A program made the translations under genes and the position numbers. A stretch of DNA of 64,000 bases, from positions 2,532,477 through 2,596,476 of the forward strand of contig NC_049993.1 of assembly GCF_000003815.2 (NCBI RefSeq). The letters are read 5' to 3'. The notes beneath the pieces were generated by a model. It worked only from the letters and a program-made list of their open reading frames with translations, did not search any database and was not told the DNA's origin. Each line of letters begins with the position of its first letter. Position 1 is the stretch's first letter. Shown here one piece after another: positions 1 to 64,000 of this stretch. Origin of the DNA: Branchiostoma floridae. Lineage: Eukaryota > Chordata > Leptocardii > Amphioxiformes > Branchiostomatidae.

Positions 1-526
1 AGCAAGTAAATTTTATGGATGACATCCTCTGCAGACTGCAAAATTAGTGCGATAGGGCGAAAAAAAAAACAAGATGGGTAAAAAAAAAACAAGATGGCTA
101 CATTTTCAAAAATAGGCACCATAAAGTTGTGGTGACTGTTGTTACAAGAATTAAGGGGACCAAACATGACATCAGAGCCAACAATGCATTCATCCCTGTA
201 TTTGGACATGTACTGGTGCGGTAAAAGTGACACTAGTGTGGTAGACTGGCATCACCAACAAAGTTGGCAACCACACTCATGGCTTCCATATTGGTGTCAT
301 ATTGGTGTCGCTATCCAATAAGCTTCATTTTACAGCTACAGTCCTGGGTACCTCACAAGTGTCACTTCTACAAGACGATTATCAGGCTACAACACAATAT
401 ATTTCCTCATTTTGGTACTTAATCGTCATGTTGACCCTCCCTGCAGAAGAAAAAATCTTGTTTTTTTTTCTGAAATCAGGCGAAAATTAATGCGCGCGCT
501 GATGTCACCCAGAAAATTTACTTGCT
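1..526. mobile_element. Non-autonomous TIR element (may start before the window)
   Basis: The first 16 bases (AGCAAGTAAATTTTAT) return inverted at 511-526, and similarity continues inward to about 27 bp (TGACATC on both sides). No coding. A diverged copy of its left half lies at about 6605-6828. Confidence 0.6.
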
Positions 527-839
527 GTGGCCTTATGAGTATTCGTATGTGAGAATGTCGCAGGTTATATTATTGGATGGTGTAGTATAATATATGACGA
601 AGTCATGGTGCCCCAACGACCCACACAGAGGTCAAGGGATAGGTGAGGTGAGGTGAGTATAATATGATTATTTACTCCGCGGTAAGTTCTTATTTTTTCT
701 GATCAAAATCTACAGTCGACATTGACTGAAATGTAAAGTGCTAATGTACCGTGTATCGAAAAGCGATAATACAGGAGACTATAAGGACGTATTATATAGC
801 ATTGCAGTTGACGCTTTTAACAGTGTAGCTTATTACCTT

Positions 840-2110
840 CGCCAAGAAGGTTATATTTTCGGTTAAGGCCTCATGTTGTGTCCCTATATGTAGGTCAACA
901 GCATATAACTCGAGAAGCTGTGTATGGATTTTAATGATATTTGGTATTTGAGTAGCGGTTGCGGAAAGGAAGGTCGCTTTCTCGTAAACAGTATAACTCG
1001 AGAACCCTTGAATGGATCCTGATAATATTTGGCAGGTGGGTAGGTCACGAAAACAGAGGTCATGTTTGATAATGGGCCCCCTAGCGGCTCCCTAAGGTAC
1101 TGCAGCAAAACTTTTTAATTTTTTAATCTCGTGTTCTAGACATGCTGTGGTAATGAGTTTTAAGTGGTAGTTAGCCCTTGGGGCAGAGAGTAAGTGCTGT
1201 GAGTTTGAACTGCAGGCACCAATTTCCTTTCAAACTTTGGACGAAAATAACTTGAGAATGTGTTGACGAATCATCATGATTTTTGGTATGTAGATAGAAT
1301 GAGTGATGACTTACATAATGTAATATTAATCATGCAAATCAACAGAAAATTTGCATAATTAATGAGGAAAGTTCATAAATCCATGCCAACAGCATATAAC
1401 TCAAGAAACTGTATATAGATTTTCATGATATTTGGTATTAAAGTAGCGGTTGTGGAAAGAAAGGTCGAGTTCGAAAATGGTTAGCGTAGCATTTTTCGCC
1501 AGGACGGTAGCGGGCCAAGTGTGTGCGTCCGTTTGTTTGTAGAATGCATAACTCGAGAAGCCTTGAACGGATCCTGATAACATTTGGTAGGTGGGTATGG
1601 GTAAGGAAAAGAAAGGTTGAGGTCGATAATGGGCCCTCTGGCGGCTTCCTAAGGTACTGCAGAAAAACTTCAATGTTTGACATCTCGCGTTCTGAACATG
1701 CTGTGGTCGTGATTTTTGAATGTTACATAGCCTAAGTGATGACGTACATAAAGTAATACTTATTATGCAAATCAACAGCTAATTTGCATAATTAATGAGG
1801 AAAGTTCATAAATCCACTGAATTCCACGCTTTAGGGCTTTCAAACTTGTCACATGTAGCAGAAATGTAAGAAAAATGTCCAATACATATTAATTATGCAA
1901 ATAATGACCTCATTTACATAATCAATGACAAACATAAACATGTTGATGGATCATTATGATTTTTGGTATGTAGATAGCCTAATTGAAGACTTACATAGTG
2001 GGATACTTATTGTACAAATTAACAGCAAATTTACGTAATTAATCAAAGTTTACAAATATGAAAGTTGCACTGGAAAGTATCACAACAGTGTACATAATTT
2101 CATTGTCACC
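840..2110 (+). repeat. Dispersed octamer-bearing repeat family, two or more copies
   Basis: Recurring blocks: TTACCTTCGCCAAGAAGGTT, then AACTCGAGAA, GGATCCTGATAA, GGTACTGCAG, then GACGGATCATCATGATTTTT-like text, and finally ATGCAAAT followed 10 bp later by ATTTGCATAATTAATGAGG. Octamers at 1332-1339 and 1764-1771 with inverse partners. No coding. Confidence 0.6.
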
Positions 2111-3200
2111 TCTGCCAAGAAGTTAATGTTTTTTGTGTTTTTGGGAACACACGTTCATGCAGTCGTTTGCTATTGGGGTAGGTCCTCTTTAGTGATACTA
2201 GTACATGAATAATTCCACAAAGTCTTGAATAAAGGCATTAATATTTGGCGAAGGGATGTGTTCGTGGAACTCTAGTTGCATTATAACTTGGGAAGTTTTA
2301 CAGGAAGGTTCATGATAAATGTTGCTTTGGTCGGCTTGCATTACTTGTCGGCCTTTTATTAGATTATCTTAGATCAAAGGTCTTGGTTGCTCAAGGTCCC
2401 CAAAAGGTAAACTGGATTAATATTGACGTTTACTGAACAGCTTTATAGTAATTTTTACTGTTGATTAGCTTTGTCTCAGGACTCTGTGTAGCCTCCGGCA
2501 AGTTGAGTAGTCCTGGCTGTACTTATGTTTTATACAGCCAACCAAATCAAATGACATCAATAACGGAGCAAATATAGCTTATAATAATCACTTAGATAAT
2601 GCTCTATTACCTCCATGAAGATGGAGGTACTGCCGTGCATATTTTTGGTCACGGGTGTGCTGTGGTGTTGATTTTCGCTACAATATAGGTGAAGTTGTGA
2701 ACCTTTTTGGGTGTTTTTGTACGTGTATCCAGTCCAATATCTCACGGACGTCTATTCGACTGTGATGGCATTTGGTTCGCAGGTAGGTGAACGATTTTAA
2801 CGTGTTTGAGCCTTCTGGTAAATGACCTTGGTACTGCAGCAGGACTTTCTCGTCTCGTATCTTTGGTTGAGGGTTCTCTGCTGTTTTGATTTCTAGGTGG
2901 CAAAAAAGTGTTCACATAAATGTTCAATGGTGTGGGATTGGGTATTCTAGCAGTTTGCTGTGGAACTGCAGGATCGTTTGTATCTTTTAAATTTGTCTAA
3001 CCCTCTTGATGTTAGTTGACTCTACATGTATGTGTTGACTAAAGCTAATGACAGCACAGCTGTATATAGCACTAGGTTGATAGTCATCCGGTTATTTTTC
3101 TGTAGTCTGGGTCAAGCATTTTAAAGACTTAGTGTTGCTTTGGGCCATACTGAAGCTCTCTGCTTTCAACTGCTTGGGGTATGAAGATAGTTTGCATGAT
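2111..3200. other. No gene; diffuse repeat remnants
   Basis: Low-complexity AT-rich DNA with weak pieces of the octamer-bearing family (GCCAAGAAG near 2115, GGTACTGCAGCAGGAC near 2830). No exon-like open frame seen. Confidence 0.4.
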
Positions 3201-4160
3201 TATGGTCTTAGTAAGATTGTAATAATGCAAATCATGATGTAAGCTGCTTAAGTAATGAGGACGTCTAATATAAATCCAACGCCTTTCATGTTAAGACTTT
3301 TAAAGCATGTGACATAACTAAGGAAGAAAGGAACCATATTGAATACATAAAAAAATTAACGATAATTTTAATATTTTTTACTTACAAAAGTTCGAAACAT
3401 GAAACGTAATATAATAAACTGCAGGTGTAGCACAGATATCTCATTTGCATATTTTACTGTGTCATGTAGTCATTCATGAACTTTACTATGCATCAAATAT
3501 ATTATTGTGAATCCATTTGCATAAAATCTATAAAAACTGTTCATATGTTATTGAGAGAGAGAGAGAGAAAGAGAGAATGTATATCAAACGCTCGTTGTGA
3601 TTGTGTCAACGCAAATGAGACCACTGAGCATTATTTGCACTGCTTACGGTGAACAATGGTACATAAGTAACCGGCTAAACCCTTATCTAGTGTCTGTGTA
3701 CCTAAACTTTGACCCACTCCGCTCCAACACTATTACTATGCTCGCAACTTCTCAGATCATGGATTGCACTTCTCTCCTTTCTTCATGCAACTGTAAGATT
3801 TTTACACTAGCTAATAAGATACTATTTTCGGTACTGTTTGTGTGTCGGTTTGTGTGTCACATCATAACGCGAAAAGCTGTGAATGTCAATGATGTTTAGT
3901 AGATCGATAGTGGTGGTTAAAGCAAAGGTAACGTTCGATAATATGCCTCCCCATCGGAAAGTCGGTGTTTTCATATCTCCTGTTCTGGAGGACAGCAACT
4001 GATGGGCTCGGTTTTGTTTCAGGTCTTGATAGAGAATAACTGTGTTGACGGATTGTCATAATTTTTTTGTATGTAGAAAGCTCAAATGATGATGTACAAT
4101 GATGCTAAACATGGAAATTGGGAGCTAATTTGCACAATTGATAAAAAACCGTTATTTTTT
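3200..4160 (+). repeat. Degenerate copies of the octamer-bearing family
   Basis: ATGCAAATCATGATGTAAGC near 3226 and the block GTTGACGGATTGTCATAATT near 4045 with a decayed octamer pair at 4125-4140. A GA microsatellite sits at about 3553-3575. Confidence 0.45.
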
Positions 4161-4171
4161 GTCAACAGGCT

Positions 4172-4408
4172 CTATGATGTGTGTGTGTGTGTGTGTTTGT
4201 GCGTGTGTGTTGTGCGTGTGTGCTTGTGTGTGTTTTTGTGTGTGTTGTTGTGCGTGTTTGTGTGTGCGTTGTGTGTGTGTGTGTATGTTTGTGTGTGTGC
4301 GTGTGTATGTGTGTTCGTGTGTATGTATGTGTGTATATGTGTGTGCGTGTGTATGTATGTGTGTATATGTACGCGCGCGCGCGCGCGTGTGTGTATGTGT
4401 GTGTGCAA
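4172..4408. repeat. TG/CG-rich microsatellite, Z-DNA prone
   Basis: About 235 bp of near-pure alternating purine-pyrimidine, mostly (TG)n with interruptions, containing a (CG)7-8 run at about 4372-4387. Frames here are open only because the repeat lacks stops. Confidence 0.9.
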
Positions 4409-4529
4409 AAAAAAGCTGAAGCTATTTATCTCATTCTTTTAGCTCAAAAAAGTATTTCTCATGAAACGCGTGATAACTACAAAATATGTGATAGCGATAA
4501 GTAAAAACTTTATCTCTTTTTTTCGCCAA

Positions 4530-5745
4530 AGGATTTTCAATCTTCTTCTGAAGAATTAATGTGATAGCAACCCCCTTATCACATTAATTCTCTATAGAGA
4601 GATCCAGGATTCTTCTACTGGAGAATTAATGTGATAGCAACCCTCTTATCACATTAATTCTCTATAGAGAGATCCAGGATTCTTATATGGAGAATTAATG
4701 TGATAGCAACCCCCTTATCACATTGATTCTCCATAGAGAGATCCTGGATTCGCCTTCTGGAGAATTAATGTGATAGCAACCCCCTTATCACATTAATTCT
4801 CCATAGAGAAATCCACGATTCTTATATGGAGAATTAATGTGATAGCAACCCCATTATCACATTAATTCTCCATGGAGAGGTCCACGATTCTTATATGGAG
4901 AATTAATGTGATAGCAGCCCCCTTATCACATTAATTCTCCATAGAGAGATCCAGTATTCTCCTTCTGGAGAATTAATGTGATAGCAACCACCGTATCACA
5001 TTAATTCTCCATAGAGAGGTCCACGATTCTTATATGGAGAATTAATGTGATAGCAACCCCCTTATCACATTAATTCTCCATAGAGAGATCCAGTATTCTC
5101 CTTCTGGAGAATTAATGTGATAGCAACCACCGTATCACATTAATTCTCCATAGAAAGATCCACGATTCTTATATGGAGAATTAATGTGATATCAACCCCT
5201 TTATCACATTAATTCTCCATACAGAGATCCACGATTTTTCTACTGGAGAATTAATGTGATAGCAACCCCCTTATCACATTAATTCTCCATACAGAGATCC
5301 ACGATTCTTATATGGAGAATTAATGTGATAGCAACCCCCTTATCACATTAATTCTCCACAGAGAGATTCAGGATTCTTATATGGAGAATTAATGTGATAG
5401 CAACCCCTGTATCACATCAATTCTCCATAGAGAGATCCACGACTCTTATTTGGAGAATTAATGTGATAGCAACCCCCTTATCACATTAATTCTCCATAGA
5501 GAGATTCAGGATTCTTATATGGAGAATTAATGTGATAGCAACCCCCTTATCACATTAATTCTCCATAGAGAGATCCTAGATTCTTATGTGGAGAAATAAT
5601 GTGATAGCAACCCCCTTATCACATTAATTCTCCATAGAGAGATCCACGATTTTTCTACTGGAGAATTAATGTGATAGCAACCCCCTTATCACATTAATTC
5701 TCCATAATGATCCAGGTTTCTTCTACTGGAGAATTAATTTGACAA
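4530..5745 (+). repeat. Palindromic minisatellite array 1 (about 17 units, 69-70 bp)
   Basis: Each unit has a stem GGAGAATTAATGTGATA, a loop GCAACCCCCT and the complementary arm TATCACATTAATTCTCC, then a spacer with AGAGAGATCCAGGATTC and either TTATAT or TTCTACT. The stem is 17 bp and often perfect. Last unit is truncated near 5735. Confidence 0.93.
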
Positions 5746-6600
5746 AGTTCTGATAAAGGCCTGTTCGTATCAGTATGTGGTTACCGTCACCAGTTCGCAG
5801 CATGCAATCGTTTCCAGAATTAAACACCAGACACGTTACAGTTTGGTGTTACATAATGTCCTTTATTTTGGGAAAAACTTTATGAATGTTACGTACATGT
5901 ACTTCAGTTGGTTATATAACGTCCTTTTTTTGGAGAAAACTGTATACGTTTTGTCCAGACGAAGCGCCCCCTATTTAGCGAACATGAGACCGGAAAAGAC
6001 GTCACTGGGTACTCCCCCAACACCGCGGGATGGGGAAAAACATTAATTGGCATAGAAAGTCATCTGGGTTTGTCCAAGGAGCTTTTATTAGTTTGTCATT
6101 ATGATAGAGAACTCTTAGAGTTCGTCAGGCCAGGTAGTAACGAGGTAGTTCCATTTTAGGTCGGGGGCCCTTCCGAACTAGACGAAAGCAATCTCTTTAC
6201 AAGTCTTACAACATGTCCGAGCCGAGCCGACCCTGGCATCGAACTCAGGCCCGCAGATCCATGGATTTGGATTTAGGCCGTGGTACCCTGGGGGCCATCC
6301 GAGATCGGGCAGGCTAGGACAGTTATTCGGTAGCCCAAGACAATTAGGCCCGCCGAGCTCCTATTAGCGCCCCCGGGAGTTTAAGCCCGATTAGGAAGAG
6401 GGTAGCGATAACTCCTCCGGGCTGAAACTCCCCGGAGCGCTAATGTGAGGTCTGCGGGCTGAACAAAACTCGCGAACAAATCTCGCTAGCTATCCGTTTC
6501 TGTCTGGCTCCCAGGGTAGGCCATGGAGACTTTGGTAATTTATATACTCGTACTGAGACTAAAGAAGGCCGATAGAGTCGGAACATATGCAGTTAACTTC
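5746..6600. other. No gene; unclassified, partly GC-rich
   Basis: 5746-6060 shows nothing recognisable. 6170-6500 is GC-rich; near 6230 it reads, on the minus strand, GAGTTCGATGCCAGG, which resembles a tRNA T-arm, so a decayed SINE is possible. Confidence 0.3.
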
Positions 6601-6604
6601 TCAT

Positions 6605-6828
6605 TCTTACAGAAAGGAAATTTTATGTAAGACACCCTTAGCAGACTGCAAAAATAGCGAGATAGGGCGAAAAAATGATGGGTAAGAAAGCAAGTTGGCC
6701 ACATTGTCAAAATAGGCACCATAAACATTGTAAACAAGAATTGACACGACAAAACATGGTATTATAGCCAACAAGGCATTCATTCATGTATTCAAGAAGT
6801 GCACGGGTGAATAAAAAGTGACACGAGG
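6605..6828. repeat. Diverged copy of the window-start TIR element (left half)
   Basis: Shares with 12-240 the ordered blocks GCAGACTGCAAAA, GATAGGGCGAAAAA, AATAGGCACCATAAA and ACAAGAATT. Ends abruptly at the start of the next repeat. Confidence 0.6.
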
Positions 6829-7123
6829 CTCGTTCTCATTTAAATGTCGAAATGCTGTCGCCTGACTTTACGCCTTGATATGGAGCAAATTATAGACAAC
6901 ATCACTGGTTACTTCATTTTTCCGCAACCCCAGTAATGTTTTGCAAAAGATGCACCACAACATTCGTGACGTTGATGGGTTAGAAGATTATTATAGCCAG
7001 GGGCGGGATTTCACACCCTAAAAAATGGCTGTCGCCTGAGAAGAAACGAAGAATTCAAATAGTAGCCAAAAATGTAACAATTCAGTTCCCAGAATGATTG
7101 TTCGGCAGGTGAAACCAACTACC
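6829..7123 (+). repeat. Copy of the left end of the 36343-41355 element
   Basis: About 295 bp closely similar to 36343-36636, starting CTCGTTCTCATTTAAATG and ending GTGAAACCAACTACC. It shows the family is dispersed and that its left end is a stable boundary. Confidence 0.75.
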
Positions 7124-7523
7124 CTGGTTTGAAATACTTTGAAATAGTGTAGTATAATTTCATTACTGTATTAATCGCTCTGTGATACTTGTCATGCATC
7201 ATACCGTGAATAACCGTCGAGCAACAAAGTTCATTCATTCCATTACTAAAAAGGCATAGAAATTACGAAAGAAGAAAAATATGAGTTCCACGAATCCATA
7301 CATGCTCTGATTGATTTAACCTTCACGGCTGAAACATTATGTGTGTTTTTCATTAATCATGCAAACAAGGTCCTCGTGGGCATACCTTTTTTTTGTTGGG
7401 CATCTCTCCGCCAAGTTAACAGAGGTAGACAATTCTATCTTAAGACTGGTATCGAGAGGAGGCCATACTAGCATTTTCTGATCATTTATGTTAACAATTA
7501 CAAGTCTTCATTTACACAATTTA

Positions 7524-8584
7524 AGCCCCGGTCACAAAGCGCGTACGATTCCTTGCGATTCCTTCCGATGCGCAGGATAAGCGCAGTGCGACGTAAGTCG
7601 GAAGAAAATCGGAAGCAATGGTTTAAGTATATAAAGCCGTGGTCACAAAGCGCGTAGTGCATCGTACGATGAGGTCATAAGAGCGTGCCTGTGTCAATCG
7701 CAGTGAATCATAGTAAATCGGGGAGCGTCGTATGGCGAAAAATAGAGCTGAAATGGATTTTGAACATGTTCAAAATTTCGCTATCGTCGTAAGATTTTAT
7801 TTGCCCCCATAGCAGAGTTCAATACGGCAATTTTTGTCTACTGATGAGGTTATAGATTTATGATTTTTTAGCATGTTGTGATGGTTTCAGTTTTCCCTGA
7901 TATTGTCGATATTGACGAAAAGGGGAAATATATCAGTCGCAACTGCCACAGTCGCAACAAGAGAACAGCGCGCCCCGCACAGGTGATGCAGACAATTGTT
8001 TGATCGCTTCATGCACGTGAGTTTATAATTAGATCAAATCTCAGCTCTCGTCGGTCTTGGGTCAGTTTACCATAATCGTAATAACCATGGGGACAACTCG
8101 AACATAAAGGCAGGCTCTATGAGTCGGAAATATATATGATATAATGCTTATCATATGATTTTGTATGATGGCATCTTTTTGTTGATAGCATATCATGATA
8201 CGATCTTCGAAAGAGCCTGACACGTAGAGCCGGCAAGCAGGCCGAGATAACCATACCAGTACTCACGCTTGATTTGAACTTTTGCTTGTAATACTCTTGT
8301 TGTCATGGTCTTTTTAAATTTATTTTTACAGTTAAAGATATTATAGGAAGGTATTTAACAGCTATGTCCACATTTTGTTGGTTAAAGAAGCACAAAAGCG
8401 GTCAGACGGCTGTACAGAAGAGGCACAAGTGAAAAATCGTGCGACGCTGGAAAAATTTTGAACACCATCCGATGCGTTGCGATGGCTTGCGATGCTTACG
8501 ATTTTCTTGCGATGTACTGCGCTCATCGTACGATATGCGGAATAGTCCATCGCAAGGAATCGTACGCGCTTTGTGACCGGGGCT
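7524..8584. mobile_element. Harbinger-like MITE, TTA target duplication
   Basis: 1,061 bp with about 36-bp near-perfect terminal inverted repeats starting AGCCCCGGTCACAAAGCGCG and ending with the reverse complement; flanked by TTA at 7521-7523 and 8585-8587. A partial internal copy of the terminal motif (CACAAAGCGCGTA) lies near 7644. No transposase. A 3-bp TWA-type target and GC-rich ends fit PIF/Harbinger. Confidence 0.78.
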
Positions 8585-8692
8585 TTATGTTCAAGGATGT
8601 TCACTTCCACGTAAGTTCCAAATGCCACAAGAATGAACTTCCAGTCATTTACAACTATGGCAGTTTCTCATTTACTATGATGATAATGCGAA

Positions 8693-9565
8693 TTATAAGG
8701 GGTTGCTATCACAATAATTCTCCAGTAGATGAGTACTGGATCTTTCTTTGGAGAATTAATGTGATAAGGGGGTTGCTATCACATTAATTCTCCATATAAG
8801 AATCCAGGATCTCTCTATGGAGAATTAATGTGATAAGGGGGTTGCTATCACATTAATTCTCCATATAAGAATCCTGGATCTCTCTATGGAGAATTAATGT
8901 AATAAAGGGGTTGCTATCACATTAATTCTCCATATAAGAATCCTGGATCTCTCTCTGGAGAATTAATGTAATAAAGGGGTTGCTATCACATTAATTCTCC
9001 ATATAAGAATCGTGGATCTCTCTTTGGAGAATTAATGTGATAAAGGGGTTGCTATCACATCAATTCTCCATATAAGAATCCTGAATCTCTCTATGGAGCA
9101 TTAATGTGATAAGGGGGTTGCTATCACATTAATTCTCCATATAAGAATCGTGGATCTCTCTTTGGAGAATTAATGTAATAAAGGGGTTGCTATCACATTA
9201 ATTCTCCATATAAGAATCGTGGATCTCTCTTTGGAGAATTAATGTGAGAAGGTGGTTGCTATCACAATGATTCTCCAGTAGAAGAATCCTGGATCTCTCT
9301 CTGGAAAATTAATGTGATAAGGGGGTTGCTGTCACATTAATTCTCCAGTAGAAGAATCCTGGATATCTCAATGGAGAATTAATGTGATAAAGGGGTTGCT
9401 ATCACATTAATTCTCTTTATAAGAATCGTGGATCTCTCTTTGGAGAATTAATGTGATAAAGGGGTTGCTATCACATTAATTCTCCATATAAGAATCGTGG
9501 ATCTTTCTATGGAGAATTAATGTGATAAGGGGGTTGCTATCACATTAATTCTCCTGTAGAAGATA
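8693..9565 (-). repeat. Palindromic minisatellite array 2 (about 13 units), mirror of array 1
   Basis: Same unit as at 4530-5745 but reading in the opposite direction (GTTGCTATCACATTAATTCT, spacer AAGAATCCTGGATCTCTC). Period 69-70 bp. Some units carry GTAATA instead of GTGATA, breaking the stem. Confidence 0.92.
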
Positions 9566-9854
9566 CTTAAACCTCTCAATTGGTGAATTAATGAGACATT
9601 AAACCCAATATCTATTATCACAACTTTTTCAGTTATCACGCTATTTAGTTTAAATACTTTTCAGAGCTAAATGAATGTGATAAATAATCAGATCTAAAAA
9701 AAACACAAACGACATAATTTCCTTTTGTAATTACGTGTGCAATTTATGACTGCGAGTTCAGTTGGCCACAATCAAGCTTATGAGTTCTGAAAGGAGAATT
9801 CAACAATAAACCTGGGAAACGTAACAAACGACAGATGTGTGCGACAAAATCAAC

Positions 9855-10122
9855 GGGTTTCCAGAATCGATGGGGTGGGCTAGGAAAGCGGACTCAGGGC
9901 TAGTGCCACCATGCCAAATTCAAGAATCATCAAAAGCATTCCTATTTAAAAAAATATAAACCTTTCACCAACATTTGGACATGCCTGATTCAGATTGCCT
10001 AAGTGCTGAAGGACAAAGCTATTCCTCCCAGGGTCTCCCACAGCTGGAAGCCAGTGGGGCACCAAAAGGTGGCACTAGCCCATCCCGCTAGCCTAGCCCA
10101 TCCCGTCGATTCCGGAAACCCT
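9855..10122. mobile_element. Foldback element with about 55-bp arms
   Basis: GGGTTTCCAGAATCGATGGG and CTAGTGCCACC (9855-9910) pair with the inverted copy at 10069-10122. About 150 bp between the arms, no coding. Confidence 0.6.
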
Positions 10123-10224
10123 AAAATCAATGCAAGACAAATACTCTTTGTAGATTACAATCAGCCTTATCTCTTATGTAAATCCACGAATGTTTATACC
10201 GTAGAATCAATAGTGTAAATGACA

Positions 10225-10372
10225 TGCTAGACCCCATATGTTGATTTGTTCATAGATATCCATATATGTGTGTTTAGTTGTACTGTAAGTAGTTGTTATA
10301 TATATAGACCTTACGAAAGTCGCTGTACTTTTGTCGTGTCAATAAAGATTATCTGTATCTGTAAATTTAACC
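10225..10372 (+). mobile_element. LINE 3' end fragment
   Basis: TATATAGACCTTACGAAAGTC, a CAATAAAG signal and a terminal (TATCTG)n tail at 10345-10365 look like the 3' end of an L2/CR1-like LINE. No protein part is left. It lies just upstream of exon 1 of the GTPase gene. Confidence 0.45.
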
Positions 10373-10436
10373 TATTTGATCTCGACTATTAACGTTACAG
10401 ACTTTGGTGCAAGTACTGCTGTGAAGAACGCAAACA

Positions 10437-10713
10437 ATGGCCCAACTTCCTGCCATTACGCAGCTGTTTCACAAAATTTCTGACAGCCTAGAAGAGAAAG
10501 ATGTCGTTAGTCTGCGAGCCATTGTCGGTAATGGAATGCTCGGGCCAGCAAGAGTGGAAAATGCGACACCTCACCAAATATTCAACATGCTACAAGACGC
10601 CAATAAGATCGGCAAGGGGAATCTCAGTTTGCTTGTGGAGATTTTAGAGACTCTAAACAAAGGAAAATTAGCAGAAGAAGCTAAAAGACTAGAACTGGAG
10701 CAAATGAACGAAG
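10437..10713 (+). CDS. Exon 1: death-effector-like domain
   Basis: Starts with ATG at 10437 and ends in phase 1 before GTATGT. The 92 residues are an all-helical pattern: an opening LFHKISDSL helix, an EEKDVVSLRAIV helix, and a final LLVEILETLNKGKLAEEAKRL segment of the type found in FADD and caspase-8 DEDs. A possible acceptor TTACAG lies at 10395-10400, so the 5' UTR may be split. A CARD or other death-fold member is the main alternative. Confidence 0.7.
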
Positions 10714-13700
10714 GTATGTCTGTACTTTGTGCCTCAGTATTAGGGTAAACAATTGCAAATCTGTCTTTGTTTTCAATAATTACATATCCACTACACATAT
10801 TGGGTGAATAAAACCACTGGCTGAGCCTGTTATTAATGAAATATGACTCAGAGTTGAGATTATGAAACAAAATTCGTTGTATTTAATCATGTATTGTATT
10901 TAACATCATGCTTAACTCTACATGGGAGATACATCCAACCATGAATACACCTTACTAGTTTGCATGCACATACAAATAGAGGTCTGACTTCATTTTTTGA
11001 GGCAAGAATGACTTTTTTGTATCATGGCTTTTTTTTTGTTTAATTTCTTTGCATTGCATTAAGGGTTACTTCGGTGGTAGAATCAAGAACCTCGGAGAAT
11101 AGTGTGGCCCAGACAATGATAGCTACCACCTGAAATTTGATTTATAAACTGATTATGATACGACACTAACAGACTCAATTTTGTGTTTATGTTCTTTTTC
11201 AAACGTCAGCCGAGCAACCGCCTCTCGAAGGTCATCAGCTGCAGGGTGAACAGCATAAACAAGAGTCACCTGTCTCATCAACGGAATCTACAACAAAGAG
11301 TGGAACAACTGGGAGCCACCCACCGGAAGTGCAAGGTGTAACGCTAGCTTACCTTTATCCTCGGGTTACCCGTTGATTAGATGAAGAAATGGGTATTCAT
11401 GGTTTCAAACTACAATACGTTGAAAATCTGAATCCAGCGACTTGATATCCCTAATACCCCTGTAACAATGCGCGAAAATGAATCAGTCACGGTGAGTTTG
11501 TGAGTTCGGCAGTAAGACGTCCGGTGTTCTCTCGATCAGCGCGCGATTTTTAGAGTTTGCCGGCGATTTTCAGGGGTCGGCCGATGCTCGCTGTGCAGCG
11601 AAGCATGTTCTCAACGTCAACGACAAGTCGCTGGCAATCTCTGAGATCGCATAGCTCGTTACCAAGTCCCCTGCAGGTCGTCCGTACCTCGCATAGGTAT
11701 CGGTCGACATTCAATTGATAGCCGCGCGTCAATCCAACGATTATAGACCGATTTCACCGCGGAAGGTGCCCGGACGAGCTCATGTCAATTATTCCTGTCA
11801 TTAAGTTTGCACCTGACTGAAACATACTCGTACCCGCGACCCCTCGTTGATAGTGCCCTAAAGTGATAGTGCCCTAAAGATGGCCAAATTTCATGTTTTT
11901 TTACGTGCCAAAATCCGGAAACATGACCACAAAACTTCTTTGGCCTGTTGCCATGGCAACGAAAGGTTCTGAGAAGAAAGAAAGCTATTTTGAGGGGTCG
12001 TGTACCAAGTACTATCACTGTGCAAAAAAGTAGCCAAATCTATTTTTACGCCCGGCAAGGTAATGAGGCCCATTCTTTACATGGATCAATCAGGCCAGTA
12101 TTAAAACTGTATTTTAGACGTATGTGGTCCAGCGTAAATAAATCTACGCTTTAACCCATGTTTATCATAAAGATATATCAAAAATTGCATCAGAAGGAAT
12201 TTATTTTGTAATAAAGCATAATGCATACTCATTGTGGGTCAAAAAGTTTTACAATACCGGTTTATTGTGCCAATAATTTATCTGACATAGATTATGTTAA
12301 TGAGGTAAATTTCCCTACACTTGGGGATTTTTGCTGCATTTCATACTGAAGTTGCTAGGTGTCACTCTTTGCACATTGCAACAACATGAAACAAAAAAAT
12401 AGCCGCAAACTTCGGGACTAGTAGCCAGGTAAGTACATTTTAAAGACATTTATGACTAGGAATGTCCTTGATAGAGTTTGTATTGTGTGAAAAATAGATT
12501 TGAGACTGGATTGGCAGCTGGAGAAGTCACTAAAGCTTTCCCGTACAGGAATCGGGGTGGGAGGGGGCGACATGTGGAACTCTGTGGTTGTCTCTGATTA
12601 TTTTGATGTGATCCTCATGTTAACTGATGAACACTGGTGAAGCGCCGAGGTACCTTTTCCTGACGAATTCCCTACTACCCGGCAAGGTACAGCTTTTTTT
12701 AAAGCACTTGTTTGACCGGTGCCACCATTGTTTGACCCTTACAGACATTCGCTCTTAGTCACTATACACACTCAGCCAGATACCTCACTTGCGAGCATTT
12801 TACATTTACAACCATTAATCTGACATGTTTCTACACAAATACAAGCTTCGGATGAGGTCTACATAATTTTAGGGTCTTTTTTTAATGAAAAATTTAGTTC
12901 TAGGCTCATTTTGTTCATCGGACAGAAGATATTTTAAAAAAAATTAATGGAGTCTTTATTCATCATTCGTTTTATATAGGCAAGAGCGAAGGATGCCGAG
13001 TCAGTGACATCATTGAAAAGCACGAGGACAAAAGGAAAAAAGTTGTTTGGTCTTTTCCAAGCAACCTTGACGCACATCAGTGACAATCCAGCCTTCGAAA
13101 CCCTGGTCTACAATGAGAATAGACCCCTGATGAAAGATCTGCAGCGACGACTGGATATCCTTGGGTCTACACTCTACCCTGTCGTCTTTTTAGGTATTGC
13201 CTTTTAACGTTACTTGTTTTCAGCCAATCAATGACATTTCTGATGGTAGCTTTCATTTGCATCCCGTGACACAGATTGTTCACCGGNNNNNNNNNNNNNN
13301 NNNNNNNNNNNNNNNNNNNNNNNNNNNNNNNNNNNNNNNNNNNNNNNNNNNNNNNNNNNNNNNNNNNNNNNNNNNNNNNNNNNNNNTACAGAAATAAATG
13401 TAATCTCATTAGCTTAGTTTATGAGTATTTGATGTATAAATGCTCAACAAAGATGTGTTAGATATTTAAGATATATAAAAAGAAGTTGAGTTTAGCAAGA
13501 AAATCTTAAAATCCCATTGTTTAAACCAAAATTAGTGATTTTTGTACAATTTGCCTTTTCAAAACCCATTGCCATGGCAACACGAAAAATCACAAACTTT
13601 TTTGTTGCCAACAATATTTTAGGAAAAGTCACCAAGTTTCGTCGTTCTAGCACAAGCCGTTTGGGAGCTATACGACGTCAAAGTTAGCGCTGGCACTTTT

Positions 13701-16700
13701 AGAAAAATCCACCCAGCAGTCTGGATAGGGTTAGAGTTACGGGAGTTAGAAGGGACGGGCCTCAAAAGCCAGATTGACCAAGAAAGCCCGGTCTGAAAAT
13801 GGTTAATAAGACAAAAGAAAAGAAAATCAAAGCTATCAACAGACCCCAGATAAGATACTTCCGACTTTGATATACCATTAACTCTCATAATTCTACCATA
13901 TGCCATAATACTGACACATGACAAAATATACATGGATTTAAAGTGATTTAAATAAATGGTCCAATACAGCATCAGTAATCCTGAGCTATATGCTCTGGCT
14001 TCATGGTTTTAAGTGTTCAAGACAATCTTGAGAAGTCCTCTGTAACAATTTTTATGTGGCGGCATTATGGCACCCGGTGGCATTATGAGAGATGATGTTA
14101 GTTTTTTTATGTTAACTAATCGTCAAATGATGCCTGCGACGTGATCTACTTTTACTCACTGCAGGCGCTCACACATCCGGCAAAAGCACCATGATAAACA
14201 TGCTGCTAGGCACAGATCTGCTACCCCGTGCACTAAACCACTGCACCGATGTCAACTGTGAAATAAAGTACGGAGAGCAAAAGAAAGCTGTGCTTTCCCT
14301 CAAGTCAAGAGTCGTCAGAGAAGTATCTCTTGGTACGTTAACTCTTACGTTATTGTTCGATATTTGTAAGTCGTTGTACTTTAACTTTTCAATGTACCGA
14401 TACAGAGTGTTGCCTACATTGCTTGGAGCCAAGGCCCAGGAAGAAACGTTGTGCTCCCGGTTACCCGACCGACCCTAGCAAAATCCTGCCGACCCCAGTC
14501 CTTTTTACTCGGCCGGTATTACTCAAGGGGCTTAGAATTGTCGATCTCTGGGACAGACTTTCTGTATTTTACACTCTGTTAGTTATGTATAATTAAAATA
14601 TCATGTTACAAATAGTAAGTACCTGATGAATTTCAACAGTTTAAATTCATTTGCTAATATAAATTGCATTTTTGCATCACTTCGGCTGAAAAATAAAAAA
14701 AGGAGAATTCCTACATAGCAACCCTATATTTTCATGACCGTAACTACAGAAGACACATCAGTAATTTGCTAGTCCTTGCTATTAATAAACGACCAACAAC
14801 GACCGAACAACATATCATTGGACATTATCGCACATTTCATCTTGTGTAAAAAAACAATCGATGTTCTACACAATGTTCTGGTATCGTAATTTCTGAAGAA
14901 ATACTTGGAAAATAAAGTAAACATGAAGTTATGATTCTGTAAATTGATGAATTCAAAATCAGGAGACAAATGTTGGAAGGATGTTAACCCTCCGTACCCA
15001 ATTCCCCCCCTAGTAAATGACGAAGAAGCAAACACCATCCTTGCCAGGCATATTCAACATGACAAGAATCGAGGTGTCAGTGTCTCGTACGACAAAGTGG
15101 AAGTATACTGGCCTGCAGATTTTCTTAAGGTATGTGTATGTCTCTTAGTGTTAAATTAAAATTGCGGCTTTAAAAAAAGTAAAAAAAAAAAACATATTTA
15201 CATAACTAGAAAGGCCGACATTTGCTTGAGAGCAAATACAGCATATTTCAGCCATCTCCCTCATGCAACAATAGGCCTTGAGGTCATTGACCCCTTTGGC
15301 CATTGGAAAACGACCAAAAAAATTTCCACATGTATCATTTTAAAGTGGCCCATGCCAAAAATTGTACATGGGTCATTTGAATGAATATCTAGAGCACCCC
15401 TTTACCAATTTTCGGGTCATTTGGTTGTAAAACGAGGGAACAGGAGCCAAAAATGTCCAATTTTTGTCAAAAAATGGCCATAAAATCGCAAAATTAAGCA
15501 TTTTGTTGTACCGTATGGAAAAACTGTTATTGAATTCATGTGCACATAATCGAAGGGCACTTTCATACCAAATTTTAGGTCATTTGGTTGTAAAACGAGG
15601 CTACAGGAGCCAAAAAATGTCCTTTTTTGGTAAAAAAAATGGCCAAAAATCGCAAAATTAAGCTTTTTGTTGTACCATATGCCAAAACTGTTATTGAATC
15701 TAGGTGAGCATATGATCAAGGCACATCTTACCAAATTTTATGTAATTCGGCTGTTATACCAGGGTACAGGAGCCCGAAATATACATAAAAATTGACAAAA
15801 ACCTCAATAAAATCATTTTAAAGGCAGATATGAAAAAAATGAAAAAAAAAAAAACGCCTGATGGTATTGGCTTACTCTACCCTTGTGCCAAATTTCAAGT
15901 CAATCGGTCCAGGAACGGCGGAGTTGATTCGATTTGAAAATTTGACAGGAGAAAGAAAGAAACACTAGAAAGGCCGACATTTGCTTGGGAGCAAATACAG
16001 CATATTGCAATCCATCTTCATACATATGCCTCTTTACAAGAATGGACTCTTCCAGAACAGCCCTATCTATGCAAAATGGATTGGTCTATGCGGCCCATTT
16101 TCCGTTTATAGTGCTAAAGCTACCCCAATACCAAATTCCAGCTCAGTTGGCTTTTTCATGACACAGAAAGCAAAAATATACATTTTTGGTCAAAATTGGC
16201 AAAAAATCCCAAATTTACCAACTTTTGATTGATGCACACCATATGTGTGAAGAGAGCCCTGCAAGCACATACTGTACGCACCTCCATACCAAATTTCAGA
16301 TCATTTGGTTTTCATACAAAGGCATTTGAGCCAAAACTTAACATTTTTAGTCTAAAAATGGCAAAAAATCCCAAAAATTCAACAATTTAAAGTAATGTAT
16401 GCTCAAAGAGAAAATGAAGTACTGTGGGCATTAGCCAGACATGCCTTCTTGCCAAATTTCAGGTCATTAGATTAGCATATAAAAGCATAGGAGCCAAAAA
16501 TATACATTTTTAGTCAAAAATGGCCGAAAAACCCCAAAATAACTCATTTTTGAAGTGATCTTTGAAAAAAAGTGTTTGTTTGTTTGTTTGTTTATTTCGA
16601 TCTCCAATTAGAGTTACAATTATTATCATAACTCTATTCTTCCTGGAGTCGTCCATCAACATTACAAATTAAAACCATCAAATAACATAAAGTCAACAAA

Positions 16701-19700
16701 AGTACATGTATACTGTATGACATAAGAAAAACTGAAGTGAACTGATTACAAAAATGTAACATAAACTCAGTAAACAGAAGTAATGAGGAGGGGTCAGAGG
16801 TCAAAGGCTATAACATAAGTAACAAAACATCAATCGTTGAAACCATAAATAAAATAACCAAATGGGTGTAATTAACAAAGAAAATATCCACAACACAAGT
16901 CAATTATCTACATCATATCAACATACAAATTCGTCTACCACCAATCCTGCAAGGGTTTGTTTGTGTTGATTTTTGTCCGGATCCAATTCACAATGTGTGT
17001 TTTGAAAATGGAAGGTGAGGTTGCTTTCATTTGTGGTGGGAAGGTGTTATATGACTTGGTGCATCTATACAAGAAGGTCCTTGTCAAGGCCGCAGTTCTT
17101 GGCTTAGGTAATCTAAAACCACCACTTGTCGCAAGACGAGTGCTGTGCTCATGTCTGCTACTAATGTTTTCTAATCTGCTATACATAGCTCTAGGTTCCT
17201 TAGATACTAATAGCTTGTTGAACATAGAAAGAGTGCCTGTGTACAATCTTTCTTTAACTGTTGGCCATTGTAGTTTACTATGCATATAATCAATGTTCTC
17301 ATTATAGCGCGCATTAAGAATTAGTCTAGCTGCCCTATTTTGCAGAATCTGTAGCTTGTTCAAGGAGGTCTGAGGGCAGGCAGATAACAAGCAAGCACAA
17401 TAATCCAGATGGGATAACACTAGTGCCTGCGTCACCATCTTTAGCGGTCCATCCACAATCAGATGTCTAGATCTCTTAAGCATTGCTAGTGAACCAGTCA
17501 TCCTGTTCAGGACTTTGTCTGCTTGCTGTGTCCATGTTAAGTACTGATCTATAATGAAACCAAGTAGTTTTGCTTGAAATACTTGTTCAATCCTTTTGCC
17601 ATTCAAAGAAAGCTGTAACTCTGGGTTGCTCCTTAATCTGTGGCGACTTCCCATCAAAATCGATTTTGTTTTCTCCACATTTAATACTAATTTGTTTGCT
17701 TGTACCCAGTCCCATATATGGTTAAGTTCGGCCTGAAGTGTGTTTTGTATCATAGAGACATTTGGGCCAGAAGCGGAAGGAGTGGAGTCATCAGCATATA
17801 ACTCTATGTTACAGTGAGTTATAGCAGTGGGTAAATCATTAGTATATATACAAAAAAGTAATGGCCCCAAGCAACTCCCCTGTGGAACACCACTCAAGCA
17901 TTTCCTGTGTGATGAGACTCCACCGTTAACACTGACAGCCTGTGTTCTATCTGTCAGATAGCTGTTGACCCAATTGACCGCCGACTGGACAAACCCGTAG
18001 CTCTTTAGTTTGGCTAACAACACCTTGTGGTTTACCACGTCAAAGGCGGCGCTGAAATCCAAGAGCACTGCACCTACAAGATTCTGTTGATGGGATCTTG
18101 TGAGCATGTGTTCAATGCACCCCTGTACCAAATTTCAGGTCATTTGGTTTCTATACAAGGGCATACGAGCCGAAAATATACATTTTAGTCAAAAATGACC
18201 GAAAACCCAAAAATAACTCATTTTTGTAGTGATCTATGAAGAAAGTGATGATGGGTTCCTGTGCTCATATGTCCAATGCACCTCTGTACCAAATTCCAGG
18301 TCATTAGCTTGTAATACCAGGGCACAGGGGCCCAAAATATGCATATTTTGTCTAAAAATGACCAAAAACCCTAAATATCATAATTTCTAAGGCCTCTATC
18401 AAAAAAGTTAAAAAAAAAAAAACCTGGGGGTATTTGCTATTTCTACCACTCTGCCAAATTTCAGCTCATTTGGTCCCAAAATGAAAAAGTTGAATCAATT
18501 TAAAGATTTGACAGGAGAAGAAGAGACTAAGGAAAAACAATATATTGCAAATCCATACTGTAGTATGGATTGCAATATAATTACGAATACAATATATTTC
18601 ACCATACCTATGGTATGGCTGAAATATAAAAAATATACATTCTAACCTTCTTAAGTTAATTGCAACTGATCTTTAATAACAACTACCTCAACACAGTAAA
18701 CATAACAATTAAATGTTTGAAAATGACTCGTTAATCTATTTCATTGTTTTCTTCAATTTCTAAATTGAAAACATTTGCTTGCCTGTTTTAAAAGTATTGG
18801 AAGACAAAAATGGTACATCTTGTATTGTATATGTATATTTTCGTCATGTTGTCATAATCAAAAATTAACTTCTGTGATTTCGTTGTAGAGCGGCATCGTC
18901 CTGGTAGATACTCCAGGTGTAGACATCGTTTCCGGACAGGATCCGGATCCAGGTCTGTGGGAGGCTTACGGCACCCGCGCTGTGACAGCGGTGTTCGTAC
19001 TGGATGGTTATAACATGTGTGTCGGAAAAGAGGTATCTGTTGTTTTGAACCATTCGAAAATAATTTCATCCGTTTGGTAGGTCATAGGATAGTTTTCTTT
19101 TACACAACGAGGTAATCTTACCTGCTGACGTTCTGATGACTGTCAGATATCTTCCTAAAGCTAAGGGCACAAGTCACAATCAGCCGTACGTGCTTTTTGT
19201 CCGTACGTTTTTTGAGAGGTCAATTACGCCACTTTTTTTCTGAAAAACCTGGGGAAGAAATGGCAAGAGCAGGGAGGAAGTCCGTCACAACGCACGTCAC
19301 TCGCACGGTTGCGCAAGGTGTAAGTATTTGTGACCTGCACCCCATGCCTGGCCGTGAGCCGGTTGCGTGCCTCGTTCGTTGCGCAAGTGAGTTGCACGTG
19401 CGATCTCTGTGCGATTGCCACGTTACCGTATGCAGGCCCTACTTACACGTGCTGCGTACGTACAATGCCCTTACTCGCTGTACGGGGCACGCGCGTCGCC
19501 CGTACTGGCTCGTACGGGGGTTGAATCCGCAGCCCAATGCAGAGAAAGTTCTACGGCGTGTCTGTGTGCTCCCAAATCCGTTGTATTCTAAAAGATTGCC
19601 CACGTTTTGGCACGTAGATAACACGCAATTGAACGCAAGGCGGGTTGTGACCTTAGTTTTGAAGCTTCTTACTGTAGTTCTGCTTCTTGCTGCTATAACG

Positions 19701-22700
19701 GCGGCCGCCCCATCACTAGTTGCCAGAGAGTGGTCAAGTTTTGATCAATGAATCTTTAACACATTCATTTTAAGAACATACTCGGATAAGGAATGCATTC
19801 ATGTGGTCCATGAACCCTTCACCCTCCTAGTTACAAGTGGCAAACACTGAGGACGTTTTCGTGAATATAACTTTTGTGCTGCGCTAGACAGTGCGCCCTA
19901 ACTTGCCCCCTTTTGCAATTTTCTCTTTTCGGAAGCTGGTGACCATTTTAAATAACAACAAATACAAATTTTATTTCTATGATATATTGGCTTTCTTTTG
20001 AGAGTAGAATTTTGATTGTGTGTGCTTCTTGTCTCCCGCGAGGAGGGCTAAACCTTTCACCATCCAGGTCATGTTTTCATGGGAAATGGGTGAAATGCAC
20101 TAAATGCGGCGGCCCGACTAACAAAATCATTACGAAAAACGACAACGTCAAAATCACAAAAAAACTCTGCGTACGTATTGGGAAACATATTCGACCTCAC
20201 TCTGTGAAGTTTCATTTTTATAGACGGTACGAATCATTTCTTAGAGTAAAAAAATCTTTTGGGCGTTCGCTCGTCTGCCACCTGCGGGGCCACACTCCCT
20301 GGGGAAAACAACGGCGGTGATGCTTATGTTGTTTTTTCTATGGCCGGTCTTCTTCTCAACAAACATTTGAAGACCAATATTTGTAGTGTTTTGTGAAGCT
20401 TTAGTTCTTATGTGTATGACAGTTGTGTGACTGTTTTGTACTGGTTGTATATTTATGGACACGAGCCACCAATATCTAGTAACAGGTGACCACAGTGATT
20501 CGGCGCTACCAACATTATTGTGAAAATTCTGTCTTAAAAAAAAGGGAAGTGAATATGTGTTGATATTTATTTGATAGAAAAAAAGCTGTTTGTTTGGACT
20601 TGGTTTATTTACCTTTCTAATCATCATAGTCAGTGGCAACAAACACGGCATACTTATGCATAATATGATCGGCAAAAAATCCGGGCATCTTAGGACAGGG
20701 GGCATCTTAGGGCGGCCCCCGTTATGTAGCCGATGTAGGTAGCGCTTTGGCGGCGAGAAGGTCAGCAGATGAGATTAACTGGATGTGACTCTACTATCCT
20801 GTTATTTTTGTATTTATTACCCTTGGTTTCTAACTCTATTTTGTAAGTTTGGCATGTAGGAAAACTTAAATGGAAAAATGATATGCTGCAATATATTTTC
20901 TTATCATGGCCTGTTCTTTTGATGATATTATCTGTAAGAGTTAAAATCATAGACGAGCGAGGCATTTAATTATAAAAGCATGAAATGCCGATCAATTCTT
21001 ACAAAAGAAGTAGTAGTAGTAGTAGTAGCAGTAGTACATCCGGTTCACAACGGTTTGGTACAATACATAGTACAGTTTTTTTCCAGTATGATCTGTCATT
21101 AATGGCAGACACTAAAGCTGTCCTGACAGTCCACTGCAGTCTCTTTCTATCGTTCTAAAATATTGTACTATTACCAGTAAGAAAGACTATGTTTTGCCAC
21201 ATTACTCCATAACGTATACATATCTTTTCCCTCTCAGATACAGCCTCAGATCCACAACCTCATTAGGTCGTTCTCTACCATGCCAGACGAGGCAGCCATC
21301 TTCGCCATTAATAAGTGGGACTTCCTTGAGTGTCAATTGCTCGGGGAGTCCTCAAACGACAGTGACCAAGTTTTACAAGACGAATACAACAGAAGGTGCG
21401 ACTTTCTTAAGAAAGCCTGGCCACCACTTGCTGTGGACAACGCTGTGGACAACCAAGTCATCCGTCTAAAAGCAAAGCAAGCTCTCAGCTTGGAGCTTCA
21501 GGACAGCAAAGATGAAAAGACTAGTGACGACTGTACCAAACTCCTTTCATGCTTGGAGGGCGCCGTCAGTTCCAGTCTTGCTACTAGAGTGAAAGAGTAT
21601 ACCGAGTAAGTAAAATTTCTATTGTCAAAACACGGTCTATCAAGTCCACGTCATAGATTAGATCAGTTTCTGTGAAACCTATTGCAATGGCCTCTGAGGG
21701 AGTTGCACTATAGCTATTACATGCAGTTGACTTTGATTATTGATAGAGCGTCGATTCTTGGATATTGGAGACTTTTACATAACCAGTAAATATTTACTTT
21801 GTTTTCGTTTCAATGTTTATCAATCTTCTTCTTAGAGATTCTAAGTGGAGTTTTTGCCGCTGTATGTAGTCGATGTGTGTGGCGCTTTTGCGGTGAGGAG
21901 TGTTGACAAAAGCGCCACCTACTTCGGCTACATAAAGCGGAGAATAGCAGCACTCCAGTTGAATGCTCTGAGACATATCCACATGCAAGCATTTAATAGT
22001 TGTGTAAAAGAAATCTCCAATATTCTATATTCTACCAACGTAATTTCTGAACGGGCAACCTTGTTGTTTTCTACAGGTGGCTGCTGGAGTTTCTCAGAGA
22101 AATCAGCGAAATCCTAAGCCTCCAAACTGTTGAGCGATTCAAAGACGGCCTCCTGAAATGCGAGATTTGGCAAGATATTGTCGTCCAAATGAGGGGCCAG
22201 TTCAACATCGGTACCAAACATTTGGCCAGGAAGCTAAGAGAGTTCCTACAGACGAACAGAGAAGAGCTAGTGAGTAGCTGGAACCCAACGGAAGATCAGC
22301 TACGTGACATCAGCGGTTTTGATGATCTTGAAGCTCTCGTCAGGCATCTTGTTGTCGGGAAAATGCGTGACATCTTAAGGGAGTGGGAGAAGAAGACGAA
22401 GAGCATGAAGCAGTTTGAAGACAAGATCGTCTCCGAGTTCCAAGACCAGTTCTTCTTAGTGAAGAGTGAACTAGAACGCATTCTGCCGAAGAAAACTGAC
22501 GATGACGCACAACCTGCTATTCAACTGCCCACCATCGACAGTCATTTTGTCCTCCATGACATCATGTTCAAGTCTTTGCCAACAGGCATCGCAGCCATGT
22601 TAAATGCAATGTTATTTCCGTTCGCAATCGGGATGGGAGTACTTGGCAAGATACGCGAGAAAAAGGAGTACGCAGGAACCGGAGGAAACGAAGTTTTCGA

Positions 22701-25354
22701 CCAGCGTAGAGGGTATGTCCGACGAAAGCTGAACACAGTTCTAACAGAGGTGCTAAACAAACAGCTGTACTACAACATCATCAATGACTGCTGCCAGTCA
22801 ACACTGCACGTCGATGATTTGGCCAATCATATTCCTGAGATCAAGAGTTACCTTGAGAAGAAGATAGATGACATTGAACGGAACAACGACGACGACAACA
22901 ACCAGTGGACCTCCCGACTACCTGATGTTCGAACTGACGTGCTCCTTTTCAACGCCACGGAAGTGCGGTCATATTCCTTACAGGTCCCGAGAGACATCTT
23001 CTGGAATGGCAGGTAGGTCTGTTTTTCAAATTTTGTACAATTTAGCTTCTATGATTAGTCCATTTATTAATAAACACGTTTTTTTCTATTCGCGACTTTC
23101 ACACAGATATGCTTAAAATATATTATATTTGACACAGTATTAACTTTCTTTTAGGGATTTGATTGGAGAAGGGTCGTTAAGCAAAGTCTACAGAGGTAGA
23201 AGACTGACTAAGGACGGGCCAGATGTAGAGGTAGAGGTCTGCGTGCCGATGTCTTTGAAGGATGTTATCGAGGATTATCAACGCGAAGAAGAGATCCTCA
23301 CGTATGTACCATGTACAATGTTAAATGCTATCATTCATTTTTACAGAGAGCCGGGAAAATGTTATAAAGTAGAAAAGTATAAATGGGCACCCACAGCTAT
23401 TTTTTCTTATCTACTACTACAATAAAGACTTCGCAACTTAAAAACAAACTTATTATATTTACATAAGTTTCACCGATCACATCCTGCTGTATTTGCATAA
23501 CTAATTAACTACCCCCTCCTAAGTAAAGCAGGCGAGAAACACTGAATGTTTCACAGGGTTGTGACCTCTTCGTTGCAAATGTCTGTTTTATTTTCAGCAA
23601 GCTAAACGATGACTGCATTGTCAAGTTCTTCGGAAATGACTGCATTGTCAAGTTCTTCGGAACCGCCATTGACAGACACACTCAGTCTAGCACTGTGCAG
23701 TTGGTGATGGTGTTTGAGCGGTGTAACTGTACCCTGAGGGAGAAGCTCCAACAAATGCAAGAAGGGGGGCTCTCTGCTCCAGCCTCTTGCACTGGAGAAG
23801 ACAGAGCTGAGGTGAGGAACTGACATTCTTAAAACATATCAGTAATGATATTTCTTGACCTTTTCAATATCACCTCAAATCTACAAATCTACTATAACAG
23901 TCTCAGATAAATATGTGCAACTTAAAGGTTTTTATTCATTCAAAACGCGTTTATCCTTCCAAAGTGTTGATTTCGTTGTGTTTTACAGGCCCTGCTGTTT
24001 GCTGCAGATATGGCGAAACAGACTGCACGTGCTTTGTGCTATCTACATGGCAAGAAACTCGTGCACGGGGACCTAAACCTTGACAACATTTTTGTAAGAA
24101 CGTTTCCCTTTTGTTCTCATTCCCCAGCACAGGAAAAAAATCTTTATACCGCAAACACCAAGTGATACCGATAGCTGTTATCAAGTTGAGTATTTGGGAA
24201 AATTCAAGTCCACATGTGTACATTGCACCATTTTCCTGTTACCCCATATCTAAGAGCTACATGTATATGGTAATAACATGCAGACTTCAGTTCGGGTAAC
24301 TGCTAGATCTTCCCAGCAATATCATTGAAGCTGTATCGTAATTTTTTTGCGTTTTTGTTGCTTTCAAGCTGGCTCAAGACGACAATCCTGACAGGTTGAC
24401 ACTTAAACTGGCCTATAGTGAAGTGGGCATTGTCAAATGCGAGCGATTTCGGAAACAGGAGACTGGCGCTGAAGCTCCAGCAGCTCGCCTTTACATGGCC
24501 CCAGAAGTGTTGATGAAGTCTGCCTCCGATAGGTAATTCATATTCTTTCTCACCACTAGCAGGCGGGAAGGGAAGATAACGCGAATGCAGTTGGAAAGTA
24601 GCCAAGTTTGACAATGCGATGAAAATATATTTAGACAAATGCTACATAACTGTAGTTGTAACAAGTTATGAGTGTTTTAGTGTGGTTTGATTATATCGAT
24701 GACATCCGCCCGCGCATCAATTAAAAAAAAAAATGAATAAAACTTTTCAACCATACTGTAAATGGTACCAAGCAACCTCAAAATAATCGCCGTGTATTGC
24801 TAAAACAAATACTGGAAAACGTATGCTAATTTCATTGAAAACTTTAGGTCAAAGAAGATGTGAAAGAATAAAAATGAAGAATGTCATCCATATAATCAAA
24901 TCAACATGACTTAAGCTGTAAATGCCGATGGGTACGAAGGTGCTAATTAGAGAGATCTTAACCAAACCTAGAGGCATTGAGATTTGGACAGGGAAGATAT
25001 GTACACCAAACCTTTCATGAGGATCATACAACAATACATAGTTTACATAGTCATTTCCTATGTATTATTTCTTTTAGAAAAGTGGACATGTACAGCTTCG
25101 CCTTTGTCCTGTGGGAGCTGTGGTACGGCAGGCAGGCGGACCATGGTAATGGCCTCAGCGATGACGATTTCTGCTCGGAAGTTGTGCAAAGGAAACTTCG
25201 GCCAGCCCTGACAGAAGATCTACCTTCTGACTGGATGACTTTGATCCAGAGATGTTGGGAAGGAGAAGCCAATATGCGACCCACTGCTGAGGAATGCTTA
25301 AACAGCATTGCAAAAATCATCTGTGCAGCTGGTTCTCAAAATGTTGACATGTAA
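10437..25354 (+). CDS. DED - dynamin-like GTPase - degenerate kinase protein (DSTYK-like), 13 exons
   Basis: Exons that join in one frame: 10437-10713, 11210-11328 (or -11335), 12980-13193 (or from 12987), 14165-14332, 14963-15129, 18889-19032, 21238-21605, 22077-23012, 23155-23301, 23598-23811, 23989-24093, 24369-24532, 25078-25354. They sum to 3,300 nt, about 1,099 residues plus TAA. Order seen: a death-effector-like helical domain (residues 1-90), a dynamin-type G domain with GAHTSGKS (204-211), DTPG (322-325) and NKWD (388-391), a long helical region with a hydrophobic stretch near 653-676, then a protein kinase fold (from about 799) ending at the stop. The kinase half lacks several catalytic residues. 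GTPase plus kinase in this order resembles DSTYK and its invertebrate relatives; the DED at the front suggests adaptor or death/innate signalling. Family role is inference; the exon joins are read from splice sites and phases. The start has a good context (ACAATGG). Confidence 0.85.
11210..11328 (+). CDS. Exon 2: polar linker
   Basis: Acceptor CGTCAG just before 11210; joins exon 1 in phase. Encodes about 40 Ser/Thr/Gln/Glu-rich residues with no domain, a flexible linker between DED and GTPase. Two donors are possible: GAA|GTGCAA at 11328/11329 (phase 0, fits the AG at 12979) or CAAG|GTGTAA at 11335/11336 (phase 1, fits a second AG ending at 12986). Confidence 0.6.
11340..12975. other. Intron 2 of the GTPase gene; no element resolved
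   Basis: About 1.6 kb with nothing clearly classified. Repeated text AGTGCCCTAAAG near 11855-11880. If neither alternative splice for exons 2/3 is real, a small unseen exon would have to lie here. Confidence 0.3.
12980..13193 (+). CDS. Exon 3: lead-in to the GTPase P-loop
   Basis: Encodes a helical segment (KLFGLFQATLTHISDNPAF) and the first beta strand YPVVFL leading to the P-loop; donor G|GTATTG at 13194. The codon of the first P-loop glycine is split by the following intron, which also contains the 100-N gap at 13287-13386. The start is 12980 or 12987 depending on the donor chosen for exon 2; both keep the frame. Confidence 0.75.
13287..13386. other. Assembly gap (100 N)
   Basis: Run of N inside the intron between exons 3 and 4 of the GTPase gene. 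Confidence 0.99.
14165..14332 (+). CDS. Exon 4: G1/P-loop of the dynamin-like GTPase
   Basis: Acceptor CACTGCAG before 14165. Together with the last base of exon 3 it encodes LGAHTSGKSTMINMLLG, a complete GxxxxGKS/T Walker A motif followed by a helix as in the dynamin/septin-like superfamily. Donor CTTG|GTACGT. Confidence 0.85.
14963..15129 (+). CDS. Exon 5: GTPase switch I region
   Basis: Acceptor AAATCAG before 14963, donor AAG|GTATGT at 15130. Encodes a variable insert (YPIPPLVNDEEANTIL) and a strand ending YDKVEVYWPADFLK, which in dynamin-like proteins directly precedes the G3 strand. No unambiguous G2 threonine can be picked out by eye. Confidence 0.8.
15208..15962. mobile_element. Repetitive element, tandem copy A
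   Basis: Starts CTAGAAAGGCCGACATTTGC with a small hairpin (ATTTGCT..AGCAAAT) and ends ATTTGACAGGAGAAAGAAAG. In between is a degenerate unit that repeats ACCAAATTTCAGGTCATTTG, GAGCCAAAAAT and AAAATGGCCAAAAA. The next copy begins at once. Class unknown; no coding. Confidence 0.6.
16575..18088 (-). mobile_element. 5'-truncated LINE (CR1/L2-like reverse transcriptase)
   Basis: Minus strand. 3' tail is (AAAC)n at 16577-16600 preceded by AATAAA; 5' truncation lies inside the reverse transcriptase. Inserted in an intron of the GTPase gene, opposite strand, inside repeat copy B. No clear target duplication. Confidence 0.85.
16935..18088 (-). CDS. Reverse transcriptase fragment, C-terminal two thirds
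   Basis: Intact frame to TAG at 16935. Motifs: VGAVLLDFSAAFDVVNH (RT motif A), SGVPQGSCLGPLLFCIY (B), ELYADDS (C, catalytic YADD), then VEKTKSILMG and LGFIID, and a long C-terminal thumb. The frame stays open upstream to 18131, but those first 14 or so codons belong to the host repeat, not the LINE. N-terminal fingers and endonuclease are missing, so it cannot move by itself. Confidence 0.88.
18541..18630. repeat. Two adjacent perfect or near-perfect hairpins
   Basis: ATATTGCAAATCCATACT/AGTATGGATTGCAATAT at 18541-18579 and ATATTTC.CCATAC/GTATGG.GAAATAT at about 18595-18630, right after repeat copy B. Function unknown. Confidence 0.75.
18889..19032 (+). CDS. Exon 6: G3 motif (DTPG)
   Basis: Acceptor GTTGTAG before 18889, donor GAG|GTATCT. 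Encodes SGIVLVDTPGVDI, the G3 motif with the preceding hydrophobic strand, then AVTAVFVLDGYN, the next core strand. 48 codons, phase 0 at both ends. It lies beyond a 3.8 kb intron filled with repeats and a LINE insertion. Confidence 0.88.
19161..19656. mobile_element. Possible CpG-rich MITE in intron 6
   Basis: Left end CTAAGGGCACAAGTCACAA and right end TTGTGACCTTAG are roughly inverted; the interior is rich in CGTACG and unlike the flanks. The 184-codon open frame over it has no domain. No clear target duplication. Confidence 0.35.
19660..21237. other. Intron 6 remainder; AGT microsatellite, otherwise nothing
   Basis: Trinucleotide (AGT)n at about 21009-21030. No exon-like segment seen between exons 6 and 7. 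Confidence 0.4.
21238..21605 (+). CDS. Exon 7: G4 motif (NKWD) and helical extension
   Basis: Acceptor CTCTCAG before 21238, donor GTAAGT at 21606. Contains AAIFAINKWDFLE, the G4 guanine-specificity motif, followed by an amphipathic region with YNRRCDFLKKAWPP and a long charged helix, as expected for the end of a G domain entering a stalk. Confidence 0.88.
22077..23012 (+). CDS. Exon 8: stalk-like helical region with hydrophobic segment
   Basis: The largest exon (936 nt), acceptor CTACAG, donor GGCAG|GTAGGT. Encodes about 311 mostly helical, charged residues. A hydrophobic stretch (SLPTGIAAMLNAMLFPFAIG, around 22573-22632) interrupts it and could be a membrane-contacting paddle or hairpin, as in other dynamin-like proteins; that role is inference. 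Confidence 0.85.
23155..23301 (+). CDS. Exon 9: kinase glycine loop, VAIK lysine missing
   Basis: Acceptor TTTTAG before 23155, donor CAC|GTATGT. Encodes LIGEGSLSKVYRG (GxGxxxxV loop, residues 800-812) and then VEVEVCVPMS where the VAIK-type strand should be; no lysine sits at the ATP-anchoring position. The acidic YQREEEIL helix could supply the alphaC glutamate. Confidence 0.82.
23598..23811 (+). CDS. Exon 10: kinase beta4-beta5/hinge, with a 27-bp internal duplication
   Basis: Acceptor TTTTCAG before 23598, donor GAG|GTGAGG. Encodes the CIVKFFG strand twice in a row (23608-23634 and 23635-23661 differ at one base), then a hinge-like LVMVFERCN followed by a helix. A normal kinase has this strand once, so the copy adds nine residues between alphaC and the hinge. 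Confidence 0.8.
23989..24093 (+). CDS. Exon 11: catalytic loop, HRD changed to HGD
   Basis: Acceptor TTTACAG before 23989, donor TTT|GTAAGA. Encodes ARALCYLHGKK and LVHGDLNLDNIF. The catalytic aspartate (residue 946) and Asn951 are kept, but HRD reads HGD and the usual lysine two residues later is Asn. Confidence 0.85.
24369..24532 (+). CDS. Exon 12: activation segment, DFG missing, APE kept
   Basis: Acceptor TTCAAG before 24369, donor GATAG|GTAATT. Where K-x-A-D-F-G is expected the sequence reads LKLAYSEVGIVK, so the magnesium-binding Asp is absent. The APE motif is intact (LYMAPEVLM). Confidence 0.85.
25078..25354 (+). CDS. Exon 13: kinase C-lobe and stop
   Basis: Acceptor CTTTTAG before 25078. 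Encodes VDMYSFAFVLWELWYGR (subdomain IX) and IQRCWEGEANMRPTAEECL (subdomain XI with its arginine), so the C-lobe is structurally complete. TAA at 25352-25354. Confidence 0.88.
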
Positions 25355-26590
25355 AATCGTTGTACATAGTTTGTCCATTGGACAGCCACCCCCCCCATCC
25401 CCCGAATGTCAATTTGGTACCAAACTGAGGGGCAAAGGGTAACTTACTTTTAGAGAACGTTGATTCCTGTATTTTTTCCTTTTCTTCAGTTTACGGCAAA
25501 TGCAAGTTTTTTCTTTAAATAACGTTTTTAAAAATTCTAATTTCATTTTCTATTTTTTCTCTAAGCTACAAAGACGCTCCGTAATATGTGTTGTTTAGAT
25601 AAGCTGACTATATGCAGTTAAATGTGATCGCTATAGTGAATATAAGGCAGTTAAAATACTTCGTACTTATGTCAGATACTTTGTACAAAATTTGCATAAC
25701 ATAATGTCATAAAAGGGGTATCCCGCACATTTTTTTACAAATACTCAGTGTTATAACACATCTTGCTTTTGCCATTTGTAATTGGACATTTGAAGATATG
25801 CTTCCGTTATGAGGCTACTTTGTTTGCAAGCAATTTAAATTGTGCATTTTAGCTGTGATTTTTAGTGGTTATTTTGAACTACAGGATCGACTTAGAAAAA
25901 AAGAATGATTGAGTGTTTGATGAATCGTCATGATTTTTTTGTATGTAGATGGTATATTATGGAGGTAAATTGGGCTTTTTAGGTTGGAATAATATAGTAG
26001 TGCGTTAGAGGGCACATACGTATTAGCGGTGTTATGTCGAAAATGAAAACACAGCGCCATCGCAAACATTTTGCGATAGTAGACTCTATGATAATGACGA
26101 TAGTTAAAATGATTATAATAATTATTGAAAATAATGGTTCATTCAGCAAAAGCATACACTATGTAGAAAGCCCCGCAGGCAACCCCAGTTGTCTAAATGG
26201 TACTCGTATGTGCCACAAAATGACATAATCACATCGTTACAGTTTGTAAAAAATATGGTTCGTGTTACAATCAACTCTAAACTCCACATATATACAGAAT
26301 AAAATTGTCTCATGAGAGTGGCTCACAATACAGTAGACTAAGTGTAATCATTCTAGTGTCCAAGTGGTAAGAGTACATAGTCCATACATACGTGCTGTTA
26401 CATTTCAGTGCTGTTTAATAGGTGTACTATGTATGTATGGATATGGTATCAATTTGTGATTTCAGGAAGCAGTTTATTTGTCAAGTTAGTCTAGTTTACT
26501 TCTGTATTCAGGTTTTAAAGCTGCTTAAGAGGGCGCCTGTCGTATGTCATGATAACGAGAGTAGATAAATGAAAAAAACGACTTTTTGGC
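25355..26590. other. 3' flank of the GTPase gene; no gene
   Basis: Holds the 3' UTR, whose end is not certain; the nearest canonical AATAAA is at about 26299. A piece of the octamer-bearing family (TGAATCGTCATGATTTTTTT, about 25920) is present. Confidence 0.4.
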
Positions 26591-26599
26591 TACCATGAC

Positions 26600-27017
26600 C
26601 GTCGTACTACACTATTACATACAGAGAAAGCAGTGGAAGATGAACTACATTTCATATGTCAATGTTACCTTTACAATTCCGAAAGAAGCAAATTTATACT
26701 TGAAATCTACAAAACTTTCCCAAGCTTTTCGCTCCTTACCGACCTACGAAAAACAATCTTCTTGCTTAAGTCGTCTAACCCGTTATATATGAAAATGTTG
26801 GACAATTCATCTCCCACTGCATGTGGAAAAGAAGTCAAACCTGTCAAATAGCTTAAGTAGAAATAGATTCAGATTAGAAGTTTTTCCCCTGTCGATTTAT
26901 CGATAAATCTCATTTTCCTTCTCTGTTAACTTAAGAATACAATCATGTATACCACTGCTTTCTTTGTTTGCAATTGGCCACGGGCATGAACTTGCAATGA
27001 AGATTATCATTATCATC
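26600..27017 (+). mobile_element. LINE 3' fragment with Zn-knuckle remnant
   Basis: Frame from about 26615 encodes EDELHFICQCYLYNSERS, the same type of H..C end found at 34440-34490 in the larger LINE, then 3' UTR and an (ATTATC) tail near 27003-27017. Heavily 5' truncated. Confidence 0.65.
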
Positions 27018-27219
27018 TGGCCCTTACGTTATAGCTTGGTAAACAACCCCAAAGACTTCCCCTCAATCATACTTTTGTTATTTCATTTATATAGTTCTGC
27101 TTTAATTTGAGACAAGTACGCAATACATAACGCGTAGGTCATTGTTTTTATGAGGGGCAATTGCAGCCGCATTATGGCAGTTAATTACCCGGTAGTACTT
27201 TTTTCGTCTCTTTTACAGT

Positions 27220-27329
27220 TTTTCAGGTAAAAGGCACAAATTACAACTTCACCGTCTCTGTTGCTACAAACCCAAGCCTGGGAGGGACGTGGTGAGCGTT
27301 CAGAGTCTGTTGTTGGGGACGGACGAGAG
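27220..27329 (+). pseudogene. Cadherin-repeat-like remnant, left part
   Basis: After a possible acceptor (TTTTTCAG) the frame reads GTNYNFTVSVATNPSLGGT, like the start of an extracellular cadherin repeat, then shifts frame to VVSVQSLLLGTDER. It is cut at 27329 by the long-TIR element; its continuation is at 35954. Frame breaks suggest a dead copy, or a tiny intron. Confidence 0.4.
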
Positions 27330-27335
27330 GGGTCT

Positions 27336-27440
27336 ACCGAAAGTGCGAAAAGGAACGAAAAGGAACGAAAAGGAACGAAAAGAAACGAAAAGGAGCTTTT
27401 TTGCTACCGAAAGTGCGAAAAGGAACGAAAAGGAATGAAG
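27336..27440 (+). repeat. CGAAAAGGAA minisatellite, left TIR
   Basis: About 10 copies of a 10-bp unit with TACCGAAAGTG interruptions. It creates open frames (KRNEKERKG...) that are not genes. Confidence 0.88.
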
Positions 27441-27909
27441 TATGAAGCAAACTAAAATAAAATCAATGAGAATATAAGGTACCGGTACTGCGGGCGTTAG
27501 AAGCCTATGAAACGTGTTTTATTTTACTCAGAATTTGGCAATATCAAATTTTTACGGGGCTGTTTTAGGCTGTTCATTGTTGTGTTTGTGTGGCTAAATT
27601 ATTCTCTGAAGATCAGCGAAATACAACGAAACATAAGTGAGATAAGAAAGTAAGGACTAAAATTCAGTTACTGGTGGGTGATGGATAAATATCGGGGGTG
27701 GTCACGCCGATTCCACGCTCCTGCTGATATAAGTTTAAAAGTGTCCTTACCGAGTAGATCTACAATATTTTTTCATCCAAAAGACTCTATAGATATATTT
27801 CCGTCAACTCTGATTTATATCGGGTTGCCTTTTTACCTTAATCTTGGATATTTTGACGAATTTATGATTTTCCGTGAACCCAAGCCAACCCAAGCCAACT
27901 TCGGACGCC

Positions 27910-29310
27910 ATGACCGACCCAAGCGCTCACGAGGATTTGTACTCTGTACTTGGTGTATCTTCTTCGGCAACTCCTGATGACATTGTGGAGGCGTACAAAA
28001 GGGAGGTCAAGCTGTACGAGAACGCGTCTAAACTCGGCAGAAGTAAGCAAGCGTCCAAAGAAGCTTTGACAAGATACAAGGAGGTAAGCAGATCGTTCAG
28101 TATACTATCCGACGTGCCCCGAAGACAACGGTATGACAACAGCGGCTCTGTAACTGTCCCTACCAAAATCACAAAGAAGTCACGCAAACAGTCCGCAGAC
28201 TACTGCATTAACCAGAATGAGCAAAGTGTCACGATATTTTTACCCCCGAACCTTGCAACCTCTTGGCTCTCCAAGTGCGAAGAACATCACTCAACCCGAG
28301 CAACGAGAAAGGCACCGGTAAATAACCGGGTAGTAAAGGGCAAAGTCCCTGACAATGGCCACCAGATCAAAACTGTGTTCACAGATACCCAATCTAAAGA
28401 CATCGTAGGTTCTGTCAGTATCACGATCTATGAATCTACAAACAAGATTCTAGTTCAGGGTTCCGCTTATCTGTTGTGGTTCACGGAAGTATTCCCTGTT
28501 CTAAAAGAGGCAATTGACACTGCGTGTACCGACAAGGCTCTGACAGAATCGGAAGAACCCAGTTTAGTTGTATCGTTGAACACAGCAGAAAGCCCCCCCT
28601 TGTGCTCAGTATGTGAACAACCTATGATGGCTGACGTTTGCGACTCGTGTGAAACTGTGCCTAAAGTGGTGCTAGACTGCAACAGTAATAATTTGCGTCC
28701 TGTTGAACTTGAGGAAACGATAGAAGACACAAGTACTCCTCACAGCCATATCACGGCTAACAAGTCCACTCCCGTCATCCCTGCCGACTATTCTATTCTT
28801 CAGGAAAATGTGAACAAACTGGAATCTTGTCTTGTTGAGTCTATCTCAGTCCAAAAAAACTCTGAGACCTCAATCCTGCAAAGACTGTCTTTACTGGAGG
28901 ACAGGCTGAAAGCCCGTGAACAAAACCATGTCTGTGACAGACTATCTGCCCTTGAGAAAAGGAAACTCTTAGAGGATGTTGCGCGTTTGGAAAGTGTCAA
29001 ATGTGAGCTCGAGAATCAAGTTCAGTCACTTAAACGCAAATATGACGAGCTGTCAAGCGCTATGCAGAAGGTTCAATTGTCGGGTTCACGCGGTCAGACA
29101 AAATCGACAGAGACGCAAACCACCCAGGAGGCTTCAGATCGCGCCGACAAATTATTGTATGAATTGGCTAATGTCAGCGTCAGCAACAGATTTCAAGTTC
29201 TAGATGAGCACAACAATAAGAACAGCCCCGACAATACATTTTCAAACCCCGGTGCAAAACGCCGTCGCCAAGCACACAAAACAGGCGCGAACGTGTCTCC
29301 CGTTCAGTGA
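27910..29310 (+). CDS. LINE ORF1, N-terminal part: J-domain-like, Zn motif, coiled coil
   Basis: ATG at 27910 (the open frame extends to 27874 through a non-ATG start). Residues 7-80 fit a J-domain: EDLYSVLGVSSSATPDDIVE, AYKREVKLYE, YKEVSRSFSILSD, RRQRYDNSG. The HPD tripeptide is replaced by residues of the LYENASKLG loop, so it should not stimulate Hsp70. A later NKILVQGSAYLLWFTEVFP segment is typical of invertebrate LINE ORF1 proteins. Then comes a CxxC-x8-CxxC motif (28603-28650), a coiled coil (about 28790-29090) and a basic tail. The TGA at 29308 is supplied by the inserted TRIM, not by the LINE. Likely an RNA-binding or assembly protein; role inferred. Confidence 0.75.
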   Translation: MTDPSAHEDLYSVLGVSSSATPDDIVEAYKREVKLYENASKLGRSKQASKEALTRYKEVSRSFSILSDVPRRQRYDNSGSVTVPTKITKKSRKQSADYCINQNEQSVTIFLPPNLATSWLSKCEEHHSTRATRKAPVNNRVVKGKVPDNGHQIKTVFTDTQSKDIVGSVSITIYESTNKILVQGSAYLLWFTEVFPVLKEAIDTACTDKALTESEEPSLVVSLNTAESPPLCSVCEQPMMADVCDSCETVPKVVLDCNSNNLRPVELEETIEDTSTPHSHITANKSTPVIPADYSILQENVNKLESCLVESISVQKNSETSILQRLSLLEDRLKAREQNHVCDRLSALEKRKLLEDVARLESVKCELENQVQSLKRKYDELSSAMQKVQLSGSRGQTKSTETQTTQEASDRADKLLYELANVSVSNRFQVLDEHNNKNSPDNTFSNPGAKRRRQAHKTGANVSPVQ

Positions 29311-29360
29311 AACAACCAGAGGGGCGAGTAAGAACAGAAAGAAACAACACCCCGACTCCC

Positions 29361-29430
29361 GGGATTCGAACCCGCGCCAAACCCGGGCAGCCGGATCACA
29401 AATCGAACGTGCAAACCGTTCGGCCATAAA
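29361..29430 (-). ncRNA. tRNA-like pol III boxes in LTR copy 1
   Basis: Minus strand: A-box-like TGGCCGAACGG (29426-29416) and B-box GGGTTCGAATCCC (29373-29361). The acceptor and anticodon stems do not pair well, so this is tRNA-derived rather than a working tRNA gene. Confidence 0.55.
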
Positions 29431-29641
29431 GGCTTAAGCCGTTAGGCGTCTTCGGTTTAGCAGTCCTTGAACACCACTGTTACACTACTCCCCCTTTTCT
29501 TTTCAAGATTCGTCCTCGAATCTCCGAGATCGACATCCCTGTGTGGCACATACTAGCCTGTTAATCACAGGGCCGGCGTGGGAACCAGTGAAACAACCAG
29601 AGGGGCGAGTAAGAACAGAAAGAAACAACACCCCGACTCCC

Positions 29642-29711
29642 GGGATTCGAACCCGCGCCGAACCCGGGCAGCCGGATCACAAATCGAACGTGCAAACCGT
29701 TCGGCCATAAA
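29642..29711 (-). ncRNA. tRNA-like pol III boxes in LTR copy 2
   Basis: Second copy of the same A-box and B-box, at equal spacing, inside 29589-29765. Confidence 0.55.
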
Positions 29712-29769
29712 GGCTTAAGCCGTTAGGCGTCTTCGGTTTAGCAGTCCTTGAACACCACTGTTACATCAG

Positions 29770-30885
29770 GACAAAGCGGAATACAGGATCTCTGAATCAA
29801 CAATCACACAGCATCAGCATTGTAAAGACATGCCGCCGGATGTGTTAATCTTGGGTGACTCCAATACAAAGCCAATCAAGCCAGACGTCATGTATCCAGA
29901 CAAACGCGTAACAAAAGAGATAACCTACAACATAACACAAGCTACAGACCACATCCAACAATCAACCATGCCCGCGCCCAAAGTTATTCTGTTTAATGTT
30001 GGAACAAACGATGTCAGAGACAAGCGGAATCCAACGGATGTTACTGAGAGTTTTCGAAAACTCATTCAGACTGCCCACGATAAGTTCCCGCACACTCCCC
30101 TAGTTTTCTCCGCCATTCCCCCCAGACGTGACTCTAAACTACAAGAAATTGGCGAACAGGTGAACTCTTTCCTGAACGTCGTAGCTGAAGAGACAAGCTA
30201 CGTACACGTTACGGACAACAGCAACCTGTCGAACATGGGGACGGTCAAGGAAGCTTTGTATTGCGCAGATGGTTACCACTTGAACAGGTTCGGAACCCGT
30301 GTGATGGTTTCTAACATCAAAAGAGTGGTTAATCCCATCATAGGTCTGGGTAACTACACCAGCAAGGGCACAAGGGAAAACTTCCAGTCAACCCAGGGTC
30401 AACGTGCCGCGCCTCCAAGATTCACCCAGCATCCTGCAAATGGTCAGAGGCACCCCCCACGTGCTCCCAGGGCCGGAGATTTCCCGCCAACTGAAGATTT
30501 CCCACCAACTGAAGGTCAAGGCCTTCTCCCAAGTGCACCTGCAACAAGCCAACGCTCAGCTGTTCTGTCCGGGTGTGCTCCCGGGACCTCAACAGCCAGT
30601 TCGTCCTCGGGACAACCAGATGGCCCACCTCGTGGTACCCCATCCCCGACACCGCCCGGTCGTCCTGTCGTGTTCGGCGCACCTGCAAGAGACGCCCGCC
30701 CAATGCCAAGTCAGCGACCGGGACCATGGAGGAGCCCGCCTCCCATCTTCAACTACCCGCCTGCGCCATGGGGCTTTCCAGTTCCACCTCCGAACAATCC
30801 TACTATGGCAAATGCACCTTCCCGCGTGGCCCCGCCGCCTTGGCCCTGGCATCCAGCCCTGATGTGGCCGCCGATGGTGTGGTAG
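29770..30885 (+). CDS. LINE ORF1, C-terminal part: SGNH/GDSL hydrolase
   Basis: In frame with 27910-29307 once the 462-bp TRIM plus duplication is removed; the first internal ATG is at 29830. SGNH blocks are visible: LILGDSNTKP (Ser nucleophile), FNVGTNDVRD (GTND) and CADGYHLNRFG (catalytic Asp-His). A Pro-rich tail of about 150 residues follows. Esterases of this type occur in ORF1 of CR1-group LINEs; substrate unknown. Confidence 0.82.
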   Translation, partial: DKAEYRISESTITQHQHCKDMPPDVLILGDSNTKPIKPDVMYPDKRVTKEITYNITQATDHIQQSTMPAPKVILFNVGTNDVRDKRNPTDVTESFRKLIQTAHDKFPHTPLVFSAIPPRRDSKLQEIGEQVNSFLNVVAEETSYVHVTDNSNLSNMGTVKEALYCADGYHLNRFGTRVMVSNIKRVVNPIIGLGNYTSKGTRENFQSTQGQRAAPPRFTQHPANGQRHPPRAPRAGDFPPTEDFPPTEGQGLLPSAPATSQRSAVLSGCAPGTSTASSSSGQPDGPPRGTPSPTPPGRPVVFGAPARDARPMPSQRPGPWRSPPPIFNYPPAPWGFPVPPPNNPTMANAPSRVAPPPWPWHPALMWPPMVW

Positions 30886-31161
30886 GACAAGCATAGATTA
30901 CTTAGTACCTTGTTGTACTGTCTTATAAGAGTGAAAATATACTACAATTGTAAGTTAGCATGAAATCAATGTATAATCAGTTGTAGTCCTTTGTTTACCA
31001 TTTCTAGAATCCGTAGAATTTTGAGAATAACCCTTTAAAGACGTACGTATTTAGTTAGTCCCCACTTTAGTTAAATATATCTCTTACAAACATGTTGTTA
31101 GATATTGTGTGCTCGGTTAAGGACACCGCTTTACTTATACTCACTGTTTTCTCTATTCGCA

Positions 31162-32436
31162 ATGAAAGCGTTTAACGGTGGAGGAAGCAAGAGCTTTGGC
31201 TTTTGGAATATCCATGGCCTAGGCTCAAAATTAGAAGACGAAGAATTTTTGGCAAACATAAACAAATTTGACTTCTTTTCGCTTTTAGAGACATGGTCCA
31301 CAAATAACACTAAAATAGACGTCCCAAACTACAGCCACTTCCATTTACACCGAACAAAAAGTAGACGCGCAAGACGCACTTCTGGAGGCATAATCTTTTT
31401 CTACAGAAACGCATACAAAAATCATGTGAGGAAACTTCCGTCTAAGTCCTCTGATATACATTGGGTGAGAATAGATCGCGAATTATTAGGATTACCAAAA
31501 GACTTATTCATCTGTTCTGTTTATATAAGCCCGAGCTCTTCCACCACACACAAAAACTCTGATAACCATGTATTAGACATTTTGGAAAACGAGATTTCTA
31601 AATACAGCACACAGGGATTCTTACTTCTCGGGGGGGATTTAAACGCTCGTCTTGGTAATCTACGAGATTACGTAGACTGCGACATTGAAGATGACAAGAA
31701 TCAATTTGTAAATTCAAAACACCACTCAGATAGACAGCATATGGATAAAGCACCACCAAACAAATTTGGCAGACTAATCTGTGACCTGTGCATCCAAGCT
31801 AACCTGTCCATATTGAACGGTAGGGTAGCCTGCGATCTACAGGGAAATTTCACCTGTCATCAACCGAAAGGCAGCAGCACTGTAGATTATATCATTTCTA
31901 GTCAGCCCTTCTTAAAACACATTTTAACGTTTCGTGTAAATCCATTAACCATATTCTCCGACCATTGCATGCTGTCAGTACTCATTCACTCAAAATCTGC
32001 CCATCACAATGTCCAAGAAAATCGTAGAACCACTAATGCAAAACCATCGCCAAATCGATTTAACTGGAACGAAAAATCAGCTCACAGTTTTCTACATTCT
32101 CTAAGTCAACCCAACATCTTACAAAGATTACAAACCATTTCACTGGAAAACATTACTAATGCGACCGCTCCAGCCCAAACAGAAAACATTGTCTCCAAAT
32201 TTAGCTCATTACTAAGAGATGCTGGTCACAATTGTTTGAGTTTGAAAGGACAAAGAAAACATCCACGGAAAAAACAAAACAAAAGATGGTTCGATAAAAC
32301 CTGCATACAAATGAAACGTGAAATAAAAAACCTGGCAACATTGCTTGAAAAACATCCATCTAACCCAGAAATAAGAGGACGGTTCTTAAAAACGAGAAAA
32401 GACTACAAAAAAATGGTAAAAAAGAAAAAAACGTGA
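31162..32436 (+). CDS. LINE ORF2, endonuclease part
   Basis: ATG at 31162. AP-endonuclease motifs in order: SFGFWNIHGLGS (Asn), FSLLETW (Glu), CSVYISP (Tyr), LLGGDLNARLG (Asp-Asn), SSTVDYIIS and IFSDHCMLS (SDH). The frame ends at a TGA just after a run of seven A near 32430. Losing one A there would join it to the reverse transcriptase, so this is a frameshift in one ORF2. Confidence 0.88.
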   Translation: MKAFNGGGSKSFGFWNIHGLGSKLEDEEFLANINKFDFFSLLETWSTNNTKIDVPNYSHFHLHRTKSRRARRTSGGIIFFYRNAYKNHVRKLPSKSSDIHWVRIDRELLGLPKDLFICSVYISPSSSTTHKNSDNHVLDILENEISKYSTQGFLLLGGDLNARLGNLRDYVDCDIEDDKNQFVNSKHHSDRQHMDKAPPNKFGRLICDLCIQANLSILNGRVACDLQGNFTCHQPKGSSTVDYIISSQPFLKHILTFRVNPLTIFSDHCMLSVLIHSKSAHHNVQENRRTTNAKPSPNRFNWNEKSAHSFLHSLSQPNILQRLQTISLENITNATAPAQTENIVSKFSSLLRDAGHNCLSLKGQRKHPRKKQNKRWFDKTCIQMKREIKNLATLLEKHPSNPEIRGRFLKTRKDYKKMVKKKKT

Positions 32437-32452
32437 CTTCCACCAACAAATA

Positions 32453-34282
32453 ATGAACCAACTATCTTCACTCAGAGAAAGAAACCCGACTGCGTTCTGG
32501 AACTTATTGAACAAGTTGAAACCAGAGAAAGTGTCTGGGAGTAGCCAAATATCAGAGGAGGACTGGTTACAGCACTTTAGTAACCTTGACAAACACTTAC
32601 TAAATGGTTCCTGTAACATAGACGCTTCAACCACCGAAACCGTAGACACATCCCTTTCAAATACAATCCCAATGGAGAGCTCCATATTAGACTCCCTTAT
32701 AACTGAGAAAGAATTGGACACCGCTTTATCAAATTTAAAAAACAAAAAATCTAGTAGTGGCGACATGATCAATAATGAAATGTTAAAATGTGGAAGACAT
32801 ATTCTAAAGAAACCACTTCTACATCTTTTCAATTCCTGTCTACAAAATAGTTACTTCCCTAAAGAATGGTCCCTAAGTCATATTGTACCCATTCATAAAT
32901 CCGGGGACACTTCTGTCCCAGACAACTATCGGGGAATCTCAATAATTAGTTGTCTGGGAAAACTATTCTCATCTATTTTGAATACCCGTCTTGTCAATTA
33001 TGCAGAACATTACAGCCTTTTCAAACCACAACAGGCCGGTTTTAGAAAGAACTTTAGAACAACTGACAACCTTTTCGTATTATCCACCTTAGTCAGTAAA
33101 TATCTGAGCAAAAACGCACGACTTTATGCCTGTTTCGTAGATTTTAGCAAAGCGTTTGACTCGGTTTGGAGAGAAGGCCTTTTACTGAAATTAAACAAAC
33201 TTGGATTAGGGGGGAAATTTCTACTCACTATAAAAGACATGTATTCCAAAACAACAAATTGTGTTAAAACTAGCCACGGTCTTACCGATACTTTTGTAAC
33301 TAACTGTGGGGTTCGACAAGGCTGTAATCTTAGTCCAACTTTGTTTAATTTATTCATAAGTGATTTACCAGATGTGTTTAATGACCATTCCTGTAACCCT
33401 CCTATATTGCACAATAAGAAAGTGTCATGTTTATTATATGCAGATGACCTGGTACTTTTGTCTGAATCTCAACAGGGTCTGCAAACTTCTCTAAGTAGAT
33501 TAGAAAATTATTGTGAATCATGGAAGTTAAATGTTAATCTAAAGAAAACTAAAGTCATTGTATTTACGAAAGGTGGCCGCCTACCAAAAGACTGCCTTTT
33601 TCTATATAATAGACATGTAGTAGAAATTGTTACAAATTATTGCTATCTGGGCATTGTTGTAAATTCAGCTGGCACGTTCAAGGCAAATAACAAATATCTA
33701 CACAGCAAAGGCCTGAGAGCCCTCAATGGAATCAACCAGTCCCTTGGCAAAGCCGACGCTTCTATATCCATAAGAAGCAAACTATTTGACACATGCGTGA
33801 AACCTATTTTGTTGTATGGTTCGGAAATATGGGGTTCATTCAAAACTCCAAAATCATCCCCAATTGAAACTATCCATTTAAAATTTTGTAAACAATCATT
33901 GAATGTCCCCAGATCCGCCTGTAACCTGGCCGTAATGGCAGAACTGGGAAGACACCCTCTTAAACTAGAAGCATCCCTTAACGCCATCAAACAGTATATT
34001 AGAGTACGCCAGAACGTGCCAGCTGATAGTCTGTCTGCAGACGCCCTTTTGTGCCAACTGGAGCTAGACACATTAGGCGCTAAATGCTGGGCTTCTGGAG
34101 TCCGCAAGACGCTAGAGGAATGTGGTTTTGGCTATGTCTGGCACTCTCCCATATCATCTGTCCTAAATCCATCACAAATAATTCCATCCATCGACCAACG
34201 TTTAAAAGATATGTACCTCCAATCTTTCGTAACAGCAATGCGCAGCAACAACAAATTACTTTTCAACATACAGATTACTTAA
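32453..34282 (+). CDS. LINE ORF2, reverse transcriptase part
   Basis: RT motifs: QAGFRKNFRTTDNLF, CFVDFSKAFDSVWR (A), CGVRQGCNLSPTLFNLF (B), CLLYADDLVLLS (C, catalytic), VNLKKTKVIVF (D) and YLGIVVNSAG (E), then a long C-terminal region with ILLYGSEIWG. The first ATG here is internal; the true reading comes from the endonuclease frame. A second frameshift near 34265 ends it early. Confidence 0.9.
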   Translation: MNQLSSLRERNPTAFWNLLNKLKPEKVSGSSQISEEDWLQHFSNLDKHLLNGSCNIDASTTETVDTSLSNTIPMESSILDSLITEKELDTALSNLKNKKSSSGDMINNEMLKCGRHILKKPLLHLFNSCLQNSYFPKEWSLSHIVPIHKSGDTSVPDNYRGISIISCLGKLFSSILNTRLVNYAEHYSLFKPQQAGFRKNFRTTDNLFVLSTLVSKYLSKNARLYACFVDFSKAFDSVWREGLLLKLNKLGLGGKFLLTIKDMYSKTTNCVKTSHGLTDTFVTNCGVRQGCNLSPTLFNLFISDLPDVFNDHSCNPPILHNKKVSCLLYADDLVLLSESQQGLQTSLSRLENYCESWKLNVNLKKTKVIVFTKGGRLPKDCLFLYNRHVVEIVTNYCYLGIVVNSAGTFKANNKYLHSKGLRALNGINQSLGKADASISIRSKLFDTCVKPILLYGSEIWGSFKTPKSSPIETIHLKFCKQSLNVPRSACNLAVMAELGRHPLKLEASLNAIKQYIRVRQNVPADSLSADALLCQLELDTLGAKCWASGVRKTLEECGFGYVWHSPISSVLNPSQIIPSIDQRLKDMYLQSFVTAMRSNNKLLFNIQIT

Positions 34283-34674
34283 AACTACTTACAACGACGA
34301 GAAATACTTAAAGATTGCAAACATTCGGCACAGAACAGCCATCACAAAGCTCCGCATTAGTTCACATAGACTCCACATTGAAAAAGGCCGACATAACCAC
34401 ATTCCTCTGGAAGAAAGAATCTGCCAATACTGTAACTTGAATAAGATAGAGGATGAGTGCCACTTTATTGTTGAATGTACTTTATACAACAACGAAAAAA
34501 AAAGTCCTTTTTGAAAATATACAACTTATGTTCCCAAATTTCCGATACTTGAACACCACGGAAAAATTTATATTTCTCATGCAATTAGATAAGCCATATA
34601 TTATTGATTCCATTTGTCCTTATGTTTATAACTGTTTTAAGAAGCGAGAAGAAGTTGAACTTGTACATACTTGA
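34265..34674 (+). pseudogene. LINE ORF2 C-terminus, out of frame (Zn knuckle)
   Basis: In a shifted frame: IRHRTAITKLRISSHRL, then CQYCNLNKIEDECHFIVEC (CxxC..H..C knuckle, from 34421). A third shift in an A run near 34495 leads to a final frame that stops at 34674. At least three single-base shifts thus break ORF2. Confidence 0.75.
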
Positions 34675-34799
34675 ATGTATTAGCATATGCAGAGATGATA
34701 ATATACCTTTTTTGTCAAAATTGTACCTTATCACTAGCGCTAAGACCTGTACTTAGCTTGTTTGAGCACAAATGTACAATAAAGGTCATTCATTCATTA

Positions 34800-35627
34800 A
34801 TATACATTTTCAGAATGAGGCAAGATTGTAGCGTTGTTGTTGTATTTGGGTGGCTTCTGTTCTCCCAAGATGGGAGCGCCGCATGCAAATGACCTGCGAT
34901 TGTTTACGTCTAATAGAAGTCCGGTCAGGAAGGATATGCTAATAAACTGCTGCCCCACGAGCATAACAGCTCCCTTCAACAGGGCCCACAACATGGTTTT
35001 CTGGAGACTGGAGACATATCTTCTTGCTCGTTCACGACAACAGAAAAGCTGTGAAAGGATAGACATGTATACATTGTACCAAGGAGTTTTTTTCACGTTG
35101 TACCATGAGTATTAATCATTTTGCGGGGAAAAATGGCCAACGTGAGGAATTTGTGCAAAGGATATTGGGAAACTACGGAGAGATCTGGCGGGCGACTCAC
35201 GTCTCCCGTGCAGGTTCGGCAGAAAAAGTCTTTGGAACCAGGCCCCAAATTGAAATCAACGCGGTGTCCCGATAGCCCGGGGCCACTTATAATTTAGGCC
35301 GGGACCACTAGAAAACGACTGTGTGACATTTTTGGGACCGTAGAAAATAACCTACACCAGAATGTCAACCCGTCAAACGTTTTTCTAGCGCGCTACTCAT
35401 CCGGCTTTCAACCCCCCCCCCCCACTAATTTGATCTGTGACAGCCCGCGTGGGAACCCGGGACGCACTGATTCGTGACTCCGCCCATCGCCTTTGATTTG
35501 TATTTAGCTATTTCCACGCGTGCACATTCCCGCCGGTTCGCCGTTGAACCATTGGAGCTCTAGGAATTTCGTGGAACAAGCCACAAAATACAAAAATAAA
35601 GTCCGTTTCAAATGCATTTGCCGATCA
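34800..35627. other. Interior of the long-TIR element right of the LINE; no gene
   Basis: About 830 bp between the LINE tail and the right TIR. No transposase motif or long domain-bearing frame seen; includes a C-run near 35410. Confidence 0.4.
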
Positions 35628-35689
35628 CAGTACCATTACCTTATATTTCCATCGATTTTATTTCACTTCGCTTCATACTTCGTTCCTTT

Positions 35690-35952
35690 TCGTTCCTTTT
35701 CGCACTTTCGGTACTTTCCTTTTCGTTCCTTTTCGTTCCTATCCAATCTTTTCGTTCCTTTTCGTTCTTTTCGCACTTTCGGTACTTTCCTTTTCGTTCC
35801 TTTTCGTTCCTTTTCGCACTTTCGGTACTTTCCTTTTCGTTCCTTTTCGTTCCTTTTCGTTCCTTTTCGTTCCTTTTCGTTCCCTTTCGCTCCTTTTCGT
35901 TCCTTTTCGTTCCTTTTCGCTCCTTTTCGTTCCTTTTCGCACTTTCGGTACA
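35690..35952 (-). repeat. CGAAAAGGAA minisatellite, right TIR (inverted)
   Basis: About 25 units reading TTCGTTCCTT on the plus strand with CACTTTCGGTAC interruptions. Inverted relative to 27336-27440. Open frames across it on both strands are repeat artefacts. Confidence 0.9.
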
Positions 35953-35953
35953 C

Positions 35954-36310
35954 CGGACGAGAGCAGAACTTCCGTGTGATATCGCGGAGGGAGATCCATA
36001 CGGCCGGTTCTACGTTAGTACTACATGTACGGTGATGGTGGCCAGGCCGCTGGACTGGTCAGTACAGTCCGAGTATATCCTCAAGATTCATCTCGGTCGG
36101 CTTCAAGATCCGTGTTACTTTGTCGCCCGTCTTCAGGTAAACGTGACGCACGTTTCGGGCTATCCACCTGTGTACAACGAGACGTGTGAAACGCCGGTCA
36201 TACCTCCTGGGGAGGCGTATGACAGATTCCTTTTCGGTTTGACCGAAACTTTGACGTTTAGTCTTGAAGATGACGTCTACGGGAGATATGGATATGTTGT
36301 TCGGAAGTAG
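35954..36310 (+). pseudogene. Cadherin-repeat-like remnant, right part
   Basis: Frame encodes AELPCDIAEGDPYGRFYV, TVMVARPLDWSVQSEYIL and ARLQVNVTHVSGYPPVY, ending in TAG at 36308. The layout matches a cadherin EC repeat (G.F.., LDRE..Y.L.V, DVNDNPP.F), but the calcium-binding LDRE and DVNDN motifs are lost (LDWS, THVSGYPP). It shares the 10-bp duplication with 27320-27329, so both parts were once contiguous. A weak similarity of unrelated origin is possible. Confidence 0.45.
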
Positions 36311-36889
36311 GACATTCAACAAACTTCGCCCGGTTTGGAGGCTCGTTCTCATTTAAATGTCGAAATGCTGTCGCCTGACTTTACGGCTTGATATGGAGAA
36401 AATTATAGACAACATTAATGGTTCCTTCATTTTTCCATAACCCCTGTAATGTTTTACAAAAGATGCACAACAACATTCGTATTGGTTGATGGCTTAGACG
36501 GTTATTATAGCCACGGGTCGGATTTCACACCCTAAAAAATGGCTGTCGCCTGAGAAGAAACGAAGAATTCAAATAGTAGCCAAAAATGTAACAATTCAGT
36601 TCCCAGAATAATTGTTCGGCAGGTGAAACCAGCTACCAAGGCCCTCTGCCCGATCACGTCAGATCGCTCCTGTCACTGATCTTGGAGGCTGTGTGAGGTG
36701 GTATATGCCTGTCGCCAGATTCTGCACGGCACGAAAAACGGTATTTAAGCGTGCTGAAACCATGCGTAATGTTGATGTATTTTCCTTCTTTACGGATCTA
36801 TACACCACTTATACGAGTACGGAAATATTGCCTTTAAGCGCTCTTTTCGTAGGTCCGTGTTAGTCCTTATTTTCCGGTTTTCCAGTTGT

Positions 36890-37560
36890 CTTTCAGCAGC
36901 TTAAAGATGTCGTAAATGATTTTTAAAACCCCCTTAAACCTTGTTTAAACTTCACGTTTATTTGATCTAAAGCTTCTTTACGTCTCATATACGTGTGCAT
37001 TAAGTGGATTATAACGTGTGTTTAGGTGCCTTTTCAGCAGCTTAAAGTTGCCATAAAAACGTATTAAAACGCCCTTAAGACATGTTTAAAGTTTACGTTT
37101 ATTTGATCCAAAGCTTCTTTACGTCTCATATACGTGTTTATTAAGTGGATTATAACGTGTGTTTAGGTGCCTTTTCAGCAGCTTAAAGTTGCCTTAAAAA
37201 CTTATTAAAACGCCCTTAAGACATGTTTAAAGTTTACGTTTATTTGATCTAAAGCTTCTTTACGTCTCATATACGTGTTTATTAAGTGGATTATAACGTG
37301 TGTTTAGGTGCCTTTTCAGCAGCTTAAAGTTGCCATAAATACCTATTAAAACGCCCTTAAGACATGTTTAAACTTCACGTTTATTTGATCTAAAGCTTCT
37401 TTACGTCTCATATACGTGTGCTTTAACAGGATTTAATGTGTCTATATTTTTCTTTTTATCAGCTAAAAGATGTCACAAATACGAATTAAAACACCCTTAA
37501 GACATGTTTAAAGTTCCCTCTCTACGTCTCATATACGTGTGCATTAAGTGATTGTAAGGT
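36890..37560 (+). repeat. 142-bp tandem repeat array (about 4.5 units)
   Basis: Unit includes GTGTTTAGGTGCCTTTTCAG, AAAACGCCCTTAAGACATG and TTCTTTACGTCTCATATACG; starts at about 37017, 37159 and 37301 give the 142-bp period. The outer units are diverged. Confidence 0.88.
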
Positions 37561-38720
37561 GTGGATAAGTGCCATTTTAGCAGAATAATCATAAGTACAT
37601 TTTAAAGCAAGAAAATACAATGGATGAAACTTTGTGCTTTTATTGAATTACGAGAAATTATTACATGGAAAAGTAAAAAAAAAACTACAGCCTACTAAAG
37701 GTATTTGTGGCCTTATATTCTGATGTAGTCGGCAGTTGAAGCAATCACAACGGCTGTGCAATTCCGTGCATTATCCAAGTCCACAGTCCCATTTCCAGTG
37801 TCTGGCGAAGCGTCTCGGCGTAAGTTTAAAAGAGCACACAGTTCCATCTGGCCACCACAGGAATAAGAATCCGGTAAGATCTAGAGTAGTGGCCGATATG
37901 ACTCGTGTTGTTGGATGGTTTTGGATTATGTGGACGCGAAACATGTTCAGCTTGCAGTCTCGGCTTCTATTAATCCGGAGGGTACAAGGGCCGCAATTTC
38001 CCATTCTGTGTCGATTTCCAACAACAACAACTTGTACAGAATCGGATAGCCACCTCCTATCTTTGCGTCAAATTCCGTCACCGGGGGTCCTAGGCGGTAA
38101 AAGCGGTGTCACGGCCACAACTTGCGGGTTAGAACAGGTCCAAACTTTCTTCAATACTTCAACTACTTCTCTTCAAATGAACGCCTGGAAAATAACCGTC
38201 CGTGTCGTATGACCGGTAAACTTTGAACCCCCCTATCTTTTCTGCCATTGGATACATTCTATCACATGATACAGCCACAGACGGAGCGGCGGAGAGCGGG
38301 GGGCACCCCATGCCGAATTAACGCTGAATAAATTTACATCTGGCCTGCCAACGCTTAGCCTTATCACCACAAACAAACACGAGCAACACGGGAAGACACT
38401 GCCTGTGTGTCCTGAATGTTCTTTCTCTACGCTTGTTTGTAGATAAAGAAATAACATAATTCGTACATTTACTTGTAGTAAGAACTGCTCGCCGTTCAAT
38501 AGTAACAAGGAAGTTGAAAATCACTTTTAACTCCTTGATAGTAAGAAAAACATATATAGAGAAAACACCACTCACTACACAAAACGCTATATCTACTACA
38601 TCCTTATTCTTCAAGCAAATGTTGAGTCGCGGACATATTAATAGTAGCAGTCGGGATTTCTACCGGCTCCTTAATAGCTCGAGGGTCAACTTGCCACAAA
38701 GAAAACAGGCGGACTGTGTT
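37561..38720. other. No gene; unique-looking interior of the TIR block
   Basis: Contains open frames on both strands up to 158 codons with no recognisable motif and no splice context. Nothing supported. Confidence 0.4.
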
Positions 38721-38889
38721 AGACCCGCATATTTCAGAACATATATGCGGTATATTAAAAAGGAAATGGTCTCCTCCTGTTCGCATAAACTGCGCTACAA
38801 ACATGCCGTATGTTCAGCAGAAAAAGGCACCGTTTTATAAAACCTTTGAGGCGGTATAAGCCGAAAAATAAAACAGGGGTAGTGCCCAC

Positions 38890-40150
38890 TGTTCGCTTAA
38901 ACTACGCGGATTCAAAGATTAAATATGCCGTATGTTCAATAGAAATACACAACACTTCATATACGTCTTGGGAACATATCAGCTAAACGGGGGAGGTCTC
39001 CCCTAGTTCGCTTAAACTGCGCGGATTCAAAGATTAAACATGCCTTATCTTTTACAAAAATACGAAACATTTCATATACGTTTTGGCAGCATATAAGGTA
39101 AACGGGGGAGGTCTCCCCTAGTTCGCTTAAACTGCGCGGATTCAAAGATTAAACATGCCGTATGTTCAACAGAAATACGCAACATTTCATACGTTTTGGC
39201 AACATATAAGCTAAACGGGGGAGGTCTCCCCTAGTTCGCTTAAACTGCGCGGATTCAAAGATTAAACATGTCGTATGTTCAACAGAAATACGCAACATTT
39301 CATGTACGTTTTGGCAACATATAAGCTAAACGGGGGAGGTCTCCCCGTGTTCGCTTAAACTGCGCGGATTCAAAGATTAAACATGCCTTATCTTTTACAG
39401 AAATACGCAACATTTCATATACGTTTTGGCAACATATAAGCTAGACGGGGGAGGTCTCCCCTAGTTCGCTTAAACTGCGCGGATTCAAAGATTAAACATG
39501 CCGTATGTTCAACAGAAATACGCAACATTTCATATACGTCTTGGCAACATATAAGGTAAACGGGGGAGGTCTCCCCTAGTTCGCTTAAACTGCGCGGATT
39601 CAAAGATTAAACATGTTGTATGTTTTATAGAAATACGAAACATTTCATATACGTCTTGACAACATATCAGCTAAACGGGGGAGGTCTCCGCTAGTTCGCT
39701 TAAACTGCGCGGATTCAAAGATTAAACATGCCTTATCTTTTAAAGAAATACGCAACATTTCATATACGTTTTGGCAGCATATAAGGTAAACGGGGGAGGT
39801 CTCCCCTAGTTCGCTTAAACTGCGCGGATTCAAAGATTAAACATGTTGTATGTTTTACAGAAATACGCAACATTTCATATACGTCTTGACAACATATCAG
39901 CTAAACGGTGGAGGTCTCCCCTAGTTCGCTTAAACTGCGCGGATTCAAAGATTAAACATGCCTTATCTTTTACAGAAATACGCTACATTTCATATACGTT
40001 TTGGCAGCATATAAGGTAAACGGGGGAGGTCTCCGCTAGTTCGCTTAAACTGCGCGGATTCAAAGATTAAACATGTCGTATGTTCAACAGAAATACGCAA
40101 CATTTCATACACGTCTTGGCAACATATAAGCTAAACGGGGGAGGTCTCCC
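38890..40150 (+). repeat. 115-bp tandem repeat array (about 11 units)
   Basis: Unit includes CTAAACGGGGGAGGTCTCCC, TTCGCTTAAACTGCGCGGAT and AAATACGCAACATTTCATA. GGGGGAGGTCTCCCC is a short palindrome in each unit. Diverged partial units extend to about 38740 and 40230. The recurring 62-codon minus frames are repeat artefacts. Confidence 0.92.
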
Positions 40151-40817
40151 CTTCTTTGCGTAATGCCGCATATTCAACAGAAAAACGCAACATTTCATTT
40201 GACGTAAGGGAGCGCATATATGCTAAACGTGAGAGCTCTACCCTATTCGAATTAAACTCTCGCACAGAAAGATTGAATACGTCATATGTTTTCGGAAAAG
40301 CTACAAAAACACAGAAGAATATTGTATTTGACTTTGCTGAGGTATGAAGATAATATTTTGTACCAGAAACCGCAATTGTCAGTTTTGACTGTAAATCTTA
40401 CCACTGTTATAAAACAGATGACGCAATGCTCTATCTTTCACCAGACAGAGGCTTGTTATATTTGACATAACCGAGGTAAGTTTGGTAAACATGTATTTTG
40501 TAAAAGGGATACGGTATTGGTCAGTTTTGACAGAAAATATCACCACAGTAGTAAAACAGTAAAACGGATTATTTTTATAACTTTTTGAGACATTTAAGTT
40601 GTCTTTTCAGCATACTAAAATACATGTAAAATTTACGTAAAGAAACACGACAGATTAAGTTACATTTACAAACGCTGAAATTTTACGTAAAGGCCAGATC
40701 TATGTTTCCGATGCCTTTAATAGATCTTAAAATCTGCTGAAATATTTCTCCGCCTTTAAGGGCTTTATACGTATCTCTGAAACTTTGCTTAAATAGTTGT
40801 TTTCGTGCTGTGCTGTA

Positions 40818-41190
40818 ACAAACGTTACCACCACGAGTGCGATGGATGCCACGGTTTTATTATCCACGTATAAGACTAGAAATGACCATTTTTGTGACGC
40901 TGTACAGTTTTTCTGGCTTCCTAAAGAAACAAGAAAGGGTTGTTGACTGTTATTTGTATCCCACCTTGCTTAACAAATGTTGTACAGAAATGACTGTAAC
41001 AAACGTTACCATCGTTTGATGCTGTCTAAGCTTTCTATTTGACCTGGTGTAAAAAAGCTGCCCACTTTTCAAATGTTCCTTGGGACATCCACTTGTACCT
41101 AAATGATGTAGTCAATAAGGTAAGTCCTTTAGAAGAAAACAGGGTTAAGTTTACTGTTGTAACAAACGTTACCGGTAACGTTTGTTACCT
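40818..41190. repeat. GTAACAAACGTTACC motif cluster with a 30-bp palindrome
   Basis: The motif occurs at about 40818, 40996 and 41159; the last is fused to its inverse (GGTAACGTTTGTTAC), giving a perfect 30-bp palindrome at about 41159-41188. Looks like a protein-binding or transposase site; unproven. Confidence 0.7.
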
Positions 41191-41699
41191 GCCCTGTAAT
41201 GTATTACCAATGGGACCGAAAATAATAAGTTGCCATTTTTTGGCTATGGTTAAAAGAGGAATTTTCCTAAACAACCAGGTAGTTTTCACTGAAAATAAAG
41301 CTGATTTATTTTTCGACCAAAAAAATGCCATTTTCGACATTTCAGTGAGAACGAGTGTGGAACATGAGTGACCCTATCTTTATGCTCAATACTAAGGACC
41401 ACTGCCGGGTCCGTATAGTTTTCGGTGTCCGTGTTTAAACGACGCGGCAGTTGCATCAGAACTGTTCAGTTCAGGAAATTAGGATGTTAAGTTTTATTCT
41501 ATATTAATAATCTGCATATGTACTATGTTTAACACTTGTTTTAGTAATTAGGATGATAAGTTTGTATCTTCTTTTTTTTGCCATACATTGTACCGTGTAC
41601 GATCGTTGCGCAATAAAGTTCTTCGTGAGCTGAAGAAAATCGTACCTGGCGTTATGACGATACTAAACAAACCGCCATTGGTCTATTTGGTTTCTTACA

Positions 41700-41905
41700 G
41701 GTATCCAAACAAAAGCAGAACTCAACTAGCAGCTATAACTGTAGCCATCATGGCGGCGCCCAATACATCTGTCCCTCCGTCCCAATGCAGTTGCTACGGT
41801 GCGACACATAGAACAACGTTTACAATCGAGATAACCCCTGTCGGTTGCTCGCAAGGTACGTACGTCGTACGCGCGTTGGACTTAAACATCCTTCAAGAAA
41901 ACTAG
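41700..41905 (+). other. Possible unidentified terminal exon
   Basis: TTTCTTACAG precedes a frame that reaches TAG at 41903 (includes TSVPPSQCSCYGATHRTTFT) and is followed by CAATAAAG at about 42090. No domain and no upstream partner exon found, so this may be chance. Confidence 0.2.
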
Positions 41906-42421
41906 TAGACACAAGAACGCCTTTATACCGAGACTCTGTCCATGTCCAGGTCTTTCAATGTTTTTAAACGTTACGTTGGTACCAATTTTTTGTTGTTTGT
42001 ATCATAAATCCTTGCAGTGCTTACGAAGCAAACATTATGTGAAAATCATTGCAATTCAGTTCCGTTAGGGACTACCATGTTGATCGTGCAATAAAGGTTG
42101 AAGGTCTTTCTGCCTTAGTTTGGTTGCCTCAATCTTTTTCATATTTGTTAAAACCCCAATATTGATAAAAAATCGTGATAACAAAGACTTAATGTGAATG
42201 ACGTCTCCACACCATTTAAAGGTGTTATTTGTATCATAATTTCGTATATTTGTCGTTTGTGAACTTCAAAACAAGCTACACAATGCATAGTACTGGTTTC
42301 CTACAACCATCACAATCTACATCAAACAGACTGCTGGTGAAGACAACAACATGTTCACTTAGCAACTTCCCTAGGTTGGGCTATATACTTAGACACACTC
42401 AAAAGTTGGCTTTACTAGCCA

Positions 42422-42574
42422 CTATCTATGTTTCTTTTTTGCCTCAGCCCTGTATTTAACAGTAGGTTGACCATGAACAATACGAAGCAGGTTGCTGGCT
42501 ATTCTCATGATTGTCAACCCTGCCTTGGCTTTTGTTGATGCAAGTTTTCTGATAGACTTCCCAAGAGAAATTTC
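42422..42574 (-). CDS. Gal3ST probable last exon
   Basis: Acceptor TCTTACACAG before 42574, in phase with the previous exon, stop TAG at 42424-42422. Encodes EISLGKSIRKLASTK and a basic tail. The pattern C..M...E......IR across the junction resembles the end of Gal3ST proteins, but the tail itself is not recognised. Confidence 0.5.
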   Translation of the reverse strand, partial: EISLGKSIRKLASTKAKAGLTIMRIASNLLRIVHGQPTVKYRAEAKKKHR

Positions 42575-45500
42575 CTGTGTAAGAAACAAAAATACAACAA
42601 CTTATTACCGTAATAACGGTTCAAGTTATCTTCAATAGGTCTAGAAACTAATAAATTAGGTGTTTTACTTTAAGGCATACTAGACTGACAGCAGGTGTAG
42701 TAGTAGTAATGCGAAGATGAAAGTTAGAAGAATTAGAAGTAGTATTAGTAGTATTAGTAGTAGTTGTAGTGCGTGCAGTATACGTAGTACATGTAGTAGT
42801 AGTAGTAGTAGTGCACGCAGTATACGTAGTATATGTAGTCGTAGTAATAGAAGTCGTAGTAATAGTAGTCGTAGTAATAGTAGTCGTGGTACATGTAGTA
42901 GCAGTAGTAGTGACAACAGCAATTGCTGTAGTAGTAGAATTAGCAGCAGCCTCAGTAGAAGAAGTTTACATCTTGACAAATCGCTAAAGATTCAAGCTTA
43001 AGGACAGCATGCATCAGTAAAGATTCCATTACATACACTGGATCGCATATGTCTGCAGTACATGGGATCTACCGCAAACTGTCGACTCCACTTGGACGCC
43101 TTTATGATGAGAGGCTGTTGATGATGGCGACTCCTTCTACGTTTACGCGTGTGGCAGAACTTGCTGACACTCTTTTTCACTTCTCGAAAGTAGTGGAGCT
43201 CTTCGTAAAAGTCCGGATCCTGTGACAACAGATCTCAGGTCAGGCATTGAACATCAAGAGCATCAAGCTAACAAGGGTTCCTTTTATTATTTTGTATTTA
43301 CATTTTCGCTTCTCTATTTACATTTTCGCTTCTCTATTATCTTTGTTCCGTTCATTACGTGCACCTGTCAAGTACGAGGGGCGTGCAATTAGTAATGGTC
43401 CTGACCCATTTCCCATAGCAGGAGATTAATGAAACTTGGCACAGTTATTAGTCTTTCTCTTCATAGGAATCACCCAGAGTTATGCATTTCTCCCATCGTT
43501 TGATGCAGCTCTGGACACCGATTTTGTAGGACACCCCAGGTTGGTCCTCCAACTGATGCCTCATCAATGGCACAAGAGGGACGACCAGGTCTGGGAGCTG
43601 TTTCCACAGACTTCCAGCCAAGTTTGAATTCAGGATGCCAGCGTTTTACAAGGTCATATGATGGGGCATCATCACCATAAGTTTCATTTATTTCATCAAA
43701 AGTCTTCTTTGGTGTGCGTCCTTTCAAATACAAAAACCGGATCACTGCGCGACACTCAACTGGTTCCATTTCACACCTGGTCCATTTCGCACCTGACTAA
43801 GTTCAAACACCAGTAAATCAGAAACCACAATTAGTTCAGAGCTGTCTTTTGCAACATAACCCATAGAGATATGAATTATTACACATACAAAATTTCATTT
43901 AGATCAGACAACTGGAAGTGGGTCAGGACCATTACTTATTGCACGCCCCTCGTAGAGACAACTATAGCCTCCCAATCCTCTCCAGGCCATGGTTGATAGC
44001 AAGGTCATCTGTGGTTGGGAGTTGGTAGAGAAGGGGTTGTACGTATTAGTACCTCCATGGAGCCAGCTCTATGGAGGTATTAGTACAACCCCTTTTGGAG
44101 TTGGTAGGCACGCTTCTACTAGACATTTGAAAATGAAACTCGGTCAAAGTCCTGCTCTTCTTGCATGCGATTAGAGAAGCGAAGTGGTTCAAAAGAAATG
44201 CAGCCCAGCAAGTCTCGACCTAGTTCTCGCAACTCTCGCGAGAACTAGGTCACTCCGTGATCATGATGGACTGACAGTCATCGAAAATTTGGAGGTATGT
44301 TTGCTTACCTGTCAAAACTAGTCACTGATTAATGAAAATTCTATGAACTGTTTACATACGTGACTGATGAACCTCTGCAACGAAATGTAGCCCAACACTA
44401 TACATATGTAACAGGGGATTTACCTGTGCTGCAATCTTTCTCCACAAGGAGGCGTTGAACGTGTCATACAGTAAGTAATCCACGGCCTTCCACCGGCGGA
44501 GATTGGCGAGTTCTTTGTCGGTGGGAACGTATTTCTTGTAGGAATACCTTCGGGTGTTCTTTGGCGTCATGTCGTACAGAACGTCTCGCAGCTCCCAGCA
44601 CATCAGACGTCTGAGGAGAACCAGAGACTCGTCCAGGTGTTCCAGCAGCAAGACCAGCGTGAAGTCCGCTTCTAGTTCGCTGATGTACCTACGAGCTCGT
44701 TCCTTGTAGATAGAGAAACGATGGGATGTGCGTTTATAGACAGTGGCTGATCTATGGCTATAATTCAAAACCGGGAATGAAACTTTCTAAAACTCAGGAA
44801 TTGTCAGGGTAAGTTTCAATATACAGTCAAACCTGCCCAATAGACCACATCTACTTAGCGACCCCCTGGCCATTACGACCGCTTTTTCTCGTTCCCGAAA
44901 ATTTTGCCCATTGACGTAAACATTAAGCGACCTCCTCACTCAGGTTTGACTGTACATTGTAGATAGAGTTTCGTAACTAAAATCACAACAGCGAATCAGA
45001 ACAAAACGAAAAAGAGTCAGACTTAGAGCCATGACTTATAGCCATCACCTTATCCTCTGCTCCCTCTGTAGGGTAACCCAAATCAGATGACAGGAAGTTC
45101 CTGGTGCCGTCCCAGGTGACATTACAGAAGTCAAAGTAAGCCTCAGACAGGTTCTTGTACTTCCACGGGTCCTGAAGAAACGTCTTGACCGGGTTCTTAG
45201 ACTTGATTCTCATCAACTTGGGAAGCTTGTAGTAATTCATGGTTGACCTCAAATGGCTGCTTGGCTCTCTGATGATGGCTGTGTGTGAGCCAAAGATATA
45301 ACAAACTTTATTGTATAACAAGAGTTCCACGAACACATCTCTTCGCCAAATAATCATGCCTTTGTTCAAGACTATTAGGTCTCATTCATGTAGTGCTAAA
45401 GAGCACCTACCCCAAAAGCAAACGACTGCATAAACGTGTGTTTGTAGCAGTTGAAAATCCCATTCATCCATCCCAGCTTACCTCGTGTATTGTTGTTTAC

Positions 45501-48500
45501 AGACACACATACATTCTACTGTTGTGCCATAGGAAAGTGGCAGGTAAACCATTTTTGAATTTGACCTTCCTTTCCACAACAGGTACTTCTCAAGTCCAAA
45601 CCCCCACAAGTAATGCTGGTGGCATACATACAGACCCACACCATAGGCACTGCTCCATGACACAACTGAAAATATAACCATGTCTTGGGTGTTTACTTAA
45701 GCTACATTTTCTAAGGCTGTTTATTTTTGTAACATACAAGCTTGCTAGTGTCCTCAAAATCAGGTCTCATCCTGAACTGCATGGGATTTGTAAACTTGTT
45801 AAATTAATTATGCAAATAAGCACGTGCTAAACATGATTATCATTTCAATATATTGGTCATCACTCAAGGTATCGACATACCAAATATCTTGACGATCCGT
45901 CGACCCTTTCCTGAGTTATTCTGTTTCAAAGTCTGCAACAAAATTGGCTCCTGCAGTTCGAAACAAGCCGCTAGGGGGCCCAAACTTACATTGCTTGCCC
46001 CAAGACCTATCAGCCACCTAAAAGTTATGAACCTGGCATTTGCAGAAAATCTGACCTCTACCTTTTAAGCGCCGCTGCAGAACAGCAACTCGCCGCTAGG
46101 AGGCTCATTATTGAACTTGACCTTCCTTTTTGGCACCCCAACATCTCGAGTTATCTGGTATACAGACAAACGCACTTACATACAAAGCCCGCTACAGCAC
46201 CATAGGTAAGAGCCAGGTAAACTATTTTCGCACTTGACCGTCCTCTTTACAACCGCTAAACACCTGCCAAGTATCGTAAAAATGTCCCAGCTGCGTCTCG
46301 AGTTATGCTGTTCACAACCAAGTGCACAAAATACAAAGCTTACTGCAGTACCGTAGGAAACCACCAGGTACACCGTTTCGAACTTGGCATTCCTTTCGAC
46401 AACCGCTACACAGCTACCAAAAATTACAAAGTTCCCTCCACAATTTCTCGAGTTATATGCTGTTGACCTACATATAGACCCATATAACCGAAAACATACT
46501 CTTCTGGCGAAGAGAACAGTTGTACAAGGCAAAAATTTTTTCTGCTGTATGTGCTGAGAATCCATATTTATATATTGTCCTATATAGACAATATTATGGT
46601 TGCCACCATCCTTCTCACGCAGGGACAGCCTGTCTGGACGTGCCCTTCTTTCTCAACGGTCACTCTTAGTTCCGGTGGACGTCCTCCCAAACCAGCTGTC
46701 AGCCAATCAGAGAATAGGCCTTTCAGTTTTCAAAAGGGTCATAAGGGTAAGTTCATTAGTATTTATAAGCAGGGCGGTCAGGAACTAAGAATGACGGTTG
46801 AGAAGGCAGGGTACATCCAGACAGGCGGTTTCGCTGTTGGAAGTCCCTGCGTAGGAGGATGGGTTGTTACATATCAATATGTACTTGAATTTGCAATGCA
46901 GTAGAGGTAAGATATTAGCCACTGCGAAACAATGGCATTTTAGAACCTAACAGAAAACCTAACATATTACAGAATATCGTTTTAGATAGCTCATTGTGTT
47001 TTCACAATAAACTATTTGCAGTGGCATGGCATATGGAACTGATCACCACAAATAAAACCTACACCAGGGGGTTATTTCATGTCTCCCTTGGGAATTAAGT
47101 ATTATGTTCGAAAACGGTGGGAAAAAATTGATTTTTCTTGAGTAAGGTATTCTGTGTAATGTTGAGCCGAAAAAAAACATTATACAGTTCAGTCTGGAAC
47201 AAAAAGGATGGCCAGTGTTTTTTCAGCAAACCTAACACCTAACATAACGGCCATGGTCCATTTATGACTCACTTCTTAACGAGACACATGACCTACTAAA
47301 CTCGGCACAAAAAGTCTGTAATATCATATTTGGCTGATCATATTTCCGTTGTTCCTTTTATATGTTATCAAACTCCTTATGACTATAAATTCGTGGAACG
47401 AGCACCTGCTTACGTCAGTGGGTCACCAAAAAAAAGTGCCCCAATTTTGAAAACGGAAAGCCTATTCTCTGATTGGATGACAGATGGTTTGGGGGGGGAC
47501 GTCCACAGGAACTAAGAGTGATGGTTAAAAGAGCAGGGCACATCCAGACAGGCAGTTTAGCTGTTGGATGTCCCTGCGTAGGAAGATGTTTGAAATGTTC
47601 TATAAACGTTCCTTACATATGTAGGCTGTGTTAGCCGGGAACTTGGCCCGGAGCCATGTCTTATTGTACACCATGTGGTTCAGCAGGACGTCATACTGTT
47701 CATCTGGGGTGTGGACATAGTCCTCTTCTGTAGGAGGGAAGGGCCAGGCGAGCACAACCGGAGGGGATCCGCTTGGCATCAGCACAGACAGATGGTGACT
47801 GATGGCGTATCTCTGGAAGATGTTCACGGCAGTACAGCTTCCGGTCTTGTGGGTTTTGATAAAGACGAACTTCCGTCTTGGATGACAACTCTTTGATGTC
47901 GTTTTTGTTTCATTTCTATTGTCGTCTTTAAAGTGAGGCTCATCCCTGAAAAAAAGTTTTGTTTCGTGTTACCCCCAGGAAACGCTACTGCTGGTCATAT
48001 TTCACATAACGCTAGTTCACCTAAATTCATGGGGTAACCTAGATTCGTTGTTGAAAAAAAACTGGGTATTTAGAGATTTCAGGTCAACGACGTGGGTTTC
48101 ACACATCAACATTTTCAAAATATTGCAATGTGAAACTACCTTCCATCGACTTAACGATCCCAAAATACCCTATTCTTATATACAACGGATAAAGGTTGCC
48201 CTACGGATAAAGGTCGACTAACGTTACATGTACATTTGTAATATAGTCCCAATAGATACGTACATTATTTAGCATACATTTAAGATGGAAGTATTGTTTT
48301 GGCCATACTGTTTTGGGTCTGGAAGGTGTGGGAGACTATGGTATCATTGATGTATTACTCCGAGTGGGTACCCTAAAAGAGATCCGATCCAAAAAATAAA
48401 CTGCTGCATGGACGCGTGATTTTTAGCGGCGAGAAATTCCCTTTTAGCTGGCGGAACTGATCTGAAAAGTTAGATTGATGAAAGCTTGTTTGTAACTGAA

Positions 48501-50750
48501 GAAATTAGCAGGTAAAGGTTTGCAGCCGCGCGCTAGGTCGGCGGTACACAGTCCTGGGTTCTGAGTGGTGCGGTTGTGCACTAGGAGAGCGAAAAAGTTC
48601 CCACGATATTAACTTTGCTTATTGCAGATTCAAAAAATCCATAGTAGCTCTGGTCCCTCTCGGTGGTACAAAAAAACGTCCTGGCCCATGGACTATATAG
48701 GGTAAATGTTCTCAACACAGAATGAAAAATCTGCTAAAATTTCACGTAGCTTCATTATGAACGCGCCCATGTAAACCACGAATTATAACATAGAAGTCTA
48801 TATGGGAAGAAAAAATTCATCAATGACACCTTATATCTCACGAACCGTTAAAAGTCTTTCAATGGGTTTTGGTGGGTGCGTAGGTATGTGTGTGTACGTT
48901 TGTGTTGATGATGGGCGTCGCCTTTGGGTCCCCTGTTGGTTGATCTTGGTACTGCAACACCACGTTTGTTTTATATCTTTGGACCTGTGGTGTTGTGTTA
49001 ATCTTTATGTGGTGGGGAGGTGTCATAATGATGCTTATGTGGTGCAAATTTGTTGTTTGCTGTGGATCTGCAGGGTCGTTTGTTTCTGGCGAATATCTTA
49101 AGAATCTGTAGATGGATTGGGATGATATCTGTTATGTGGGTACGTATTTGAGCACTTCATGGCCTTCTGGTGGTTGAACTTCTGGGTGTACCTTTTTTCC
49201 TGGACGTAGGGGTGGGTACCGGTACAGAAAATGCAGGTCCAGGTCCGGTTCAGGTCCAGAGGATCAGGTCCAGGCCCGGACCTGAACCTGGTTCATTATG
49301 TGAAAACTTGTGAAGGGATGATACTTAAAACAATGGTCCATTTTGCTACAAAAAATCTGTCTCATGTAGTATTCGATTTCCGCTGGCGTTTTAAAAATCC
49401 TACAAGGTTAAATACCTTTGTACGATTGACTGTAAAAGTTGTTAAAAATGACTATAGAGTCTACTCTGCTTCGCTCTTGTTGTTTTCCTAGACCGGTAAC
49501 CCCGAAAACGTTTCTGTACCAGTCCAATGAGAAACACCGGTTTTGTACCGGTACACCGTACCGGTACACCGTACCGGTACCCAGCACTACCTGGACGTGT
49601 TATGGTCTTGATATTTTACTAGCGCTAGCACCGAAGACATTTTTTTATACCACCAATGGCTTTTGAGAATGTTACATGTCGGCACAAAAATGGTGAATCC
49701 GTACGTACTGTCGCTCAATCCCATGCAAGGATGGTTCCCCAGATGTCTGGTTAACGTTCTGTGATGTCTGTAGCAGATATGGTGGACGTATACCGCGTGC
49801 ACTTTGAAGAATCATGTTGTTCTGTAGACACAGATTTACATTCACAGGCTAAATGCAGGATCCCAAACCAATTTGCCCAATATTCAATGTCTTAGTGGTT
49901 GTTGAACTCGAAGAGCATATATTTGTTTATAAGAATTGACTTCTAACTAGGGGAACCATGCTTGTAACTAGGGGAATCATGCTGTAACTAGGGGGATAAN
50001 NNNNNNNNNNNNNNNNNNNNNNNNNNNNNNNNNNNNNNNNNNNNNNNNNNNNNNNNNNNNNNNNNNNNNNNNNNNNNNNNNNNNNNNNNNNNNNNNNNNG
50101 TGAAACTGGGGGGAATTCAGGGCTGGCTTCTGGGGGAGACCCAAGGGTGGTAGCTCTGGGGAAACCAGTCGTGGTTATTTTTGGGAATCATGCTTGTAAG
50201 TAGAAAAACCATGCTTGTTACTAGGGCAATCATGCTTGTAACTAGGAGAACCATGCTTGTAACTAGGGGAATCATGGTTGTAACTAGGGGAGTCATGCTT
50301 GTAACTAGGGGAATCATGCCTGTAACTAGGGGAATCATGGTTGTAACTAGGGGAATCATAGTTGTAACTAGGGGAATCATGGCTGTAACTAGGGGAATCA
50401 TGGTTGTAACTAGGAGAATCATGGTTGTAACTAGGGGAATCATAGCTGTAACTAGAGGAATCATGGTTGTAACTAGGGGAATCATGGTTGTAACTAGGGG
50501 AATCATAGTTGTAACTAGAGGAATCATGGTTGTAACTAGGGGAATCATGGTTGTAACTAGGAGAATCGTGCTTGTAACTAGGGGAATCATGGTTGTAACT
50601 AGGGGAATCATTCTTGTAACTTGGGGAATTCGTGTTCGAACTAGAGGAATCATTGCTTGGAAAATGTTCTTTACTCACCTGGGAATAGTAATAAATGGCA
50701 CTTCCAAAGATGAAGATGAACATCACCGTGAAAATTGCTTTAGTGCTCAT
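42422..50750 (-). CDS. Galactose-3-O-sulfotransferase (Gal3ST) family gene
   Basis: Minus-strand exons: candidate first exon 50750-50679; then 47945-47617, 45278-45049, 44702-44424, 43219-43037 and 42574-42422 (TAG stop). The last five join in phase and give about 391 codons. Family signatures: RRKFVFIKTHKTGSCT (5' PAPS-binding loop), SIIREPSSHLRSTMNYY (3' phosphate-binding), EHLDESLVLLRRLMCWELRD and FNASLWRKI, all in Gal3ST order. Such enzymes are Golgi type II membrane proteins that transfer sulfate from PAPS to the 3-OH of galactose on glycolipids or glycans. Unresolved: the link between the first exon (phase 0 end) and the next (needs two bases) requires at least one unseen stem exon. The exact acceptor sugar cannot be told from sequence. 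Confidence 0.82.
42700..42960. repeat. Imperfect (GTA)n microsatellite
   Basis: GTAGTAGTAGTAGTAGT-type trinucleotide run with variants, in the last intron of the Gal3ST gene. Frames rich in Leu, Val or Ser over it are artefacts. Confidence 0.88.
43037..43219 (-). CDS. Gal3ST exon, C-terminal helix region
   Basis: Acceptor TTGTCACAG, donor AGT|GTATGT; 61 codons. DPDFYEELHYFREVKKSV followed by SKFC and a Trp-containing WSRQFAVDPMYCRHM segment fits the C-terminal part of Gal3ST proteins. Without splicing the frame would stop at 42998. Confidence 0.7.
43375..43952 (-). mobile_element. Mariner-like element, internally deleted, TA target
   Basis: 578 bp with TIRs CGAGGGGCGTGCAATTAGTA / inverse, about 34 bp, flanked by TA (43373-43374, 43953-43954). 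Sits in a Gal3ST intron, same strand as the gene. Confidence 0.85.
43573..43769 (-). pseudogene. Mariner transposase N-terminal HTH fragment
   Basis: Minus-strand frame from 43769: ECRAVIRFLYLKGRTPKKTF and YGDDAPSYDLVKRWHPEF, ending PRPGRPS. This is the paired-like DNA-binding part of mariner transposases; the catalytic DDD domain is deleted. Confidence 0.82.
44030..44250. repeat. Two hairpins in a Gal3ST intron
   Basis: AAGGGGTTGTAC...CCTCCAT with inverse ATGGAGG...CAACCCCTT (44031-44096), and CCTAGTTCTCGC / GCGAGAACTAGG (44219-44250). Confidence 0.7.
44424..44702 (-). CDS. Gal3ST exon, most conserved core
   Basis: Acceptor TCTACAAG, donor CAG|GTAAAT; 93 codons, phase 0 at both ends. Encodes ADFTLVLLLEHLDESLVLL, CWELRDVLYDM and TFNASLWRKIAAQ, the strongest family signature in the gene. 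Confidence 0.88.
45049..45278 (-). CDS. Gal3ST exon with 3'-phosphate-binding motif
   Basis: Acceptor TCACACACAG, donor AAG|GTGATG; 230 nt joining in phase. Encodes IIREPSSHLRSTMNYY (R..S...Y pattern), TFLQDPWKY and NFLSSDLGYP, each with a clear counterpart in vertebrate Gal3ST enzymes. Confidence 0.88.
45740..46530 (-). repeat. Octamer-bearing family, inverted copies
   Basis: Inverse order of the blocks at 840-2110: TATGCAAATAAGCACG near 45808, TATCTTGACGATCCGTCGAC, GCCGCTAGGGGGC, ATCTCGAGTTAT and CCGAAAACATAC with GCGAAGAG at the end. Confidence 0.6.
46600..47590. mobile_element. Foldback element in a Gal3ST intron
   Basis: 46605-46740 (CGCAGGGACAGCCTGTCTGG, CACTCTTAGTTCC, CAATCAGAGAATAGGC) is inverted at 47440-47590. 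A third, shorter inverted copy is at 46772-46865. About 700 bp between the outer arms, no coding. Confidence 0.65.
47617..47945 (-). CDS. Gal3ST exon with 5' PAPS-binding motif
   Basis: Acceptor TTTTTCAG, donor ATAT|GTAAGG. Encodes SCHPRRKFVFIKTHKTGS, the 5'-phosphosulfate loop with invariant lysine, then NIFQRYAISHHL, and ends FPANTAYI, the start of the second PAPS strand. Incoming phase needs two bases from an upstream exon. Confidence 0.85.
47946..49925. other. Gal3ST intron or upstream region; no exon found
   Basis: Contains a piece of the octamer-bearing family (CTCACGAACCGTTAAAAGTC to about 49150) and CCGGTACACCGTACCGGTAC short repeats near 49550. A small Gal3ST stem exon may hide here but none could be identified. 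Confidence 0.35.
49940..50650 (-). repeat. 21-bp minisatellite next to the Gal3ST first exon
   Basis: About 21 or more units of TAACTAGGGGAATCATGGTTG (plus strand), interrupted by the 100-N gap. Because 21 is a multiple of three and the unit lacks stops, two minus frames and one plus frame stay open; one minus frame would encode NHDSPSY repeats. A consensus donor at 50678 places the array most likely in intron 1. Confidence 0.88.
50000..50099. other. Assembly gap (100 N)
   Basis: Run of N inside the 21-bp minisatellite, probably a repeat-caused break. Confidence 0.99.
50679..50750 (-). CDS. Candidate Gal3ST first exon: signal anchor
   Basis: ATG at 50750 opens a short N-terminus followed by a hydrophobic stretch (IFTVMFIFIFGSAIYYY) suited to a type II signal anchor, then a perfect donor CAG|GTGAGT at 50679/50678. 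It sits upstream of the sulfotransferase exons on the same strand. It could instead run on into the adjoining 21-bp repeats, which stay open. Confidence 0.5.
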
Positions 50751-50890
50751 CTTTGCTTGTTGTTGTCTAGTGATTGAGATATAGTCAAAGTCAAGTTAAT
50801 AGTTAGACAGCTGTGATTGTCGTGGACTGCGTGGAATGAACAGACTACTCCAGCACTATCAAATACTTACCCTACACCTACAATTAAGGG

Positions 50891-51060
50891 TAAATGACCC
50901 GCCCCGAGGTGTATATGGTGTCATGACGCCTGGTCCTTTATATAACCACCGAATAAAACCACCGAGTGAGCGAAGCGGACGAGGTGGTTTTATGAGGTGG
51001 TTATAGCAAAGGACCAGGCGTTATGACACCATGTACACCGAGGAACAGGCGGGTCATTAA
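50891..51060. mobile_element. Foldback (hairpin) element
   Basis: Nearly the whole 170 bp folds on itself: AATGACCCGCC...GGCGGGTCATT outside, CGCCTGGTCCTTT and CCACCGAATAAAACCACC within, loop near GAGTGAGCGAAG. No coding. Confidence 0.82.
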
Positions 51061-51415
51061 CGTTATTATCATATAGCCTACCCAAACTTGCAAACTCTGG
51101 TATAACGCATAGATCCCTGGGTACTATATGTGTAAATTGCTTTGTGGAATGTCTGAAATTCACTTTTGTTCTTTGGTACATACATCTGTAAGAAGATTAA
51201 AGATTGCATTTTTAAACCAACATTTCCACAGAAAATATTCGAAACATTGCAGTCTTTGGCTTTTTATCATTATCAATGAAAACAAAAGGAGCCATTCTGT
51301 ACTTATTCCCTCTGCTCTGTCATATGTTTCGCTCTTTTTGATTGGCCAAGCCTGCATATACCTTACTTTCGCTCCTTCTGAATGGTCAAAATGAATCGAC
51401 AACGGCACCGGTGTC

Positions 51416-51531
51416 GATTCATTCTGACCAATTAGAGGAGAGATGCACACCTGCCTGGCCGGAATCTATGTGTTATTCATTCTGACCAATTAGAGGAGAG
51501 ATGCACACCTGCCTGGCCGGAATCTATGTGT
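51416..51531 (+). repeat. 58-bp exact tandem duplication
   Basis: ATTCATTCTGACCAATTAGA through GGAATCTATGTGTT occurs twice in a row with no difference seen. It lies between inverted ATTATCATATAGCC (51065-51078) and GGCTATATGATAAT (51585-51598), perhaps the ends of a larger foldback. Confidence 0.85.
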
Positions 51532-51639
51532 TACTGCGTCATAACCAACGTGGAACGGGAACTTCTGATTGGTCCGCGGCGCCTGGCTATATGATAATCA
51601 CTGTTAGTTCCCGTATAGGTTTATAATTAATCGTACGTT

Positions 51640-52690
51640 TGAGGGGTCCTTATGCCTCTGTCACATTATCCACGATCTTCGGGCGTATCGATGGAAGATC
51701 GGCCGTATTTAAGATGGACAGAGGTTTGCACGTATTTTTCAACTGAAAACCGCCCCTGTCACATATACGCCATACTTTGTACCTTGTACAATTGTTGTGA
51801 AATAAAGTTATAATTACAAGCGAGGCTCGGGCGATTGTCGTCCGATCAATTTTCGCCAGGTGTGACAGGGGTATTACCCCAACTTCCTTGCTTACTCGGA
51901 ATACATGAATATATACCCTAAATGCTGGAGTGACGAGTGAGAGGGCGGACCCCATCAGCTGAATAATGGACGTTTGGGGTGAAGTTTTTTTTTTTGTGGT
52001 TCTCCTGTCGATTGGACAGATGAGGAGGCAGACAGGCTTTTTGCCTGCTTGCCTGACCTGCACATTACTTTTTATTGTGAAGGAGGGGTGTGCAATACCT
52101 TCTCCACCCTCTCGTCTACTGGAGCCCAAAGTCTCACAGGGGCAACTGTATACAACGTGTGAGGCGGCTCCAGCAGATGCAGCTTTGTTGCTTCGGTACC
52201 GGTCCATCTTGCAGAAACCTAGATCTTTATGATAGATATTTGACCAGGGAAAAATTTTTTTAAACAAAATTAAAAAAGCAAATAGGCAAACTGCACTCTA
52301 TGCCGCTATATGCGCAAATCCGGAAATGTACTCCCTCCCCTCAAGGGGCAGACGCTGGTAGTTATGATATCAAAAAGATTGCGGCCACAAACATATGTTT
52401 GTATCTCGATTATTTATTATAACGTCCTTGAGGAAACCTTGCTCTGTCTGGGTTCAAGGACGTTTATGGTTTTCTACTCCGGTCAAAACTCAACTACGAC
52501 GTACTTCAGCCAACTAGTGCGCCCTACTTGACAAGGCACGGCGTACTTCAGCCACATACCAAGTAGTCCAGACGAACTGGCTGTAATAACTTTCCCGAGT
52601 ACTTCGTGGTTGCCTGAAGTGCAGACTTACTCAACTTCGTCTTAATAAGCATAGCCTTTTTTAAAAATTATTTTCATGAATATACAAATA
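51640..52690. other. No gene recognised
   Basis: A 205-codon minus frame (52267-51650) and an 88-codon plus frame overlap here without any domain, codon-like pattern or splice context that would support them. Confidence 0.35.
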
Positions 52691-54260
52691 CAAAATAATG
52701 AACAGAAGAAAGCCTCCCATAAATTTTTTACTGCAGAAAAGAACAAAATCAAACGAAATCATACACTTAAATGTCAAAATTAAGCATAACTATGCACATA
52801 CATCAAGAAAAAAAAACAAGCGAAATCATAAGCACAAAGTTCCCCACTTACCCCGATGCTTCTCCAGCTTCCCCCTCCGAGACGCAATAAGACATTCTGT
52901 CTTTTGAAATATCGATGTAAGTGTTTTAAAGGACTGGAAATTTAAAATTCTAAAGCGTCTGGAACGGAAGCTGAAAATCTTACCCAATAGTATAATCAAG
53001 TTTTTTTAACCCTCATCCGACCGTTACATTTTTACGACGAATCTGACCGTATGGGGTCATTTTTGACCCCATTTTGTTTTGCTCATAGACATATTTCTGC
53101 TGGCTTATTTTGTCATTTCTATGTATTTACTGTTTCACTAACCTATGAAAAATATTTTGACAAGTTTTGGTGTCAGTAGTTATTACTCATTATCATAATT
53201 TATGCAGAAAATGAGAAAAACCCACATTTGCTCTGAAAATCTACCATACTAAACTTACTTAAACAATGTTTTGTTTTATCAATTTCTAAACAATAATTGT
53301 GATGATGCAATAATGCTGATAGCATAATAATGTTATTTAACAAGAAAAAATACAATATTTGTGAAAAGTAACGAATTTATTACTTAATTATGCACCATAT
53401 TCCGCCATCTAAACACATACATACAATTACTCTTGTCTATTTTCCCGCAAAGATCTTTCTTGTAGGTTCCTTCTGCACATTCTGTCCATATATTGTTTTT
53501 TAATTAAATAGAAACATTTTCACTTTCATTAGCATAGGTAATAAGTGTGTATTATCATAATTTATGCAGAATGTCGAAAAACTGTGTTTTACACTAAAAT
53601 ACTAAATTTCTTTCAAAATATTCCGTGTTTACTCATCTAAGCAACTATAACCTGTTGGTGCAATAGCAATAATGAGGAATGCCTGTTATTTTATTGAAAT
53701 ATCTTGATATTTATGTAATTAATGATTCATAATTGGCTGGGGTCATTTTTGACCCCACCGAACAAGACACAAACTTTCAAGTATAGCTTATACAATAATG
53801 GGCAAAACTCGGCGAAAAATTGGTAGATGTTGTAAGACATGTATACAAACAAATTCATGGAAGGAATTTTTTCTCTGATGAAAAATGTTGCTATGGCAGA
53901 TTAAAATATACGCCTGGGGTCAAAAATGACCCCATACGGTCGGATGAGGGTTAAGGGAGTGCACTTAAAGATAGATCTCCAAACATAACAACAAAGGAAT
54001 TTAATTCTAAAGTCAAACTGATTTCTTGTTTTAGCCAAGTTTGTACATTGTTCCAAAAAGATATCACATGAGGGCATTCCCAGAAGACATGAATGTACGA
54101 TTCTTCATCACTTTGACAGAAAGAACAGGTACTACATTCAATTAGATTACAAGTTTTTAAAACTTTGTTGCATGGTTAGTATTTATAAAGTATGTAAACG
54201 GTACTGAAAATACCAAGCATTGGGGTCAATAGTACATTTAGAGAAAGCCGTGAATACTTC
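52690..54260 (-). mobile_element. LINE 3' fragment, split by a MITE
   Basis: Minus strand at 54130-54000 encodes CSFCQSDEESYIHVFWECPH and SFWNNVQTWLK, the CxxC...H..FW.C end of an L1/Tx1-like reverse transcriptase protein. The text continues left of the MITE (53005 downward) with DYTIGKIFSFRSRR. Old and broken. Confidence 0.65.
53010..53950. mobile_element. piggyBac-like MITE, TTAA target
   Basis: CCCTCATCCGACCGT... at the left and its inverse at the right, each leading to GGGGTCATTTTTGACCCC; flanked by TTAA at 53006-53009 and 53951-53954. 941 bp, no transposase. The left TIR has a roughly 30-bp insert before GTATGGGGTC. Confidence 0.83.
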
Positions 54261-55330
54261 TATAAGCATAGCCTGGCTAAATCGCTCTCCTAGCCCGACA
54301 GTTACCGCTTCCTCAGCAACCCTAGCCAGCGACAGATTGATAGTGAAAACACAGGCTAGTAATAACCCAAACTACGTATTTTCAGCCATACTGCGAAATA
54401 GCTGGACTACAATCACAACGTCTTACTCCCAGCAATTTATACCCCACCGTGACACATAACGTTACAAGTATTATCCCCCAAATACACCGAGAACAAAACT
54501 TTTGACACATTCCAGTGCGTCGCCATTTTGAAAACCAGAAGAATGCCTTGAGGTTGGGGTTTTGGTCGTGTGTTTTTTTTAAATCAGCGGAAGAGGCGTC
54601 AGTACAACCTTTCTAAAATAAAAGCTACTTATCTGTGTAATAACCTGCATGCTTTGAAGCTTTTCAAACGGAAGACATCCTCCATTCCTTCACCTAGAAT
54701 CTGTACAGTAAATATGTTCCCACCTTTGACAAAAACTTGGTTACAGCGTCAGAGATCTTCAAGGTTGCAGTGCTGACCTGCCCGGGTGACACGTGAGCTG
54801 TAAATGCTGTCTAACCGGTTTAGGTCTCAGAACACAGTTCGCCTAGGGGGATTTACATAGTTAAGGACCCCAAAGTGAGATGGTTCGACGACTCAAAACC
54901 TATAGTAAGGCGCAGATGCAATTTACAAGAATTTAGTACGTTGATGTTACGGGTACAACCTACAAAATATCTGAAAATGAGCATAGATTTGCCGGCCTGT
55001 TTTTCTATAAAAGACACTTTGATTTGACCCCCAGCGGAGGTCATGGAACTGCAGTCGTCGCACAAAAAGTATCAAGGCGCAAATTCCCGCCGGCCGAAGA
55101 AGCAACGTTACCCAACTTATACAGTATCAACACCGATGTTTTCCTCTACCATTCACCACAGTTTCCGGGGGTTGCGGATAAATACTGTGTACTGAGACCT
55201 TGAACCTTTCAGACGTGGTCTGGAGATTTTTGGCGACGCCTCGGGGGCAAGCCTAATAGTATAGTTTGTGACTGTTTGCCAAGAATTCGAAAATTTTGTG
55301 AATATCAGGAATTTTTCAACAGACATGTGT
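54261..55330. other. No gene or element recognised
   Basis: Mixed-composition DNA, open frames under 80 codons, no motif found. Confidence 0.35.
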
Positions 55331-56070
55331 AGTGGCATCATCCCTTTAGAGGGGGAATCACTCGGGAATGGGTTGACGGATCTTTACGATATTTGGAATA
55401 TAGATAGTCAGAGTTGCCTTGATAATTAAATGCTAGTTATGTAAATCAGAGGCAAATTTGCATGATTAATGAGGACAGTTTAGAAATACACTGCATTTCA
55501 TGCTAGAATCCTTAAGAATATGCCATATGTAACTCAAAAAGAGAAAAAAATAATCGGCTTACTGTTAAGGATATATCCGATTGGCGAAAATTTCCGAAAT
55601 TTCACAGCAGTTCGTGCTTTTAAAAGGGTATAACTCGGGAAGGGTTTGACGGGTCACCTTGATTTTTGATATGTAGATAACTTCGGAGTTGCCTTCCATA
55701 AATAAGGGCTATTACTGCAAACAAGGGGCTAATCTGCATAAATAACGAGCGCAGTTTTTTAAGCCACAATATTTCATTACAACTAGGGCACTTAAAATTG
55801 ACATATGTAACTAGAAAAGAGAGAAACATCGATAGACATCAACTATGCAAATTGTTACCTAAATTACATAATTATTGAGAAATTGTTATTGTAGTGTTAA
55901 AAAATAATAAAAATTCCATTCTCGCGACATTTGGTAGCAACATGCACGTTAAGTTGAACATGCAGACGCGAGTCATGCAAATTAGGGTCTCAATTACATC
56001 ATTTATGAAAAAATGATGACTTCAATTGTATAATCAATGAGAAACATATATGATAGGTCACTCGTCATAA
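55330..56070 (+). repeat. Octamer-bearing family, two or three degenerate copies
   Basis: GGGTTGACGGATCTTTACGA near 55370 followed by GTAAATCAGAGGCAAATTTGCATGATTA near 55440; a second round near 55625-55760 and a third remnant to 56070. Confidence 0.55.
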
Positions 56071-57837
56071 GAGATCACCTTTCTTGTTAACAGCAATGCA
56101 CTACAAACTTCCATCGCGTAAAACAATCTTCATACATACAGCTAGGCGAAAGGATAGAACACAAATACAACAAACCTAGAACAACAATCATTAATACTTA
56201 TGAAAATAAAACCATCGCCATGGCAATATTTTTTCCCCACACTTATTAGTTCCTGGGGTCGTCAGGTATGAGTGGTCGTCAGGGTGCTGGATAAGGGGTG
56301 GGCTGCTTAAAGCTTTAGTAACCCACAGTTTATTAATTAAAAGAAGTCAAACTTAGCACAATTCTTGATCTTATTTACGGCGGTATAAATTACCCCATGT
56401 CCCTGTTAGTAAGACTAGAAATAGGGCTAAACATGAAATCACTTACAAAACGCGTGCAAATGAACTTTTTCAGGACTTAGATTATCGAAAACTAACATCC
56501 CTAGACTTGTGTCTTATGTATTCTTTTAAATAGGGAGGCAATTTTGAATTACGGGTGTTTGAGTGATTTTTCGACCTTATTTTTGATGTAAAAACAAGTT
56601 TGAAGTAAAAGGTAAAAAAATCCCTAGGATAGAAAGTTTGGTCTTACAGTCATGACGTATATCATATGAAAGATTTGGATTTTGGGGTGAAATATAGGAG
56701 CAATTTGAATAATGTATTTGTTTTTTGTAAACCGTTCTAACAGCCGTTCTAAAGCAACCAAGTAGGAATATTTCTAAAAAAAAAGACACAAGCTAGGCTT
56801 TGCAGCACACGTAAAATTCGAGGTACCGTACTTATACACATTGCTAATGTTCATTTAGTTTTGGCCAGACACGTACGAGAGGTTACTTTTCTAACTATCA
56901 TGATGTTTTGGAATATGTTAAAGTACTTGTTAACGTTATTGCAAATTTGGTGATCGTAAGTGGTTTTGAAATTATAAGAGGGGGGGGGGGCGAATGAGCT
57001 CACCGAACCTCAATTTAAGCACCCCCCCCCCCCCCCCAGCCAAGGCCAAGGAATGCCAAGAAGCCCAGTCTGGATAGGGTTAAGCGTTGCAAGAGTTATT
57101 CAAAATCACTCCACCGCTCAGAGATTGCAAAAAAAGTGGCCTGAGTAAGGTTATGGAGAGAATAGCATCTATCAGCAGCACATAAAAAAAACTATGGGTT
57201 GTTCCTGGGTGTCGAATGACAAAACATTTTAGAACATAAACAATATAAGACAAAAGAGGGTCTCAGAGTAGAGTACATTGTCACCTTTTGCTTGGCATAA
57301 GTTACATTCTACTAGTATGGACATTATTCAAGATATTTCAAGTGACTTCTTGTTTTTGAAGCAGTGCTTTCAGTACGGATACCATTGTTAGAGGGTCTGC
57401 ATGCTCTTTTACGTAAGGCGTAGGCAACCTATTTTTATTTCCCGTAACTCGTAGGGAAATCCCTCTTATCTACGTAATTCGTAGCGAGGCGACCAAATTT
57501 AGCGTAATACGTGGTTTTTTTTCTAAATTCAGCGTAAATCGTTGTCGGGACCCCCATACATACCCTCTTGAATACGAGAATCGAGATGCAAATCTTTTAA
57601 AAACCTTAGAATTCTTTTCGGAGAATCGTTTTCAGATGAAACGATTACGTATAGCTCCCACGTTTGTTCAGGGGAAGAAGTAACGCTGTGTCGAACTCTG
57701 ATTGGTTAGACAATAACAACAGTGGAAATCTACTGGTGTGTCGCTGCGTGATACAGTCGTGGTGGACGCATGGGTTAGAAGTGATACTGAGGAGGCTGGG
57801 AAAGTTGTTAGAGTCTTTTTCCTAAAAGGCCGCAGCA
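56071..57837. other. No gene; contains a G-run/C-run pair
   Basis: G11 at 56980-56990 and C16 at 57022-57037, 31 bp apart. Text near 57060 (CCCAGTCTGGATAGGGTTA) resembles 13715-13735. Nothing exon-like. Confidence 0.4.
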
Positions 57838-58113
57838 NNNNNNNNNNNNNNNNNNNNNNNNNNNNNNNNNNNNNNNNNNNNNNNNNNNNNNNNNNNNNNN
57901 NNNNNNNNNNNNNNNNNNNNNNNNNNNNNNNNNNNNNNNNNNNNNNNNNNNNNNNNNNNNNNNNNNNNNNNNNNNNNNNNNNNNNNNNNNNNNNNNNNNN
58001 NNNNNNNNNNNNNNNNNNNNNNNNNNNNNNNNNNNNNNNNNNNNNNNNNNNNNNNNNNNNNNNNNNNNNNNNNNNNNNNNNNNNNNNNNNNNNNNNNNNN
58101 NNNNNNNNNNNNN
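57838..58113. other. Assembly gap (276 N)
   Basis: Run of N upstream of the cytochrome P450 gene; promoter elements could be hidden here. Confidence 0.99.
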
Positions 58114-58503
58114 ACTTTTGAATTGGAAAAATTTGCAGCGAACTGACATCCCAGTGAACGTTTTCCGTATAATTGTCTTTCTAAATTTAGCGACACATAT
58201 CGTAGCTCTTCTTTGCCACTGCCTTTTTTTCAATTTACAAAGACCCTTTTTAAGGGAGAAAGCCTGATGGGCGTGAATATTTTCCACTAACATAATTAAC
58301 ACGGCCGAATATTAGGCTATACGTAACCTGTAACGTTTACACGCTCTCATGTTCCATCGCTGTTGTATTGGCCAACTAGGTCAGTTTGTGTAGAGGGTGT
58401 AAGTGTGCTACATGCCAGCTTGTTTAACTCAGGGAATTGAACAAATTCAGATCATTTCTAGCAGGTTCTTTCTCACTCTTCACGTTTCTAGTGCCCAACA
58501 GCG

Positions 58504-58701
58504 ATGTCAACGGGCAACTTGCGCCAGACTGTACATTCAAACATAGTCACAGCCGCTGGGTTGTGTCTGTTGGCTGTATTTGTGGCACTACTACTGAAGA
58601 TTGCGTTTATTGTTCAGCGGAAACTCAGAGTGTTGAGGGCACTGAAGAAGGACTTCCCTGTGCCGCCAGGGGCACACTGGCTCCTGGGACACCTGGTCTT
58701 T
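58504..58701 (+). CDS. CYP4-like exon 1
   Basis: ATG at 58504 after an in-frame upstream stretch; 66 codons, donor TTT|GTAAGT. Signal anchor plus Pro-rich hinge ending GHLVF. Phase 0. Confidence 0.82.
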
Positions 58702-60000
58702 GTAAGTCAGATTTTTTCTATTGAGATCTATTTGTCAAAGTTTATGCTATTGTTTTTTTTTTTCTATTTTGCTTTTGGACAGACGGGGACAATGTGGCAC
58801 TGCACTCAAGTTTTTGTAACTTATATTAACATTGCAACATACACAGTACAGACAGAAGGTAAAGATAGTCCTTTACCTCCCCGACTGAAGTCAGGTACCC
58901 ATTTTTTACACCTGGGTGAAGTGAGGAAGGTCGTGTAAAGTGCCTTTCCCAAGGGCACAACGTCGGGGTGGGGCACGGTGGGGATCGAACTCAGAACCTC
59001 TAGGTTCCGAGCCGAACGCTCTACCAGTTACGCCACGCCCGACGCCCGATGCTATTGTTTAGACTTTAGAAACAAGGTGTGGAAGTAAGGTAGGATAAGA
59101 AAATTATGGTAAGGAGAGAGCTACAATTATGACATTTTAGGCTACTAGTAAATATAACGTTACATTAAAACTCTCAGCAGGTGTTCAGACGATAAAGTTT
59201 ACTAGTGTTAAATATAAGCCCTTTCGCACAATCACCCATGCATGCGCGTGAGACTGGAATTCTGGGTAATATGTGAAAGGTGAAGGCCCATGAGACGTAA
59301 ACAGTCCCGTCTCGACCATTTTTTTTCGATATGCGCAACAAGTTCCAGACTGTAATAATAATGGCGACTACAAAATGGCAGAATTTCTGTCACCCGCGCA
59401 TGTGTACTCGAATATGCGAAAGGGATTATAAGCCCTATCACAGAGATCAGAACGCATGTGTGCAATGGGTATTGATGCGTTTTTAAATTTTCAAAAAAAT
59501 GAATTCCATATGAGTTGTTCAATTTATTGTAATCTTCGAACATTTCAGCTCGCCAACGGCGAACGGGAATTCTTCAGGTTTGAAAAAGAATGGGCAATTC
59601 TATACCCGCACGCCCACATCTTCAAGCATGGTCCGCTGGATTGTATACTGTCAGTTAATCACCCGGACTACATCAAGACGGTACTACAGCGGCCAGGTCG
59701 GTTATTTAGATTTTGTCATTTGATATCTATAGATTTTGCTAAATTCGGAGGTCTGTTTTGTCTGGAAACGTTTTTATCCTAAAGGTTTTCTTTTCTTTCT
59801 TGGTTGCCTGCATTTTATAAAACTTCTACATTGTCTATGAAAGAAAAAAAAAATTATTCAAGTAGTTTTTACCATTCGTCGGTGCAAATTTCTCCAGTAA
59901 TTTGTGCTAAAAATTGAGACAAGTTAATCATAATACCCTTTTTTCTATTTTACAGACAAGAAAGATGAAAGACTCTACGGCCTACTGCGACCCTGGCTCG
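58504..60000 (+). CDS. CYP4-like cytochrome P450, 5' part (3 exons)
   Basis: Exons 58504-58701, 59549-59696 and 59956-60000 join in one frame of about 130 residues. The product starts with an ER signal anchor (LCLLAVFVALLLKIAFIV), a basic halt region and the proline-rich hinge FPVPPGAHWLLGHL. It then gives the helix A/beta1 part HPDYIKTVLQRP and ends LYGLLRPWLG, the CYP4 stretch just before helix C. CYP4 enzymes are heme mono-oxygenases of fatty acids, eicosanoids and xenobiotics on the ER membrane. Exon 4 (starting near GDGLL) and the heme-binding Cys exon are not found before 64000, so the gene runs off the window or was truncated by repeats. Confidence 0.83.
58756..59048 (-). mobile_element. 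tRNA-derived SINE in CYP4 intron 1
   Basis: Flanked by ATGCTATTGTTT at 58744-58755 and 59049-59060. Minus strand: tRNA-like head with A-box TGGCGTAACTGGT and B-box GAGTTCGATCCCC (59040-58980), a body with GGGCACTTTACACGACC-like text, and an A-rich 3' tail (T-run on plus, 58756-58775). Confidence 0.82.
59549..59696 (+). CDS. CYP4-like exon 2
   Basis: Acceptor CATTTCAG, donor CCAG|GTCGGT. Encodes LANGEREFFRFEKEW, HIFKHGPLDCIL and NHPDYIKTVLQRP, typical of the N-terminal beta sheet and helix B of CYP4. Confidence 0.83.
59956..60000 (+). CDS. CYP4-like exon 3
   Basis: 45-nt exon, acceptor ATTTTACAG, donor CTCG|GTTAGT. Encodes DKKDERLYGLLRPWLG, the CYP4 signature before helix C; such a short third exon is usual in CYP4 genes. 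Confidence 0.8.
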
Positions 60001-60879
60001 GTTAGTTATTTTCTATGTCTTGTGTACACAATGTTGGATTATATCATTGGGTGTATTTTTCTTAATCAACTAAATTCAGAATATTATGCTGGTACCAAAA
60101 CATTAACGAAACCATAGTTTAATGACCCCCTACCTTTGCCAAATAATTTCAATAGTTAATTATGCAAATTAGGTCTTCAATTGCATAATGTTTATCTATT
60201 AGAGTTCTTCTAATTGTCTGTTACAAATATGAGATGTTGGAAAAATCTTACAATTTTCCTCCTTATGTATGCGAATAGAATTCCGATGTTCACAATCTAT
60301 ATTTGACTATGTGAAACATGAGTCATGCTTCCTACATACCAAATATCATGGCGATCCGCCGACCCCTTGTTAAGTTATTCCCTTTCACTTTAAGTTTGAC
60401 ACTAAAACGGTCCCATTGGTTCCATCGCTAGGGGCACCAGGGAATCTAAACCTACATCAGTCATTTTTTGCTTCAAGAGCTATCTACCGGCCAAAAATCA
60501 AACTCAAGATGTCAATCCCATACGTTCGACTGCAGTGCCATAACAAGGCGATAGGAGGCCTAAAATCTAATCACCTACCCACAAACCAAATATTAACATA
60601 ATCTATCCAGGGGTTCTAAAGTCATGCTTGTCTTGTACGAACCCACAAACCCAAGCATGACACCGAAAACATAACCTTTTTGGCAAAGGTAACAATACGA
60701 TTATGTACACTGTTGTGATAATTTCCTGTGCACCCTCTGATGATAATGCTTCGTCAAAAATCACGAACCCTTCTTTATTTCTTTGAAAAATAAACAGCAC
60801 GCCCGCTACATGGCATTTGTTTGTTTTCCTTACCTACTTACCATGTACCAACGAAAACAATCTCAAGACAGCTACCGTG

Positions 60880-61310
60880 TCTAAATAGAGGCAGTCAATA
60901 GCTTAATTGAAATTCGAGGTGAGCAAATTTTGTGTTGTTTGACAGTGGAAACACTTCAATATGAACAAGCGTTCGTAGAACTCAACCTTCGTGAAATGGG
61001 CTAAGGTGTGGTGGTTGGAGGGTGTTTTTTATAGACATCTCAGGGGCTAGCCTTACAGAAAATGATACGTTCGATTGGCAAAAATTCTCGGAACTTTTTT
61101 CGCGCCTATGTAGCTGTATCATCCCTTTGAAGTGGAATAGTTTGCGTTGACAGATTGTCATAATATTTGGAATGCAGATAGCTTTTGTCATGGGCCGTGA
61201 GCGAGCGAGTGAGATAGCTTTGGAGATGCCTTACATAATCAATTTTTATCATGCAAATCAGGGGCTAATTTGCATAAATAATGAGGACAGTTTATTTTAA
61301 TAATAATAAC
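60880..61310 (+). repeat. Octamer-bearing family copy
   Basis: TTGACAGATTGTCATAATAT near 61147, then CATGCAAATCAGGGGCTAATTTGC near 61250 and ATAATGAGGAC. Same order as 1255-1800. Confidence 0.6.
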
Positions 61311-62929
61311 TAGGTGTATTTTGCCAGCCAGTAGGTACCCAAATTATACGCCTACTTCATTTCAAAATAGCAGATACTCAAAGATAAGACACATTAGTCA
61401 ATCCCAAGTCACCATGAGGACTTTATATTAGGTGATATTTGTATTTGAACATAATTAAGTCTGAATTATGTTGAATAAAAGAATATCTAAGCCACAATAA
61501 TTGATTTTTTAAAAAATTGACCAAGAAAATATTCATCTATTTGAATTCATTTGAATAGTTTATAAACATTTTGAAAGTAACTGTGCAAAATATTTTTTAG
61601 AATAATTGTGAAACCTCTGTGTGATTCTTTCACATTTAAACTTTGCCAAATGGTAAAATTAGTTAATTGCCCCCATAAAAGTAAGCCATATTGTTGCCTC
61701 TGTATATTTTTAGATTTCTCTGCTGGGCACTGGTGGATCCTTTGTGGTGGGTCATTGCTGCATTGACACCCAACCATACTTTGCAAGGATGTGTGAATTG
61801 CTATCTTCCTAGCCCAATGACCCATTTACAAAATGTTACAAAAAATGGTAGAAAATGGTAAATAATGGTAGAATGCTGTTATCATTATTTAGAAACCATT
61901 AGAAGTACATAATTCCACACCATGAAAATTTCCAAAGTTTTACAGGACCGGGGAAATATTTATAAAATTGAAATAATGTTGAAAATATTTCTGAAGTATC
62001 AAATGTCTATTCTAGATTCAAAACTTTAAAATCTAAACAATTCTAAACAATGACAACAAACATCCGCACGATGACTTGGAATGGACTCTAGCTGACAAAG
62101 AGAGAAATATTAGCCTAACTGAGTTGTGTACTAGTATGTCCGATTGGTAAAAAATCCCGGAATTGACAGCAAGTTTTCCGCACGTACGCAATAGAAAAAT
62201 CCCTTTAGATGGTAATAACAAGGGAAGGGTTGACGGATCAATATTGTCAATATTGACGACTTGATACATTGCATGGACGTTTCTACAAAGTGATATTATA
62301 AATTATAGTTTTTCTTTGTACAGCCCCCTTTACAGATCATTATTTCCGACGTGTTGCTTGCAACAATGATGATGTAGCATTCTTTGTTCCACAATGAAGT
62401 CCACTACATTGTGCATCCTATATGTCTAATGTACAATCCCTATAAACAATCTCATCAATGACTAAAAGTTACTGTGAAAAACAAACCCTGCTTTGTTCAA
62501 CAATGTATTGTACCGGTAGTAACTGTTAAATGTACAACCCTTTTAAAACGTATAATATAGGGCCCTGGAAACAATATCACCATTGCCCTTATTCATTGCC
62601 CTTAATCTACAGATTATCAAATCTTATAGGAAACATTTACACCCCGTCATGTATAATGTACTGTCCCTATAGTACCATTGTCTTGTAACCGTCTGGTATA
62701 TATAAGTCGTGCTGTCCTCTATTGCGCAACTATGACCTTTGGGGTCACTTCCTGTGGGGAGCCCATGCGCAACTAGCTGCAGCACACGCAGAATGACGTA
62801 ACTCCTAAATATAAACCACTATTGCGTAATCGCCACACTTAGCACACTATACACTATTTTTCAAGTACAAACATCCCCTGCAAAACCGTCAAAAGCCACT
62901 AAACAAAAAAAACGCCTCGTACGTTTCTC

Positions 62930-63800
62930 CTCCGTCTCAAGAGCTACCCACATACCAAATATCAGATCAGTCTGTCTTGGCGTGAAGGAGATGTGTTGTT
63001 CACAGACACAGAGTGTCGAATGTTTCTACACATACCTATTGTATTATGCAAATCACCACCTAATTTGCATAACAAGCATACAATTATGTACATCATTACG
63101 TAAGCTGTCAGCATACCTACAGTCATTAACATCCATCAACCCCTTCTAGCATTATTCCTTCTCAAAACCTAAAACAAGAATTACTTTCAACGCCCCTGCG
63201 AAACCCCTAGGTGACCAAAACTTACACACCTTACTATGCTTTTACACAGCTACCTACCACTTAAAAATCATCACCCAAACAAGTCCCAAACAAAAAATAG
63301 CAAAACCGGAAGTTCCGCTGCAGTACCATAACACGCCGCTAGAGCCCCCTGCCGTAACGCAATTCCTGCCATTACTTTGTCATGTCTAATTCTACCCACA
63401 TACCAAATATCAAAACCATCCATCCACGCGTTCCCTAGTTATCAAGCTGACAAACGACCACCTGACATCAAAACAACACTGACCACAAACCCTTCGTTTC
63501 ACGAAGGGAATTATATCAACACAGATGAGCTTTCATGCTAGCTTAAAGTGAATATTGCACATTCTACTAACTTTATGTAACGATGCACTGCTTTGCATCG
63601 ATAAATAAGGCATTATGTTAACCTCTACCTACAGCACATACTTTTCTAAAACGATGAATACTCAGTAATCCCTTCTGGACTCATTCTTCTAACAAGTTAG
63701 AAAAAAAAAGACTCACTGCAGTGTTCAAAACAAGCCGCTAGGGGTTGGGGTTGGGGGTGGTGGCAAACCTACAACCCTTGTAACCCTGCTTCAAAACATT
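62930..63800 (-). repeat. Octamer-bearing family, inverted copies
   Basis: ACATACCAAATATC blocks (62950, 63400), TATGCAAATCACCACCTAAT near 63048 and GCCGCTAG near 63343 and 63733, in inverse order. Confidence 0.6.
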
Positions 63801-64000
63801 CATCTCCAAGCAGACCTTGCGTGGCATAAGACGGTATTATAAGCTGGGGAAGGAATTTAGCCGGCAGAGGAGTTAAGGTGTATGACGCAGTAGATAAAAT
63901 AGTACGTTTAAAACTGTTGAAGGATCGGTAAATAGCCTTATTTGAGAGGCAGCCAGATATAACCTGTGATGCGTGGTCAAAGAAGGTGCCGACTTTGAGA

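Follow-up and report, generated by a model that had tools for sequence, protein, structure and literature searches.

How does a mobile element with no room for a protein of its own come to carry tRNA-type promoter motifs in both of its terminal repeats, and by what route is such an element copied and inserted? The question is raised by a 458-bp element in a 64-kb stretch of the Branchiostoma floridae genome, the whole of which we refer to as the window. An earlier note, made from the letters of this stretch alone, had described a miniature LTR element (TRIM) with 177-bp TG..CA LTRs differing at one position, a TCAG duplication and a 104-bp interior, all of which were borne out by repeat comparison. 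The primer-binding-like tract and the polypurine tract that it had also proposed could both be placed, as the primer-binding site (PBS) and the polypurine tract (PPT) listed below, and the complement of the PBS, CCGGCGTGGGAACCA, corresponds to the 3′ end of a tRNA. All functional marks of the element reside on the minus strand, a point absent from the earlier note, and on that strand they are arranged in the order LTR, C, TGGTTCCCACGCCGG (PBS), interior, AAAAGAAAAGGGGGAG (PPT), TAG, LTR. The features are as follows, in window coordinates.

27874..30885, plus strand: LINE ORF1, interrupted by the element; 849 codons to the stop once the element and one TCAG are removed
29304..29307, no strand: target-site duplication TCAG, left copy
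29308..29484, minus strand: 3′ LTR, 177 bp, one mismatch relative to the 5′ LTR (repeat comparison)
29352..29441, minus strand: degenerate tRNA-Ser-like region of the 3′ LTR (relaxed ARAGORN threshold)
29362..29372, minus strand: B box of the 3′ LTR
29416..29426, minus strand: A box of the 3′ LTR
29485..29588, minus strand: interior, 104 bp, with no room for a retrotransposon protein
29488..29503, minus strand: PPT AAAAGAAAAGGGGGAG, followed by TAG and the 3′ LTR
29573..29587, minus strand: PBS TGGTTCCCACGCCGG, 1 nt past the 5′ LTR, pairing with the tRNA-Glu 3′ end (CCGGCGTGGGAACCA)
29589..29765, minus strand: 5′ LTR, type A, 177 bp, TGTAAC...TTTCA (repeat comparison)
29633..29722, minus strand: degenerate tRNA-Ser-like fold of the 5′ LTR, LTR nt 44–133 (relaxed ARAGORN threshold only)
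29643..29653, minus strand: B box GGTTCGAATCC of the 5′ LTR, LTR nt 113–123
29697..29707, minus strand: A box TGGCCGAACGG of the 5′ LTR, LTR nt 59–69
29766..29769, no strand: target-site duplication TCAG, right copy

When the empty site is reconstructed by removing the element and one TCAG, the ORF1 frame of the host LINE runs unbroken across the junction, which fixes the boundaries of the insertion exactly. The LINE itself (27874–34282, plus strand) has an unusual composition: its ORF1 starts with a DnaJ-like domain (PF00226, E = 1.2e-8, residues 21–88) in which the HPD motif is, by eye, substituted, and continues through a coiled-coil-like stretch, likewise recognized by eye, into an SGNH/GDSL esterase domain, while ORF2 comprises an endonuclease and a reverse transcriptase. 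No mention of a "J-domain" or "DnaJ domain" in such a LINE was found in the literature searched. Elsewhere in the window there is a second reverse transcriptase ORF (16935–18131, minus strand) and two ORFs (22189–23016 and 35612–36310, both plus strand) with no Pfam match; a PDB search with one window ORF returned no match.

The promoter-like motifs are distributed with considerable specificity. A motif scan agrees with the proposed A and B boxes in sense orientation, sense being the minus strand: within the element, each LTR holds one A box and one strict B box, on that strand only. No other strict B box lies on either strand of the 64-kb window, in which only these two LTRs show the A-to-B arrangement. 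By its sequence, the tRNA likeness of the LTR is degenerate. ARAGORN with its default settings finds no tRNA in the LTR, and the Rfam matches (E up to 10) include no tRNA family, consisting of weak tmRNA hits to the T arm plus three others at chance level; at a relaxed ARAGORN threshold, the LTR adopts a degenerate, class II tRNA-Ser-like fold.

The 513-Mb assembly that contains the window harbors a whole family of such elements. A search with the LTR yielded at least 41 matches (40 of 1084 first-look candidates scored), and an 18-nt word from the LTR 3′ end has 309 exact copies, compared to 0 for its reversed control; these numbers set the element apart from chance. A word spanning the PBS and part of the interior has 240 exact places (control, 0). 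We examined 50 distinct insertions, counting L062 and L065 as the single element that they are. Both termini are visible in 44 insertions, and 38 of these 44 are flanked by an exact 4-bp duplication, the exceptions being L015, L022, L032, L054, L064, and L066. Eight of the 50 are solo LTRs, seven of them with an exact 4-bp duplication, and four are tandem arrays of the form LTR-interior-LTR-interior-LTR. L057, at first taken for a 5′-truncated copy, carries an internal deletion instead. Since all of these copies were drawn from the top of ranked lists, the sample is biased toward young copies, and both divergence and proportions are to be read with this bias. The dispersed copies, 4-bp duplications, and solo LTRs establish the family as a dispersed TRIM rather than a duplicated SINE. 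Thus, the TRIM with tRNA-type boxes that the earlier note proposed is supported by structure and by copy number alike, and a duplicated SINE devoid of solo LTRs, the outcome named there as its refutation, is excluded.

At least three LTR types occur among these elements. Type B (167 bp), found in L032, has at least 42 genomic matches (40 of 972 scored), and type C (175 bp) was found in L071. Types A, B, and C all start with TGTAACAGTG and are identical over their last 42 nt, with the first 15 nt common to A and B, and their cores differ. Type B is devoid of an 11-nt stretch that is present in A and C, where a long variable arm would lie. The strict B box is present in all three types, and the A box is exact in type A, has one mismatch in type C, and is poor at the expected place in type B. 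Mixed elements, namely, C-interior-A in L038 and C-tRNA-B in L071, show recombination among LTR types. Among near-full type A LTRs, the A and B boxes are each intact in 55 of 57, a count that weighs little as evidence given that the copies are near-identical. Neither AATAAA/ATTAAA nor TATAWA occurs in the LTRs of the three types. We also considered a missing TTTT as a sign of pol III selection and dropped it: TTTT is absent from type A, an absence that is not significant (shuffles with none, 0.06 for the LTR and 0.10 for the unit), and types B and C have one each.

Which tRNA primes the family was read from two sources, captured primers and genomic tRNA genes, both of which name tRNA-Glu as the partner of the PBS and so answer the earlier note's call for the tRNA that matches the element. 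The capture of primers became apparent at L032, where the LTR is followed, instead of the interior, by TGGTTCCCACACCGGGAATCGAACC..., which is complementary to the greater part of a tRNA-Glu, its CCA included. Four such loci (L023, L032, L066, and L071) were among those fetched for their LTRs without regard to tRNA. A dedicated search, whose query joined the LTR 3′ end to one tRNA in one orientation, found no fewer than 39 places (40 of 960 candidates scored) at which the LTR end runs into 39 nt or more of tRNA-Glu complement. The 24 of 39 captures that we examined, comprising the 23 best-ranked and L066, all hold 55–75 nt of mature tRNA-Glu-CTC starting at the post-transcriptional CCA. The copy reaches tRNA nt 1 in six (L023, L073, L076, L077, L078, and L080), 15 are free of substitutions (L090 among them, with an indel), and A58 is covered and unchanged in all 24. 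Set against the 240 ordinary interiors counted by exact word, captures amount to about one in seven, a rough ratio since the two counts were made differently.

What follows the captured tRNA is varied. In some captures it is an LTR entered at an inner point, an interior, or the start of an LTR; in four (L074, L076, L086, and L089) it is only the last 8–29 nt of an LTR, in L085 it is inverted element sequence, and in eight (L073, L078, L079, L082, L083, L088, L091, and L092) it is non-element sequence. Composites with both ends visible are flanked by an exact 4-bp duplication in 7 of 10 cases (L023, L071, L074, L076, L086, L087, and L089; the exceptions are L032, L066, and L080), some of these duplications having been read by eye. 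Among the non-element captures with comparable flanks (L073, L079, L082, L083, and L088), none of five has a 4-bp duplication. Two further ideas were dropped. The exact junction in L023 had suggested LTR nt 34/35 as a transcription start, which was rejected as the jump points are scattered in 20 more captures, and a captured primer as the source of the tRNA-like LTR core was rejected because the captured tRNA is antisense and the core is sense.

The tRNA-Glu genes of the genome were located with a word from the tRNA-Glu D arm, which has 62 exact places (control, 0), 24 of which coincide with junction places. Twenty loci were fetched from the other 38. Five of these (L106–L110) encode tRNA-Glu-CTC and match the captured tRNA exactly, but no CCA is encoded and a run of T follows the gene; six (L094, L100–L103, and L112) are tRNA-Glu-TTC genes ending in CCGGCATGGGAA; one (L097) ends in CCGGCACGGGA; and the remaining eight are degenerate or additional captures. 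None of the 20 fetched loci is a gene ending in CCGGCGTGGGAA, an isodecoder known here from captures L113 and L114 only. Within the family, the PBS occurs in variants that fit several different tRNA-Glu isodecoders: by hand count, the first 100 of the 240 places comprise 53 CACGCCG, 25 CATGCCG, and 22 CACACCG. In 29 interiors, pairing the PBS variant with the letter 9 nt downstream gives CGG-T 11 times, CGG-G 5, TGA-T 3, TGA-G 7, and others 3, so that both main PBS variants are found with both downstream letters. These combinations fit either a PBS that would be rewritten by its primer or recombination. Two observations count against rewriting, namely, that the tRNA match of the PBS ends after approximately 14–15 nt and that, according to the available text of PMC5371799, the change of a mutant primer was not found in the PBS of Ty1/Ty3.

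Captures are also found in other LTR elements. Near-complete tRNA-Glu with CCA follows the LTR in L113 and L114 (both LTR_G; on C2 and C13) and in L115 (on C5), which has another LTR with an AATAAA; primer read-through is therefore not specific to the TRIM. At L116 (C5:2881250–2882150), a diverged TRIM-like LTR with a tRNA-like core is followed by a full-length tRNA-Glu with CCA at 93% identity, and the several substitutions in this tRNA suggest that some captures may be old. LTR_G, a putative Gypsy element, has LTR ends and spacing, as well as a PBS class and a PPT, similar to those of the TRIM. In L006, one LTR_G copy starts with TGTAAC after GGGGGAGGTAG and the other ends with ATTTCA, each terminus being known from one copy; the LTR end is followed by 1 nt and a degenerate tRNA-Glu PBS, TGGTTCCTACACTGG. 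LTR_G also carries an AATAAA signal, and in the L113 capture the copy switches to integrase core sequence (rve, E = 1.8e-6; a 53-residue piece whose 28.6 bits lie below the cut-off of 32.6). From its termini, PBS, AATAAA, tRNA-Glu capture, and integrase fragment, we infer that LTR_G is a candidate helper of the TRIM; none of the copies read was an intact partner. At L006 (C10:6246375–6249551), a TRIM lies antisense between two LTR_G copies that are 96.7% identical; the last 3 nt are missing on one side and part of the stretch is masked. This arrangement was rejected as proof of a Gypsy helper, as an antisense TRIM at the LTR–LTR boundary can be an ordinary insertion.

Taken together, we favor, with a probability of roughly 85%, a Helenus-type TRIM that is transcribed by pol III, primed by tRNA-Glu, copied by Gypsy proteins, and inserted by integrase, some copies of which contain the captured primer. 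Pol III would transcribe the element from the A and B boxes inside the 5′ LTR, as the motifs themselves lead us to infer, and tRNA-Glu at the PBS primes reverse transcription, as the captured primer copies show. The proteins would be supplied by a Gypsy element that resembles the TRIM in LTR ends and spacing and in PBS class and PPT. Integration is of the integrase type, as the 4-bp target-site duplications show. In a sizeable minority of copies, the plus strand would pass its usual stop at m1A58 into the primer tRNA and jump to another template, and the composite would then integrate.

Other readings account for parts of these data. That the 177-bp unit is a stand-alone tRNA-derived SINE, tandemly duplicated at this site, would agree with its A and B boxes and its lack of space for a protein. 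However, the known duplications of LINE-driven SINEs are longer than 4 bp, and seven of the eight solo units have exact 4-bp duplications. Unlike SINE2, a stand-alone unit with neither LTR-type termini nor integrase-type duplications, the units here have TG...CA ends, a PBS and a PPT in place, and captures of the tRNA primer immediately past the LTR, all of which makes this reading scarcely credible. The LTR–tRNA junctions could alternatively mark TRIM insertions beside tRNA genes or template jumps onto free tRNA, since some LTR elements target pol III genes and template jumping is frequent in reverse transcription; moreover, a junction search with one orientation and one tRNA could not have revealed other kinds of junction. 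Against this, the captured tRNA begins at CCA, which is absent from the five matching genes; it sits exactly at the PBS position and antisense, as predicted for a primer, in all 24 captures; and four captures were already among the loci fetched regardless of tRNA. We regard this explanation as very improbable, and favor capture of the primer itself. A joining of strong-stop DNA to primer tRNA was reportedly proposed in the 1990s as the origin of SINEs; its terms do not occur in the review PMC3747384.

A stronger challenge concerns transcription rather than architecture. The TRIM might be driven by pol II from its LTR, its tRNA-like boxes being the functionless remains of a decayed SINE insertion, as the degenerate tRNA fold and the lack of a good A box in type B could be taken to imply. 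Nonetheless, the strict B box is kept in all three LTR types despite their differing cores, the LTRs are devoid of AATAAA and TATAWA, and both boxes are intact in nearly all type A LTRs, near-identical copies that make this last point a weak one. Furthermore, the available text of Kojima (2024; PMC10886601) describes conservation around both boxes across Helenus families. We therefore deem pol II transcription rather unlikely, and retain the pol III-transcribed, tRNA-Glu-primed TRIM as our working model.

Why the primer should be copied at all is addressed by work on HIV-1, where, in the available text of PMC13191261, the plus strand mainly halts at m1A58 of the primer and, on an unmodified tRNA, continues as far as the 5′ end of that tRNA. 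We lean toward the view that tRNA-Glu-primed LTR elements of this genome often fail to stop at m1A58, such that the plus strand would copy the primer, jump, and integrate, leaving a germline record. In the same text, m1A58 is described as low in tRNA-Glu(UUC) isodecoders that another virus packages, and an under-modified tRNA-Glu is accordingly a reasonable candidate cause of the captures. The captured primers name the primer tRNA directly, with no experiment needed, and record a reverse transcriptase that would have read through A58 without error in all 24 captures examined. They imply that products thought unusable can become integrated and, if this is true, that the genome contains scattered tRNA-Glu copies, complete or nearly so, in which the CCA is encoded. 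They also make it possible to test whether the fate of a whole group of LTR elements depends on the under-modification of a single tRNA, and suggest how such elements may give rise to new tRNA-like loci. No earlier description of genomic copies with captured primer tRNAs was found among the titles and abstract openings listed by the literature searches, which covered mostly sources other than subscription journals.

Among known systems, the closest is Helenus, which the available text of PMC10886601 (Kojima, 2024) describes as TRIMs whose LTRs contain sequence derived from tRNA, known from fungi, one plant, and six animal phyla. Animal Helenus elements have 4-bp duplications and likely a Gypsy-like helper; their primers include tRNA-Glu in some bivalve families, tandem copies are given for LTR-11_DR, and that text shows no pol III transcription of Helenus. 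The amphioxus element shares TRIM size with two LTRs and no coding sequence, sense-strand A and B boxes in both LTRs (with a tRNA fold at the relaxed threshold only), a PBS complementary to a tRNA 3′ end beside the 5′ LTR, a PPT ahead of the 3′ LTR, 4-bp duplications (38 of 44 exact), and tandem copies. By the features described in that text, it is a new member of the Helenus type, and extends Helenus to one more genome. It differs in having at least three LTR cores with common ends that recombine, and in its captured primer tRNAs, between LTRs or past an LTR, of which the available text makes no mention. The earlier note had looked instead to plant Cassandra and held that a tRNA-based counterpart in an animal would be notable; with Helenus described in 2024, it is not a first. 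Cassandra, whose tandem arrays are the topic of PMC7215508 as far as its available text goes, likewise places a pol III promoter module within the LTR of a miniature LTR element. There, however, the module is 5S rRNA and the hosts are plants, whereas an Rfam search of the amphioxus LTR (E up to 10) returned no 5S family. Finally, the captures resemble the HIV-1 plus-strand product P1, whose synthesis continues through the primer tRNA up to its 5′ end, the tRNA being unmodified in that case. According to the available text of PMC13191261, this full-tRNA product is not counted among the usable templates and belongs with those unable to serve strand transfer; in contrast, the corresponding products in amphioxus would have been fixed in the genome after template jumps.
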